Source: Alistipes sp.
GTDB taxonomy: Bacteria; Bacteroidota; Bacteroidia; Bacteroidales; Rikenellaceae
Direction of reading: 5' to 3'
Length of the DNA stretch: 64,000 nucleotides
Assembly: GCA_029059935.1 (NCBI GenBank)
Contig: JAIDUZ010000056.1
Span: 1-64,000 of the forward strand
The notes under the pieces: model-generated
What the model saw: only the letters and a program-made list of their open reading frames with translations
What the model was told of the DNA's origin: nothing
Database searches by the model: none
In this document: one piece after another, positions 1 through 64,000 of the stretch
How the letters are laid out: each line of letters starts with the position of its first letter
Numbering within the stretch: position 1 is the stretch's first letter
Position numbers and translations under genes: made by a program

Positions 1-1776
1 GGCGAGAAATACGGACTCGAAACCATCGACATCTTCAACGACGACGGCACCATCAACGACAAGGTGGGCATGTACGTGGGCGAAGACCGCTTCGACGTGC
101 GCCGCAAAATCGAGGGCGACCTCGCAGCGGCGGGTCTGCTCGAAAAGACCGAAGACTACACCAACAACGTGGGTTACTCCGAGCGTACGGGCGTGGCCAT
201 CGAGCCCAAGCTCTCGATGCAGTGGTTCCTCTCCATGTCCGAGCTGGCGAAGCCGGCGACCAAGGCCGTCATGGAGGACGCCATCCGCTTCGTGCCCGAG
301 AAATACAAGAACACCTACCGCCACTGGATGGAGAACATCAAGGACTGGTGCATCTCGCGCCAGCTGTGGTGGGGCCAGCGCATCCCGGCCTACTACCTCC
401 CGAAGGGGGGCTTCGTCGTGGCGCTCACGCCCGAGGAGGCGTTGGAGAAGGCGCGTGCCAAGTCGGGCGACGCTTCGCTGCAGCTCTCCGACCTGCGGCA
501 GGACGACGACGTACTCGACACCTGGTTCTCGTCGTGGCTGTGGCCCATTTCGGTTTTCGACGGCATCCGCAACCCCGACAACGACGAAATCCGCTACTAC
601 TACCCCACCGACGACCTGGTGACGGGCCCCGACATCATCTTCTTCTGGGTGGCCCGCATGATCATGGCCGGCTACGAATACCGCGGCGAGAAACCTTTCG
701 CCAACGTCTACTTCACGGGCATCGTGCGCGACAAAATCGGCCGCAAGATGTCGAAGCAGCTGGGCAATTCGCCCGACCCGCTCGACCTGATCGACAAGTA
801 CGGCGCCGACGGCGTGCGTCTGGCCATGCTCATGTCTTCGTCGGCCGGCAACGACGTGATGTTCGACGAGGCCCTCTGCGAGCAGGGCCGCAACTTCGGC
901 AACAAAATCTGGAACGCCTACCGGCTGGTCAACGGTTGGACGGTCGACGACAAGGCCCCGCAGAGCGAAAACGACCGACTGGCCGCGGCCTGGTTCCGCC
1001 AGGCGCTGAGCCGCACGCTGCGCGAGGTGGCCGACGACTTCCGCTCCTACCGCATCTCGGAGGCCTGCACCACGCTCTACCGCCTCTTCTGGGACGACTT
1101 CAGCGCCCAGTATCTCGAAATGGTGAAGCCGGCCTACGGCCAGCCCACCGACCCCACGACCATGGCGCAGACCCGGGCGTTCTTCGACGCGCTGATGCGC
1201 GCCCTGCACCCCTTCATGCCGTTCGTCACGGAGGAGATATGGCAGGACCTGGCGCCCCGCGCCGAGGGCGAATCCATCTGCGTGGCCCCCATGCCGGAGC
1301 CCGAAGCCGAGGATGCCGCCCTGCTGGCCCGCTTCGAGCTGGTAAAGGAGATCGTCTCGGCCGTGCGCAACATCCGCAATCAGAAGAACCTGCCGCAAAA
1401 GGAGGCCCTGACGCTCCAGGTCATCGCCGACGACAACTACCCGGCCGAATACGCCCCCGTCATGATGAAGATGGCCAACCTGTCGGCCATCGAAACGGTC
1501 TCGGAGAAAGACCCGGCGGCCGCCGCGTTCATCGTCAAGACCACGCAGTACTTCGTGCCGCTGGCCGGGATGATCGACACCGACGCCGAGCGCAAGAAGC
1601 TCTCCGACGACCTGGTCTACTACGAAGGCTTCCTCGCCTCGGTCATGAAGAAGCTCTCCAACAAGCGCTTCGTACAGTCGGCCCCCGAAAAGGTGGTGGC
1701 CAACGAACGCGCCAAGCAGGCCGACGCCGAAGCCCGCATCGCCGCCATCAAGGAGCAGCTTGCGGCACTGGAATAA
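1..1776 (+). CDS. valS: Valine--tRNA ligase, C-terminal part (5' truncated by window start)
   Basis: Frame is open from base 1; contains class I aa[29 protein letters not shown] (KMSKS loop) and the C-terminal anticodon-binding and coiled-coil regions typical of ValRS. Confidence 0.95.
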
Positions 1777-1914
1777 GGTGAAAGCCGAAAGGTGAAAAAT
1801 GAAAGGGGTTTCCGACAAATCTTCTTCATTTTTCACCTTTTTCTTCGTTCTTTCGCCCATGCACCGGGATTCGTCCGGGACACCTTTCACTTTTCACCTT
1901 TAATTTTTCATTTT
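1777..1914. repeat. Heptad-array pair A (valS/rnhA intergenic)
   Basis: GTGAAAG-CCGAAAG-GTGAAAA-ATGAAAG (1778-1805); inverted arrays 1824-1847 and 1881-1914; 16-bp perfect inverted repeat 1788-1803/1825-1840. Confidence 0.85.
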
Positions 1915-2368
1915 GCCCGAAATCACCATCTACACCGACGGCTCGGCGCGCGGCAATCCCGGGCCGGGAGGCTACGGCATCGTCATGGTCTCGGGGCCCC
2001 ACCGCAAGGAGTTGTCGCAGGGTTTCCGTCTGACGACCAACAACCGCATGGAGCTCATGGGCGTCTGCGTGGCGCTCGAAACGTTGAAATTCCCCGAATC
2101 GGAGGTAGTGATCTACTCCGACTCGAAATATGTGGTCGACTCGGTGGAAAAAGGCTGGGTGTTCAGCTGGGAGCGGAAACTTTTCCGCGGCAAGAAGAAC
2201 CCCGATCTGTGGATGCGTTTTCTGCGGGTCTACCGGCAGCACAAGGTCCGCTTCGTGTGGGTGAAAGGACACGCCGAGACCGTGGAGAACAACCGGTGCG
2301 ACAAGCTGGCCGTCGAGGCGGCCGGCGGCGCGAACCTGCCCGAGGATACGGGCTACCGGCCGGAATAA
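1913..2368 (+). CDS. rnhA: Ribonuclease HI (TTG start)
   Basis: MPEITIYTDGSARGNPGPGGYG...NNRMELMG...YSDSKYVVDSV...VKGHAETVENNRCDKLA, RNase HI catalytic motifs. Confidence 0.93.
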   Translation: MPEITIYTDGSARGNPGPGGYGIVMVSGPHRKELSQGFRLTTNNRMELMGVCVALETLKFPESEVVIYSDSKYVVDSVEKGWVFSWERKLFRGKKNPDLWMRFLRVYRQHKVRFVWVKGHAETVENNRCDKLAVEAAGGANLPEDTGYRPE

Positions 2369-2533
2369 AGTGAAAAGGGAAAGGCGGAAGGATTTTGCGG
2401 CTCTTTTCAGTCTGTTATCCGCGGCATTGCAAACATCCGCCTTGTCGCAAGAAAAAAATCGGTATTGTTCGCGCCGAACAACAATAAGGGGTGGGTGGAA
2501 CCTTTTCACTTTTCACCTTTCCCTTTTCACTTT
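2367..2533. repeat. Heptad-array pair B (rnhA/2638 gene intergenic)
   Basis: AAAGTGAAAAGGGAAAGG (2367-2384) perfectly inverted at 2516-2533 (18 bp). Confidence 0.88.
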
Positions 2534-2637
2534 CGACGAATGACTTTCTGCTAAACGAAATGTTTTTGTTGCAGGGCAGCTGTTGCGGGTTCGGGCGAAA
2601 TGCCTAATTTTGTAGGAAACCAAACCCGAACCCACCT

Positions 2638-5163
2638 ATGAAACGACTCTGCACGGCTTTGGCGGCACTTCTGCTGCTGGCCGTATCGATGCATGCGCAT
2701 GCCGCAGTGCGCATGCCGGCAATCCTCTCGGACAACATGGTGCTGCAACAGGAGAGCCGCGCTGCCGTATGGGGCCAGGCCGACCCGAAAGAGAAAATCG
2801 AGGTCTCGGCCTCGTGGAGCGAGCGCGTCTACCGCACGACGGCCGACCGCAACGGCCGCTGGCGCGTCGACATCGAGACTCCGGCCGCCACTACGGGCCA
2901 GCAGCTCACCGTAAGCGGCAAGGACGGCAGCATCGTCATCCGCAACATCCTCATCGGCGAAGTGTGGCTCTGCTCGGGCCAGTCCAACATGGAGTTCCCG
3001 GTGGCCCGCCACCCCAAGAACAAATGGATGACCGGCATGGTCGACTGCGACGAGCAGATGAACGACGCCACGTTCGACAACCTGCGTCTGTTCCATGTCG
3101 AGCACCAGCTGGCCCCCGACGGCGAACGCGACGACTGCACGGGCCGCTGGGTGGTCTGCACGCCAGATAATCTGAAAGAGTTCTCGGCCGTGGGCTTCGT
3201 CTTCGGACGCGAGCTGCACAAGGAGCTGCAACAGCCCGTGGGCCTTATCCAGGCCACGTGGGGCGGCACGCACGCCGAGTCGTGGATGCCGCGCTCCGTG
3301 ATGGAGAAAAACAAGCTCTACGCCGACGTGCTGAAGCAATACGACCCCGCCAACATCAAACGTCAGAAAGACTGGTGCAAGGTGCCGGCCACGCTGTGGA
3401 ACGGCATGATCCGCCCCATCGTGCCTTACACGCTGAAAGGCTGCGTGTGGTACCAGGGCGAATCGAACGCGGTGCGGGCCGAAAAGTACCAGCAGGTCTT
3501 CACCCAGCTCATCGCGTCGTGGCGCAAGGCGTTCGAAACGCCCGACATGCCGTTCTATTTCGTGCAGATAGCCCCCCACTACCAGCAGCCTGCCGCCATC
3601 CGCGACGCCCAGTTCCGCACATGGCAGGCCGTCGCACACACGGGCATGGCCGTCATCACCGATGCCGGCGACTCGCTCGACATCCACCCGCGCAACAAGC
3701 GCATCCCGGGCGAGCGTCTGGCCCGCTGGGCGCTCAACCGCGACTACGGCCGCAGCGTGGCGTGCGAAAGCCCCTACTACCTCTCGCACCGCACCGAGGG
3801 GCGGACGCTGGCCGTGAAGTTCGCCAACGCCGAGGGATTGCACGCCGCTTCCGGCAGCCGCATCGAGGGTTTCCTCATAGCGGGCGCCGACCGCCGTTTC
3901 TATCCGGCCGAGGCGGTCGCAAAGGGCGATGAAGTCCTGCTCACGGCACCGCAGGTCGAGCAGCCCGTCGCCGTGCGCTACGGCTGGGGCAAGTGGTTCT
4001 GCGTCAACCTGGCCAACGGGGCCGGACTGCCGGCCGTGCCGTTCCGCACCGATTCCTGGGCGCCGGAGAGCTACGCCCGGTGGTTCGCCGACTCGGAGAT
4101 GCGCCGCTTCCCCGAAGCCTGGCAGCTCGACCACGGCAAGCGCCTCTTCTTCGGCTATGCGCAGGGCGTAGGCTGCTGCGCCATGCTGCGGATGTGGAAA
4201 GCCACGGGCGACCGCCGCTACTTCGACTACGTAGAGCAGTGGGCCGACTCGCTCGTCGACGACCGGGGCGACATCCACCTCTACGACCTGGCGTCGTACA
4301 ACATCGACTTCATCAACTCGGGCAAAGTGCTCTTCGACTGCTACCGCGAAACGGGCAAGGCCAAGTACCGCAAGGCGATGGACCGCCTCGTAGGGCAGAT
4401 GCGCAACCATCCGCGCACGTGCGACGGCGCCTACTGGCACAAACTCATCTACCAGCACCAGATATGGCTCGACGGGCTCTACATGTGTTCGCCGTTCCTC
4501 TCGCAGTACGGCTCCGAATTCGGCAAGCCGGAGTGGATCGAGGAGGCCGTCAGACAAATCAAGCTCTGCCACCTCCACACCCACGATGCCGCCACGGGGC
4601 TCTACCACCATGCGTGGGACGAGAGCCGTTCGCAGCGCTGGGCCGACCCCGAAACGGGCCATTCGCCCAATTTCTGGGGCCGTTCGATCGGCTGGTGGAT
4701 GATGGCGCTGGTCGACAACCTCGACTACATTCCGGAGGAGCACCCCGACCGCACCTATATTATATCGTTGATTCGGGGTTTGGCCGACGCTCTGCCCAAA
4801 TACCAGGACAAGGCGGGTCTGTGGTACCAGGTCATCGACTGCCCCACGCGCAAGGGCAACTTCCCCGAAGCCTCCGTCACGGCGCAGCTCATGTACGCCT
4901 ATGCCAAGGCGGTGAACAAAGGTTATCTCGACGAGAGCTACCGCCAGTATGCCGAAAAAGCCTTCGAAGGCCTGCGCAACAAGCTCCTGGGCGAGAACGC
5001 CGACGGCACGCTCACCCTCACGCGCTGCTGCCAGGTGGGCGGACTGGGCGGCACGCCCTACCGCGACGGCAGCTTCGAATACTACATCGGCGAACGGATG
5101 CGCGACAACGACGCCAAGGCCACGGGACCCTTCATCATGGGGTGCCTGGAGCTGGGCAAATAA
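2638..5163 (+). CDS. Secreted fusion: SGNH/sialate-O-acetylesterase-like domain plus GH105 unsaturated rhamnogalacturonyl hydrolase
   Basis: Signal peptide; GEVWLCSGQSNMEFPV SGNH block and WYQGESNA; C-terminal half HKLIYQHQIWLDGLYMCSPFLSQYG...NFWGRSIGWWMMALVD is GH105-like. Confidence 0.85.
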   Translation: MKRLCTALAALLLLAVSMHAHAAVRMPAILSDNMVLQQESRAAVWGQADPKEKIEVSASWSERVYRTTADRNGRWRVDIETPAATTGQQLTVSGKDGSIVIRNILIGEVWLCSGQSNMEFPVARHPKNKWMTGMVDCDEQMNDATFDNLRLFHVEHQLAPDGERDDCTGRWVVCTPDNLKEFSAVGFVFGRELHKELQQPVGLIQATWGGTHAESWMPRSVMEKNKLYADVLKQYDPANIKRQKDWCKVPATLWNGMIRPIVPYTLKGCVWYQGESNAVRAEKYQQVFTQLIASWRKAFETPDMPFYFVQIAPHYQQPAAIRDAQFRTWQAVAHTGMAVITDAGDSLDIHPRNKRIPGERLARWALNRDYGRSVACESPYYLSHRTEGRTLAVKFANAEGLHAASGSRIEGFLIAGADRRFYPAEAVAKGDEVLLTAPQVEQPVAVRYGWGKWFCVNLANGAGLPAVPFRTDSWAPESYARWFADSEMRRFPEAWQLDHGKRLFFGYAQGVGCCAMLRMWKATGDRRYFDYVEQWADSLVDDRGDIHLYDLASYNIDFINSGKVLFDCYRETGKAKYRKAMDRLVGQMRNHPRTCDGAYWHKLIYQHQIWLDGLYMCSPFLSQYGSEFGKPEWIEEAVRQIKLCHLHTHDAATGLYHHAWDESRSQRWADPETGHSPNFWGRSIGWWMMALVDNLDYIPEEHPDRTYIISLIRGLADALPKYQDKAGLWYQVIDCPTRKGNFPEASVTAQLMYAYAKAVNKGYLDESYRQYAEKAFEGLRNKLLGENADGTLTLTRCCQVGGLGGTPYRDGSFEYYIGERMRDNDAKATGPFIMGCLELGK

Positions 5164-5190
5164 CCGACAACCTTAAAACTCCCTACGACC

Positions 5191-6975
5191 ATGAACCGAC
5201 TGCTACTGGCCGCGCTGGCGCTGTGGAGCGCCGCGCTCCCCGTCCGGGCGCAGGACCCCCGCGAAAGGGTCTACAACTATGAAATACTCACCCCGAGCCA
5301 CGCCTCCAAACCTCCGGTGGAGGGCTTCGCGTCGCAGCGCATCCGCGAACGTCTCGGACGCTCGCTGACGGCCCGCCTGACACCCGACGGCAAAGGGGTG
5401 CATCTGAGCTGGCGTCTCTTGGAGACCGACCATCCGGAGATAGGCTTCGAAATCTACCGTACGGCCGACGGGAAGACCGAACTGCTGAACCGCAAGCCGG
5501 TCATAGCCACGACCGACTTCACCGACCCGGCACCCGTTGAAAAGGCCCGTTACCGCATCGTGCCCCGCTACGGCGACGAACGGCTGGAAGCATCGGGCGA
5601 AATCGAAGTCGACCTGGCGGCCTTGCAGGCAGGCAAGCCCTACACGGCCATCCCCGTCACCGGGCGCGTCGGCAAGCTGGGCGTGGGCGACCTCGACGGC
5701 GACGGCGAGTACGACTTCGTGGTGCGCACGCCCGACACCAACGTCGACCCCGGCGTGCAGGGACGCCACTACGACTCGGTCTACACCATCGCAGCCTACC
5801 GCCGCACCGGCGAAAAACTGTGGGAATACTCCTTAGGCGAGGGCGTCGAACCCGGCGTGTGGTACTCGCCCTTCGTGGTCTATGACTTCGACGGCGACGG
5901 CCGCGCCGAGGTGGCCCTGCGCATCTGCCCCGACGGCAAGCGCGACGACCGCCACCGCGTAGGCTCGGGGTCGGAATACCTGGTCGTGCTCGACGGCCTG
6001 ACGGGCCGCGAGATAGCCCGCGCGCCCTGGATCGAACGCACGCCGCGTCTGGGCGATCTCAACCGGCAGAACCGCCATCAGATAGGCATGGCCTACCTCG
6101 ACGGACGCACGCCGGCCATCATCGTGGCGCGCGGCACCTACCGGGCGATGCTGGCCGAAGCATGGCAGCTGCACGACGGCCGTCTGACGCGTCTGTGGCG
6201 CTGGGACGGCGACGAAGAGAATCCCGTCGTCCGCAGCCAGGGTTCGCACAACATGGTGGCGGGCGATGCTGACGGCGACGGCCGCGACGAAATCCTGCTG
6301 GGCGGCTGCATGCTCGACGACAACGGCACGCTGCTGTGGTCGGCAGGCATCGGCCATCCCGACAAAATCTACATGACCGACATCGACCCCCGGCGGCCGG
6401 GCATGGAGGTGCTGCTGTGCGGCGAAATCAGCAACGACGCCGGCCGCGGCGTCTGCTGCGTGGATGCCGCGACGGGCGCGCAGGTGTGGAACATCGGCAC
6501 CCCCACCACCCACGTGGGCGACGGCATGGCGGCCGACATCGACCCGAAGCACCCGGGGCTGGAGTGCTTCGCCAAGGAGGACCGCAAGGCGGGCAGCGAA
6601 TGCCGCTATCTGCTGACGGCCCGCGGCAAGCAGCTCGACAACCGGCCCATCCCCGACTGCCGCAACTGGGTGTGGTGGGACGGCGACCTGCTGCGCGAGA
6701 CGATACGCGGAACCGGCATCGTGAAGTGGCCCGACGAGACGGTAGCCGAAGGCATCGAAGGGGCGATTCTGCTCATCGCCGACCTGACGGGCGACTGGCG
6801 CGAGGAGATCGTGACCTCCGTCGACGGCGAGCTGCGCATCTACGGCACCAACCTGCCGGCCCGCGACCGCCGCACCACGCTGATGCAGGACCCCGTCTAC
6901 CGCAGCTACGTGGCCGAACGGAGCCAGGGCTATCCCCAGAGCCCCGTACCCTCCTACTACCTGGGAGAGAAGTAG
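5191..6975 (+). CDS. Rhamnogalacturonan lyase, PL11-like
   Basis: Signal peptide; repeated DxDGDGxxD calcium-loop motifs (DLDGDGEYDFVVRTPDTNVDP, DFDGDGRAE, DADGDGRDEI); length and organisation as in YesW/YesX-type PL11. Confidence 0.85.
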   Translation: MNRLLLAALALWSAALPVRAQDPRERVYNYEILTPSHASKPPVEGFASQRIRERLGRSLTARLTPDGKGVHLSWRLLETDHPEIGFEIYRTADGKTELLNRKPVIATTDFTDPAPVEKARYRIVPRYGDERLEASGEIEVDLAALQAGKPYTAIPVTGRVGKLGVGDLDGDGEYDFVVRTPDTNVDPGVQGRHYDSVYTIAAYRRTGEKLWEYSLGEGVEPGVWYSPFVVYDFDGDGRAEVALRICPDGKRDDRHRVGSGSEYLVVLDGLTGREIARAPWIERTPRLGDLNRQNRHQIGMAYLDGRTPAIIVARGTYRAMLAEAWQLHDGRLTRLWRWDGDEENPVVRSQGSHNMVAGDADGDGRDEILLGGCMLDDNGTLLWSAGIGHPDKIYMTDIDPRRPGMEVLLCGEISNDAGRGVCCVDAATGAQVWNIGTPTTHVGDGMAADIDPKHPGLECFAKEDRKAGSECRYLLTARGKQLDNRPIPDCRNWVWWDGDLLRETIRGTGIVKWPDETVAEGIEGAILLIADLTGDWREEIVTSVDGELRIYGTNLPARDRRTTLMQDPVYRSYVAERSQGYPQSPVPSYYLGEK

Positions 6976-6995
6976 ATTCAATTCAAAATTCATAA

Positions 6996-8555
6996 TTGCC
7001 ATTCTTGCATATGAAACGACTTACGACCCTGCTGCTGGGCATGCTGGCGCTGGCGACCGCCGCGGCGCAGGCACCGGGCAGCAACAGCCTCGACGAAGTG
7101 CCGTTCGAAATGCCGCAGGTGGTGCTCCCCGCCATTCCCGAGCGGGAAGTGACCATCGCCGACTTCGGCGGCGACCCGAGCGGCGCACGGCTCTCGACCG
7201 AAGCCTTCGCCAAGGCGATCGGCCATCTGGCCGGTCTGGGCGGCGGCACACTGCGCGTCCCGGCCGGCATCTGGCACACGGGGCCCATCGTCCTGCGCGA
7301 CAACATCCGCCTGGAAGTCGAACGGGGCGCCGTCATCCTCTTCTCCAACGACAAGAGCCTCTATCCGCTGGTCGAAACCTCGTTCGAGGGCTACGACAAC
7401 ACGCGCCGCTGCCAATCGCCCATCTCGGCGCGCGGCGCCCGCAACATCGCCATCACGGGCCAGGGCGTCATCGACGGCAACGGCGAATACTGGCGCCCGC
7501 TCAAACGCGAGAAAGTCAACGAAAGCACATGGCGCCGCATCACCGCCCGCGGAGGATGCTACAAACGCCCCACCTACTGGTTCCCGAGCGAGCAGGCCCT
7601 GCGGGGCGACGCCGTGGCCGACATGAACGTGCCGCGCACGCTGACGACCGACGAGGAGTGGGCCGCGGTGAAGGATTTCCTGCGTCCGGTGATGGTCAGT
7701 CTGATCGACTGCGAGAACATCCTGCTGCAAGGCGTCGTCTTCCAGAATTCGCCGGCCTGGAACATCCATCCGCTGCTGTGCCGCCACCTGACGGTCGACG
7801 GGGTGACGGTGCGCAACCCGGCCTATGCCCAGAACGGCGACGGAATCGACATCGAGTCGTGCAGCAACGTCATCGTCCGCGACAGCCGCTTCGACGTGGG
7901 CGACGACGGCATCTGCATCAAGAGCGGCAAGGACGAAGACGGCCGCCGGCGCGGCGTGCCGACCGAAAACGTGGTGGTGGAGGGCTGCACGGTCTTCCGC
8001 GGCCACGGAGGGTTCGTGGTCGGCAGCGAGATGTCGGGCGGCGTGAGGAACGTGCTCGTGCGCCGCTGCAACTTCGTCTCGACCGACGTGGGGCTGCGTT
8101 TCAAAAGCCGCCGCGGCCGCGGCGGCGTGGTGGAGAACATCCACGTCTACGACACGGCCATGTCGGACATCGCCACCGAGCCGCTGCTCTTCGACCTCTT
8201 CTACGGCGGCAAATCGGCCGTCGAGGTGCTCGAATCGGGCAGCGAGGAGCGCGCCGCAACCACGGTGCCGCCCGTCGACGAAACGACGCCGGCATTCCGC
8301 AGCATCCGCATCCGGGGTCTCAACTGCCTCGGAGCCCGGCGGGCGATGTTCTTCAACGGCATACCCGAGATGCCCATCGAGGGAATCCATATCAGCGACA
8401 CGCGCATCCGTTCGACCCTGGGCGGCGAAATACGCCACGCCGAGAAAATCATTTTGGACAATGTAGCCATCGAGGCGGCCGAAGGTCCGGCGTTGAAAAT
8501 TGCAAATTGCGAAAAAATCGACCTGCAGGGATTCACCGGAGAAGTAGCCCGATAG
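6996..8555 (+). CDS. Glycoside hydrolase family 28 (polygalacturonase-like)
   Basis: Signal peptide; right-handed beta-helix; NGDGIDIESCSNVIVRDSRFDVGDDGICIKSGKDEDG and GHGGFVVGSEMSGG GH28 signatures. Confidence 0.92.
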   Translation: MPFLHMKRLTTLLLGMLALATAAAQAPGSNSLDEVPFEMPQVVLPAIPEREVTIADFGGDPSGARLSTEAFAKAIGHLAGLGGGTLRVPAGIWHTGPIVLRDNIRLEVERGAVILFSNDKSLYPLVETSFEGYDNTRRCQSPISARGARNIAITGQGVIDGNGEYWRPLKREKVNESTWRRITARGGCYKRPTYWFPSEQALRGDAVADMNVPRTLTTDEEWAAVKDFLRPVMVSLIDCENILLQGVVFQNSPAWNIHPLLCRHLTVDGVTVRNPAYAQNGDGIDIESCSNVIVRDSRFDVGDDGICIKSGKDEDGRRRGVPTENVVVEGCTVFRGHGGFVVGSEMSGGVRNVLVRRCNFVSTDVGLRFKSRRGRGGVVENIHVYDTAMSDIATEPLLFDLFYGGKSAVEVLESGSEERAATTVPPVDETTPAFRSIRIRGLNCLGARRAMFFNGIPEMPIEGIHISDTRIRSTLGGEIRHAEKIILDNVAIEAAEGPALKIANCEKIDLQGFTGEVAR

Positions 8556-8588
8556 CGCGCGGTCAAAAAACATATGATTTTCACACAG

Positions 8589-8619
8589 AAAAGCCCTTGG
8601 AGCAATTCCAAGGGCTTTT
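8589..8619 (+). terminator. Rho-independent terminator-like hairpin between the GH28 genes
   Basis: AAAAGCCCTTGGA-loop-TCCAAGGGCTTTT, perfect 13-bp stem. Confidence 0.75.
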
Positions 8620-8795
8620 CTTACGGCCATGCCGGAAGCAAAAAGCGCAGATATATTCAAAAAATTTAGATTTTTCTTCAAAAAAATCACTATCATTGCA
8701 TGCAGTCACAAAATCATTTTTCCGGTCCGCATTCCGCCGAAAACTCACTACTTTTGAAAAATTTGAAAAATCAATCCATCGCTAACCCGAAATTT

Positions 8796-10235
8796 ATGAA
8801 TCGCATCGCACGCATCGTCGCCCTCTGCGCGACATCATTTTTCGCAGTCTCCTGCACGCCGACCGCCGAGCAGGAGAACCCCTTCCCCGAGCTGGAATGG
8901 ATCGCCCAGGCCGGTGCCCGCACCTTCCCCTCGGACCGAACCGTCTTCCGCACCAACGACTACGGTGCCGTGGGCGACGCCGTCACCGACTGCACCGAAG
9001 CCGTACAGGCCGCCATCGAGGCCTGCAAGGCCAACGGAGGCGGCCGCGTGACCTTCGCGCCGGGCATCTACCTGGTGGGCTCGCTCTTCATCGACGGCGA
9101 CAACATCAACTTCGAGATTCCGCGCGGCACGACCCTCATCGGCAGCCAGCGGATCGAGGACTACCGCATCATCCGCACGCGCGTGGCCGGCGTGGAGATG
9201 GAATGGCCGGCGGCCCTCATCAACCTGGTCGGCTGCTCGAACAGCGCCATCACGGGCTCGGGCACCGTCAACGGCCGCGGCAAACCTTTCTGGGACAAAT
9301 ACTGGTCGATGCGCAAGGACTACGACCCGCGCGGCCTGCGCTGGATCGTCGACTACGACTGCCAGCGTCCGCGCGGCATCCTCGTCTCGGAGTGCAAGGA
9401 CGTCACCGTCCGCGACATCGTGCTCTACCAGCCGGGCTTCTGGTCGCTGCACATCCTCTACTCGGAGCATGTGACCGTCGACAACGTCATCATATCGAAC
9501 AACATCGAGGGCCGCGGCCCCTCGACCGACGGCATCGACATCGACTCGTCGCACCACATCCTCGTCGAGAACAGCCACATCAACTGCAATGACGACAACT
9601 TCTGCCTCAAGGCGGGCCGCGACAGCGACGGTCTGCGCGTCGGCCGGCCGTGCGAATACATCGTCATCCGCAACTGCGTGGCGGGCCACGGCGACGGGCT
9701 CTTCACGTGCGGCAGCGAGACGTCGGGCTCCATCCGCCACATCGCCGCCTACAACATGACGGGCCTGGGCACCAAATACGGCCTGCGCTTCAAGTCCACC
9801 TGCCAGCGCGGCGGCACCATCGAGGACATCTGGCTGGGCAACGTGGAGATGCGCGGCGTGCGCGATCCCTTCGTGGTCGATCTCAACTGGCACCCGGCTT
9901 ACAGCACCTCGCGCCTGCCGGCCGAATACGAGGGCAAAGAGCTGCCCGAGCACTGGCACAAGATGCTGGCCGAGGTGACCCCCGAACAGGGCACGCCGAA
10001 GTTCCGCGATGTCCACTTCCGCAACGTAACGGCCACCGACGCCACGACCTGCATGAAGGTCGGCGGCATCGAACGCTCCACGGTCGAGGGCTTCACGTTC
10101 GAGAACGTGACCTTGCAGGGTCTCAACGCCGGCTCGGTAAGCTGGGCCGAGAACTGGCTCACCGACGGGCTCACCGTCGAGGCGAGCGAGAAACCGCTGA
10201 AGGTCGAAAACTGCATCGGCACCTCCCTGCACTGA
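8796..10235 (+). CDS. Glycoside hydrolase family 28, predicted lipoprotein (start placed at the ATG before MNRIARIVALC)
   Basis: Lipobox-like FFAVSCTP; STDGIDIDSSHHILVENSHINCNDDNFCLKAGRDSDG and GHGDGLFTCGSETSGS motifs. Confidence 0.9.
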   Translation: MNRIARIVALCATSFFAVSCTPTAEQENPFPELEWIAQAGARTFPSDRTVFRTNDYGAVGDAVTDCTEAVQAAIEACKANGGGRVTFAPGIYLVGSLFIDGDNINFEIPRGTTLIGSQRIEDYRIIRTRVAGVEMEWPAALINLVGCSNSAITGSGTVNGRGKPFWDKYWSMRKDYDPRGLRWIVDYDCQRPRGILVSECKDVTVRDIVLYQPGFWSLHILYSEHVTVDNVIISNNIEGRGPSTDGIDIDSSHHILVENSHINCNDDNFCLKAGRDSDGLRVGRPCEYIVIRNCVAGHGDGLFTCGSETSGSIRHIAAYNMTGLGTKYGLRFKSTCQRGGTIEDIWLGNVEMRGVRDPFVVDLNWHPAYSTSRLPAEYEGKELPEHWHKMLAEVTPEQGTPKFRDVHFRNVTATDATTCMKVGGIERSTVEGFTFENVTLQGLNAGSVSWAENWLTDGLTVEASEKPLKVENCIGTSLH

Positions 10236-10252
10236 CACCCCGCCGGACCACC

Positions 10253-11680
10253 ATGGAAACGAAACATTTCATCGCCGTCGACCTGGGCGCCACGAGCGGC
10301 CGGGTGATTCTGGCAACGGTCGGAGCGGAGAGCCTCGGAATGGAGACCCTGCACCGGTTCCCCAACCGGCTGGTCTGCCTCGGCGGCAAATACTTCTGGA
10401 ACATCTACGCCCTCTACGAGGAGATCGTCGAGGGGCTGCGCCTGGCTTCCCGCCGCGGCGTGCGCATCGAGTCGATAGGTATCGACACCTGGGGCGTCGA
10501 CATGGCTTTCGTGGCCGGAGACGGCACGCTGGCAGGATTGCCGCGCGCCTACCGCGACCCCTACACCGAGGGCATCCCCGAAGAGTTCTTCCGCAAGGTG
10601 CCGCGCCGCGAGGTCTACGACCGCACGGGCATCCAGTTCATGAACTTCAATTCGCTCTACCAGCTCTGCGCCGCCCGCAAGGAGGGGTGCGCAGCACTGG
10701 AGCATGCGAGCCGGATACTCTTCATGCCCGACGCGCTGTCGTACCTGCTCACGGGCGAGGCCGTGTGCGAATACACCGCGCTCTCGACTTCGCAGTTCAT
10801 GAATCCGCACACGAAGCAGCCCGATGCCGGCCTGCTCGCCGCCACCGGCGTCGATGCGTCGCTCTTCCCCCGCGTGGTGATGCCGGGCGAGCGTATCGGC
10901 GTGCTGAACGACACCGCGGCACGCGAAACCGGACTGGGCAAGGTGCCGGTAATCGCCGTCGCAGGCCACGACACGGGTTCGGCCGTAGCGGCCGTTCCGG
11001 CCGAAAACGAGCGCTTCGCCTACCTCTCCTCCGGAACGTGGTCGCTCATGGGCATCGAGGTGCCCGAACCCGTCATCGACGACCGCACCTACGCACTCAA
11101 CTTCACCAACGAGGGCGGCGTCGACGGCACGACGCGTCTGCTGAAAAACATCACGGGCATGTGGCTCCTGGAGCAGTGCCGCGCCGCATGGGCCCGGGAG
11201 GGCAAGGAGTACTCCTACCCCGACATCATGCGGATGACCGAAGCGGCGGCCCCCTCGGCGGCCGTCATCGACCCCGACGCCCCGGAGTTCGCGGCGCCCA
11301 CCGACATGCCTGCGGCGATCCGCGCCTGGTGCCGGGACCGCAGCCTGGCCGAACCGGCCGACGACGCAGCCATGATGCGGCTGATATTCGATTCGCTGGC
11401 GGCCAAATACGCCGAGGTGCTGCAGAAGCTGCAAAGCCTCGCACCGTTCCCCATCGAGTGCCTGCACGTCATCGGCGGCGGCGCACAGAACGACCTGCTC
11501 AACCGCATGACCGCCGCGGCGTGCGGCATTCCCGTGGTGGCGGGCCCCTCCGAGGCCACGGCCCTGGGCAACGTCATGGTGCAGGCCCGCACGGCCGGCC
11601 TCGTCGGCTCGCTGGCCGGGATGCGGGAGTGCATCCGCCGTTCGACGACAACCAAACGCTATAACCCCGAAAAACGATAA
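10253..11680 (+). CDS. rhaB: Rhamnulokinase
   Basis: FGGY kinase: FIAVDLGATSGRVILA, IGIDTWGVD, GHDTGSAVAAVPA; directly upstream of rhaA. Confidence 0.93.
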   Translation: METKHFIAVDLGATSGRVILATVGAESLGMETLHRFPNRLVCLGGKYFWNIYALYEEIVEGLRLASRRGVRIESIGIDTWGVDMAFVAGDGTLAGLPRAYRDPYTEGIPEEFFRKVPRREVYDRTGIQFMNFNSLYQLCAARKEGCAALEHASRILFMPDALSYLLTGEAVCEYTALSTSQFMNPHTKQPDAGLLAATGVDASLFPRVVMPGERIGVLNDTAARETGLGKVPVIAVAGHDTGSAVAAVPAENERFAYLSSGTWSLMGIEVPEPVIDDRTYALNFTNEGGVDGTTRLLKNITGMWLLEQCRAAWAREGKEYSYPDIMRMTEAAAPSAAVIDPDAPEFAAPTDMPAAIRAWCRDRSLAEPADDAAMMRLIFDSLAAKYAEVLQKLQSLAPFPIECLHVIGGGAQNDLLNRMTAAACGIPVVAGPSEATALGNVMVQARTAGLVGSLAGMRECIRRSTTTKRYNPEKR

Positions 11681-11683
11681 CCC

Positions 11684-12940
11684 ATGAAAAACGAACTCAT
11701 CGAAAAGGCCTACGCCATAGCCAAGGAACGCTATGCCGCCGTGGGTGTGGATACCGACGCCGCGCTGGCCCGCCTGCGCAACATACCTGTTTCGCTGCAC
11801 TGCTGGCAGGCCGACGACGTCACCGGATTCGAGAACCGCGGAGGCGACCTCACGGGCGGCATCCAGGCCACGGGCAACTACCCGGGCAAGGCGCGCAACA
11901 TCGACGAACTGCGGGCCGACATCCTCAAGGCGCGCAGCTACATCCCCGGCACGCACCGCCTCAACCTCCACGAAATCTACGGCGAATTCGGCGACGAGCA
12001 GGTCGACCGCGACCAGGTCGAGCCGCGCCACTTCGCAGGCTGGATAGCCTGGGCCAAAGAACACGGACTGAAGCTCGACTTCAACTCCACGTCGTTCTCG
12101 CACCCCAAGTCGGGCGACCTTTCGCTCTCCAACCCCGACCCCGCCGTCCGCCGCTTCTGGATCGAGCACACCAAGCGCTGCCGCGCCATCGCCGAGGAGA
12201 TGGGCAAGGCGCAGGGCGACCCCTGCATCATGAACGTGTGGGTCCACGACGGTTCGAAGGACATCACGGTCAACCGCATGGAGTATCGCCGGCTGCTGAA
12301 GGAGTCGCTCGACGAGATTTTCGCCACCAAGTACGACCACATGAAGGATTGCATCGAGTCGAAGGTCTTCGGCATCGGACTCGAAAGCTACACCGTGGGG
12401 TCCAACGACTTCTACATCGGCTACGGCGCCTCGCGCGGCAAGATGGTGACCCTCGACACGGGCCACTTCCACCCCACGGAGAGCGTCGCCGACAAGCTGT
12501 CGTCGCTGCTGCTCTTCACGCCCGAAGTGATGCTGCACGTCTCGCGCCCGGTGCGCTGGGATTCCGACCATGTGACCATCATCAACGACGAGACGCTCGA
12601 CCTCATGAAGGAGATCGTGCGCTGCGGCGCCCTCGACAAGGTGCACATCGGTCTCGACTACTTCGACGCCTCCATCAACCGCATCGGCGCCTACGTGGTG
12701 GGTACGCGGGCCACGCAGAAGTGCCTGTTGCAGGCCCTCCTCGAACCGCTGGCCAAGCTGCGCGAATACGAAGCCGCCGGGCAGGGATTCGAGCGCCTCG
12801 CCCTGCTGGAGGAGGCCAAGTCGCTGCCGTGGAACGCCGTGTGGGACAAGTTCTGCGCCGAGTGCGGCGTGCCCGTCGGCGAGGAGTTCATCGCCGAAAT
12901 CCAGCAGTACGAACGCGACGTGACGTCGAAACGCGTCTGA
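11684..12940 (+). CDS. rhaA: L-rhamnose isomerase
   Basis: CWQADDVTGFE, IQATGNYPGKARNIDELRADI, HVSRPVRWDSDHVT, LDYFDASINRI. Confidence 0.96.
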   Translation: MKNELIEKAYAIAKERYAAVGVDTDAALARLRNIPVSLHCWQADDVTGFENRGGDLTGGIQATGNYPGKARNIDELRADILKARSYIPGTHRLNLHEIYGEFGDEQVDRDQVEPRHFAGWIAWAKEHGLKLDFNSTSFSHPKSGDLSLSNPDPAVRRFWIEHTKRCRAIAEEMGKAQGDPCIMNVWVHDGSKDITVNRMEYRRLLKESLDEIFATKYDHMKDCIESKVFGIGLESYTVGSNDFYIGYGASRGKMVTLDTGHFHPTESVADKLSSLLLFTPEVMLHVSRPVRWDSDHVTIINDETLDLMKEIVRCGALDKVHIGLDYFDASINRIGAYVVGTRATQKCLLQALLEPLAKLREYEAAGQGFERLALLEEAKSLPWNAVWDKFCAECGVPVGEEFIAEIQQYERDVTSKRV

Positions 12941-12944
12941 GGCC

Positions 12945-13958
12945 ATGAATACGCTTTTCGGACTGCTGATCATCGCCGCCGGCTCGTTCTGCCAGTCGAG
13001 TTCCTACGTGCCCATCAACAAGGTCAAGGAGTGGTCGTGGGAGAGTTTCTGGCTCACGCAGGGCCTCTTCGCATGGCTCATCTTCCCGCTCCTGGGCGCC
13101 CTGCTGGCCGTCCCGGAGGGGAGTTCGCTGGGCGCCGTCTTCGCAGCGGCACCCGCCGCCGCACTGAAAGCCGCCGGCTACGGCGTGCTGTGGGGCGTGG
13201 GCGGACTCACGTTCGGACTCTCGATGCGCTACCTGGGCGTGGCCCTGGGGCAGTCGATTTCGCTGGGCACCTGCGCCGGATTCGGCACGCTGCTGCCCGC
13301 GCTCTTCGGCGGCACGAACCTGCTGGAGGGCAAGGGACTGATTCTGCTCCTGGGCGTCTGCATCACGCTGGCAGGCATCGCCGTCATCGGCTATGCCGGT
13401 TCGCTGCGGGCCCGCAACATGACCGACGAAGAAAAACGCGCCGCCGTGAAGGAGTTCGCCCTGACCAAAGGGCTCCTCGTGGCGCTCCTCGCAGGCATTA
13501 TGAGCGCCTGCTTCAGCCTCGGACTCGACGCGGGACGCCCGTTGCAGATTCCGGGCATGAACCCGCTCTTCGCCTCGCTCCCGGCAACGCTGGCCGTCAC
13601 CCTGGGCGGTCTTGCGACCAACGCCGCCTACTGCCTCTTCCAGAACGCCAAGAACCATACTTTCGGCGACTACGGCAAAACGCGGCTGTGGGCCAACAAC
13701 CTCCTCTTCTGCGCGCTGGCCGGCGCACTGTGGTACTCGCAGTTCTTCGGACTGGCCGTCGGACAGAGCTTCTTCGAGGCTGGTTCGGTGGTGGCGGCTT
13801 TCGCCTGGTGCATCCTGATGGCGCTCAACGTCACCTTCTCCAACGTCTGGGGCATCCTGCTCGACGAGTGGCGGGGCGTCGGACGCCGGACCGTCGCCGT
13901 GCTGGTCGCAGGCCTGGCGCTGCTGATTTTCTCGCTCGTATTCCCCAACTTATTCTGA
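12945..13958 (+). CDS. rhaT: L-rhamnose/proton symporter
   Basis: Polytopic membrane protein (about 10 TM); RhaT-like QSSSYVPINKVKEWSWESFWLTQG and NVTFSNVWGILLDEWRG. Confidence 0.92.
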   Translation: MNTLFGLLIIAAGSFCQSSSYVPINKVKEWSWESFWLTQGLFAWLIFPLLGALLAVPEGSSLGAVFAAAPAAALKAAGYGVLWGVGGLTFGLSMRYLGVALGQSISLGTCAGFGTLLPALFGGTNLLEGKGLILLLGVCITLAGIAVIGYAGSLRARNMTDEEKRAAVKEFALTKGLLVALLAGIMSACFSLGLDAGRPLQIPGMNPLFASLPATLAVTLGGLATNAAYCLFQNAKNHTFGDYGKTRLWANNLLFCALAGALWYSQFFGLAVGQSFFEAGSVVAAFAWCILMALNVTFSNVWGILLDEWRGVGRRTVAVLVAGLALLIFSLVFPNLF

Positions 13959-13964
13959 ATAAAG

Positions 13965-14768
13965 ATGAAATCGATACTCGACAACCGCCCGGCGCTGGCC
14001 GCCGAGGTGGACAAGGTGGCCGAAGTGGCCGGTTATCTGTGGCAGAAAGGATGGGCCGAACGCAACGGCGGCAACATCACGGTGAACATCACCGAACATG
14101 TCGACGACGCCATGCGCCGCATGCCCGCCATCTCGGAGCGCTTCCCCATCGGCACGGTGCTGCCCCGCCTGAAAGGGTGCTGGTTCTTCTGCAAGGGCAC
14201 CAACCGCCGCATGCGCGACCTGGCGCGCCGTCCCATGGAGAACGGCTCCGTCATCCGCATCGCCGACGACTGCGCGTCGTACGAAATCGTGGCCGACGCC
14301 CCGGTCAAGCCCACTTCGGAGCTGGCCTCCCACCTCTCGATGCACAACAAGATGGTGGCCGACGGCAAAGGGTACAAGGCGGCCATCCACACCCACCCGA
14401 TCGACCTGGTGGCCATGACCCACAACCCGGAGTTCCTCAAAAAAGACGTGCTCACCGACCTGCTGTGGTCGATGATTCCCGAAACGCGGGCCTTCTGCCC
14501 CAAGGGGCTGGGCATCGTGCCCTACAAGATGCCGTCCAGCGTAGAGCTGGCCGAAGCTACCATTCAAGCGCTCGCGGAATACGACGTGGTGATGTGGGAG
14601 AAGCACGGCGTCTGCGCCGTGGGTCCTGACATCTTCGAGGCCTTCGACCAGGTCGACGTACTCTCCAAGTCGGCGCAGATCTATCTCACAGCCAAGTCGA
14701 TGGGATTCGAACCCACGGGTACGACCCGCGAGCAGATGGACGAACTCAAACGGGCATTCAACTTGTAG
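13965..14768 (+). CDS. rhaD: Rhamnulose-1-phosphate aldolase
   Basis: Class II aldolase: WAERNGGNITVNIT, AAIHTHPIDLVAMTHNPEF, VMWEKHGVCAVGPDIFEAFDQVDVLSKSA. Confidence 0.93.
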   Translation: MKSILDNRPALAAEVDKVAEVAGYLWQKGWAERNGGNITVNITEHVDDAMRRMPAISERFPIGTVLPRLKGCWFFCKGTNRRMRDLARRPMENGSVIRIADDCASYEIVADAPVKPTSELASHLSMHNKMVADGKGYKAAIHTHPIDLVAMTHNPEFLKKDVLTDLLWSMIPETRAFCPKGLGIVPYKMPSSVELAEATIQALAEYDVVMWEKHGVCAVGPDIFEAFDQVDVLSKSAQIYLTAKSMGFEPTGTTREQMDELKRAFNL

Positions 14769-14796
14769 GAGCAAACCCGGAAAACCCCTGCGAACC

Positions 14797-15711
14797 ATGA
14801 ACGAAGTGACGACTCCCCGCCGTTCGAGCGCCCTGTTCTACTATCTGATAGCCAACGACAACGACCGCGGCCTCAATGCCGTGGTCAATGCCGTGGGCTC
14901 GCAGGAGATCGCTCCGGGCGACGAATATCCGCTGCGGGTCCACCCGGCCGACTACTTTTTCGACACGCAGAAAGGACGCGTGCTGCACGAATACCAGCTG
15001 CTCTACGTCACGCAGGGCAAAGGCACTTTCCGTTCGTCCGGAACGCCGCCCGAGGGGGTGGCGGTGGAGAAAGGCACGATGATTCTGCTGCGTCCGGGCG
15101 AGGTGCACTCCTACTCTCCCGACCCGTCGACAGGCTGGAGCGAATACTACATCGGGTTCGAGGGCAGCGCTTTCGGCCGGATGCTCGACCGCCTGGGAAT
15201 GGGCAAGGGACAGCAACTCTGGACCATCGGACTCCACAGCGAGCTCACGCAGCTCTACCGCCGGGCCATCGAGGTGGCCGCCGACAACAAGACGGCACCC
15301 CAGCCCCTGCTGGCAGGCATTGTCCAGCACATGATCGGACTGCTCAACTACCTGCTCCGCAACCGCACGGGCCACGCGACCGACCTGCTGGAGCAGAGCG
15401 TCGAAAAGGCCAAAATCATCATGGACGAAAACGTCAGCGGCGAGATAGACCTCTACGAACTGGCTTCGCGGCTCAACCTGAGCTACTCGTGGTTCCGCAA
15501 GACCTTCAAGGAGTACACCGGCCATTCGCCCGCGCGTTACTTCCAGCTCCTCAAGCTGCGGCGGGCCCAGCGTCTGTTGTCCGACACCGAACTCTCCATC
15601 AAGGAGATCGCCTATTCGCTGGGCTACAAGTCCACCGAACACTTCTTTTCCATCTTCAAGAAGCACACGGGCTGCACCCCCACGGCCTACCGCAACTACG
15701 GCCGCGAATAG
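14797..15711 (+). CDS. AraC-family transcriptional regulator (likely rhamnose/RG-I responsive)
   Basis: N-terminal cupin and C-terminal double HTH (SYSWFRKTFKEYTGHSPARYFQLLKLRRAQRLLSDTELSIKEIAYSLGYKSTEHFFSIFKKHTGCTPTAYR). Confidence 0.93.
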   Translation: MNEVTTPRRSSALFYYLIANDNDRGLNAVVNAVGSQEIAPGDEYPLRVHPADYFFDTQKGRVLHEYQLLYVTQGKGTFRSSGTPPEGVAVEKGTMILLRPGEVHSYSPDPSTGWSEYYIGFEGSAFGRMLDRLGMGKGQQLWTIGLHSELTQLYRRAIEVAADNKTAPQPLLAGIVQHMIGLLNYLLRNRTGHATDLLEQSVEKAKIIMDENVSGEIDLYELASRLNLSYSWFRKTFKEYTGHSPARYFQLLKLRRAQRLLSDTELSIKEIAYSLGYKSTEHFFSIFKKHTGCTPTAYRNYGRE

Positions 15712-15922
15712 CCCTTCCCGGCCCGCGGTCCGAACACGCCGGACGGAACGGACGGAACAGAACGGCGACGAAAAACCGCATAAACGCCATCGCGAACATT
15801 CGAACCGCCATTTTGCGCAGTCTACGCCAAGTCAAAAGTTTTTATTTTTGTATTATCCTCACGGATAGATAAAAAACCATTCCTATCATTTTTCATTTTC
15901 AACCCAACTAAAACCCTAACTT

Positions 15923-18900
15923 ATGAGAGCAACTTTACAACGCTTCGCAATGCTGGCTCTGACCGCATTGCTCTGCGTCACGGCAAGTGCCGTATCTGCT
16001 CAGAACCGTACGATCACAGGACGGGTCGTCGGACCCGACGACGCCCCGGTCATCGGCGCCACTGTTTTCGCAACGGACGGTCAGCACAAATCCTCGCCGC
16101 TGGCCGGCGCAACGACCGACGCCAACGGCAAATATTCGTTGAGCGTCCCCGCCAATGCCGCCGAAATAACGGTACAATTCATTGGTTACGAGACCCAAAC
16201 CCAGAAAATCGGGGGGGGGAGAACAGCCTTTGACTTCACGCTGAACGACTCCTCCGTCATGATGGAGGAGGTCGTGGCCATCGGCTACGCCAAGGTCAAG
16301 CGCAAGGACCTGACCGGTTCGTCGGTTTCGGTCATGGGCGACGACCTCAAGAACACGCCCGTCGCCACGGCGGCGCAGGCCCTCACGGGTAAGGCCGCCG
16401 GCGTGAACATCGTCACCCAGAGCGGTGCGCCGGGCGCCGACATCAACATCACCGTCCGCGGCGGTTCGTCGATTACGCAGTCGACCACCCCGCTCTACAT
16501 CGTCGACGGCTTCGCCATGGAGAACGGCTTGCAGAACGTCGACATCAACGACATCGCCACCATCGACGTCCTGAAGGACGCTTCGGCCACCGCCATCTAC
16601 GGTGCCCAGGGTTCGAACGGTGTCATCCTCATCACCACCAAGTCGGGCAAGGCCGGCAAAACTTCCGTACAGTACAACACCTATTTCTCGTTCGAGAAGC
16701 TGGGCAAGAAACTCGACCTGCTGGGCGTCGCCGACTACGTGAAGTATCAGTACGAGTTCCAGACCTATGCCGGCAACGTCGACAAGTGGACCGGCATGTT
16801 CGGCGGCGACATGACGGCCGCCGACTTCTATACGGGAGCTTACGACCGCATCGCCCGCGAATACGGCAACCGCGCCGGCATCGACTGGCAGGACGAGGTC
16901 TTCGGCGGCTACGCCCTCACGCAGAACCACAACGTGAGCATCACGGGCGGCACCGACAAGACACAGTTCATGCTCAGCTACAACTACAACGACCAGGACG
17001 GCATCATGGCCAAGCACGGCTACAAGAAGAACTCCGTGCGCGCCAAAATCAACCACGAACTCTGGAAGGGCGTCCGCCTGGACTTCAACACCAACTTCCA
17101 GTCGACCAACATCGAAGGCGGCGGCTCGATGGGCGGCATGCTGAAGAAGACGATTCTCCAGCCCGTCACCGGCGGTATCCGCTACACCAACGACCAGATG
17201 CTCCACACCGACCTGGGCGACGAAATGGCCGCAATCGACTCGCAGTACGACCTCAACAACCCCATCCTGGAGAACAACGCCGTACAGCAGAACAAGATCA
17301 CGCGCCAGTACTCCGTCAACGCCGGCATCGAGGCCGACCTCTACAAGGGGCTGACGTGGCGCACGGCCGGCAGCTACATCTGGTCGCAGACCCGTGAGGA
17401 CTACTGGGACGACGGTACGACCAAGACGGCCGAGACCTACAAGACGGCCGAACAGGACGACATCCATCCCTGGGGCCGCCGCTACAACTCGGAGAAATAC
17501 TCCTACCAGATCACCAACACCCTCTCCTACGGCAACACCTTCGCCGACAAGCACACGCTCAACCTGCTGCTCGGCCAGGAGACCCTCTACACGGAGTCGA
17601 TGAACACCAAGAACACCTACTACGGGTTCCCCGAGAACAATTTCGGGCTGAACGACCTCTCTATGGCGCAGTCCTACGAACGCAAGTCGGGCATCAGCAA
17701 GAACGCCATCGTCTCGGTCTTCGCCCGCGCGATGTACAACTACGACAACCGCTACCTGGTCACCGCCACGGTCCGCGGCGACGGTTCGTCGAAGTTCTCC
17801 AAGGGCAACAAGTGGGGCTTCTTCCCCTCGGCTTCGGCTGCCTGGCGCATCTCCGAGGAGCGTTTCTGGAAGGACAACGGCGTCGCCGACATCATCGAGA
17901 ACCTGAAGCTGCGCGTGGGCTACGGTACGTCGGGTAACTGCAACATCGACAACAACATGTACGCCACCGACTACGGTTCGGGCCACTACGCCATCGGCGG
18001 CGCCGACGTCTCGACCCTCAAGCCGGGCGACACGGTGGGCAACCCCAACCTCAAGTGGGAGACGACCACCAGCACCAACGTCGGTCTCGACCTCTCGATG
18101 CTCCGCAACCGCATCAACCTGAGCGTCGACTGGTACAACAACCAGTCCAACGACCTGCTTATCAAGAACAACATCCCCACCTCAACGGGTTACAAATATC
18201 AGTATCAGAACATCGGTTCGGTCCGCAACCGCGGTTTCGAAATCGTCCTCAACACCATCAACATCAACGCAGGCGGCTTCCGCTGGACCACCGACTTCAA
18301 CATCTCGTTCAACCGTTCGAAGGTGCTGGCCATCTACGGCGAAAGCGGCGACGACTACTTCACCAGCAGCCAGGAGTCGGGCCACTGCATGTACATGATC
18401 AAGGTGGGCCAGCCCATCGGCCAGTTCTACGGCTACCTCTACGACGGCGTCTACACCACCGACATGTTCGACCAGAACCCCGACGGCACCTATACGCTCA
18501 AGTCGGGCATCCCCTACGACAAGAACCGCAAGCGCACCGACATCCAGCCCGGCGACATGAAGCTCAAACGCCTGAGCGATGCGGTCGACGCCGACGGCGA
18601 ACCCGTCTTCAACTCGACGGCCAACGACGACCGCACGGTCATCGGACAGGCCCAGCCCAAGTTCACGGGCGGTTTCCAGAACACCTTCACCTACAAGGGA
18701 TTCGACCTCAACGTCTTCATGAACTTCTCCTACGGCAACAAGATTTTCAATCTCTCGTCGCAGCGCTTCATCGGCCCCTACCTGCCCAACCAGAACACGC
18801 TGGCCGTCATGAACTCGCGTTTCACGCTGATCGATCCCGCCACAGGCAAGGAGACCAAGGATCTGGCACGCCTGGCCGAGCTCAACCCCGGTCAGTACGA

Positions 18901-19219
18901 CCGCCGCGCCATGTGGAGCATCAAGTCCGACAACAAGCTGGCCATCACCTGCCCGATGGACTACTACCTGGAGGACGGTTCGTTCCTGCGTCTGAACACC
19001 ATCACGCTGGGTTACACGCTGCCCAAGAAGCTGCTCACCCGTGCGCACATCAATTCGCTGCGCGTCTACGTGACCCTGAACAACATCCACACCATCACCG
19101 GCTATTCGGGCTACGACCCCGAGGTTTCGTCGACGGCCAGCATCCTGACCGCCGGCATGGACTCGTCGTCCTATCCCCGTTCGAAGAGCTACGTGGTAGG
19201 TCTCAACCTGACTTTCTAA
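15923..19219 (+). CDS. SusC/RagA-family TonB-linked outer membrane protein
   Basis: Signal peptide; carboxypeptidase-regulatory-like N-domain (TITGRVVGPDDAPVIGATV); plug domain DASATAIYGAQGSNGVILITTKSG; C-terminal beta-barrel. Confidence 0.97.
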   Translation: MRATLQRFAMLALTALLCVTASAVSAQNRTITGRVVGPDDAPVIGATVFATDGQHKSSPLAGATTDANGKYSLSVPANAAEITVQFIGYETQTQKIGGGRTAFDFTLNDSSVMMEEVVAIGYAKVKRKDLTGSSVSVMGDDLKNTPVATAAQALTGKAAGVNIVTQSGAPGADINITVRGGSSITQSTTPLYIVDGFAMENGLQNVDINDIATIDVLKDASATAIYGAQGSNGVILITTKSGKAGKTSVQYNTYFSFEKLGKKLDLLGVADYVKYQYEFQTYAGNVDKWTGMFGGDMTAADFYTGAYDRIAREYGNRAGIDWQDEVFGGYALTQNHNVSITGGTDKTQFMLSYNYNDQDGIMAKHGYKKNSVRAKINHELWKGVRLDFNTNFQSTNIEGGGSMGGMLKKTILQPVTGGIRYTNDQMLHTDLGDEMAAIDSQYDLNNPILENNAVQQNKITRQYSVNAGIEADLYKGLTWRTAGSYIWSQTREDYWDDGTTKTAETYKTAEQDDIHPWGRRYNSEKYSYQITNTLSYGNTFADKHTLNLLLGQETLYTESMNTKNTYYGFPENNFGLNDLSMAQSYERKSGISKNAIVSVFARAMYNYDNRYLVTATVRGDGSSKFSKGNKWGFFPSASAAWRISEERFWKDNGVADIIENLKLRVGYGTSGNCNIDNNMYATDYGSGHYAIGGADVSTLKPGDTVGNPNLKWETTTSTNVGLDLSMLRNRINLSVDWYNNQSNDLLIKNNIPTSTGYKYQYQNIGSVRNRGFEIVLNTININAGGFRWTTDFNISFNRSKVLAIYGESGDDYFTSSQESGHCMYMIKVGQPIGQFYGYLYDGVYTTDMFDQNPDGTYTLKSGIPYDKNRKRTDIQPGDMKLKRLSDAVDADGEPVFNSTANDDRTVIGQAQPKFTGGFQNTFTYKGFDLNVFMNFSYGNKIFNLSSQRFIGPYLPNQNTLAVMNSRFTLIDPATGKETKDLARLAELNPGQYDRRAMWSIKSDNKLAITCPMDYYLEDGSFLRLNTITLGYTLPKKLLTRAHINSLRVYVTLNNIHTITGYSGYDPEVSSTASILTAGMDSSSYPRSKSYVVGLNLTF

Positions 19220-19239
19220 CAACCTGAGAATACATCCCT

Positions 19240-21093
19240 ATGAAAAGGACAATGATATATCTGGCGGCAGCGGTTCTCTCGCTGGGCGCCACCTCGTGCG
19301 AGGATTTCCTGGAGATTCCGTCGGAAACCAAGTTCGACAGCAACTCGATTTTCGAAACGACAGGGCGTGCCGAAATGGCCGTTCTGGCAGCCTACCACGC
19401 CGGTTACAACCGTGAGATGTGGTACCAGCTCGGCATGGGCACCGACGAGGTGATCTCCACCGAGGGCGACACCAACTCCAAGAACCAGATCGGCAACTAC
19501 CTCATGAGCGGCAGCGTCACCGGTTCTTCGCTCTACACCGCTTCCTACACGGCCATCGAGTATGCCAACGTCTGCATCCGCGGCATCGAGGCCATGGCCC
19601 AGACCACCGAGAACAAGCGCCTCCTGGGCGAGGCTTACGCCATCCGCGCCGCCGCGTTCCTCAACCTGGTGCGTTACTGGGGCGACGTTCCCTATCCGAC
19701 GGTTCCCGTCTCCGAGATGGGCACGTTCCTCTCTTCGCGCGTCAGCCGCGACGTGATTCTTGACGGTTGCGTCGAAGACTTGCAGAAAGCCACGGAGCTC
19801 ATCCCCTGGAAGAGCGAGATTTCGGGCTTCACCCCCGAGCGTTACTGCAAGGAATCGGCCTACGGCATCCTGGCCCGCGTGGCCCTCTATGCCGCCGGTT
19901 ATTCGCTGCGTTGGAACCTCGACACCGTACCCTACGATGCCGGTACGCTCCGCATCGCCAAGCGCGACGATGCCGCCCGCGTCAAGGAACTCAACAAGAT
20001 TGCCGCCGACGCCTGCGCCGAAGTCATCGCCCGCGCCTCGTTCGAGCTCAACGACAGCTACGAAGAGATTTTCCGCGACCTGTTGAACGGCGAATACAAC
20101 AAGGAGTCGATGCTCGAACAGGGCCAGTACGGCACCAACGTCAACGTCGAGAACGGCTACACCAACGGTATGTTCAGCCACACGAGCAGCATGTTCGGCA
20201 AGGCCCAGCCCGCCATGATGGTCAATCCGGCGCTCTACTTCGACTTCGAGGAGGGCGACACGCGCCGCGACGTCACCGTCTGCCAGTATGCCGCCGACAA
20301 CAAGAGCATGTTGCAGCTGCTGCCCTACGGTTCCTACCAGATCGGCAAGTTCCGCGTCGTGTGGAAGTCGGAGATCGGCACCGCCGCCAACAAGCGCGAC
20401 ATCAACTGGCCGTGGCTGCGCTACTCCCACATCCTGCTGATGTATGCCGAGGCGCTCAACGAGTACCACGGTGCTCCCAACGACGAGGCGAAAAACGCCC
20501 TCAAGGAGATCCGCAAGCGCGCCTTCGGCGGCGACGAGAGCAAGGTCGGCACCATTCCGAGCGACCACGACGGCTTCCTCACGGCCCTCATCAAGGAAAA
20601 CAAGCTGGAATTCGCCTGCGAGGCATGGCGCCGCACGGAGCTCTGCCGCTGGGGCATCCTCTACGAGACGCTCACGCAGAACAAGCAGGACCTCATCGAC
20701 CTGGCTGCCTGCACGCCCGGCACGCGCTTCGAGAACATCGACTGCTACCGCGCCTACATTCCCGTCAAGGGCGAATTCGAAGACCCGCACGTAACCTTGG
20801 AGTGCATCGCATTCAAGAGCAAGCCGGCCTCCAGCGAAGTCCCCGAAGGCTACACCCTGATCGAGATGCACAACAACAAGGGAGCCGCCAACTCCAACCT
20901 CAAATACCAGACGGCTGCGTTCGACTCGGAGACCGGCGAGAACCTGGGCAAGGAAGGTTTCACCAACTTGTCGTGGTACAAGTCGCTCTTCCGCGGTCTG
21001 GTGAAGAACAAGTCGGAAATCTGCCCCTTGTCGCAGACCGCCGTGCTCGACGTCAACGCCGGCATCCGCGACCAGCAGTGCCCCGCCTATTAA
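19240..21093 (+). CDS. SusD/RagB-family nutrient-binding outer membrane lipoprotein
   Basis: Lipobox ATSCEDFLEIPSE; follows susC directly; SusD-like C-terminus RRTELCRWGILYE. Confidence 0.95.
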   Translation: MKRTMIYLAAAVLSLGATSCEDFLEIPSETKFDSNSIFETTGRAEMAVLAAYHAGYNREMWYQLGMGTDEVISTEGDTNSKNQIGNYLMSGSVTGSSLYTASYTAIEYANVCIRGIEAMAQTTENKRLLGEAYAIRAAAFLNLVRYWGDVPYPTVPVSEMGTFLSSRVSRDVILDGCVEDLQKATELIPWKSEISGFTPERYCKESAYGILARVALYAAGYSLRWNLDTVPYDAGTLRIAKRDDAARVKELNKIAADACAEVIARASFELNDSYEEIFRDLLNGEYNKESMLEQGQYGTNVNVENGYTNGMFSHTSSMFGKAQPAMMVNPALYFDFEEGDTRRDVTVCQYAADNKSMLQLLPYGSYQIGKFRVVWKSEIGTAANKRDINWPWLRYSHILLMYAEALNEYHGAPNDEAKNALKEIRKRAFGGDESKVGTIPSDHDGFLTALIKENKLEFACEAWRRTELCRWGILYETLTQNKQDLIDLAACTPGTRFENIDCYRAYIPVKGEFEDPHVTLECIAFKSKPASSEVPEGYTLIEMHNNKGAANSNLKYQTAAFDSETGENLGKEGFTNLSWYKSLFRGLVKNKSEICPLSQTAVLDVNAGIRDQQCPAY

Positions 21094-21125
21094 ACCGCAT
21101 CGCCATAAGGGCATAACCTGATAGC

Positions 21126-21172
21126 AAGGCCCTTTGCCGGAGTTGTTCGACTGCCAGCAAAGGGCCTTTTTT
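21126..21172 (+). terminator. Rho-independent terminator after susD
   Basis: AAGGCCCTTTGC...GCAAAGGGCCTT followed by T-run. Confidence 0.85.
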
Positions 21173-21194
21173 CACGAGACGTTTACATACTATG

Positions 21195-21353
21195 GATGTA
21201 CCGACGGTTCGAGGATTCGAATCCTTTCGGTTCTCCGACCGAAGTCCCTCCCAAGGGAGGGGTGCGGGGTGGGGTCCAAGACTGAATACGACGCCAAAGG
21301 CAGCGAGCCGCGACGCTCGGATTCGAAATGCGGTCCTCAGACGCCGGTACATC
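21195..21353. repeat. REP/MITE-like palindromic intergenic element
   Basis: Terminal 9-bp perfect inverted repeat GATGTACCG (21195-21203)/CGGTACATC (21345-21353); inner CCCTCCC AA GGGAGGG hairpin and a four-G-tract stretch (21255-21274). Confidence 0.5.
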
Positions 21354-21388
21354 AAAGTATATAGATAGGTTTCACAAATTCCGCAACC

Positions 21389-22711
21389 ATGAAACGATTG
21401 CTGACACTGTTCCTCGCTTCGGTCGGGTTTCTGACCTCGCAAGCCCAGTCCCTCGCCTTTCCCACGGCCGAGGGCGGCGGACGCCATGCCACGGGAGGCC
21501 GCGGCGGACGGGTCATCAAGGTCACCGACCTCTCCGACGACGGCCCCGGCACGCTACGCCAGGCCTTGCGCGAAAAAGGGCCCCGCACCGTGATTTTCGA
21601 AGTTGCCGGCACCATCGAACTGAAAAGCCCCCTCGTCATCCGCGAGGGCGACCTCACGCTTGCAGGCCAGAGCGCCCCGGGCGACGGCATCTGCATCAAG
21701 GGCTATCCTGTGCGCATCGCCGCCGACAACGTCATCGTCCGTTACCTGCGCTTCCGCATGGGCGACATCGCCGGCATCGTCGACGACGCCCTCGGCGGCC
21801 GCAAAATCCGCGACGTCATCATCGACCACTGTTCCTGTTCGTGGTCCATCGACGAGTGCGTCTCTTTCTACGAGACCGAGCGTTTCACCCTCCAGTGGTG
21901 CCTCGTGTCGCATTCGCTCTCCAAGTCCAAGCACGAAAAGGGGGCCCACGGCTTCGGCGGCATCTGGGGCGGCAGCAACGCCACGTTCCACCACAACCTG
22001 CTCGCCCACCATTCGTCGCGCAACCCGCGCTTCGGGTCCGACGGCTTCGCGCCCGTCTCGTTCCGCCACAACGTGGTCTTCAACTGGGGTTTCAAGGCGG
22101 CTTACGGCGGCGGACGCCACGGCCGCATCGACATGACCGACAATTATTACAAGCCCGGACCCGCTACGCGGCCCGAGAAACGCAGCTGCCTGATCGACGC
22201 TTCGGAGGACGGCACGTCGCGCTGCTTCCTGGCGCGCAACATTCTGGAGGGATGCGACGCCGTCACCCGCGACAACGGACTGGGGCTCTGCGAAAACCGC
22301 CGCGACTCCACGCTGAGCGACCGGCCTTTCACGGCCGGAGCCGAATACGACGAGGACGCCTTCACGGCCTATCGCCGCGTGCTCGGCCAGGCCGGCTGTT
22401 CGCACCGCCGCGACGCCTACGACCGGCGCGTGATAAAAGAGGTGCGCCAAGGCACCTTCAAACCCTACGGCGCTTCGTTCGATGGCGGCGGCAACGGCAT
22501 CATCGACTCGCAGGACGAGGTGGGCGGCTGGCCGGTCCTGCGCGGGGGCAAGGCCCCCAAGGACAGCGACGGCGACGGCATCCCCGACCGCTGGGAGCGC
22601 CGCCACGGACTCGACCCGGACGACCCGGACGACGGTGCGCTTCGTTCGCTGAGCGCCGACTACACCAATTTGGAGGTCTATCTCGAATCGATATTGCCCA
22701 AAAATCGCTAA
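21389..22711 (+). CDS. Secreted pectate lyase-like protein (PL1-like)
   Basis: AFPTAEGGGRHATGGRGGRVIKVTDLSDDGPGTLRQAL, IDHCSCSWSIDECVSFY, RNPRFGS; C-terminal DxDGDGIPDRWE motif. Confidence 0.85.
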   Translation: MKRLLTLFLASVGFLTSQAQSLAFPTAEGGGRHATGGRGGRVIKVTDLSDDGPGTLRQALREKGPRTVIFEVAGTIELKSPLVIREGDLTLAGQSAPGDGICIKGYPVRIAADNVIVRYLRFRMGDIAGIVDDALGGRKIRDVIIDHCSCSWSIDECVSFYETERFTLQWCLVSHSLSKSKHEKGAHGFGGIWGGSNATFHHNLLAHHSSRNPRFGSDGFAPVSFRHNVVFNWGFKAAYGGGRHGRIDMTDNYYKPGPATRPEKRSCLIDASEDGTSRCFLARNILEGCDAVTRDNGLGLCENRRDSTLSDRPFTAGAEYDEDAFTAYRRVLGQAGCSHRRDAYDRRVIKEVRQGTFKPYGASFDGGGNGIIDSQDEVGGWPVLRGGKAPKDSDGDGIPDRWERRHGLDPDDPDDGALRSLSADYTNLEVYLESILPKNR

Positions 22712-22739
22712 CTTTACCGACAAACAAAACGAACCCCAA

Positions 22740-24836
22740 ATGTCAAGATTCCGCACGATTCTGTTAACCCTCTGTCTGGCAGCCGGCTGCACCGCAGCCC
22801 GCCAGGAACCCATCGACCGCGAGGCGCTCGTCGCGCGCAACAGCCCCACGGTGACGAGCCTCGATTCGCTGGCGTCGCTCTCGGTGGGCAACGGCGAGTT
22901 CGCCATGACGGTCGACGCCACCGGACTGCAGACGTTCCCCGAACTCTACAGCAAGGGCGTGCCCCTCGGCACGCAGAGCCAGTGGGGCTGGCACAGCTTC
23001 GCCAACCCTGAAAAATATACGCACGACGAGACGCTGCGCGACTACGACTTCGGCCGCGGCCGCACCGAACCCTACGCCGTGCAGTTCAACGAGGCGGGAC
23101 GCCCGAAGAGCGCCGCCGACTGGTACCGCGTCAACCCCCACCGCCTGCACCTGGGCATCATCGGCTTCGACAGCCTCGCACCCGACGAGGTGAGCGGCAT
23201 CCGCCAGCGGCTCGACTTGTGGCAAGGCCGCATCGACTCGCACTTCGCCGTTGGCGGCAGGGAGGTCGACGTCGTCACGGTCTGCCATCCCGAAAAGGAT
23301 ATGATCGCCGCCGACATCCGCACCGCGGCCATGCTGCCCGTCATCGTCCGCTTCCCCTATCCCACGGGCGGCCACTGCGACGACGCATGCGACTGGTCGC
23401 GCGACGAAGCGCACAGCTCGGAGCTCGTGGAGCAAACCGCGGGGCATGCGCTGATTCGCCGCACGCTCGACGCCACCGCCTATTACGTGGTCCTCGACTT
23501 CGAGGGTGCCGAGCTGGCGCAGACGGGGCGCAACCGCTTCGTGCTCACCCCCACGGCCGAACACTACACCCTGCGCGCCGGCTTCTATGGCAGCGCTCCC
23601 ACCGAAGCGCAGCCCGACACCGATGCCACCCTCGCCGCCGCGGCCGATTACTGGCGCAGCTACTGGACCGAGGGCGGCGCCGTCGACTTCAGCCGCTGCA
23701 CCGACTCCCGGGCCGCCGAACTCGAACGCCGCATCGTCTTGTCGCAGTATCTGTTGGGCATCCAGTGCGCCGGCAGCTGCCCCCCGCAGGAGACGGGCCT
23801 CACCTACAATTCGTGGTTCGGCAAGTTCCACCTCGAAATGATCTGGTGGCACCAGGCGCAGTTCGCGCTGTGGGGCCGTGAGAAGCTGCTGGCCCGCACG
23901 CTCGACTGGTACCCCTCCGTGGAGCCCGTCGCACGCGAAATCGCCCGCCGGCAGGGCTTCGAGGGCATCCGCTGGATGAAGATGACCGATCCGTCGGGCA
24001 TCGAGGCCCCCTCCAAGGTGGGTTCGTTCCTCATCTGGCAGCAGCCCCACTACATCTACCTCGCCGAACTGGTCTACCGCGCGGACCCCTCGGAGGAGAC
24101 GCTGAAAAAATATTACGACCTGGTGCAGAAGACGGCCGAATTCATGGTCTCGTTCGCCGAATACGACGGACTGGGCAACCGCTACATCCTGCGCGGCGCC
24201 ATCCCGGCGCAGGAGACCCTGCGTGCCGCCGAGACGGTCAATCCGCCTTTCGAACTCTCCTACTGGCACTTCGCCCTCTCCACGGCCCAGAAATGGCGCG
24301 AGCGCATGGGACTGGGGCGCAACCTGCAATGGGACGAGCTGATCGACAAGCTCTCGCCTCTGGCGGCCAAGGAGGGGCTCTACCTCGCGGCCGAAACGGC
24401 GGAGGACACCTACCGGGACATCCGCTTCACCTCCGACCACATGGCCGTGCTGGGCGCCCTGGGCATCCTGCCCCAGTGTCCGCTCGTGCGCACGGACCTC
24501 ATGCACAACACCTTCGACTGGATCTACGACAACTGGAACTGGGGCCGCACCTGGGGCTGGGACTACCCCATGACGGCCATGAACGCCGTGCGCCTCGGCG
24601 AGCCCGAAAAGGCGCTCAACGCCCTGCTCATGGACAAGCGCACCAACACCTACCTCGTCAACGGCCACAACTACCAGGATGCGCGCCTGCGCTGCTACCT
24701 GCCCGGCAACGGCGGTCTGCTGACGGCCGTGGCGCTGATGTGCGCCGGCTGGGACGGCTGCGATGTCGAAAACCCCGGATTCCCCAAGGACGGCACGTGG
24801 GACGTGCGCTGGGAGGGTCTGAAACCGATGCCCTGA
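22740..24836 (+). CDS. Secreted lipoprotein, predicted (alpha/alpha)6-type glycosidase-like protein; family unassigned
   Basis: Lipobox LAAGCTAA; SVGNGEFAMTVDATGLQTFPELY; NSWFGKFHLEMIWWHQAQFALWGR; position in the pectin locus. Confidence 0.6.
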   Translation: MSRFRTILLTLCLAAGCTAARQEPIDREALVARNSPTVTSLDSLASLSVGNGEFAMTVDATGLQTFPELYSKGVPLGTQSQWGWHSFANPEKYTHDETLRDYDFGRGRTEPYAVQFNEAGRPKSAADWYRVNPHRLHLGIIGFDSLAPDEVSGIRQRLDLWQGRIDSHFAVGGREVDVVTVCHPEKDMIAADIRTAAMLPVIVRFPYPTGGHCDDACDWSRDEAHSSELVEQTAGHALIRRTLDATAYYVVLDFEGAELAQTGRNRFVLTPTAEHYTLRAGFYGSAPTEAQPDTDATLAAAADYWRSYWTEGGAVDFSRCTDSRAAELERRIVLSQYLLGIQCAGSCPPQETGLTYNSWFGKFHLEMIWWHQAQFALWGREKLLARTLDWYPSVEPVAREIARRQGFEGIRWMKMTDPSGIEAPSKVGSFLIWQQPHYIYLAELVYRADPSEETLKKYYDLVQKTAEFMVSFAEYDGLGNRYILRGAIPAQETLRAAETVNPPFELSYWHFALSTAQKWRERMGLGRNLQWDELIDKLSPLAAKEGLYLAAETAEDTYRDIRFTSDHMAVLGALGILPQCPLVRTDLMHNTFDWIYDNWNWGRTWGWDYPMTAMNAVRLGEPEKALNALLMDKRTNTYLVNGHNYQDARLRCYLPGNGGLLTAVALMCAGWDGCDVENPGFPKDGTWDVRWEGLKPMP

Positions 24837-24849
24837 TACCGAACCTACG

Positions 24850-27800
24850 ATGCGACGGACCATCCTCCTCATCGCGGCCCTGCTCACGAGCGCGGTGCCG
24901 GCCGCGGCGCAGAGCGTGAAGCCTGCGGCGGTCAACGAAGACTATAGCTGGAACACCGCAGCGGCCACCCCGCGGCCGCTGCACTACCGACCCGCAGGCA
25001 GCGGCGCCGAGACCACCGACGGCACGGCGCGCTTCAACCGGGCGCTCTACGGCGCCCACTCGGGTTTCCGCCTGGAGTGCAGCGACATGCCCGAATTCGG
25101 GCTCTACCTTCCCCGCATGGGCGGCAACCTGCGCTTCGACATCCCCTGCGAACATTGCACCGCCCGCTACGAGGCCGGGCGCATGCTCTACCGGCTCGAC
25201 GACCGGGTCGAGATCGAGGCGCAGGTGCTCCGGTCGGAGGATGCGGCGCTGTGGCGGCTCACCAACACGGGCGATGAGGCCATCCGCGCCGGACTGCGGT
25301 TCGGCGGCGTGGCCGACGTGAAGTTCTACCGCGAGGGCGACCTCGGCGTCGACAAGCCCGACTGCTTCGACTTCAAGCCCGAATACTGTGCGGGCAACCT
25401 CTACACCGTCGACGGCCGCACCGCCACGGTGGAGTACGGCCGCAAGGAGCGCGCCGTGCTGCGGCTCACGCTGCCGACCGACCAGATCGTCATCACGGAG
25501 CATCCGGCCTTGCAGGCTTCGCTGACCCTCGCTCCGGGCGAAACACGCTACATGGCCGTTTACCCCGCAACATCGCAGGGCAGCTTCGCTCCCGACGCCC
25601 TCCCCGCACGCTTCGCCGAGGCGGAGGCCGCACGGGCCGATTTGGCCGGCGCCCTGACAATCCGCACGCCCGACCCCTGCATCACGCCCATCGGCGAAGC
25701 GCTGGCTCTGGCGGCCGACGGACTGTGGAGCGGCGAGGTATGGCTCCACGGCGCCGTGGGCTGGCGGGCACCCTACAGCGGCTGGCGCGGCGCCTACGTG
25801 GGCGACGCCCTGGGCTGGCACGAGCGGGCCCGCAGGCATTTCGACACCTACGCGGCCAACCAGGCTGTCGGCATCCCGCCCGTCTACGCCCATCCGCGCC
25901 AGGATTCGACACTCAACCTCGCCCGGGCCGAAAAACGGTGGGGCACACCGATGTACAGCGACGGCTACATCGCCCGCCGCCCCGGCAAAAAGGAGGAGAT
26001 GTCGCACTACGACATGAACCTCTGCTACATCGACGAGCTGCTGCGCCACCTGGCATGGACCGGCGACCGGGAGTACGCCCGGCGGATTTTTCCTGTCATC
26101 GACCGCCACCTGAAGTGGGAGAAGCGCAACTTCGACCCCGACGGCGACCACCTCTACGACGCCTATTGCTGCATCTGGGCCAGCGACGCGCTCTACTACA
26201 CGGGCGGCGCCGTCACCCACTCCACCGCCTATAACTACTATGCCAACCGCCAGGCGGCCCGCATCGCCGAAGCCATCGGCATCGACCCCGCGCCCTACCG
26301 CCGGGAGGCCGACGCCATCCTCGCGGCCCTGCGGCGCGAACTGTGGCTGTCCGACAAGGGACACTGGGCCGAATACCGCGACAAAATGGGCCACCGCCGC
26401 CTGCACGAGAACGCCGCCGTGTGGACCGTCTACCACGCCATCGACTCCGAGACGGCCGACCCGTTCGAAGCATGGGCGGCGACCGAATACGTCGAGCGGC
26501 ATATTCCGCACATCCCCGTCGTATCGCCCGACCTCGAAGAGGGCTACGCCGTCGTCTCCACCACCGACTGGAAGCCTTACTCGTGGAGCATCAACAACGT
26601 GGCCGTGGCCGAAGTGATGCACACGGCTTTGGCCTATTGGCAGGCCGACCGTCCCGAAGAGGCGTTCCGGCTGATGAAAAGCGTGGCGCTGGACAACATG
26701 TATCTCGGCGCTTCACCGCTCAACTTCGGGCAGATCAGCCACTACGACGCCGCACGGGGCGAATGCTACCGCGACTTCGGCGACCCGGTGGGCGTGTGGT
26801 CGAGGGCGCTGGTCGAAGGACTCTACGGCATCCGGCCCGACCTCTTCGGCGGCCGCGTGAAGCTGCGACCGGGCTTCCCGGCTGCGTGGGACGAAGCCTC
26901 CGTCGACATGGCCGACCTGAGCTATTCGATGCTCCGCGACGCACGCGGCGTGCGTTACTCGGTGGAGAACCGGTTCCCGGCCGGCACACGCATCGAGCTG
27001 ACGGTTCCGGTCTCTGTCGACGGTGTGAAATCGGTGAAAGTCAACGGCCGCCGCACCGCCTGGCAGCTCGTCGAAAATTCTGTCGGCATGCCCCGCATCC
27101 GCATCGACGCGGGCGACGCTCCCCGGCTTGAAATCGAAATCGCGTGGCTGCCGGCCCGCAAACACCGGGTGGAAACAGGCATCCGCGAAACCCGTACGGT
27201 AGGGCCCGTCGACTTCGTACGCATGGAGCAGGCCAACGTCGCCTGGTGGCAGCCTTCCTGCCGCCCGGAGACTCCGCAGCCGGCGCCCGACAACGGCTTC
27301 GACGACATCCGCCGCGAGGCCTGCCGCACGGTCGACGTGCCGTTCAACGCTTCGGTGACCGACATTTTCCGCAACCGCTACCTCTCGCCGCGACCCGACT
27401 GCACGACCTTGCAGATACCCGTGCAGGGCATCGGCGAGTGGTGCCACCCCAAGCAGACGGCCGAAATCGACGACAGCGGCCTGCGGGCCCTGGCAGGCGA
27501 CGCGGGCGTCATCGAAACTTCGCTCGGCATCCCGTTCCGCACCCCGGCCGAGGGTCCCAACATCCTCTACACCTCGTTGTGGGACAACTATCCCGATACT
27601 GCGACCGTTTCCCTCGAAGGACGCGCCGCGCACGCCTACCTTCTGCTGGCCGGCTCCACCAACCACATGCAGTACGACATCGCCAACGGCGTTGTCACGG
27701 TGGTCTACGCCGACGGTACGGAAGAACGGTTCGAACTTGTCAACCCCACGACCTGGGCCCCCATCGAGCAGGATTTCTACTTCGACCAAGGAGCTTTCGC

Positions 27801-28038
27801 GCTGCCCGAAGGGGTGCTGCCGCCCTACCGGCTCCACCTCGGGTCGGGACGCGTCAGCCGCCGTCTGGGCGACGAGCTGGGCATCGAGGGGGTCTACGGA
27901 CGCCTTATCGACGGGGGCGCCGCAACGTTGGTCGACCTGCGGCTCGACCCCGAGAAAGAGTTGCGCGAACTGCGTCTCGAAACCCTGTCCAACGACGTGG
28001 TCATCGGTCTGATGGCCGTGACCCTGCAAAACGAATAA
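24850..28038 (+). CDS. Large secreted protein with six-hairpin glycosidase-like region; possibly DUF4450 family
   Basis: Signal peptide; GWRAPYSGWRGAYVGDALGWHERARRHFDTYA; family recalled from memory only; genomic context. Confidence 0.5.
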   Translation: MRRTILLIAALLTSAVPAAAQSVKPAAVNEDYSWNTAAATPRPLHYRPAGSGAETTDGTARFNRALYGAHSGFRLECSDMPEFGLYLPRMGGNLRFDIPCEHCTARYEAGRMLYRLDDRVEIEAQVLRSEDAALWRLTNTGDEAIRAGLRFGGVADVKFYREGDLGVDKPDCFDFKPEYCAGNLYTVDGRTATVEYGRKERAVLRLTLPTDQIVITEHPALQASLTLAPGETRYMAVYPATSQGSFAPDALPARFAEAEAARADLAGALTIRTPDPCITPIGEALALAADGLWSGEVWLHGAVGWRAPYSGWRGAYVGDALGWHERARRHFDTYAANQAVGIPPVYAHPRQDSTLNLARAEKRWGTPMYSDGYIARRPGKKEEMSHYDMNLCYIDELLRHLAWTGDREYARRIFPVIDRHLKWEKRNFDPDGDHLYDAYCCIWASDALYYTGGAVTHSTAYNYYANRQAARIAEAIGIDPAPYRREADAILAALRRELWLSDKGHWAEYRDKMGHRRLHENAAVWTVYHAIDSETADPFEAWAATEYVERHIPHIPVVSPDLEEGYAVVSTTDWKPYSWSINNVAVAEVMHTALAYWQADRPEEAFRLMKSVALDNMYLGASPLNFGQISHYDAARGECYRDFGDPVGVWSRALVEGLYGIRPDLFGGRVKLRPGFPAAWDEASVDMADLSYSMLRDARGVRYSVENRFPAGTRIELTVPVSVDGVKSVKVNGRRTAWQLVENSVGMPRIRIDAGDAPRLEIEIAWLPARKHRVETGIRETRTVGPVDFVRMEQANVAWWQPSCRPETPQPAPDNGFDDIRREACRTVDVPFNASVTDIFRNRYLSPRPDCTTLQIPVQGIGEWCHPKQTAEIDDSGLRALAGDAGVIETSLGIPFRTPAEGPNILYTSLWDNYPDTATVSLEGRAAHAYLLLAGSTNHMQYDIANGVVTVVYADGTEERFELVNPTTWAPIEQDFYFDQGAFALPEGVLPPYRLHLGSGRVSRRLGDELGIEGVYGRLIDGGAATLVDLRLDPEKELRELRLETLSNDVVIGLMAVTLQNE

Positions 28039-28040
28039 CC

Positions 28041-30812
28041 ATGCGCAAACTCCTCTGCATACTCTGTCTCGCCGCCCTCCTGCCGGCCGCCGCACCTCCC
28101 GCAGCCCCCGCAGCCCCGGCCCGGCCCGAGCACAAGCCCTACGTACGCTGGTGGTGGCTCGGCAGCGCCGTCGACCCCGAGGGGCTCGACCGCAACCTCT
28201 CCGAGTTTGCCCGCAAGGGCATCGGCGGCATGGAGATCACGCCCATCTACGGCGTGCGCGGCAACGAGGCCAACGACCTTACGTACCTCTCGCCCGCATG
28301 GATGGAGGCCTACAAGCACACCGTGACCCGGGCCGCCAAGCTGGGGTTGCAGGTCGACATGAACAACGGCACGGGCTGGCCTTTCGGCGGACCGTGGGTA
28401 ACGACCGACCGCAGCGCACAGAAATACATCCTCGAAACGCGGGTTCTCCCCGCCGGCGGGCGTCTCGCCGAACCCCTGCTGCCTGCCGAGGAGAAACAGC
28501 GCCCCGTGGCGCAGCTGCAAGCCCTGCAAGCCGTCTGCGGAGACCGGCGCATCGACCTGATACCCCGCGTCGCGGCCGACGGCACGCTCGACTGGCGAGC
28601 CCCGGAGGGCGAATGGAGGCTCTACGCCTTGTGGGCGGGCCGTACGTTCCAGAAAGTCAAGCGCGCAGCGCCCGGCGGCGAGGGACTGGTGCTCAACCAC
28701 TACAACCGCGCGGCCGTCGAGCACTACCTGGCCCGCTTCGACGAAGCCTTCGAAGACGCGGGAGCACCATGGCCCGACACCTTCTTCAACGATTCGTTCG
28801 AGGTCTACGGCGCCAGCTGGGACACCACTCTTTTGGAGGAGTTCGAGCGCGACCACGGCTACCGTTTGCAGGACCGCCTGCCCGAATTCGCCGCAGCAGG
28901 GGCCGACGACCTCTCCCGGCGCGTGGTCCACGACTACCGGCAGACGCTCGCCGGCATGCTCCTGCGCAACTTCACCCAGGTGTGGACCGTCTGGGCCCAT
29001 GCCCGCGGCGTGCGCATCCGCAATCAGGCCCACGGGTCGCCGGGCAACATCTTCGACTTCTACGCCGCGGTCGACATCCCCGAATGCGAGTCGTTCGGCC
29101 GCACGGCGTTCGACATCCCCGGCCTGCGGCCCGACCCCGACGCCAAGGCGAGCGATGCCGACCCGGCCGTCCTGAAGTTCGCTTCGTCGGCCGCCCACGT
29201 CACCGGCAAGCGGCTCACTTCGTGCGAGACTCTCACGTGGCTGACCGAGCACTTCCGCACTTCGCTGGCGCGATGCAAACCCGAGATCGACCAGATACTC
29301 GCTTCGGGCGTCAACCATGTCTACTTCCACGGCGCCCCCTACTCGCCGAAGGACGAACCGTTCCCCGGCTGGCTCTTCTACGCCTCGGTCAACCTCTCGC
29401 CCACGGCCACGCTGTGGCGCGATGCCGAGGGGATGTTCGGCTACGTGGCCCGCTGCCAGGAGTTCTTGCAGGCCGGCACGCCCGACAACGACCTGCTGCT
29501 CTACATCCCGATGGACGACATCGGCGACGCCCAGCGCGGCAAGAACCTGCTTCTGTTCGACATCCACAAAATGGAGCGGACCATGCCCGGACTCAAACAC
29601 ACGATGAACGCCATCGTGCGCGGCGGCTACGACGCCGACTACATCTCTGACCTCCACCTGCAAGAAGTGCGTGCCGAGAGCGGCGCGCTCGTCGCCGAAT
29701 CGGGCGCCCGCTACCGAGCGCTGATCCTGCCCGACTGCCGGCTGATTCCGCACGAAACGCTCGACAAGGCGCTGGAGCTGGCCCGCCGCGGCGCCACCGT
29801 GGTCTTCCTGGGCCGCTATCCCGAAGACGTGGCAGGTCTCGCCCGCCTCGACAGCCGCCGCAAGGCTCTCGGCAAACTCCTCCGGCAGCTTCCTGCCGCC
29901 GACTTCGGCACGCTTGCCGAGCATCGCTTCGGCCGGGGCCGCATCCTCACGGGCAGCGACCTGCCGCAGCTGCTGGCGGCGACCGGCGCCGCATACGAAG
30001 CGCTCAAAGCGGAGGGTTGTCAGCTCGTCCGACTGAACGACGGCGCAGGCAAACGTTATTTCCTTTGGCTGACCCGGGGTCCGCGTCTCGACGGCTGGTA
30101 CGAACTCGGCACCGCAGCCGCCGAAGTCGTGCTCACCGACCCGCTGACGGGCCGGCGCGGCACGGCGGCTTCGCGTCCAGCCGGCCGCGGCACCACGGAG
30201 GTCCGGCTACAACTCGAACCCGGGCAGTCGCTGCTGCTCGAAACCCATGCCGCTCCGCGCGCCGACACCCCCGACTGGCTCTACGCCGGTGCGGAGGGCG
30301 CCGCCATCGAGGGCTGCGGCTGGACGCTCTCGTTTCCCGACTCGGAGCCGGCCGTCGCCGCGACTTTCCGTCTCTCCCGGCCCGGCATTTGGAACGACCT
30401 TGCTCCCGAATTGTCCGAGCTTTGCGGCACAGGCCGCTACACGGCCGTTTTCAATGTACCCGATCCCGCCGCGGCCGACAGCTGGGTCCTCGACCTGGGC
30501 ACCGTCTGCGAATCGGCCCGCGTACGCGTCAACGGCCGCGAGGCGGGCATCGCCTGGTCGGTGCCGTTCCGGCTCGATGTCGGGAAATGGCTGCAAGCCG
30601 GCGCCAACCGCATCGAAATCGACGTCACCAACCTGCCCGCCAACCTCATCGCCGCCTACGACCGTCGCGGCGCGGAGTGGCGCAAGTTCAAGGACGCCAA
30701 CATCGTGAGCGCACAGAACGGCCCGCTCGACACCTCGGCCTGGTCTTCGGAGCCCTCGGGACTCGCAGGGCCGGTACGGCTCATCCCCGTAACAACGCAA
30801 ACCATCCGATAA
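28041..30812 (+). CDS. GH106-like alpha-L-rhamnosidase
   Basis: Signal peptide; KPYVRWWWLGSAVDPEGLDRNLSEFARKGIGGMEITPIYG, GLQVDMNNGTGWPFGGPWV; C-terminal jelly-roll. Confidence 0.85.
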   Translation: MRKLLCILCLAALLPAAAPPAAPAAPARPEHKPYVRWWWLGSAVDPEGLDRNLSEFARKGIGGMEITPIYGVRGNEANDLTYLSPAWMEAYKHTVTRAAKLGLQVDMNNGTGWPFGGPWVTTDRSAQKYILETRVLPAGGRLAEPLLPAEEKQRPVAQLQALQAVCGDRRIDLIPRVAADGTLDWRAPEGEWRLYALWAGRTFQKVKRAAPGGEGLVLNHYNRAAVEHYLARFDEAFEDAGAPWPDTFFNDSFEVYGASWDTTLLEEFERDHGYRLQDRLPEFAAAGADDLSRRVVHDYRQTLAGMLLRNFTQVWTVWAHARGVRIRNQAHGSPGNIFDFYAAVDIPECESFGRTAFDIPGLRPDPDAKASDADPAVLKFASSAAHVTGKRLTSCETLTWLTEHFRTSLARCKPEIDQILASGVNHVYFHGAPYSPKDEPFPGWLFYASVNLSPTATLWRDAEGMFGYVARCQEFLQAGTPDNDLLLYIPMDDIGDAQRGKNLLLFDIHKMERTMPGLKHTMNAIVRGGYDADYISDLHLQEVRAESGALVAESGARYRALILPDCRLIPHETLDKALELARRGATVVFLGRYPEDVAGLARLDSRRKALGKLLRQLPAADFGTLAEHRFGRGRILTGSDLPQLLAATGAAYEALKAEGCQLVRLNDGAGKRYFLWLTRGPRLDGWYELGTAAAEVVLTDPLTGRRGTAASRPAGRGTTEVRLQLEPGQSLLLETHAAPRADTPDWLYAGAEGAAIEGCGWTLSFPDSEPAVAATFRLSRPGIWNDLAPELSELCGTGRYTAVFNVPDPAAADSWVLDLGTVCESARVRVNGREAGIAWSVPFRLDVGKWLQAGANRIEIDVTNLPANLIAAYDRRGAEWRKFKDANIVSAQNGPLDTSAWSSEPSGLAGPVRLIPVTTQTIR

Positions 30813-30829
30813 GAAAAACATCCGATAAC

Positions 30830-31963
30830 ATGAAAAAACTTCTCGCTCTGCTGCTCTTCGCGGCCACGCTTCCGTCCATCGCTCCGGCACAGGAGCTCCC
30901 CGACCGCAAGCAGACCCTGGCCGCCCTGGTGCGCGCCAACGACTACTTCATGCGCAAATACGCCGACCCCACGGCCGTCATGCCCTACTACTCGCGCAAG
31001 AAAGTCTACGAATCCAACATCTGGACGCGCGCCGTCTACTACGAAGGACTCATGGCCCTCTACGCCATCCACCCCGAAAACCGCTACTACGACTATGCGT
31101 GCCGCTGGGCCGACTTCCACAAGTGGGGCATGCGCCGCGACGACACTCCCACGCGCAACGCCGACAACTACTGCTGCTCGCAGACCTACATCGACCTCTA
31201 CGAGCTCTGCCCCGAGCCGCACCGGCTGACCAAGACCCTCGGGTCGATGAACATGCTGGTCAACACGCCGCAGGTCGACGACTGGACGTGGATCGACGCC
31301 ATCCAGATGGGCATGCCCGTCCTCACGAAGCTGGGCCGCGTGAAGAACGACCGGCGCTACTTCGACAAGGCGTGGGAGATGTACGCATGGAGCCGCAACA
31401 CGCTGGCCAGGGGCCTCTACAACGCCAAAGAGGGGCTTTGGTGGCGCGACAAGGATTTCGTACCGCCCTACAAGGAGCCCAACGGCCGCAACTGCTACTG
31501 GTCGCGCGGCAACGGCTGGGTCGTGGCGGCTCTGGTGCGCGTGCTCCAAGACATTCCGGCCGACGAGGCGCACCGCGCCGCTTACATTGCCGACCTGCGG
31601 GCCATGTGCAAGGCCTTGAAAGCCTGCCAGCGCGAAGACGGATTCTGGAACGTGAGCCTGCACGACGAATCCAACTTCGGCGGCAAGGAGAGCACCGGCA
31701 CCGCCCTCTTCGTCTACGGCATGGCGTGGGGCATCAACAACGGCCTGCTCGACCGCAAGGAATATCTGCCCGCCGTCGTCAAGGCCTGGAATGCCCTGGT
31801 CGGCGAAGCGCTCCACCCCAACGGCTTCCTGGGCTACGTGCAGGGCACCGGCAAGGAGCCCAAGGACGGGCAGCCCGTGCGCTACGATTCGATGCCCGAT
31901 TTCGAGGATTTCGGCCTGGGCTGCTTCCTGCTGGCCGGTTCGGAGGTCTACAAACTGCAATAA
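30830..31963 (+). CDS. GH105 unsaturated rhamnogalacturonyl hydrolase
   Basis: Signal peptide; ADNYCCSQTYIDLYEL, DDWTWIDAIQMGMPVLTKLG, RGNGWVVAALVRVL. Confidence 0.88.
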   Translation: MKKLLALLLFAATLPSIAPAQELPDRKQTLAALVRANDYFMRKYADPTAVMPYYSRKKVYESNIWTRAVYYEGLMALYAIHPENRYYDYACRWADFHKWGMRRDDTPTRNADNYCCSQTYIDLYELCPEPHRLTKTLGSMNMLVNTPQVDDWTWIDAIQMGMPVLTKLGRVKNDRRYFDKAWEMYAWSRNTLARGLYNAKEGLWWRDKDFVPPYKEPNGRNCYWSRGNGWVVAALVRVLQDIPADEAHRAAYIADLRAMCKALKACQREDGFWNVSLHDESNFGGKESTGTALFVYGMAWGINNGLLDRKEYLPAVVKAWNALVGEALHPNGFLGYVQGTGKEPKDGQPVRYDSMPDFEDFGLGCFLLAGSEVYKLQ

Positions 31964-31967
31964 CGAC

Positions 31968-34829
31968 ATGATGCGCCGACTGCTCCTCCTCTTGCTGCTG
32001 CTTTCGGGCGGTTCTGCCGCCGCGCAGGCGCCCCATCCCGAACGCATCTACCTTTCGGGCTGCGGCATCGACGACCCCGCAACGTGGCAGTTCCGCTGCT
32101 CGGCCGGGCAGAACAGCGGTGTGTGGCGCCCGATAGGAGTGCCCTGCAACTGGGAGCTGCAAGGGTTCGGCGACTACACCTACGGCCGCTGGTATACGGT
32201 CAAAGGCGCCGAGCCGAGCACCGAGGAGGGCATCTACCGGCTGCGGTTCGACGCCCCGGAGACCTGGCGAGGACAACGGGTGAAGATCTTCTTCGACGGC
32301 GTGATGACCGACACCGAAGTGCTGGTCAACGGCCGCCGGGCGGGCGACATCCATCAGGGCGGCTTCTACCGCTTCAGCTACGACATCACCCCACTGCTCC
32401 GCCTCGGACACCGCAACCTCCTGGAAGTGCGGGTCGCCAAGCACTCGGCCAACAAGAGCGTCAACGCCGCCGAGCGCAAGGCCGACTGGTGGCTCTACGG
32501 CGGCATCTACCGCCCCGTGTGGCTGGAGGTCGTGCCGCCGACCCACATCCGCCATTATCTGCTCGACGCCTCGCACGACGGACGCCTGCGGGTGCTGGCC
32601 GAAACGGAGGGCGACACGCAGAGCCATACCCTGCGGCTCTCGCTGCGGAAACTGGCGGACGGGGCTCCGGTCACAACGACGGACGGCGCGGCGAGCGTCA
32701 CGGTGCCCGTCGCGGACGCCGAAACCCTGCTGGAAAGCGCATGGGCAGCCGTCCGGCCCTGGACTCCGGAGACTCCGGACCTCTACACCGCGCGGCTCGA
32801 ACTGCTCGACCCCGCAGGTCGGACCATCCAGCAGCGCGAAACGCGCATAGGATTCCGCACGGTGGAGTTCGTGCCGCAGGACGGCATCTATCTCAACGGC
32901 CGCAAGCTTGTCATGAAAGGCATCAACCGCCACTCTTTCTCGGTCGACGGCGGCCGGGCGACGAGCCCTGCGCTGAGCCGGCTCGACGCCGAGCTCATCC
33001 GTTCGATGAACATGAACGCCGTGCGCTCGCACTATCCGCCCGACGAACATTTCCTCGACATGTGCGACTCGCTGGGACTGCTCTACATCGACGAACTGGC
33101 GGGCTGGCACGACGCCTACGACACCGAAACGGGGCGGCAGCTCGTGCGCGAGACGGTGGAGCGCGACGCCAACCACCCCTGCATCGTGCTGTGGAGCAAC
33201 GGCAACGAGGGCGGCTGGAACACCAAACTGGATACGTTGTTCGCTCATCACGACCGTCTGCAACGCCGCCGCGTCATCCATCCGTGGGCCGATTTCGACG
33301 GCATCGACACCCACCACTACCCGGCCTATCTCACGGGTGTGGGACGCTTCACCAACGGCTACAAGGTCTTCCTGCCCACCGAGTTCATGCATGCCATGTA
33401 CGACCAAGGCGGCGGAGCCGGACTGCGCGACTTCTGGGAGCGGTGGCTCGCATCGCCTTATTTCGCCGGCGGCTTCATCTGGGCTTTCTGCGACGAGGCG
33501 CCCCGGCGCACCGACCGCGGCGGCATGCTCGACTCCGACGGGTCGAACGCCCCCGACGGCGTGGTGGGGCCCCGGCGCGAAAAGGAGGGGAGCTTCTACG
33601 CCATCCGCGCACAATGGTCGCCCCTGCGCATCGAACCGTTCCTTGCCGCCGGGCGCTTCGACGGTTCGTTCCGCGTGCGCAACGAATATCTCTTCACCAA
33701 CCTCTCGCGATGCCGCATGACCTACACCGTGCGCACCTGCCCCTCGCCGCTGCGGGGCGCCGACACGCTCAGCCGCATCGTGGCCAGGGGCGAAGTGACG
33801 CTTCCCGACGCCGGACCCGGCGAGACGCGACGCGCCCGCTTCCGGCTCCCGGCCGGTTTCCGCGACGGCGACCTGCTCGAACTGGAGGCTTTCGGTCCCG
33901 ACGGCCGCAGTCTCTGCACCTGGAGCCGCCCCATACGGCTGGCCCGGGCCTATTTCGAACGCGAAAAGAGCGCCGCGCCCCGGGCCGCCGCATCGCAGCC
34001 CGAAGCCTTGCGGACGGCCGACGCCGTGGTGCTGCGCAGCGACAAGGTGGAGGCGACGTTCGACCCCGCCACAGGCATGCTCCGAAGCCTCCGGGCCCAC
34101 GGCCGCACCATCCCCCTCACCGACGGCCCCGTAGCCGTGGGCATGAAGATGGTCTGCCAGCCCGAGCGGAGCACGGTCCGCACGGCGCCCGACGGCGCCC
34201 GCTACTGCGCCCGTTACCGGGGCGGCGTCGACTCGATCGTCTGGCGGCTCACGCCCGACGGACTGCTGGAGATGAAAGCCCTGCTGCTCAACCGCGCTTC
34301 GGGCGGCGGCGGTTTCGACGATGCCTTCACCGACACCGAAGTCTACAACCTGGGGCTCACCTTCTCCTATCCGGAGAGCGCCTGCACGGGCATGCGCTGG
34401 CTGGGCCGCGGACCTTACCGCGTGTGGAAAAACCGCATCGAAGGTACGCGCCACGGCATCTGGCACAAGGCATACAACGACACCGTCACGGGCGAGAGCT
34501 ACGACGCACTGCAATATCCCGAGTTCAAAGGCTACCACGCCGAACTGTACTGGGCCACGTTCGAGGGTGCTCCGGCGCCATGGAGCATCCACGCCCTCTC
34601 CGACGGCATCTTCCTGCGGCTCTTCACGCCCCGCGAACCGACCGGGGGCACGGGCGACACGATGCCGGCCTTTCCGGAGGGCGACATCTCGCTGTTGCTG
34701 GACATCCCGGCCATCCGTTCGTTCAAGCCCATCGAGCAGCAGGGCCCCAACAGCCAGCCCGGCAACATCCGCATCAAAAAGGGCGACGAGGGGCTGCACA
34801 TCGACATAGCGTTCGACTTCGGAAAGTGA
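31968..34829 (+). CDS. GH2 family beta-galactosidase-like enzyme
   Basis: Signal peptide; sugar-binding domain, LNGRKLVMKGINRHSFSVDGG, WSNGNEGGWNTKLD catalytic region, small-chain C-terminal domain. Confidence 0.88.
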   Translation: MMRRLLLLLLLLSGGSAAAQAPHPERIYLSGCGIDDPATWQFRCSAGQNSGVWRPIGVPCNWELQGFGDYTYGRWYTVKGAEPSTEEGIYRLRFDAPETWRGQRVKIFFDGVMTDTEVLVNGRRAGDIHQGGFYRFSYDITPLLRLGHRNLLEVRVAKHSANKSVNAAERKADWWLYGGIYRPVWLEVVPPTHIRHYLLDASHDGRLRVLAETEGDTQSHTLRLSLRKLADGAPVTTTDGAASVTVPVADAETLLESAWAAVRPWTPETPDLYTARLELLDPAGRTIQQRETRIGFRTVEFVPQDGIYLNGRKLVMKGINRHSFSVDGGRATSPALSRLDAELIRSMNMNAVRSHYPPDEHFLDMCDSLGLLYIDELAGWHDAYDTETGRQLVRETVERDANHPCIVLWSNGNEGGWNTKLDTLFAHHDRLQRRRVIHPWADFDGIDTHHYPAYLTGVGRFTNGYKVFLPTEFMHAMYDQGGGAGLRDFWERWLASPYFAGGFIWAFCDEAPRRTDRGGMLDSDGSNAPDGVVGPRREKEGSFYAIRAQWSPLRIEPFLAAGRFDGSFRVRNEYLFTNLSRCRMTYTVRTCPSPLRGADTLSRIVARGEVTLPDAGPGETRRARFRLPAGFRDGDLLELEAFGPDGRSLCTWSRPIRLARAYFEREKSAAPRAAASQPEALRTADAVVLRSDKVEATFDPATGMLRSLRAHGRTIPLTDGPVAVGMKMVCQPERSTVRTAPDGARYCARYRGGVDSIVWRLTPDGLLEMKALLLNRASGGGGFDDAFTDTEVYNLGLTFSYPESACTGMRWLGRGPYRVWKNRIEGTRHGIWHKAYNDTVTGESYDALQYPEFKGYHAELYWATFEGAPAPWSIHALSDGIFLRLFTPREPTGGTGDTMPAFPEGDISLLLDIPAIRSFKPIEQQGPNSQPGNIRIKKGDEGLHIDIAFDFGK

Positions 34830-35062
34830 GAGGTGAAAAGTGGAAGGTGAAAAGTAGAAAATAAGCAGGTGTTCCGGCCGCGCCGATAATCGCGTGCCGG
34901 ACACCCATCCGCAAAACCTGCACCGGCAAGCCGGCAAGCAAAAAGCCCCAAGTAGCCGATAACTGCACCTTGCCGGACAAACCATGTTCGCAAAAAGCCG
35001 AAAAAGGCAGAGCAACGTTTCGCTTTTCACCTCTCCCCTTTCACTTTTCACCTTTCACTTTA
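34826..35062. repeat. Heptad-array pair C (GH2/ABC exporter intergenic)
   Basis: GTGAGAG-GTGAAAA-GTGGAAG-GTGAAAA-GTAGAAA from 34826; inverted array 35022-35061; shared GAGAGGTGAAAAG/CTTTTCACCTCTC. Confidence 0.88.
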
Positions 35063-35098
35063 TTTTCGTATCTTCGCAGCCACAAAACCCCGACCCGG

Positions 35099-36928
35099 AT
35101 GTTCAAGACATATTTGCGGCTCTTAGGATTCGCCAAGCCCCTCGGCCGCTATGCCGTGCCCTACTTCTTCTACTCGCTCCTCTACGCGCTCTTCAACTCC
35201 TGCACGTTCCTGCTCATCATCCCCATTCTCAACACGATGTTCAGGCCCGACTACACGTTCGAGACGGTAGACCGGCTTCCGCCCGTGGAGTTCGACTCGG
35301 CCTACCTCGAAACGCTGTTCAACTATTGCTACGGCCGCATCTTCACCGAATTCCGGGTCGAGAACGTGCTCATCCTGCTGGCCGCCATCGCCGTGGGGTC
35401 GAGTTTCCTGAGCAATCTGTTCCGCTACCTGGGCTCGTGGACCGTCGAGCAGCTCCGCACCCGCACCCTGCAACGCATCCGCAACGAGATGTTCTCCCGC
35501 GTCATCGGCATGCACGCCGGTTATTTCAGCGACCAGCGCAAGGGCGACATCATCTCGAAAATCACGTCGGACGTCAACGTCGTGCAGTTCTGCATCACCA
35601 ACACCTTGCAGGTGGCTTTCCGCGAGCCGTTTCTCATCATCTTCTACCTGGTGATGATGGTCGGAATTTCGTGGGAACTGTCGCTTTTCTCGCTTTTCTA
35701 CCTCCCTGTCGTGGCGCTGCTCATCGGCAGCATCGTCAAGCGGCTGCGACACCCGGCGCTGACGAACCAGCAGCGCATGGGCGAGCTGGTCTCGGCGCTC
35801 GACGAGTCGCTCTCGGGCATCAAGGTCATCAAGAGCTACAACGCCACCGACTACATCAGACGCAAGTTCTACGCCATCAACGCCGACCTTTCGCGCATCA
35901 CCCTCTCCATGGCCCGGCGGCAGCAGCTGGCCTCGCCCATGAGCGAATTCCTGGGCATCATGGCCGTAGGCGTCATGCTCGTCTTCGGCGGCGCCCTGGT
36001 CGTCCGGGGCCTGCTCAACGCCGGAGGATTCATCGCCTTCATCGCCATGTTCTCGCAAATCACGCGCCCGGTGCGTACGTTCATCGACCAGTTCGCCAAC
36101 ATCAACCAGGGCATCGCCGCCGGCGAGCGCATCTTCTCCATCATCGACACCCGCAGCGAAATCGAGGATAAGGCCGAGGCGCTGGAGCTCCGCGGCCTCA
36201 AGGACAAAATCGAGTTCCGCGACGTGCACTTCTCCTACGACGGCAGCCGCGAAGTCATCGGGGGCGTCTCGTTCGAAATCCGCCGCGGCGAGACGGTAGC
36301 CCTGGTGGGTCCGTCGGGCGGCGGCAAATCGACGCTCAGCGAGCTGATTCCCCGTTTCTACGACCCCTCGGCCGGCGACATCCTCATCGACGGGGTGCCT
36401 CTGCGCGACTACCGGCAGGAGAGCCTGCGCGCCCACATGAGCGTCGTCTCGCAGGACACCGTGCTCTTCAACGACACCATCGAGGGCAACATCGCCCTGG
36501 GACGTCCCGACGCCACCCATGAAGAGATCGTCGAGGCAGCCCGCGTCGCCAACGCCGACGACTTCATCCGCGAGGCTCCCGAGGGCTACGCCACCAACAT
36601 CGGCGACCGGGGTTCGAAGCTCTCGGGCGGCCAGCGCCAGCGGCTCTCCATAGCCCGCGCCGTGCTGAAAAACCCCGACATCCTGATTCTCGACGAGGCC
36701 ACCTCGGCCCTCGACACCGAGAGCGAGAAGCTGGTGCAGGAGGCGCTCAACAAGTTGTTGGTCGGGCGCACGTCCATCGTCATCGCCCACCGCCTGTCGA
36801 CCATCCGCAGCGCCGACCGCATCATCGTCGTCGACCACGGCCGCATCGCCGAGCAGGGCACGCATACCGAGCTCATGGCCAAGGGCGGCATCTACGCCAA
36901 ACTCATCGAGATGCAGTCGTTCGAGTAA
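35099..36928 (+). CDS. ABC transporter, permease/ATPase fusion (MsbA-like exporter)
   Basis: Six TM region plus NBD: VALVGPSGGGKSTLSELIPRFYDP (Walker A), LSGGQRQRLSIARAVLKNPDILILDEATSALD. Confidence 0.93.
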   Translation: MFKTYLRLLGFAKPLGRYAVPYFFYSLLYALFNSCTFLLIIPILNTMFRPDYTFETVDRLPPVEFDSAYLETLFNYCYGRIFTEFRVENVLILLAAIAVGSSFLSNLFRYLGSWTVEQLRTRTLQRIRNEMFSRVIGMHAGYFSDQRKGDIISKITSDVNVVQFCITNTLQVAFREPFLIIFYLVMMVGISWELSLFSLFYLPVVALLIGSIVKRLRHPALTNQQRMGELVSALDESLSGIKVIKSYNATDYIRRKFYAINADLSRITLSMARRQQLASPMSEFLGIMAVGVMLVFGGALVVRGLLNAGGFIAFIAMFSQITRPVRTFIDQFANINQGIAAGERIFSIIDTRSEIEDKAEALELRGLKDKIEFRDVHFSYDGSREVIGGVSFEIRRGETVALVGPSGGGKSTLSELIPRFYDPSAGDILIDGVPLRDYRQESLRAHMSVVSQDTVLFNDTIEGNIALGRPDATHEEIVEAARVANADDFIREAPEGYATNIGDRGSKLSGGQRQRLSIARAVLKNPDILILDEATSALDTESEKLVQEALNKLLVGRTSIVIAHRLSTIRSADRIIVVDHGRIAEQGTHTELMAKGGIYAKLIEMQSFE

Positions 36929-37167
36929 GCACCGAAGCGCAATCATGAATTAAGAATCGAGGAGGGCATGGCTCTCCTCTTTTTGTTCCGGCAAACAACA
37001 AGAGGAGAACAACAAACGCAGCGCAGTCAAGAATCTGCTTCATCCGCATCTCTTCTACAGCTCCCGCCTTGTATTCAGAGGAGCACAGCGACGAAGAATC
37101 TACCCCTCCCCTCCAAGGGCCCCGGCTCTCCCCATCTTTACTCGCACTGCACAGCATTCGCCTTTTC

Positions 37168-37217
37168 TTCGTTGCCCGGCTGGGGGGGGTCGCGCGGAGC
37201 GCGAGCCGGGCAACGAA
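37168..37217. repeat. Nested hairpin element, copy 1
   Basis: TTCGTTGCCCGGCT-GGGGGGGGT-CGCGC GGA GCGCG-AGCCGGGCAACGAA; 14-bp perfect outer stem. Confidence 0.8.
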
Positions 37218-37237
37218 TAATCTGCGACTGCAATATT

Positions 37238-37441
37238 AAACCCCGTTCTTAACGAGGCGTCATTCCGACTGCACCGTCAGAATCGCCGTCCCAAAGAATT
37301 TATCGTGTTGCTTCCGCTGACGTTCCCGAATCGCTGTTTTCCCTCGGGGGCGGCTCGCACCATAGGTGCGACCCCCGCAGCCGCCCCCGAAGAGTCTTTC
37401 CGCCCGACGTGACATCCCCCGCCCCGTTAAGAACGGGGTTT
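37238..37441. repeat. 17-bp perfect inverted repeat enclosing hairpin copy 2
   Basis: AAACCCCGTTCTTAACG (37238-37254) and CGTTAAGAACGGGGTTT (37425-37441). Confidence 0.85.
37344..37390. repeat. Nested hairpin element, copy 2 (same architecture on the opposite strand)
   Basis: TCGGGGGCGGCT-CGCACC ATA GGTGCG-ACCCCCGC-AGCCGCCCCCGA; 12-bp perfect outer stem. Confidence 0.8.
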
Positions 37442-37665
37442 TGCTATATTTGCATTCCAAGCAAACAATATCTCGGGAATAATCGCAAAACCCTGCTTTC
37501 AGCAAGCCGCCGGAGGCTGCGGCCTGCAAGTCCGCTGCCCTCCGTCGCATGAATTTGTCAATCGCGGATTGTGAATTTTGAATTCTTCTTCTTATCTTTG
37601 ATTGCATCTTAGATACTCACGTTCGGCAAAATGCAAGTAAACTTGCTTTTGCCCTTACTTATTCG

Positions 37666-37673
37666 TATCTTTG
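37666..37673 (+). promoter_or_regulatory. Bacteroidetes -7 element (TAnnTTTG) for ileS
   Basis: TATCTTTG about 40 nt upstream of the ileS ATG. Confidence 0.6.
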
Positions 37674-37713
37674 CAAATTGTCGGACCACCGACACGAAAC
37701 AGCCTATACCGCT

Positions 37714-40700
37714 ATGAAATTCAAGGAGTACAAAGGTCTCGATCTGGCCGGGCTCGCCGCCGAGGTTCTCGGCGAGTGGGATGCCCGCGACACATTCTGC
37801 AAAAGCATCTCCACGCGCGAGGGACACCCGTCGTTCGTCTTCTACGAGGGTCCCCCGTCGGCCAACGGACTGCCGGGCATCCACCACGTCATGGCCCGCA
37901 CCATCAAGGACGTCTTCTGCCGCTACAAGACGCAGCAAGGTTTCCGCGTGCACCGCAAGGCCGGGTGGGACACCCACGGACTGCCCGTCGAGCTGGGCGT
38001 CGAGAAGAAGCTGGGCATCACCAAGGAGGACATCGGCCGCAAGATTTCCATCGAGGAGTACAACCGCACCTGCCGCGAGGCCGTCATGGAGTTCACGGGC
38101 GTGTGGGAGAACCTCACGCGCAAGATGGGCTACTGGGTCAACATGGACGATCCCTACATCACCTACGACAACAAGTATATCGAGACGCTGTGGTGGCTCC
38201 TCAAGCAGCTCTTCGACAAGGGACTGCTCTACAAGGGCTACACCATCCAGCCCTACTCCCCCGCCGCCGGCACGGGTCTTTCGACCCACGAGCTCAACCA
38301 GCCGGGCTGCTACCGCGACGTCAAGGACACCACCTGCACGGCGCAGTTCCGCATCATCCGCAACGCCGAGAGCGAGAAGCTCTTCGGCAGCGACGACTGC
38401 CCGCTCTACTTCCTGGCCTGGACGACCACTCCGTGGACGCTGCCGTCCAATACGGCGCTCGCCGTCGGCCCGTCGATCGAGTACGTCAAGGTGCGCTGCA
38501 CCAACCCCTATACCGAGACGCCGCAGGCCGTCATCCTGGCCCGCGACCTCGTTCCCGCCTGCTTCACCAAGAAGATGGAGGGCACCTACGAGCTTACCGG
38601 CGAGAGCTGGCGCGGCGACGAACTCGTCGGCATCCGCTACGAACAGCTGATTCCGTGGGTCAAGCCCGACGGCGATGCGTTCCGCGTCATCGCGGGCGAC
38701 TACGTGACCACTTCCGACGGTACCGGCATCGTCCACATCGCCCCCACGTTCGGCGCCGACGATGCCCGCGTGGCCCGCGCCGCCGGCATCCCGCCCCTCT
38801 TCATGGTCGACCGGGCCGGCAAGAACCAGCCGATGGTCGACCGGACCGGCAAGTTCTTCCTCCTCGACGACCTCGACCCCGACTTCGTGCGCACGCATGT
38901 CGACACCAAGCACTACGCCGAATATGCCGGCCGCTACGTGAAGAACGCCTACGACGACAAGCTCACCGACGCCGATTCGACGCTCGACATCGACCTCTCA
39001 GTCATGCTCAAGGCCGAAAACAAGGTCTTCCGAATCGAGAAGCACACCCACTCCTATCCCCATTGCTGGCGCACCGACAAACCGGTGCTCTACTACCCGC
39101 TCGACTCGTGGTTCATCCGCACCACGGCCTTGCGCGACCGCATGATCGAGCTCAACAAGACCATCCGCTGGAAGCCCGAGTCGACCGGTACGGGCCGCTT
39201 CGGCAAGTGGCTGGAGGGGCTGGTCGACTGGAACCTCTCGCGTTCGCGCTTCTGGGGCACGCCGCTGCCCGTGTGGGCCACGGAGGACCACGCCGAACTC
39301 AAGTGCATCGGTTCGGTCGAGGAGCTGACGGGCGAAATCGAGAAGTCGATCGCCGCCGGCTTCATGCAGGAGAATCCCTACAAGAATTTCAAGGTCGGCG
39401 ACATGTCGGCAGAGAACTATTCGACCGCCAACATCGACCTCCACCGTCCCTACGTCGACCAGATCGTGCTCGTCTCGTCCAAGGGCGAGCCCATGCGCCG
39501 CGAACCCGACCTCATCGACGTGTGGTTCGACTCGGGCGCCATGCCCTACGCGCAGGTCCACTACCCGTTCGAGAACAAGGAGGGATTCGGCGACGTCTAC
39601 CCCGCCGACTTCATCGCCGAGGGCGTCGACCAGACGCGCGGCTGGTTCTTCACGCTGCACGCCATCGCTTCGATGCTCTTCGACTCGGTGGCTTTCAGAA
39701 ACATCATCTCCAACGGTCTGGTGCTCGACAAGAACGGCAACAAAATGTCCAAGCGTCTGGGCAACGCCGTCGACCCGTTCGAGGTGCTCGACACCTACGG
39801 AGCCGACGCCACGCGCTGGTACATGATTTCCAACTCCCAGCCGTGGGACAACCTCAAGTTCGACCGCGAGGGCGTCGACGAGGTGCGCCGCAAGTTCTTC
39901 GGCACGCTCTACAACACCTATTCGTTCTTCGCCCTCTACGCCAACATCGACGGTTTCACGGGTCGCGAAGAGGAGATTCCCGTCGCCGAGCGCCCCGAAA
40001 TCGACCGCTGGATCATCTCGCTCCTCAACACGCTCGTCGCCGACGTCACGCGCTGTCTGGAAGACTACGACCCCACGCCGGCGGCCCGCGCCATCCAGGA
40101 ATTCGTGGGCGAGAACCTCTCCAACTGGTATGTACGCCTCAACCGCAAGCGTTTCTGGGGCGGCGGGATGACCGACGACAAGCTGGCGGCCTACCAGACG
40201 CTCTACACCTGCCTGGAGACCGTAGCGATGCTCTCGGCTCCGTTCGCACCGTTCATCTCCGACCGCATCTTCGGCGACCTGAACGCCGTGAGCGGCCGCC
40301 ACAGCGACGAATCGGTCCACCTCTCGACCTTCCCCAAGGCCGACCCGACGCTCATCGACACCCCCCTGGAAGAGATGATGGCCACGGCGCAGCAGCTCTC
40401 CTCGATGGTGCTGGCCCTGCGCCGCAAGGTCTCCATCAAGGTGCGCCAGCCGCTGCAGAAAATCATCGTTCCGGTCCTCGATCCGGCCATGGCGGCCCGT
40501 ATCGAAGCGGTGAAGAAGCTGGTGATGAACGAAGTGAACGTCAAGGAGGTCGAACTCATCCAAAACACCGCCGGCATCATCACCAAGCGCATCAAGCCCA
40601 ACTTCAAGACCCTGGGCCCCCGCTACGGCAAATACATGAAGCAGATCGCGGCCCTCACGGCCGAATTCTCGCAGGAGCGCATCGCCGAAATCGAGGCCGC

Positions 40701-41109
40701 AGCCGAAACCGTGCTGGAGCTGGGTGCCGAGAAAATCACGGTGACGCCCGCCGACTTCGAAATCACGTCGGAAGACATGCCGGGCTGGCTCGTCGCCACG
40801 GAGGGCAAGCTGACCGTGGCGCTCGACATCACGCTCACCGACGACCTGCGTGCCGAGGGTGTGGCCCGCGAGCTGGTCAACCGCATCCAAAACATCCGCA
40901 AGGATTCGGGATTCGAAGTCACCGACCGCATCCGCGTCGAAATCGCCGACCTCGGCTTCGTGGCCGACGCCGTCGCCCGGCATGCCGACTACATCGCATC
41001 GCAGACGCTGGCCGACTCCGTCCGCCTGGCGGCCGCACCTACGGGCGAAGCGTGCGTCGATGCCGAAATCGACGAACAATCCGTCCGCATCGCTCTGACG
41101 CGCGTCTGA
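37714..41109 (+). CDS. ileS: Isoleucine--tRNA ligase
   Basis: [65 protein letters not shown]. Confidence 0.97.
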   Translation: [1131 protein letters not shown]

Positions 41110-41267
41110 CACGCCCGCCGGAGGGAGGGGCGAGAAAATACCGGCCCCGGCAAAAAAGCCGGCCAGCCACCCGACCCTCTCGCCAAAAGGTATCCGGTCT
41201 CCAACCCCAGTCCGGAAGTCCGCAGGTGCCCCGGCAGCTGCGAATCCGCATACGACCGACCCGTTAC

Positions 41268-41287
41268 TCCCCCGCTCCGGCGGGGGA
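41268..41287 (+). terminator. GC-rich hairpin downstream of ileS (weak terminator candidate)
   Basis: TCCCCCGC TCCG GCGGGGGA followed by TTT. Confidence 0.45.
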
Positions 41288-41421
41288 TTTCGTTAGCCGG
41301 ACGGAGCCCGGGCTTCCGGCCGAAAAAGCATCGGGAGGCGAAACGGAGACAATAAGGCGCAAAATTTGGTATTGTCGGAAATAATACCTAATTTTACATA
41401 AAACCTAATGCGACTAAGACT

Positions 41422-41802
41422 ATGGCTGACGAGAAGAACAGATACAGCGATGCCGAACTGGAAGAATTCAGACAGGTCATTCTGAAAAAGCTGGAGAACG
41501 CGCGGGCCGACTACGAACTGCTGCGCGCGACCATCACCCATACGGCCGACAACGACACGGAAGACACCTCGCCGACCTTCAAGGTGCTGGAAGAGGGAGC
41601 CGCGACCCTCTCCAAAGAGGAGAGCGGACGCCTGGCCGCCCACCAGATGAAGTTCATCCGCAACCTTGAAATGGCCCTCGTGCGCATCGAAAACAAGACC
41701 TACGGCATCTGCAAGACCACGGGCAAACTGATTCCCAAGGAACGCCTGATGAAAGTACCCCACGCCACGGAGTGCATCGAAGCCAAAGAAAGCCGCCGCT
41801 GA
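41422..41802 (+). CDS. TraR/DksA-family zinc-finger-like transcriptional regulator
   Basis: Coiled-coil plus LVRIENKTYGICKTTGKLIPKERLMKVPHATECIEAK; directly downstream of ileS as in many Bacteroidetes. Confidence 0.88.
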   Translation: MADEKNRYSDAELEEFRQVILKKLENARADYELLRATITHTADNDTEDTSPTFKVLEEGAATLSKEESGRLAAHQMKFIRNLEMALVRIENKTYGICKTTGKLIPKERLMKVPHATECIEAKESRR

Positions 41803-42015
41803 AAAGGGGCCCGAGAGAGGGGCCAAGAGAGAGGGGCCGAGAGAGGAGCCGATGAAAGGCGCCCGAAGAGCGAAAGAGGGGCAAAAGAGGGGCAAAAGGA
41901 CACAAGAAGGGGAAAAGAGCGGCACAAAAGCGGACACGGCCAAACGCTAAGAAACGCGAGAACCCAAGCCCCCGAAAAGCGGGAAAACCCGAGAAGCGAC
42001 CGTCCCGAAAAACAG

Positions 42016-42044
42016 AAAGACCTGCCTTGCGGCAGGTCTTTTTT
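42016..42044. terminator. Bidirectional rho-independent terminator
   Basis: AAAGACCTGCC TTGC GGCAGGTCTTT followed by TTT; A-rich flank on the other side. Confidence 0.85.
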
Positions 42045-42122
42045 ATGGAAAGAATCGCCTTTCCGGCCGCGGAACCCGGCCGCGAGCGGAGCGCAAAAAT
42101 GGTATGCCTATCTGCCAAAACA

Positions 42123-43952
42123 CTACTCGAACCCGATGATTTCGGGTCGCTCAGGCCGATAACGATACTGTTCGAGCCGAGTGTAGCTGGAGCAACGGAA
42201 ATACTCGCTGCCGACCAACCCGTGCTTGCCGAACGCGAGCCCCAGGCGTATCTGCAACGTACTGAATATCAACCGCTCGTTGCGGAGCCGGATGCCGCCG
42301 CCGAGCGACGCGAAGAACTCGTTGCGGAACAGGTCGGGCGAATAGCCTATCGACCCGACGTCGGCGAATCCGAAAAAGGCGATGCGGAAACCCAGGGGCT
42401 GCCAGGGTGTGAAAAAGACCGTCTCGGTGTTCAGCACCGTACGGTTGGTGCCGATCGCGTGCTCCTTGAGCGCCTGCAAACCGTTGCGCCGCGTGAAACG
42501 CACGCTCTCGTCGTTACCCGTATCGCGGTTCCAGCCCTGGGTGTAGTTGAGCATCAGGAACTGGCGGATGCGGCTCCGCCGGAAGACCAGAAGGGGCGAA
42601 AACCACCGCAGGTCGACATCCACGGCGCTGCGCCGCCACCGGCCCGAACCCCGGTCGACGCTGCTCCCCAGTGTGAAACCGCCCATGATGTAGCCCGCCG
42701 AACAGAATCCGCCGGCCTTGAGCCCCGCACCGAGGTAGAGCCCCTCGTCGAACTCGCCCCACACATATCCGCCCACCAGCTCGGCCCTGTAGCCGGTGGC
42801 CAGATACTCGCGCATGCCGAATCCGTATATCATATTGGCCGTCAGAAACTTCTCGCGATAGAGTCCGGTTCCGAACAACAGGGCGTCGCGGTCGTGCAGC
42901 GCCGGATGCCGCGACGCCGAGACATCTTCGGGCCGCCGGACGAACCGCCGCCGGTTGTAATGCGCCGTGAGGAAGAGGCTCGACCCAATGGGCGCCAGAT
43001 AGCGGGAGTAGCCGCCCCACACGTCGAAATTGCGCACCTTGACAAGCAGCGACGTATCCTGCTCGATCATGTATTGTTTGAACTTGAGGTCGCTGTACGA
43101 CACACCCGCTTCGTAGTCGGTGGGCCGCAGGAACTCCCGGCTCAGCTTCATGTCGAGCGTCGATTTGTAGAAGTCGCGCCCGGCGGCGAAGTCGGCGGTG
43201 TAGAACGTACCCAGCAGGTTGGGAATTCCGTACTCGACAAGATTGCCGCCGTAGGAGAAATCCTTGCGGCTGAAATTGGTCTTCACGGCCAGCATGTTGC
43301 CCATGCCCAGGATGTTGGCGTCGGAGAGCCCTGCCATGGTGCGCCCTTCGGAGCGGAAGCCCATGTCGACGGAGACCGTCCAGCTGTCGCGCGTGCGGAT
43401 GACCAGGTCCACGCATGCGGAATCGAGCGGATCGGGCCGCACCGCAAGGTCGACGCCGGCCATGTAGCGCCGCGAGCGCAGCAGCTGCATGCTGCGCACC
43501 GCAAGCTCCGGGTCGAACCGGTCGCCGGGCCGGAAAAGCAGGTCGCGGCGGATGACCCGCTCGCGCGTAAGGACATGGAGCTTGTTGCCCGTGCGTTCGA
43601 ACCAGTTGCCGCCCGACGGGAACACCCGTTCGCGTTCGATGACGATGTCGCCGATGGTCCTGCCCTCGTAGGGGGAGAGCGCACGGCTTTCGTCCAGCAC
43701 CCGGTCGTCCTGCAGGGTGTCGATCGTGGGCCGGGCCGAAATCCACCGGTAGAGCATCCGCGGCACGGCGTGGCGTCCGGCCTTGGATTGCAGGCTGTCG
43801 TACAGGCGGCGGTTGCGTTCTTCGGCAACGCGCGTAAGGCTGTCTTCCGGGAACCGCTCGCAGACCCATGCGTCGGGATGTGCGGCCATAGCCCGGCCGC
43901 CGACCGCAACCGCGCCGAACAACAGCAGCCATATGCACCCGCGAAGCACCAT
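42123..43952 (-). CDS. Outer-membrane beta-barrel protein of unknown function (start placed at MVLRGCIWLLLFG)
   Basis: Signal-peptide-like N-terminus, alternating aromatic beta-strand pattern in the C-terminal half. Confidence 0.7.
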   Translation of the reverse strand: MVLRGCIWLLLFGAVAVGGRAMAAHPDAWVCERFPEDSLTRVAEERNRRLYDSLQSKAGRHAVPRMLYRWISARPTIDTLQDDRVLDESRALSPYEGRTIGDIVIERERVFPSGGNWFERTGNKLHVLTRERVIRRDLLFRPGDRFDPELAVRSMQLLRSRRYMAGVDLAVRPDPLDSACVDLVIRTRDSWTVSVDMGFRSEGRTMAGLSDANILGMGNMLAVKTNFSRKDFSYGGNLVEYGIPNLLGTFYTADFAAGRDFYKSTLDMKLSREFLRPTDYEAGVSYSDLKFKQYMIEQDTSLLVKVRNFDVWGGYSRYLAPIGSSLFLTAHYNRRRFVRRPEDVSASRHPALHDRDALLFGTGLYREKFLTANMIYGFGMREYLATGYRAELVGGYVWGEFDEGLYLGAGLKAGGFCSAGYIMGGFTLGSSVDRGSGRWRRSAVDVDLRWFSPLLVFRRSRIRQFLMLNYTQGWNRDTGNDESVRFTRRNGLQALKEHAIGTNRTVLNTETVFFTPWQPLGFRIAFFGFADVGSIGYSPDLFRNEFFASLGGGIRLRNERLIFSTLQIRLGLAFGKHGLVGSEYFRCSSYTRLEQYRYRPERPEIIGFE

Positions 43953-44209
43953 GATGTCCGTATAACGTATTTTTTGCGCAAAAACGTATCGGACATCCGT
44001 CCGCAAAGAGCGGGCCCGGCCGTTCGTTCCGAAATGAAAAATCAGGAATCGGCATCGCCGCCCTCCGTTCCCTGTTCCTCGCCCAAGATGCCGGACAGGG
44101 CAGATATGTCCACCCATCCCCCCAACCCTAAAAAATCGGCGGCCAACATTCATGTCGGCCGCCGAACAGGCGAAACAATCTGCCTGAAACGAACTTTTTC
44201 AATAAAAAC

Positions 44210-46243
44210 CTAATACTTGCGGGCCTTGATGTCGACGGCACCGGCTGCGGCTGCGGGGCCGAACTTCCTGACGGCCGCCTCTCCCTTGTAAACGCTCATG
44301 CGGCGGATTTTGCCGGCTGGTATCTTCTCCATCTCGGCTTTGGTCGCACGCTTGCCGTTGATGAAGATAAGGCAGTCGTCGGGAATTCCGCTCGTGCCGG
44401 TCACCGAGACATGCCCCTCGGCGTGCATCTCGCCGTCCTCGCCCAGCTCCCACGACGAATCGCCGGAAGTCACGGACAGACGCCCGCTTTCGAGCCGCGC
44501 CCCGATTTCGGCCGCTTTTTGTCCGGCTTCTTCAATCCGCTTCTGCGCGGCTTTCCATTCGTCGCTTTCGAAGTAGGAGGTCTTCCCGGCCAGCTGGCGC
44601 TGCACCTCTTTCCATTCGTCGGAGCGGAAATAGGAGTCCGCCTGGGCCAACCGTTTGGTCGTCACCACAACCATGTTGTCGTAGCCCTGCTCCTTGTACT
44701 TTTCAGGCAGGGAGCGCTTGAGGACCGTGACGCTTTCAACCTCATCGGACGGCACCCGGTCGATGCCGTCGACTTGTACGCCGTCGACTATGACCACCGT
44801 CTTCGGGGCTCCGGCACGGGCCTCGTCCGACGAACCGCCAACGACAATCGTGGCATCGTCGATCTTGACCGAACGCCTGTCCGCCTTGACCGCACCCTCT
44901 TTCTTCAGCGTTATAACCACCACTCCGTTGCGCCCTTTGTCTCCGTAAACGGTCAGGGCATCGGGGTCCTTGAGGACTTCGATGGTCGCTATCCGCTCGG
45001 GCTCGATGCCGTCGAGCGAGGTCGTCTCCTCGCCGTCGACAACGTAGAGCGGAGCCGCTTTCACCGGCTTTTCGAACGTGCCGTAACCGATGACCGCTAT
45101 CGAGTCGGTGCGGGGTGCGGCAGCATCCGCCGAAGCGTCGCCGTCCTTTTTCAGGGTGATGAGAACCGTACCGTTGCGGGCCTTCTCGCCGTAGGTTTCT
45201 ACGGCCCGCTCCCCTTTGATAATCTGCATCGAAGCAACCCTGTGGCCGGGCACCTCCGTCAGCGTCGTCTCCTTGCCGTCGACCAGCACCAGCGGATCGC
45301 CGTCGAGACCCGTGAGCGAAATATTCGGACCCGAAACGTTGGCCGCAACGAATTCTTTGTTAACTTTGTCGTCAGGAACGACATAAGCGGTTTCGGCGAA
45401 GGCTCCGAGGGCCACGGCCGTAAGCGGCAGCAGGAAGAGCGCCCTGGCTCCCGCCCACCGCGACGATTTTTCACGTAACATCATGGTAATACGGTTTTTA
45501 AGTTTACTGTGATTGAAGCTGTTGGCAACGGAATACCACCTCCCGCCGACAGCTTTCCTTATAAGCAGCAATTGATAGTCGCGCGCATCGGCACCGCTCT
45601 CGATCACGGCGCGGTCGGCCTCGTACTCGTGGATGGCGCGCAGTTCGCGGCGCAGCAGCCACATGGCCGGATTGAACCACTGGAGACACCCCGCCAGGTC
45701 GGCCGCCAGCAGATCGGCCGAGTGGCGCAGCCGCAGATGGGCCTGCTCGTGGCAGAGAATCTCGCGACCGGCGGCGGCCATATCGTTCTCCGAAACAACG
45801 ATGTAGCGCCACCAGCTGAAAGGCGCTGCGTCGCCCGGCACCCGCACGAGCACCGACCCGTCGTCGAGCCGCTCGCGCCGCCCCGAACGGACCGTGCGGA
45901 CAACGCCGGCAAGCGCTCCCAGCGTCCGCAGCAGCATGCCGGCGGCCCCGGCGGCGAAAAGCGCCCCGAGCAGCGGCCGCCAGTCGAACGGGGCCTCCTC
46001 TTCCTCTTGCAGAACGACGGGCAGCTCCGCATCCTCCCGTACGACGGTCTCCGGCAAAGACGGCAGCTCGCGATAGACTGTCACCACGCACAACGGCAGG
46101 ACGAACGCGAGCAGCATGCCGGCGAGGACCACGAAACGGTTGAAGCGATGGAAGGTCTCGCGGCTAAGCAACAACTTGAAGAACAAGTAGAAGACCGCAA
46201 GACAGGCCCCGGCCTTGAGACTGTATGTCAAGAGAGCGTACAT
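44210..46243 (-). CDS. BlaR1/MecR1-like M56 metallopeptidase with four C-terminal TonB-plug-like repeats
   Basis: N-terminal TM segments; HEQAH zinc motif (ILCHEQAHLRLRHSADL) and HEYEADRAVI; repeats such as PLYVVDGEETTSLDGIEPERIATIEVLKDPDALTVYGDKGRNGVVVITLK. Confidence 0.88.
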   Translation of the reverse strand: MYALLTYSLKAGACLAVFYLFFKLLLSRETFHRFNRFVVLAGMLLAFVLPLCVVTVYRELPSLPETVVREDAELPVVLQEEEEAPFDWRPLLGALFAAGAAGMLLRTLGALAGVVRTVRSGRRERLDDGSVLVRVPGDAAPFSWWRYIVVSENDMAAAGREILCHEQAHLRLRHSADLLAADLAGCLQWFNPAMWLLRRELRAIHEYEADRAVIESGADARDYQLLLIRKAVGGRWYSVANSFNHSKLKNRITMMLREKSSRWAGARALFLLPLTAVALGAFAETAYVVPDDKVNKEFVAANVSGPNISLTGLDGDPLVLVDGKETTLTEVPGHRVASMQIIKGERAVETYGEKARNGTVLITLKKDGDASADAAAPRTDSIAVIGYGTFEKPVKAAPLYVVDGEETTSLDGIEPERIATIEVLKDPDALTVYGDKGRNGVVVITLKKEGAVKADRRSVKIDDATIVVGGSSDEARAGAPKTVVIVDGVQVDGIDRVPSDEVESVTVLKRSLPEKYKEQGYDNMVVVTTKRLAQADSYFRSDEWKEVQRQLAGKTSYFESDEWKAAQKRIEEAGQKAAEIGARLESGRLSVTSGDSSWELGEDGEMHAEGHVSVTGTSGIPDDCLIFINGKRATKAEMEKIPAGKIRRMSVYKGEAAVRKFGPAAAAGAVDIKARKY

Positions 46244-46245
46244 GG

Positions 46246-46611
46246 CTACTTCCGGTTCCGGCGGTCGATGCGCTCCACGAGTTCCCGCAGTTCCTCGACC
46301 GAAATCTTCTCCTCCTCGACCAGCGCCGAGACGGCCCCGAGGTAGGAGTTTTCAAAATATTTGCGGATGACACCGCCCAGCGTCCGGCGCGAAAATTCGG
46401 CCTCGGAGACCGCAGGAAAATACTGGTAGGTGCTGCCGAAAGCCTTGTGCGCGACGTAGCCCTTGGCTTCGAGCGCCCTCACCATGGTGGAGAGGGTGTT
46501 GAAATGGGGCTTGGGCTCGGGCGACAAATCCACCAGTTCACGGACGAACAGCGGTCCGTGCTCCCAGAAACAGCGCATCAGTTCTTCTTCGCGCGGCGTA
46601 AGTTTTTCCAT
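46246..46611 (-). CDS. BlaI/MecI/CopY-family transcriptional repressor
   Basis: MEKLTPREEELMRCFWEHGPLFVRELVDL...HFNTLSTMVRALEAKGYVAHK winged helix; paired with the M56 gene. Confidence 0.92.
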   Translation of the reverse strand: MEKLTPREEELMRCFWEHGPLFVRELVDLSPEPKPHFNTLSTMVRALEAKGYVAHKAFGSTYQYFPAVSEAEFSRRTLGGVIRKYFENSYLGAVSALVEEEKISVEELRELVERIDRRNRK

Positions 46612-46735
46612 AACGAACAATTCGGCTATCGGTTATCGGAGCATTCGCATCGGCACCTCCCTGCACCTTATATATAATAAGGCCGGAACCCGCATTCCGC
46701 TGCGGCCGGTGCGCCGGCGTGCGACCCTCCGAATG

Positions 46736-46743
46736 CAAAGATA
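46736..46743 (-). promoter_or_regulatory. -7 element for the BlaI-M56 operon
   Basis: Reverse complement is TATCTTTG; GTTG lies at the -33 position. Confidence 0.6.
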
Positions 46744-46763
46744 ACTAAAAAATCTTCACGTGC

Positions 46764-46801
46764 AACTATTTTACATAGTTTTTCAACTAAAAAATTTAGT
46801 T
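46764..46801. promoter_or_regulatory. Tandem 17-bp dyads, candidate BlaI-type operators
   Basis: AACTATTTTACATAGTT (46764-46780) and AACTAAAAAATTTAGTT (46785-46801), both AACTA-N7-TAGTT. Confidence 0.65.
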
Positions 46802-46915
46802 CGGTATCCGGAACGAGGTTTGAAAGGTGAAAAACAAGGGGACGGATGCAGCGAAAACGCGAGAATAAACTATCTTTGTCCTCAGAAGAACCCGCCACCC
46901 CCGAATACCGAGACG

Positions 46916-48049
46916 ATGAAACTTTTCACGGAACGCGAAATCCGCGCTGCGGCGATTTTCCTGCCGCTGGCCCTGCTGGTGCTGGTCGGGGCGATGCTGG
47001 CACGGCCGAAGCGCGACCCGCAGCCGGCGCTCGAAGCCGAACGGCGCGCGGCGGCACAGCAGCGCGACACGCTGCGCCCCAGGCCTTTCGACCCCAACAC
47101 GGTGAGCTACGAAGAACTGCGCGACATGGGGCTGACCGCCGCCGAAGCGGCGGGCCTCATCGGCTACCGGGCGAGCGGCAAGATCTTCGCCATCCCGGAA
47201 GACGTGGCGACCTGCTACGCCATCGGCGACTCCCTCTACCGGCAACTGAAACCCTGCATCCGCATCCGCCGCCGCTATGTCCGGCAAGCGCGGAGATACG
47301 ACAACGACCGGATGGTGACGCACCCCATAGCTCCGCAGCCGTTCCGCGTGGACACGGTGAGCGCACGCTATCTGCGGGCGACGGGACTGCTCACGCAACG
47401 CCGTGCCGAGACCTTCGTCAAGTGGCGCAACACCCACCCCATCAAGGACATGGACGAAGTGCGCAAATGCTATGCGATCGACGACTCGACGGCCCGGGTT
47501 CTGGAACCCTACCTGCTCTTTCCGGAACCGGCGGCCCGCCCGGACCCGCGCATCGGAATCAACGGAGCCGACTCGGCGACGCTCTGCACCATAAAAGGCA
47601 TCGGCCCGAAAACCGCCGGCAGAATCGTTGCCTACCGCAAACGGCTGGGCGGCTTCGTGCGGGTGGAACAACTGGCCGAAGTGGCCGGCATGACGGAAGC
47701 GAACTACGAAAGAATTTTGCAACAAATTTACTGCGACAGTTGCGGAATTAGGAAAATTCATATTAACTTTGCCGCGCCGGAAGAATTCGGGGAACATCCC
47801 TACATGAGTTCGCGGATACTCCGGAAAATAATGAACCGAAGGCAGCAGAAAGGAGGTTGGATCACACCGGAAGCATTCTATGAAGAAGACATACTCAGTC
47901 CCGAGGAGGCCGCGCGAGTGGCCCCGTACCTGAGTTTCGGGCTTCCGGACCGCACCGACGACCGACACGAACAGCCTGCGGACATGGGGGATGACGCCAA
48001 AAACGAAGATTCCGCCGCCGCGAACGAAGACAACAACCACGAATCGTAA
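46916..48049 (+). CDS. Helix-hairpin-helix (ComEA-like) protein with N-terminal TM
   Basis: GADSATLCTIKGIGPKTAGRIVAYRKRLGGFVRVEQLAEVAGM HhH motif and two degenerate upstream copies. Confidence 0.8.
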   Translation: MKLFTEREIRAAAIFLPLALLVLVGAMLARPKRDPQPALEAERRAAAQQRDTLRPRPFDPNTVSYEELRDMGLTAAEAAGLIGYRASGKIFAIPEDVATCYAIGDSLYRQLKPCIRIRRRYVRQARRYDNDRMVTHPIAPQPFRVDTVSARYLRATGLLTQRRAETFVKWRNTHPIKDMDEVRKCYAIDDSTARVLEPYLLFPEPAARPDPRIGINGADSATLCTIKGIGPKTAGRIVAYRKRLGGFVRVEQLAEVAGMTEANYERILQQIYCDSCGIRKIHINFAAPEEFGEHPYMSSRILRKIMNRRQQKGGWITPEAFYEEDILSPEEAARVAPYLSFGLPDRTDDRHEQPADMGDDAKNEDSAAANEDNNHES

Positions 48050-48070
48050 AATCAAAAAAAGCAGAATACC

Positions 48071-48262
48071 ATGATTATCATGCAGGTAAAGGAGGGCGAA
48101 AACATCGAACGCGCCCTGAAGAAATTCAAACGCAAATACGAGCGCACGGGCGTTCTCAAGGAACTCCGCCGCCGTCAGTACTTCACCAAGCCTTCGGTCC
48201 AGAAGCGCGAAGCGATGATGCACGCCGTATACGTGGAGCACATGTACCGCAACGAAGACTGA
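48071..48262 (+). CDS. rpsU: 30S ribosomal protein S21
   Basis: MIIMQVKEGENIERALKKFKRKYERTGVLKELRRRQYFTKPSVQKR. Confidence 0.95.
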   Translation: MIIMQVKEGENIERALKKFKRKYERTGVLKELRRRQYFTKPSVQKREAMMHAVYVEHMYRNED

Positions 48263-48296
48263 CAACCGCCGGCCGCGGGAAGCCGCGGGGGCAACG

Positions 48297-48327
48297 AAAA
48301 AGGGAGCCTTTCGAGGCTCCTTTTTTT
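48297..48327 (+). terminator. Rho-independent terminator after rpsU
   Basis: GGAGCCT TTCG AGGCTCC followed by TTTTTT. Confidence 0.85.
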
Positions 48328-48459
48328 CGTGCCCCGGAGCCGGCCCTGCACGAGGAAGGCACCGGCTTTCGCTCAGAACGACAAGGCGGAAAGAATCCGG
48401 CCCGGACGGCCCCGGAAACCGCATCCGGCGGCGAGAAGAAGTCGCGCAGAGAAAATTAA

Positions 48460-48483
48460 AGGGCCCGCAGAATTGCGGGCCCT
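48460..48483 (-). terminator. Terminator for the minus-strand nucleotidase gene
   Basis: AGGGCCCGCAATTCTGCGGGCCCTTTAATTTT on the minus strand. Confidence 0.75.
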
Positions 48484-48505
48484 ATCGCTTGTTATGCCGG
48501 ACAAC

Positions 48506-49930
48506 TTACCTTTCCGGTACGATCATCACCTGCTGACGCCGCGCGTTGTCGGCACGCAAGGGACTCTTCGACTGCAGCTCGTTGATGAGCACATCGGCCA
48601 CCTCGACGTCGGTGACGGTACCGTCGGTGTAGTCCAGGTCCTTGTAATTCTTATAGATGTAGTCGCTCATGGCCAGCGTGTAGACGCGGCCCTCGCGCAA
48701 GTCGTGGAACCGCACGTCGACCGCCCGGTCCAGCTCGTCGACCAGAATGGTGTAGGGGGTGGTGAGGATGATGTCGACGCGGTGTCCCTCGCGCGTATCC
48801 TCGTTGTATTTGGCGACAATCATGCGCCGCATCTGCCCGGGCGTCATGCGCAGCGTGGCGACCCGGGTGCCGAAAGGCTCCAGGTCGTAGACCCGGGCGC
48901 GGCTCACGTCGCCGGCGGCGATGCTGTCGAGGCGCACGCCGCCCACGTGGTAGACGCCGATGTCGGCCCCGGCATCCTCGGCGATGGCGCGGGCCATCCA
49001 GTTGGCCAGCCCCGCCTTGTCGGGCTGCACAGCGAACTTGCCGATGAAACGGTTGAGCTCGGAATCGGCATAATAACCCTCGACCTGCGCAGCGAACTCC
49101 GCATCGGGCGCGTAGGCGTCGAGCGGCACGATGCGATAATCGATGCTTTCAACCTTATGTCCGCGCATCCGCACGGTCGTGGCGCCCACGTTCTGCAGGT
49201 TCCTGCCCGACTGCGTGAGCAGCGTACCGTTCACCAACGTATCCAGCTCGACGTGCGTATGCCCGCCGATGACCAGGTCGAACAGCTGCGTTTTGCTCAG
49301 CAGCTCCAGGTCGCGGTCGTCGCCCATGTGCGAAAGAAGCACGAGCAAATCGACCTTGGGGCGCAGCTCCTCGGCATACTTCATCGCCTCGGCCTGCGGG
49401 TCGGGGAACTCCAGTCCGACGAACGACGCCGTATGGCCCGCCGGATGGCCCGGCCCCTCGTAGTTGGTCACCGCACCCACGATGCCGATGCGCAGACCGC
49501 CGCGCTCGACGACGGCATAGGGCACGACCTGCGGGAAGGTGCAGGTGTCGCTGATGCAGTTGGCGCAGACGATTTCGGCGGCAATGCTGTCGACCATGCG
49601 GCCCAGGAAAGCCTGACCGTGGTCGAACTCGTGGTTGCCGAAAGTCATGACGTCGTAGCCCAGGCGGTTCATCAGCTCGATCATCGGCTTGCCGGGAACG
49701 GGCACCTTGTCGACGAAGGCATTGCCGGTCCAGCGATCGCCCGCGTCGACCAGCAGGACGAGCTGCGCGGTGTCGCGGCATGCCCGGACGGCGGCGGCCA
49801 GCTGCGGAAAACGCTGTATTTTGGCATGCATGTCGTTGGTCGAGAGGATGACGAGCGTACGCTCGCGCGGCATGCAGGCCGCCGCGAAGAGGGCGACAGC
49901 CAGGAAGGACGCACGGAAGAAATGTTTCAT
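48506..49930 (-). CDS. 5'-nucleotidase/metallophosphoesterase, UshA-like lipoprotein
   Basis: LVILSTNDMHAKI, VDAGDRWTGN, TFGNHEFDHG, VIGGHTHVELD; lipobox AAACMPR. Confidence 0.9.
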   Translation of the reverse strand: MKHFFRASFLAVALFAAACMPRERTLVILSTNDMHAKIQRFPQLAAAVRACRDTAQLVLLVDAGDRWTGNAFVDKVPVPGKPMIELMNRLGYDVMTFGNHEFDHGQAFLGRMVDSIAAEIVCANCISDTCTFPQVVPYAVVERGGLRIGIVGAVTNYEGPGHPAGHTASFVGLEFPDPQAEAMKYAEELRPKVDLLVLLSHMGDDRDLELLSKTQLFDLVIGGHTHVELDTLVNGTLLTQSGRNLQNVGATTVRMRGHKVESIDYRIVPLDAYAPDAEFAAQVEGYYADSELNRFIGKFAVQPDKAGLANWMARAIAEDAGADIGVYHVGGVRLDSIAAGDVSRARVYDLEPFGTRVATLRMTPGQMRRMIVAKYNEDTREGHRVDIILTTPYTILVDELDRAVDVRFHDLREGRVYTLAMSDYIYKNYKDLDYTDGTVTDVEVADVLINELQSKSPLRADNARRQQVMIVPER

Positions 49931-50027
49931 ATATGTCGGTTTTGTTGTCATAATCGGTTTGCGATGGTCAAAATTACAAAATAATTTCTATCTTTACGTG
50001 TTGTTTTGCGAATAATCGTCACCTCCT

Positions 50028-51698
50028 ATGACCGACACCATCCAAATCGTCTGCGACGACCTCGGCGGCCCTGTGGAAGTGCCCATGGGCACCCCGCTCT
50101 CGGAACTTGCGGCGCGCATCGGGCCGCGCCCCCTGCCGCTGCTGGCGGCCGAGGTGGACAACCGCATCAAGGAACTGAGCTACAAACTGTATGCCCCTGC
50201 CACGGTGCGTTTCGCAGACATCGCGTCGTTCGCCGGCATCCGCGTCTACCAACGCACCGCGTGGTTCATTCTTCAGAAAGCGGTGGAGGACCTCTACCCC
50301 GGGCAGAAGCTCCACATCCGCCACTCGCTGGGCCGCAGCGGCTTCTACTGCGAAATAGAAGGGACGGACGAATTCACGGCCGCGGAAGCCGAAGCCCTGC
50401 GCCGCCGCATGCGCGAAATCGCGGACGCCGACCTGCCCATACGCCGCGTACGGGCCCTGACCTCGGAAGTCCGCGCCCGCTATGCCGCCCTGGGCTACGA
50501 AGACAAAATCGCCCTGCTGGACACCCGCCCGCGTCTTTACAGCGAATACCACACGCTCGGCGACACGGTGGGCTACTTCTACGGAGCGCTGGCCTCCTCG
50601 ACGGGCTACGTCCGGCTGTTCGGCATCGAACCCTACTACGACGGATTCTACCTGGCGCTGCCGCTGCGCACGGCGCCCGAACGCATACACACCGACTTCT
50701 ACCAGGAGAAGATGTTCGGCATCTTCCGCGAATACCAGTCGTGGGTGCGCATCATGGGCGTGCCCACGGTGGGCGACGTGAACGCCAAGGTGCTGGCGGG
50801 CGACGCCGGGGGCATGATCAAGCTGGCCGAAGCGTTCCACGAACGCAAGTTCGCCTGGGTGGCCGACTCGATTTACGAAGCCAACCTTACGCGCGGAACC
50901 CGCATGGTGCTGATTTCGGGCCCCTCGTCGAGCGGCAAGACCACGTCGGCCAAGCGTCTGGGCATCCAGTTAGGCGTGCTGGGGCTGAAACCCGTGATGA
51001 TTTCGCTGGACGACTACTTCGTGGAACGCGAGAAGACCCCGCTCGACGAAAACGGCGAATACGACTACGAAGCGCTCGAAGCCATCGACCTGGAACTCTT
51101 CAACGACCACCTGCGCCGCCTGATGGCGGGCGAGAGCATCGACATCCCGCGCTACGACTTCGTGACGGGGCGCCGCACGAAGCACGACGCGCCCCTGACG
51201 CTGGACGAACGCTCGATACTGATAGTGGAAGGCATTCACGGACTCAACCCGCGGCTGACCCCCTCGATTCCCGACTCGCAGAAGTTCCGCATCTACATCT
51301 CGTGCTTCACGTCGGTGGCGATGGACAACCTCTCGCGCATCGCCACGACGGACAACCGCCTGCTGCGCCGCCTGGTTCGCGACTACGCACAACGAGGTTC
51401 CGATGCGCTGTCGACCCTGGCGCGCTGGCCGAGCGTGCGCCGCGGCGAAGAGAAGCACATATTCCCCTATCAGGAAAACGCCGACGTGATGCTCAACTCG
51501 TCGCTCTTCTACGAAATATCGGTCCTGAGACCCTATGCCGAGAAGATGCTGCGCGAAGTGCCCGACACGGTGCCGGAGTACGACGAAGCGCGCCGCATGC
51601 TCAAGTTTCTGGACAACTTCATACCCATTGCGCCCGACGAGATACCGCCGACGTCGATCCTGCGCGAATTCATCGGCGGAAGCAGCTTCAAATATTAA
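50028..51698 (+). CDS. Nucleoside (uridine-type) kinase with N-terminal ThrRS-like editing-domain region
   Basis: MVLISGPSSSGKTTSAKRLGIQL (P-loop), DDYFVEREKTPLDENGEYDYEALEAIDL; N-terminal TGS/SAD-like region. Confidence 0.85.
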   Translation: MTDTIQIVCDDLGGPVEVPMGTPLSELAARIGPRPLPLLAAEVDNRIKELSYKLYAPATVRFADIASFAGIRVYQRTAWFILQKAVEDLYPGQKLHIRHSLGRSGFYCEIEGTDEFTAAEAEALRRRMREIADADLPIRRVRALTSEVRARYAALGYEDKIALLDTRPRLYSEYHTLGDTVGYFYGALASSTGYVRLFGIEPYYDGFYLALPLRTAPERIHTDFYQEKMFGIFREYQSWVRIMGVPTVGDVNAKVLAGDAGGMIKLAEAFHERKFAWVADSIYEANLTRGTRMVLISGPSSSGKTTSAKRLGIQLGVLGLKPVMISLDDYFVEREKTPLDENGEYDYEALEAIDLELFNDHLRRLMAGESIDIPRYDFVTGRRTKHDAPLTLDERSILIVEGIHGLNPRLTPSIPDSQKFRIYISCFTSVAMDNLSRIATTDNRLLRRLVRDYAQRGSDALSTLARWPSVRRGEEKHIFPYQENADVMLNSSLFYEISVLRPYAEKMLREVPDTVPEYDEARRMLKFLDNFIPIAPDEIPPTSILREFIGGSSFKY

Positions 51699-51917
51699 GT
51701 GAAAAATGAAAGGTGAAAGGTGAAAAGTGGGAAATATGGCAATTCACTTTCGGCATTATCATAGTTTGGTGTTGCAATTGCGGCTCGAAGAGCCTGCGGG
51801 CCGCAGCCTCCCCCGGCGGAAGCCTGCAAACGTGCTCCGCAGGCTGCGGCGGTTTCTGCAACATGAAAGTATCCGATTTTTCACCTTTAACCTTTCACTT
51901 TTAACCTAAACTTTTAA
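51699..51917. repeat. Heptad-array pair D (nucleoside kinase/gcvP intergenic)
   Basis: GTGAAAA-ATGAAAG-GTGAAAG-GTGAAAA directly after the stop; inverted array 51875-51917. Confidence 0.85.
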
Positions 51918-51921
51918 CCCC

Positions 51922-54753
51922 TTGCCAAATATGTTCGACAAGTTTTCCGAACGCCACATCGGCGTCACCAACGAAACAGAGCTCCACGAGATGCTCGCCA
52001 CGATCGGCGTCGGGTCGGTCGACGAACTGATCGCGCAGGTCATTCCCGCGTCGATCCGCTTGAAGAAACCCCTGGCGCTGCCCGAGGGCATGAGCGAATA
52101 CGAATTCGCCGCGCACATCCGCTCGCTGGCCGACCGCAACCGCCCGCTGCGCTCGTTCATCGGCATGGGCTACTACCCCTGCGCCGTGCCGGCCGCCGTG
52201 GTGCGCAACGTCTTCGAGAACCCGGCGTGGTACACCTCCTATACTCCCTATCAGGCCGAAATATCGCAGGGCCGTCTGGAAGCCCTGCTGAACTTCCAGA
52301 CCGCCGTCATCTCGCTCACGGGCATGGAAATCGGCAACTGCTCGCTGCTGGACGAAGGCACCGCCGCGGCCGAAGCGATGGCCATGATGCACTCGCTGCG
52401 CTCGCGCGAAGCGGTCAAGGAGGGGCGCAACCAGCTCTTCGTCGACCGCAACATCTTCCCGCAGACGCTCGACGTGCTGCTCACGCGCAGCGAACCGTTC
52501 GGCATCGAACTTATCGTCGACGACTACGACCAATATGAATTCACGGGTCGCGAATTCGGCGCCATCGTCCAATACCCGGCGGCCGACGGCACGGTGCGCG
52601 ACTATGCCGGCTTCGCGGCGGCGGCCCACGCCGCAGGGGCTCTGGTGACGGCCGTCGCCGACCTGCTGTCGCTGGCCCTGCTGAAAGCTCCGGGCGAATG
52701 GGGCGCCGACATCGCCGTGGGTTCGGCCCAGCGCCTGGGCATCCCGATGGGCTTCGGCGGTCCCGGAGCGGGCTACATGGCCACGCGCGAAGCCTACAAA
52801 CGCAACATGCCGGGCCGCATCATCGGCGTTTCGGTCGACCGTCTGGGCAACAAGGCGCTGCGCATGGCGCTGCAGATGCGCGAACAACACATCAAACGCG
52901 AACGTGCGACATCGAACATCTGCACCGCATCGGCCCTGATGGCCTCGATGACGGGCTTCTACTGCGTCTACAACGGACCGGAAGGCCTGCGCCGGGCGGC
53001 CGAAACAGCCCACAACGCCGCGCTGACGGCAGCCGAAGCGCTGAAAGCCCTGGGCTACGAACCGACGGCCGCGGAGTTCTTCGACACGCTGCAAGTGGAA
53101 GCCGAAGCGGCCGTGGTGCAGTCGCTGGCCCTGGAGTGCGGCATCAACTTCTACTACCCCTCCGAAGGCACGGTGCGCATGTCGTTCGACGAAGTGACCA
53201 CGCCGGCCGAAATCGAAGAAGTAGTACGCATCTTCGCGGCGGCCAAAGGCAAGAAAATCAAGTCAGTGAAACCGGTGACGGAGAGCTGCATCCCGGCCGC
53301 GCTGCGCCGCACGAGCGCCTATCTGCAAGAACCCGTATTCAACGCCTACCGCTCGGAGAGCGCCCTGATGCGCTACATCAAGAAACTCGAACACCGCGAC
53401 ATCTCGCTGGCCGACTCGATGATTTCGCTGGGCTCGTGCACCATGAAGCTCAACGCTGCGGCCCTGATGCAACCCCTCTCGCTGGCGGGATTCCAGAACA
53501 TGCACCCCTTTGCGCCGGCCGACCAGGCCGAAGGCTACATGCAGCTGATACGCGAACTGGAAGAAGACCTGGCGACCATCACGGGATTCGCGGCCTGCTC
53601 GCTGCAACCCAACTCGGGCGCCGCGGGCGAATACTCGGGACTGATGGTCATCCGAGCCTATCATCAGAGCCGCGGCCAGGGCTACCGCAACATCGTGCTG
53701 ATTCCGGCCTCGGCCCACGGCACCAACCCGGCGTCGGCGGCCATGGCGGGGATGAAAATCGTGACGGTGGCCTGCGACGACAAAGGCAACATCGACGTGG
53801 CCGACCTTGAAGCCAAGGCGCAGGAACACGCCTCGGAGCTGTGCGGACTGATGGTGACCTACCCCTCGACGCACGGCGTGTTCGAGAGCCGCATCCGCGA
53901 AATCGTGGAAATCGTACACGACGCAGGCGGCCAGGTCTACATGGACGGGGCCAACATGAACGCCCAGGTGGGACTGACGAATCCGGGCTACATCGGTGCG
54001 GACGTCTGCCATCTGAACCTGCACAAGACCTTCGCCATGCCCCACGGAGGCGGCGGTCCGGGCGTAGGCCCCATATGCGTGGCCGAACACCTGCGTCCGT
54101 TCCTGCCCTCGCACCCGGTGGTGGCGACGGGCGGCGACGAAGGCATCACGGCCGTGGCCTCGGCACCCTGGGGCTCGGCGCTGCTGCTGCCCATCACCTA
54201 CGGCTACATCAAGATGCTGGGCGAAGCAGGTCTGCGCCGTGCGACGGAAATGGCCATCGTCAACGCCAACTACATGTCGGCGGCCCTGGCGAAAGAATAC
54301 CGCACCTACTACTCGGGCGAAACGGGTCGTGTGGGTCATGAGATGATACTCGACCTGACGAACTTCAAGAAAGACTACGGCATCGACTGCGGCGACATCG
54401 CCCACCGTCTGATGGACTACGGATTCCATGCCCCGACCCTCTCGTTCCCGGTGCACGAGACGCTGATGGTCGAACCCACCGAATCGGAACCCAAAGCCGA
54501 GATGGATCGCTTCATCGAAGCGCTCGTGGCGATCAAACGCGAATGCGAAGCAGCCGTCGGCCAAGCGGACAACGTAGTGGCGAACGCACCCCACACGGCG
54601 CCGGAACTGTGCGGCGAATGGGCGCACCCCTACACGCGCGAGAAAGCGGCGTTCCCGCTGGCCTGGGTGCGCGAAGCAAAGTTCTTCCCCTACGTATCGA
54701 AAATCGACAACGGATACGGCGACCGCAACCTGTGCTGCGTGAACGCGGAATAA
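51922..54753 (+). CDS. gcvP: Glycine dehydrogenase (aminomethyl-transferring), P protein; start TTG 51922 or ATG 51931
   Basis: FIGMGYYPCAVP, single-chain P protein, SLGSCTMKLNAAALMQPLS, LNLHKTFAMPHGGGGPGVGPI (PLP lysine). Confidence 0.96.
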   Translation: MPNMFDKFSERHIGVTNETELHEMLATIGVGSVDELIAQVIPASIRLKKPLALPEGMSEYEFAAHIRSLADRNRPLRSFIGMGYYPCAVPAAVVRNVFENPAWYTSYTPYQAEISQGRLEALLNFQTAVISLTGMEIGNCSLLDEGTAAAEAMAMMHSLRSREAVKEGRNQLFVDRNIFPQTLDVLLTRSEPFGIELIVDDYDQYEFTGREFGAIVQYPAADGTVRDYAGFAAAAHAAGALVTAVADLLSLALLKAPGEWGADIAVGSAQRLGIPMGFGGPGAGYMATREAYKRNMPGRIIGVSVDRLGNKALRMALQMREQHIKRERATSNICTASALMASMTGFYCVYNGPEGLRRAAETAHNAALTAAEALKALGYEPTAAEFFDTLQVEAEAAVVQSLALECGINFYYPSEGTVRMSFDEVTTPAEIEEVVRIFAAAKGKKIKSVKPVTESCIPAALRRTSAYLQEPVFNAYRSESALMRYIKKLEHRDISLADSMISLGSCTMKLNAAALMQPLSLAGFQNMHPFAPADQAEGYMQLIRELEEDLATITGFAACSLQPNSGAAGEYSGLMVIRAYHQSRGQGYRNIVLIPASAHGTNPASAAMAGMKIVTVACDDKGNIDVADLEAKAQEHASELCGLMVTYPSTHGVFESRIREIVEIVHDAGGQVYMDGANMNAQVGLTNPGYIGADVCHLNLHKTFAMPHGGGGPGVGPICVAEHLRPFLPSHPVVATGGDEGITAVASAPWGSALLLPITYGYIKMLGEAGLRRATEMAIVNANYMSAALAKEYRTYYSGETGRVGHEMILDLTNFKKDYGIDCGDIAHRLMDYGFHAPTLSFPVHETLMVEPTESEPKAEMDRFIEALVAIKRECEAAVGQADNVVANAPHTAPELCGEWAHPYTREKAAFPLAWVREAKFFPYVSKIDNGYGDRNLCCVNAE

Positions 54754-54777
54754 CCGTTCCGGGCAACGATTCTTCAC

Positions 54778-54806
54778 AACCGCTCCGGACGTTCCGGAGC
54801 GGTTTT
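54778..54806 (+). terminator. Rho-independent terminator after gcvP
   Basis: AACCGCTCCGGA CGT TCCGGAGCGGTT TTT. Confidence 0.88.
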
Positions 54807-54896
54807 TCGTATCCGGGATGCAATCGAAAGACCGAAAATTTGGAGAATCCGCCTTTTTATGCTATCTTGCAAACACTTAAACTCAAAGAATCCATC

Positions 54897-55280
54897 ATGA
54901 AACGACTTATCCAACTTACAGCCATCCTGCTCTGCGCAGCCGTATGCATTGCATGCGACAACGAATCCGGAGATGAAACGCCGCAGATTGCGCGTTACAC
55001 CATTGCCTCCCACCGAATCTATACTCCGAATGTAGTCTCTACGCTCCCCGTGCTGTGCTACTTGGTCAAACCCGAAGGCACGACGAAGTGGCAATGTTTC
55101 TACAACCCTATCTCCGGTTTCACCTATGAACCCGGCACGGAATACGAAGTGGAGGTGGAAATCATTCCCATATCGAATCCTCCGATGGACGCATCGAACT
55201 GCGAATACCGGTTGCGCCGCATTCTCCGGCAAGAAACTACGACTTCGGACAACCTGCCCGACGGAGCCGTGAGCGAATAA
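54897..55280 (+). CDS. Small lipoprotein, DUF4377-like
   Basis: Lipobox AVCIACDN; GFTYEPGTEYEVEVEIIPISNPPMDASNCEYRLRRIL. Confidence 0.7.
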   Translation: MKRLIQLTAILLCAAVCIACDNESGDETPQIARYTIASHRIYTPNVVSTLPVLCYLVKPEGTTKWQCFYNPISGFTYEPGTEYEVEVEIIPISNPPMDASNCEYRLRRILRQETTTSDNLPDGAVSE

Positions 55281-55291
55281 CCTTTTCAAGA

Positions 55292-55350
55292 CGAAAGGCG
55301 AAAGGCGAAAGGTGAAAAGTCGGAACGACCCGCTTTTCACTTTTCTTCTC
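55292..55350. repeat. Heptad-array pair E (54897 gene/slyD intergenic)
   Basis: CGAAAGGCGAAAGGCGAAAGGTGAAAAG then CTTTTCACTTTTC. Confidence 0.75.
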
Positions 55351-55370
55351 TTCCGGAAACCGGAACGGAT

Positions 55371-55401
55371 TTTGAAAGACGGAGAATTTCGACTACCTTT
55401 G
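55371..55401 (+). promoter_or_regulatory. Canonical Bacteroidetes promoter for the slyD-like gene
   Basis: TTTG (55371-55374)-N19-TACCTTTG (55394-55401). Confidence 0.75.
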
Positions 55402-55422
55402 CAACTCTCTAACTGAAAAGAC

Positions 55423-55989
55423 ATGAAAGCAGAACAGAACAAAATGGTCGGCGTGGACTACAAGCTGACCGTAGACGGACAGATAGCCGACCAGTCGCGT
55501 CCGGGTCAGCCCCTCGAATTCATCTTCGGAGCAGGCATGCTGCTGCCCAAGTTCGAAGCGGCCATCGAGGGCAAGGAACCGGGCGACAAGGTGTCGTTCA
55601 CCCTGGAGCCCAAGGACGGCTACGGCGAACTGATACCCGAAGCGGTGATCGACCTGCCGAAAAACATATTCATGGCAGACGGCAAGGTGGCCGAAGACAT
55701 CCTTTTCGTGGGCTCGCAGGTGCCGATGAGCGATGCGCAGGGCAACCGCATGATGGGCATCGTCAAGGAAGTGGGCGAAGAGACCGTGAAGATGGACTTC
55801 AACCACCCGATGGCCGGCAAGACGCTGAACTTCGAAGTGGAGGTGGTGACGGTGCGCGACGTGACGCCCGAAGACCTCCAGGGCCACTGCTCGTGCGGTT
55901 CGTGCGGCGGAGACCACGACTGCGGCGGCGACTGCGGACACGACGACTGCGGCTGCGGCGACCACGACGGGCACTGCAACTGCCACTGA
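55423..55989 (+). CDS. slyD: FKBP-type peptidyl-prolyl isomerase, SlyD-like, with Cys/His-rich metal-binding tail
   Basis: KLTVDGQIADQSRPGQPLEFIFGAGMLLPKFEAAIEGKEPGDK; tail HCSCGSCGGDHDCGGDCGHDDCGCGDHDGHCNCH. Confidence 0.92.
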   Translation: MKAEQNKMVGVDYKLTVDGQIADQSRPGQPLEFIFGAGMLLPKFEAAIEGKEPGDKVSFTLEPKDGYGELIPEAVIDLPKNIFMADGKVAEDILFVGSQVPMSDAQGNRMMGIVKEVGEETVKMDFNHPMAGKTLNFEVEVVTVRDVTPEDLQGHCSCGSCGGDHDCGGDCGHDDCGCGDHDGHCNCH

Positions 55990-56027
55990 CGAAGAAGAAC
56001 CCTGCGGGGGCTTCAAACAGGCAAACG

Positions 56028-56281
56028 CAAAAGGCGAAAGGCGGAACGACAGACGTTTTTCCTTTTGCCTTTTCTGTTTTTTACGCTGCTGGCCCCGAAC
56101 TTACAGACTCACCTTTAAACCCCCAGCGGGGCTTGACTTCGACTACGTCTTGAATGGGCGGCGCTCGGCCATATCCGAACAAGTTCGGCAAGGTTCCCGG
56201 CTTGCACCATCATCGCTCCCGCCCGGCACGGCCTGCCTGCAAAGCAGGCCTTCAACCTTTCGCCTTTAACTCTTCACTTTC
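56028..56281. repeat. Heptad-array pair F (slyD/kinase-WG intergenic)
   Basis: GCAAAAG-GCGAAAG-GCGGAAC; inverted CCTTTTGCCTTTT (56061-56073) and CAACCTTTCGCCTTTAACTCTTCACTTT (56253-56280). Confidence 0.75.
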
Positions 56282-56284
56282 CGC

Positions 56285-57424
56285 TTGTATTCTCTCCGCC
56301 AATATCTACTGACCCTCGAAGACCCGCACGGACTGACCCGCACGCTGGGCGAAGCGGAGCTCTGCCGCGACGGACGCGGCCGGCCTCTTTACAGCACGGG
56401 CAACAGTGCCGCGGTATTCCGCATCCGTCGCGGAGGAAAGACGTATGCCCTGCGCTGTTACTTCCGTCCGATGCGCCGGCTGGCGGCGATTTACGGAGAG
56501 CGCTATCTCCCCCGCGAACTCTACCTCTACACCACGCCCGAAGCGGGCGAATGGGTCGACGCGGTGCTCTGCGACTGGGTGGAGGGCGAGACGCTGCATG
56601 CGGCCCTTGCCCGGGCGGCGGAAGCGGGCGACGGCGAACGCCTAGCGCAGCTCTCGGAAGCATTCGACCGGCTGGCGCTGGAACTGGTGACCGACAACCG
56701 GGCGCACGGCGACCTGAAACCCGAGAACCTGATCGTGACGCCCGAAGGAGCGCTTGTCCCGATAGACTCCGACGCCTCGTACCGACCCGAATTCGCCGGA
56801 GAGACGAGCCCCGAAATAGGCACGGCGGCTTACCAACACCCGAACCGCACGGCGCAACATTTCGATGCCTCGCTCGACGACTATCCGGCGGCGTTGATTG
56901 CCACCGCACTGCATGCCCTGCGCCTTGACCCGACGCTCCATGCCCGCTATCCGGGCGACGGACTGCTCTTCGCGCCGCAGCGCATCGCTGCCGACCCGGC
57001 CCTGCGGGAAGTGCTGGACCTTTTCGAACGCCGGGGAATGGCGGCGGAGTACCGTCTGGCCCGCCTGCTGCTGTCGCCGACACTGCGTCTGCCCGGGCTG
57101 CCGGAACTCCTGCGCCGGCTGACGGCACCCGAAGAAGCGCCGGCCGAAACGCCCGAGCTGTTCGTGGAAAACGGGCTGTGGGGCTATCATTGCGGCAGGC
57201 GGAGGACGATAGCGCCGCTCTACGACGAAGGCTTCGACTTCACGGAAGGGCTGGCCGCCGTGAGGCTGGGCCGCACGTGGCACTTCATAGACACGGCCGG
57301 ACGCACGGTGCTGAACTGCCCGCACTGCGAAGCCGTGAAACCCTTCCGCAACGGCCGGGCGCAGGTAATCCGTGCGGGACGGCGCACGGAAATAGACCGC
57401 TGCGGCCGCGAATTGGATATTTAG
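56285..57424 (+). CDS. Eukaryotic-like protein kinase domain with C-terminal WG repeats
   Basis: HGDLKPENLIVTPEGALVPIDSDA kinase catalytic-loop motif; LFVENGLWGYHCGRRRTIAPLYDEGFDFTEGLAAVRLGRTWHFIDTAGR WG repeats. Confidence 0.8.
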   Translation: MYSLRQYLLTLEDPHGLTRTLGEAELCRDGRGRPLYSTGNSAAVFRIRRGGKTYALRCYFRPMRRLAAIYGERYLPRELYLYTTPEAGEWVDAVLCDWVEGETLHAALARAAEAGDGERLAQLSEAFDRLALELVTDNRAHGDLKPENLIVTPEGALVPIDSDASYRPEFAGETSPEIGTAAYQHPNRTAQHFDASLDDYPAALIATALHALRLDPTLHARYPGDGLLFAPQRIAADPALREVLDLFERRGMAAEYRLARLLLSPTLRLPGLPELLRRLTAPEEAPAETPELFVENGLWGYHCGRRRTIAPLYDEGFDFTEGLAAVRLGRTWHFIDTAGRTVLNCPHCEAVKPFRNGRAQVIRAGRRTEIDRCGRELDI

Positions 57425-57435
57425 TTGCGAATCGC

Positions 57436-57443
57436 TATATTTG
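57436..57443 (+). promoter_or_regulatory. -7 element for the DUF4954-like gene, just after the upstream stop codon
   Basis: TATATTTG 12 nt after the stop. Confidence 0.5.
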
Positions 57444-57456
57444 CACGAATCAAACG

Positions 57457-59193
57457 ATGCAGATGTCCAACCTCAGAAAGATGACCGCCGCGGAGATAAC
57501 CGCCGCGGAAGCGCGCGGCGCCACGGCGGAAGAGTGGTCGCAGGTGACGGTGGCCAACGACTTCACCCCCTCGCAACTGCTGCAATGCCGGCTGGAAGGG
57601 CGCGTGGAGATAGGCTCCGGTGCGCGCATCCATCGTTCGACGGTCCGCAACTACCGCCTCGGAGCGGGCACCCTTGTGGAAGGGGTGACGGCGCTGGAAT
57701 GCCGCGGCCGCAGCACCTTCGGCAACGCCACGCAGGTGGCGACGATGAACGAATGCGGCGGCCGCACGGTGAAAATCACCGACCGGACGTCGGCCCAGAC
57801 GGCCTATCTGGCGGCGGTATACCGTCATCGCCCGCAACTGATCGCCGCCCTGGAGAAGATGGCCGACGACCATGCCGAAGCGCGGGCGGACGAACAAGGC
57901 GAGACGGGCCGCGACTGCCGCATTATAGGCGCGCGCTTCGTACGCGAGATGCGCCTGGGCGACAACGTGACGATAGACGGCGCCTCGCTGCTGGAAAACG
58001 GCACCCTCTGCGCCGGCACACAAATCGGTGTCGACGTCAAGGCCCGCGACTTCATAACGGCCGAAAACGCCCGGATAGACAACGGCGCGACCATAGAACG
58101 CTGCTTCGTGGGCGAGAACTGCCGTCTGGACAAAGGCTTCACGGCCGTCGATTCGCTCTTCTTTGCCAACTCGCACTGCGAAAACGGCGAGGCCGCCTCG
58201 ATTTTTGCGGGTCCCTACACGGTTTCGCACCACAAGTCGTCGCTGCTTATTGCGGGGATGTTCTCCTTCTTCAACGCCGGCAGCGGCTCGAACCAGAGCA
58301 ACCACCTGTTCAAGAGCGGCGCCGTACACCAGTCGGCGCACCTGCGGGGCTGCAAGTTCGCGAGCGGCGCCTACATCATGTCGCCGGCCGTAGAAGGAGC
58401 CTTCACCATGGTGCTGGGCCACCATGCCGACCACCACGACACGGCGGCGTTCCCCTACTCCTATCTGATAGAAAAAGAGGGGCGCTCGATGCTGATGCCC
58501 GGCGCCAACCTGACGAGCTACGGCACGGTGCGCGACGTGGAGAAGTGGCCTGCGCGCGACCGCCGCACGGTGGGCCGCGACGTGATAGACTTCGCCGAAT
58601 ACAACCCCTACACGACGGGGGCCATGCTACGGGCCGTAGACACGCTCCACGCCCTGCAAGAAAAAGACCCCTCGGCCACGCAATACAACCATGGCAAGAC
58701 CGTCATCCGCTCGACGGCCCTGGCGCGCGGACTGAAACTCTACAACAAAGCCATCGTGGCGGCGCTGGGCGCCATGCTCGACGGCGGAGCCCCGAACGAC
58801 CGCTACGACGGCACGGGCCGCTGGCTGGACGTGGCGGGCCAATACATCACCAAACGGGAGACGGAAGCCATCATGGCCGACATCGAAGCGGGCCGCCTGC
58901 GGAGTTTCGAAGAGGCGGACAACCGGTTCCGGGTATTCCATGTCCACTATGCCGAATATGCCCGCAGCTGGGCCGAAGGAATCTATGCCTCGCTGCTGGG
59001 GCATGCGCCGACGGCCGAAGAGATGGCCGACGCCATTGCGGCGGGCCGCACCGCCCACGAAGCGATGCGCCGCACGACCGACGCCGACCGCGACCGCGAC
59101 TGCGCCCCGGAACTGGCCGTGAGCTACGGACTGGACAGCGACGACCCGGAAGAGATAGGGGCCGACTACCGGGCCGTGAGAGGATTAAAATAA
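57457..59193 (+). CDS. DUF4954-like protein (hexapeptide/left-handed beta-helix)
   Basis: Repeated IDxGxxIxxxxVGENCRLDKGF-type hexapeptide pattern; HHKSSLLIAGMFSFFNAGSGSNQSNHLFKSGAVHQ. Confidence 0.8.
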   Translation: MQMSNLRKMTAAEITAAEARGATAEEWSQVTVANDFTPSQLLQCRLEGRVEIGSGARIHRSTVRNYRLGAGTLVEGVTALECRGRSTFGNATQVATMNECGGRTVKITDRTSAQTAYLAAVYRHRPQLIAALEKMADDHAEARADEQGETGRDCRIIGARFVREMRLGDNVTIDGASLLENGTLCAGTQIGVDVKARDFITAENARIDNGATIERCFVGENCRLDKGFTAVDSLFFANSHCENGEAASIFAGPYTVSHHKSSLLIAGMFSFFNAGSGSNQSNHLFKSGAVHQSAHLRGCKFASGAYIMSPAVEGAFTMVLGHHADHHDTAAFPYSYLIEKEGRSMLMPGANLTSYGTVRDVEKWPARDRRTVGRDVIDFAEYNPYTTGAMLRAVDTLHALQEKDPSATQYNHGKTVIRSTALARGLKLYNKAIVAALGAMLDGGAPNDRYDGTGRWLDVAGQYITKRETEAIMADIEAGRLRSFEEADNRFRVFHVHYAEYARSWAEGIYASLLGHAPTAEEMADAIAAGRTAHEAMRRTTDADRDRDCAPELAVSYGLDSDDPEEIGADYRAVRGLK

Positions 59194-59201
59194 GACTGCC
59201 C

Positions 59202-60059
59202 ATGTATACCCAAAGCATCACGCGGAACCATCGCGCGGCGTTCATCCTGGTCATCGACGGCTCGGGATCGATGGCCGAGACGCTCCGTTTCCGCGGCCGC
59301 ACGACGACCAAGGCCGAAGCGGTGGCGGCCGTAGCCAACGACCTGCTGTTCGAACTCCTCGAACGGGCCCGCCGTGACGACGGCGTACGCGACTACTACG
59401 ACCTGGCGGCGATAGGCTACTCGGGCGACGACGAAGTGGTGCCGCTGCTGCCCGGAGGCCGCAAGATGATGCGGGTGAGCGAACTGGCGGAGCTGGAGAT
59501 GCCCGTACGCACCGAGACCGTGGAACACCGCCTGCCCGACGGCTCGATCGCCCTGCGCGAGATACCCTCGCCGGCCTGGATAGAACCCCGTGCGGCGGGA
59601 CAGACGCCCATGTACCAGGCGCTGGCCGAAGCGCGCGACCTGGCGGCGGCCTGGTGCGCCCGGCGAGAGAACGCGGAGAGCTTCCCGCCTGTGATTTTCA
59701 ACATCACCGACGGAGAAGCGACCGACTGCGACGGGGACGAACTGCGCAGGGTGGCGGAACAGATACGCGCCCTCGGCACGGCCGACGGCAAGGCGCTGCT
59801 TATCAACATCCACCTGGCGGCCGACGAGAGCGGCCGCACGATATTCTTCCCCACCGAAGAAGAAGCCGGCTACCCCAACCGCTACGCCCGGCTGCTCTAC
59901 GACTGCTCCAGCCCGATGCCGGCGCTCTTCGACGCGGCGATCCGCGAAGTGAAAGGAGCCGGGGCGCTGCCGCCGTTCCGCGGCATGAGCTTCAACGCCT
60001 CGGCCACGGAACTCATCGCCATGCTGAGCATCGGCTCCATCAGCGTCAAAACCGAATAA
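59202..60059 (+). CDS. vWA-domain protein with intact MIDAS
   Basis: FILVIDGSGSMAET (DxSxS), QTPMYQAL, FNITDGEATD. Confidence 0.9.
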   Translation: MYTQSITRNHRAAFILVIDGSGSMAETLRFRGRTTTKAEAVAAVANDLLFELLERARRDDGVRDYYDLAAIGYSGDDEVVPLLPGGRKMMRVSELAELEMPVRTETVEHRLPDGSIALREIPSPAWIEPRAAGQTPMYQALAEARDLAAAWCARRENAESFPPVIFNITDGEATDCDGDELRRVAEQIRALGTADGKALLINIHLAADESGRTIFFPTEEEAGYPNRYARLLYDCSSPMPALFDAAIREVKGAGALPPFRGMSFNASATELIAMLSIGSISVKTE

Positions 60060-60061
60060 CG

Positions 60062-61042
60062 ATGATTCCCACCCTCCCGATATTCCTGCGGGCGCTGCTG
60101 ACGCCCGACCTCTCTTTCCGCACGCTGGCCGACGCCTGCGCCGAGACCGACGCCAAGGGAGTGCCCTGTCTGATGCGCACAACGCGCTTTGCCGAAGCCC
60201 GCATCCGCTGGCAGGGATGTTGCTGGCTGCTCTCCATGCCGCTGACCCCGGCGGCCCTGCCGCACATCGAACGCACGGTGCTGGCAGTCAAACGCCTCAA
60301 CACGCCGGCCCTGACCGACTACCGCATACTGCCGAACGAACTGCGCTGGACGGACGCTGCGGGAGAAGAACGGACGTGCGACCTGGTGCTCCAACGCCTG
60401 CCCGAGGGGTGCGACTTTGCGGAAGCGCTCCTCCGGGAAAACCGCGGCACGCTGCTGCAAGCGCTCGACACGCTTGAAAAGGAACTGGCCGGACTGGACT
60501 TTGCGCACAACGGACTCAAGGCGGAGAACCTGCGCTGGAGCGGCGGCCGTTTCGTACCGCTGCGCTACCATGATGCGCAAATCGGCGGCGACCGCCGCCG
60601 CGACGCCGAAGCCCTCGAAACCCTGCGGCGCCGGATAGCGGAACAAGGCGAAACATCGGCGGCCCACGACGTGGCGGCGCCCTACGAACCGGTGCGGTCC
60701 CTGGAGGGACACCGCTGGACGAGCCACGTATTCGAGGGGCTGATCTGCGTGGAAGACGACACGGGATTCGGCTATGTGGACACGGACAACCGTCCGGTCA
60801 TCGCGTCGCACTATCTGTGGGCCGACGACTTCCACGAAGGACGCGCCGAAGTGGAGACCCCGACGGGCATGGGTCTGATAGACCGCGAAGGCAACTATGT
60901 AATCCGTCCCGAATACGAAATAGTGGACTACAAACCCGCCCGGAGCGTGGCATATGTCCGCAAGGGAGGCCGGTGGGCGCTGTTCGACTACCTGGGACGG
61001 CAGCAGACCGAATTCGGGGCGATAAACGAATGCGAACCATAA
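60062..61042 (+). CDS. Predicted pseudokinase with C-terminal WG repeats, related to 56285-57424
   Basis: HNGLKAENLRWSGGRFVPLRYHDA aligns to HGDLKPENLIVTPEGALVPIDSDA but lacks the catalytic Asp; FEGLICVEDDTGFGYVDTDNRPVIASHYLWADDFHEGRAEV WG repeats. Confidence 0.7.
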   Translation: MIPTLPIFLRALLTPDLSFRTLADACAETDAKGVPCLMRTTRFAEARIRWQGCCWLLSMPLTPAALPHIERTVLAVKRLNTPALTDYRILPNELRWTDAAGEERTCDLVLQRLPEGCDFAEALLRENRGTLLQALDTLEKELAGLDFAHNGLKAENLRWSGGRFVPLRYHDAQIGGDRRRDAEALETLRRRIAEQGETSAAHDVAAPYEPVRSLEGHRWTSHVFEGLICVEDDTGFGYVDTDNRPVIASHYLWADDFHEGRAEVETPTGMGLIDREGNYVIRPEYEIVDYKPARSVAYVRKGGRWALFDYLGRQQTEFGAINECEP

Positions 61043-61056
61043 AACCGACAGAAGAT

Positions 61057-61983
61057 ATGGAAATCGAAGAAGCAAAGGTACTCATCATCGGCAGCGGCCC
61101 TGCGGGCTACACCGCCGCCATCTATACGTCGCGCGCCAACCTGGGCCCGGTGCTCTACGAAGGCATCGAACCGGGCGGCCAGCTGACGACGACGACCGAA
61201 GTGGAGAACTTCCCGGGCTATCCCGAGGGCGTGGACGGCAACCAGCTGATGGCCGACCTGCGCAAGCAGGCCGAACGCTTCGGCGCCGACATCCGCACGG
61301 GCACGATCACGACGGCCGACCTTTCGTCGCGGCCGTTCCACATCGTGGTGGACGGCACGAAAGAGATACGGGCCGAGAGTCTGATCATCGCCACGGGGGC
61401 CACGGCCAAATACCTGGGGCTCCCCTCCGAGACGAAATACCGCGGCCAGGGCGTGAGCGCCTGCGCCACGTGCGACGGATTCTTCTACCGCAAGAAAGAC
61501 GTGGCCGTGGTGGGCGGCGGCGACACGGCGTGCGAAGAAGCGACCTACCTGGCGTCGCTCTGCCGCAAGGTCTACATGATTGTGCGCAAACCCTATCTGC
61601 GCGCCTCGAAAGCGATGCAGGAACGCGTATTCGCCACGCCGAACATCGAAGTGCTGTTCGAACACAACACGGCCGAAGTGCTGGGCGACGAGACGGGCGT
61701 GACGGGAGCCCTGCTGCGCAAGAACGACGGCTCGGAGACGAAGATCGACATCGCGGGCTTCTTCCTGGCCATCGGCCACCACCCGAACACGGAACTTTTC
61801 GCCGACCAACTGGAACTGGACGCCGAAGGCTACATCAAGGTGGAGGGCGGCTCGTCGAAGACCAACATCGAAGGCGTATTCGCGGCCGGCGACGTGAAAG
61901 ACCCCCACTACCGCCAAGCCATCACGGCGGCCGGCTCGGGCTGCGTGGCGGCGCTCGACTGCGAACGCTTCCTGCTGCGCTAA
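61057..61983 (+). CDS. trxB: Thioredoxin reductase (alternative in-frame ATG at 61030)
   Basis: VLIIGSGPAGYTAAIYTSRANL, CATCDGFFYRKKDVAVVGGGD. Confidence 0.95.
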   Translation: MEIEEAKVLIIGSGPAGYTAAIYTSRANLGPVLYEGIEPGGQLTTTTEVENFPGYPEGVDGNQLMADLRKQAERFGADIRTGTITTADLSSRPFHIVVDGTKEIRAESLIIATGATAKYLGLPSETKYRGQGVSACATCDGFFYRKKDVAVVGGGDTACEEATYLASLCRKVYMIVRKPYLRASKAMQERVFATPNIEVLFEHNTAEVLGDETGVTGALLRKNDGSETKIDIAGFFLAIGHHPNTELFADQLELDAEGYIKVEGGSSKTNIEGVFAAGDVKDPHYRQAITAAGSGCVAALDCERFLLR

Positions 61984-61995
61984 AATCCCGGAGCG

Positions 61996-62919
61996 TTGAG
62001 TTTCTCGGTGACGATACTGGGCTCGTCGTCGGCCAAGCCGACCGCAACGCGGCACCCGTCGGCGCAGGTGGTCAACGTACACGAGCAGCACTATCTGGTC
62101 GATGCGGGCGAAGGGACGCAGCGGCAGATGGCCCGGCTGGGCATCAACCCGCTGAAGCTGCGGGCCGTGTTCGTCTCGCACCTGCACGGAGACCATGTTT
62201 TCGGGCTATTCCCCCTGCTCTCGACGCTGGGACTCTACGGACGCCGCACGCCCCTGCCCATCTATGCGCCGGCGCCGTTCGGCGAGATGCTGGCCTGCCA
62301 CCTGCGCTACTTCGACAACGATCTGCCCTACGAAGCGGAGTGGCACGAAGTGCGGACGACGGAACACACGCTGCTCTTCGAAAACCGCACGCTGGAGGTG
62401 TGGAGCATCCCGTTGCGCCACCGTATCCCGACGGCCGGCTTTCTGTTCCGCGAAAAGGAGCCGCCGCTGAACGCAGACAAGTTCAAGATTGCGAAATACG
62501 GCCTTTCGATAGCCCAGATTGCGGCGGCGAAACGCGGCGAAGCGGTGACGCTCGACACGGGCGAGGTGCTGCCCAACGCCGAACTGACCTACCGGCCCTA
62601 CCGGCCCCGGACCTATGCCTACCTGTCGGACACGGCCTACTCGGCCAAGGCGGCGGAGCTGGTGCGGGGAGCCGACCTGCTCTACCATGAAGCGACCTAC
62701 GCGGCGGCCGAACGCAAGACGGCCCGCCAACGAGGCCACTCGACGACGGAAGATGCGGCGAAAGCGGCGCTGCGAGCCGGAGCCGGACGGCTGGTGATAG
62801 GCCACTATTCGTCGCGCTACAAAGATGAGCGGGTGCTGGTCGAAGAAGCCCGCAAACTTTTCCCGGAGACCTATCCGGCCACCGAAGGGACCGCCTTCAC
62901 GATAGAAAAACGCAGATGA
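61996..62919 (+). CDS. rnz: Ribonuclease Z (TTG start)
   Basis: ILGSSSAKPTATRHPSAQVV, DAGEGTQRQMARLGI, VSHLHGDHVFGLFPLLSTL, LSDTAY, GHYSSRY. Confidence 0.94.
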   Translation: MSFSVTILGSSSAKPTATRHPSAQVVNVHEQHYLVDAGEGTQRQMARLGINPLKLRAVFVSHLHGDHVFGLFPLLSTLGLYGRRTPLPIYAPAPFGEMLACHLRYFDNDLPYEAEWHEVRTTEHTLLFENRTLEVWSIPLRHRIPTAGFLFREKEPPLNADKFKIAKYGLSIAQIAAAKRGEAVTLDTGEVLPNAELTYRPYRPRTYAYLSDTAYSAKAAELVRGADLLYHEATYAAAERKTARQRGHSTTEDAAKAALRAGAGRLVIGHYSSRYKDERVLVEEARKLFPETYPATEGTAFTIEKRR

Positions 62920-63653
62920 CCAAAGCCGAAATACAACTTGTCCGCTCGCTGGCCGACAAACGGAGCCGCACGGAACACGGGCTCTTCGTGGCGGAGGGCG
63001 AGAAACTGATCGGCGAACTGCGCGGCTCGCCGCTGCGCATACGCAAGATATTCGCCCTGGAAGGCGTATTCGAAGGCCCCGAAGTGGAGACCGTGGCGCC
63101 GCGCGACATGGAACGCCTCTCGCTGCTGAAAACGGCCAACAACTCGCTGGCCCTGGTGGAGATACCCCGCTACGACCTTGAGTCGGTGCACGGGGCCGGC
63201 AAACTGACGCTGGCGCTCGACGAAGTACAGAACCCGGGTAACGTAGGCACCATCGTCCGCCTGGCCGACTGGTTCGGCATCGGCGACATCGTCTGCTCGC
63301 ACGGCACGGCCGACTGCTTCAACCCCAAGGTGGTGCAGGCGACGATGGGAGCCATCCTGCGCGTGCGGGTGCACTACACCGACCTGCCGCGCTTCCTCCA
63401 CGACGCGGCACAGCGCGGCACGCCGGTCTACGGCACGTTTCTGGAAGGCGAAAACATCTACGACGCGCCGCTGACGCGGGGCGGAATCGTGGTGATGGGC
63501 AACGAGGGCCGCGGCGTGACGCCGGAGACGGCCCGCACGGTGACCCATCGGCTGTTCATCCCGCCCTACCCCGCCGACCGCCGCGGCTCGGAGTCGCTCA
63601 ACGTAGCGATGGCCACGGGAATCGTCTGCTCCGAATTCCGGCGCCGCCGCTGA
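62916..63653 (+). CDS. SpoU/TrmH-family RNA methyltransferase
   Basis: LDEVQNPGNVGTIVRLADWFG, GNEGRGVTPETA, ESLNVAMATGIVCSEF; ATGA overlap with rnz. Confidence 0.93.
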   Translation: MTKAEIQLVRSLADKRSRTEHGLFVAEGEKLIGELRGSPLRIRKIFALEGVFEGPEVETVAPRDMERLSLLKTANNSLALVEIPRYDLESVHGAGKLTLALDEVQNPGNVGTIVRLADWFGIGDIVCSHGTADCFNPKVVQATMGAILRVRVHYTDLPRFLHDAAQRGTPVYGTFLEGENIYDAPLTRGGIVVMGNEGRGVTPETARTVTHRLFIPPYPADRRGSESLNVAMATGIVCSEFRRRR

Positions 63654-63849
63654 ACCCGGCGAACGGGGAGGAGCACGAAAGGCGGGCGGATGGAGAACGA
63701 AAGGTCCGGCACGCACAAAACGGCCCCGGAACCTGCGGCGAGCCGGCGAACGAAACGAACCGGCGCCATCGGGACGGGCGGAAAAGCGCGGAAGCAGGCG
63801 CCGCAAGCCCCGGACCGGAACGACCCGGCCGCAAAAACCGCCCGATAAA

Positions 63850-63881
63850 TTTGGCAATCCGCTTCCTACGCACTATTTTTG
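63850..63881 (+). promoter_or_regulatory. Canonical Bacteroidetes promoter upstream of pdxA
   Basis: TTTG (63850-63853)-N20-TATTTTTG (63874-63881). Confidence 0.75.
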
Positions 63882-63900
63882 TAATAATAAAGCAAACGAC

Positions 63901-64000
63901 ATGTCCGAACATAGACTCAAGATAGGCATCACGCAAGGCGACCCGAACGGCATAGGCTGGGAGGTGATTCTCAAAGCCCTGGCCGACACGCGCATGACCG
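63901..64000 (+). CDS. pdxA: 4-hydroxythreonine-4-phosphate dehydrogenase, N-terminus (truncated by window end)
   Basis: MSEHRLKIGITQGDPNGIGWEVILKALADTRMT. Confidence 0.85.
   Translation, partial: MSEHRLKIGITQGDPNGIGWEVILKALADTRMT

Follow-up and report, generated by a model that had tools for sequence, protein, structure and literature searches.

We favour, with reasonable though far from complete confidence, the view that the two nested hairpins lying upstream of ileS in the source genome, an Alistipes sp., are members of a dispersed family of non-coding REP-like repeats of the Rikenellaceae that is spread by a protein which is not a Y1 transposase and which reads their shape. The family appears to spread without the enzyme usual for such elements. 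The two copies found in the window, by which we mean the whole 64-kb stretch of DNA that was analysed, are as follows.

37168..37217, plus strand: hairpin copy 1, class A (sequence, inverted repeat, match of 61.3 bits to the R1 model, folding)
37344..37390, minus strand: hairpin copy 2, class B (sequence, match of 73.9 bits to the R1 model, folding)

Copy 1 has an outer stem of 14 bp (37168-37181 paired with 37204-37217, TTCGTTGCCCGGCT/AGCCGGGCAACGAA), a G-rich bulge of 9 nt (GGGGGGGGT, 37182-37190) and the inner stem CGCGC/GGA/GCGCG (37191-37203). Copy 2 has an outer stem of 12 bp (37344-37355 paired with 37379-37390, TCGGGGGCGGCT/AGCCGCCCCCGA) and, read on the minus strand, a G-rich bulge of 8 nt (GCGGGGGT, 37371-37378) and the inner stem CGCACC/TAT/GGTGCG (37356-37370). 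Sequence, inverted-repeat and stem scans all place the two hairpins where the original prediction had put them; the spacing of about 175 bp that it gave holds from start to start (176 bp) but not from edge to edge (126 bp). Folded as DNA both copies do far better than shuffles (z -5.2 to -6.8), folded as RNA they again do better (z -2.4 to -5.6), and a scan for perfect stems together with a covariance-model search detected no further nested hairpins in the window.

In the unit, GGCT/AGCC closes an outer stem of 10-15 bp, the G-rich bulge GNGGSGGT is one-sided and the hairpin inside is CGC...GCG; both strands fold well, whether as DNA or as RNA. In an alignment of 27 diverse members that was built without structure information, 20 columns are invariant and all of them fall in GGCT, the bulge, CGC, GCG and AGCC; the outer and inner stems vary in sequence among members with their pairing retained, the core letters staying fixed. 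When the proposed structure is laid over these 27 sequences 93.6% of pair cells are standard, and the covariation score is 0.416, compared with 0.110 for shuffled alignments (reached in 0 of 500) and at most 0.096 when the partners are slid. The same is seen when arms are exchanged: own outer arms pair with a score of at least 6 in 96% of 78 distinct arm pairs, whereas arms swapped between dissimilar copies pair in 2%. The bulge is on the same side every time and is 8-12 nt long, never shorter than 8, its main forms being GCGGGGGT (n=85), GGGGCGGT (n=42) and GGGCCGGT (n=10), with rarer ones besides.

Most classes carry a second small hairpin directly 3' of the unit, but it is lacking in A and B, the two classes of the window. 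A second hairpin of at least 6 bp is found on the 3' side of 88 of 166 copies, compared with 9 of 166 on the 5' side and 8 of 166 in shuffled sequence, and its sequence varies by group while remaining paired (GCAAGGTC/GACCTTGC, CAAAATC/GATTTTG, GGCAGTTTC/GAAACTGCC). Some copies also look rearranged. At four loci (L013, L031, L036 and L044) a class C left arm is joined to a class A right arm so that the outer stem cannot pair, two of these chimaeras being at contig ends and two internal. Inner loops of class B and class C copies run both ways (ACC-TTT-GGT and ACC-AAA-GGT, for example at L025 and L031), and the class A core of the relative G081 is flipped with respect to that of the window, both of which look like inversion of segments within the palindrome.

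The core pattern GGGGGTCGCN{3,20}GCGAGCC has 46 matches in the 1.83-Mb source genome and its reversed control has none; one of the 46 (C50:3658) lies in an unrelated context, folds otherwise and looks coincidental. Stems in this genome fall mainly into three classes, A, B and C, of which C (CGCCCGGGCCGGCT) is the commonest and is represented by neither window copy. When 84,980 species genomes were scanned, the exact core turned up in 52 stretches, 49 of them in Rikenellaceae, Alistipes or the Bacteroidales isolate C35; the remaining three, in two actinobacteria and one Desulfobacteraceae genome, have flanks without an outer stem and are taken as chance. With the R1 model matches were obtained in 19 of 250 Rikenellaceae genomes (the source and 18 of 249 others), 17 of the 19 belonging to the genus of the window, and stem variants differ from genome to genome. 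Of 393 genomes drawn evenly from the order, few of them Rikenellaceae, the source genome alone matched and the other 392 did not. As these genome searches score the best 13-21 candidates per genome, the copy numbers are lower bounds and weak members can escape. The original prediction had anticipated further members with the same layout, and many were found, with compensatory changes and not just as exact copies. Viral contigs gave no match to the main core and one to a variant core, hence no sign of a phage vehicle. A description of the family was not found in a search of the main texts of open-access papers, and a catalogue of candidate RNAs from microbiomes (PMC8040213) could list it; an Rfam scan of the window region returned sub-threshold matches, none above a gathering score.

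Copies are intergenic, biased towards gene 3' ends and found in both orientations. None of those in the source genome lies inside a gene called by our own gene calls, and of 167 copies, convergent gaps hold 36 and divergent gaps 18, co-directional gaps hold 29 in one orientation and 49 in the other, and the rest are at locus ends. In the relatives the median distance is 166 nt to a facing 3' end and 328 nt to a 5' end. A TTTG promoter-like motif to the left of the foot was considered as a general feature and set aside, being enriched just in a subset with a common left flank.

The window copies lie together in the gap between an ABC transporter gene and ileS, which contains the following features.

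35099..36928, plus strand: ABC transporter gene, upstream context outside the element (Pfam ABC_membrane, ABC_tran)
36995..37510, approximate edges, no strand: lineage-specific block with both hairpins (from alignment; missing at the same junction in the relatives G072 and G160)
37241..37257, no strand: small palindrome module CCCCGTT-CTT-AACGAGG, which recurs in the intergenic mosaics of the genome
37422..37438, no strand: second copy of the small palindrome, CCCCGTT-AAG-AACGGGG
37717..41109, plus strand: ileS, isoleucyl-tRNA synthetase gene, downstream context (Pfam tRNA-synt_1, Anticodon_1)

This gap is 788 bp here. Relatives with no hairpins in it have a shorter gap, of 208-217 bp (G072, G160 and G152), 232 bp (G046) or 179 bp (G087); in G081 it is 532 bp and holds one degenerate class A hairpin in the opposite orientation. 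G072 and G160 retain both the terminator upstream and the promoter box of ileS, TATCTTTG, which indicates that the hairpins entered with a block of ~500 bp and are probably not an ileS leader. The terminator-like hairpin (GAGGAG...CTCCTCTTTTT, 36959-36984) follows the ABC transporter gene. The ileS promoter region itself (37595-37680) is a recurrent module, TATCTTTG ... TTAGATACTC.CG.TCGGCAAAATGCAAG ... TTATTCGTATCTTTG, that includes the promoter-like box and is also found at L117, L072, L073 and L032; repeats of it occur in relatives, G081 for instance having more than one before ileS. A 22-nt inverted repeat around copy 2 was rejected as the terminal repeat of a transposon, since its arms are two copies of the frequent palindrome module.

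In the source genome (L001-L045) gaps of 0.5-1.2 kb are mosaics in which several modules recur, among them GTCATTCTGAG...GAAGAATCT and a palindrome whose stems covary (CCCCGTT-CTT-AACGGGG, CCCGGCT-AAG-AGCCGGG, CCCGACT-CTT-AGTCGGG). Class A and class B hairpins often lie less than ~1 kb apart with variable spacing and orientation (L034, L035, L008, L011, L029, L032 and L045). In BIMEs the REPs of a cluster alternate in orientation. Here the A/B pair in the window faces each other, and similar pairs occur at L004 and L008, with an E pair in L156, the spacing and orientation of A/B pairs varying. As copies in the source genome sit in these bigger mosaics, they may have been carried passively.

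Even close species differ in their units, which have been gained, lost and replaced. Six genomes have a hairpin in the spacer between the FAA-hydrolase and Maf genes: the stem is of class C in four of them, of another sequence in G160 and degenerate in G113. No hairpin was seen there in the others. The spacer between the SpoU-methylase and aminotransferase genes has a hairpin in G072, G113 and G081, one with unrelated stems in G104 and G108, and none in the source genome, G191 and G238. G108 and G104 have eno products that are identical throughout the 381 aa that were compared, yet the units that follow eno in these two genomes are unrelated in sequence and oppositely oriented. The slots are thus refilled or converted, something for which plain vertical descent does not account. 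Some orthologous positions are retained in several species, which agrees with a conserved function and with an old insertion alike. No target-site duplication is visible at the empty and filled junctions compared, at which no precise unit edge was established.

That the hairpins are chance palindromes or assembly artefacts can be dismissed: the window is indeed a draft assembly and half of the C/A chimaeras are at contig ends, but the pattern counts against the empty control and the presence of the family in independent genomes, Alistipes muris DSM 112343 among them, refute it. The copies found across the genome, their intergenic placement and the covariation seen in the 27-copy alignment bear out the original prediction of a selected REP/BIME-like structure as opposed to chance. 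The main rival to a mobile repeat is a structured RNA element, such as a 3'-UTR stabiliser, a processing site or a bidirectional terminator, kept for its action when transcribed. It would account for the strong covariation, for the units that several species have at orthologous positions within short operon spacers, for the closeness of units to gene 3' ends in relatives and for their being common where genes converge. We nevertheless judge it unlikely. Copies occur in both orientations to genes (the 29 and 49 of the co-directional gaps), which argues against a strand-specific mRNA element and is expected of a DNA repeat, although a symmetric terminator would be compatible with it. G-T and A-C mismatches, at 66 and 25 in raw counts, are near equal as distinct events (25 and 21) and so do not tell an RNA strand from DNA, and there is also no Rfam family and presence varies between close species.

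The mobiliser that would be looked for in a REP family is a Y1 transposase, and it had been suggested that a RAYT be looked for elsewhere in the genome. If this were a genuine RAYT-mobilised REP family that has lost its transposase, or whose transposase escaped detection, it would show the repeat behaviour seen here, and in Bacteroidetes the genes of TnpA_REP subclass 2.6 are reported to have atypical secondary structures on their flanks, of which the genome holds further copies (PMC6006769). The RAYT link is nevertheless not supported, as no Y1 transposase was found in any hairpin-bearing genome: PF01797 (Y1_Tnp) is without a match at E<=1 in the source genome and has matches in 5 of 250 Rikenellaceae genomes but in 0 of the 19 with hairpins, of which 9 are at least 90% complete, the genomes being drafts in which single ones could miss a gene. 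A GTAG/GTGG tag lies within 6 nt at the 5' foot in 2 of 158 copies and the bulge is too long for such a REP, so that this reading, already disfavoured, is now improbable. More improbable still are folded attC-like recombination sites used by a tyrosine recombinase. They too would be folded single-strand sites with unpaired bases, and tyrosine recombinase genes are present in every genome tested, yet no integron integrase exceeds the curated TIGR02249 cut-off in 22 genomes, GTTRRRY, the attC core, is absent from the invariant columns, and in the loci that were read no gene cassettes are bounded by hairpins. A search for Y2_Tnp (IS91/ISCR) gave no match, but control genomes gave none either. Among the genes next to the units, recurrence is confined to orthologous loci and involves no family of mobile genes.

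We read this as a new REP-like family, probably moved by a candidate protein that recognises the folded core. Copying would happen when the element is single-stranded and folded, and a putative trans-acting protein, other than a Y1 transposase, would read the shape together with the fixed core and disregard the stem sequence, which would leave the stems free to diversify by lineage. Insertions would survive mostly in gaps close to gene 3' ends, where as RNA the hairpins may also affect mRNA 3' ends, and in the window both copies would have arrived within a ~500-bp mosaic of repeat modules between the transporter gene and the ileS promoter. More tentatively, and with rather less than even confidence, the family could be an undescribed class of mobile hairpin, defined by its shape and fixed bulge core and moved by a protein other than Y1/RAYT. 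RAYT transposases account for the known REP families, and high-copy, constrained hairpins with no detected Y1 transposase would mean that a common gut genus disperses or maintains such elements by some other route; gene expression in Alistipes would be concerned as well, should the units act at the 3' ends of mRNAs.

Amongst known repeats, MITEs are likewise small, non-coding and intergenic, but no consistent terminal inverted repeat lies outside the hairpin here, the 22-nt repeat of the window being made of palindrome modules, and integron attC sites differ by the integrase and the GTTRRRY core discussed above. The CGTC-tagged REPs, which have no dedicated transposase (PMC3733652), are similar in being REP-like with no known mobiliser, but differ in their tag, as neither CGTC within 6 nt 5' of the foot nor GACG within 6 nt 3' of it occurs in any of 158 copies. 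The structures described as flanking subclass 2.6 (PMC6006769) are also unusual hairpins of Bacteroidetes with copies elsewhere in the genome, but go with a Y1 gene, which these do not. In the canonical REP rule a basal and an upper stem are joined by a bulge of 1-3 nt (PMC6006769), and compared with RAYT-associated REPs the family has a bulge of 8-12 nt, is without the GTAG/GTGG foot tag and is found in genomes with no Y1/HUH transposase (PF01797). What it shares with the canonical REP/BIME elements of Enterobacteria and Pseudomonas is that they are short imperfect palindromes with many extragenic copies near gene 3' ends, sometimes paired in opposite orientation and forming species-specific sequence families. 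By foot tag, bulge size and transposase the family is not a canonical REP; by its behaviour it is REP/BIME-like.
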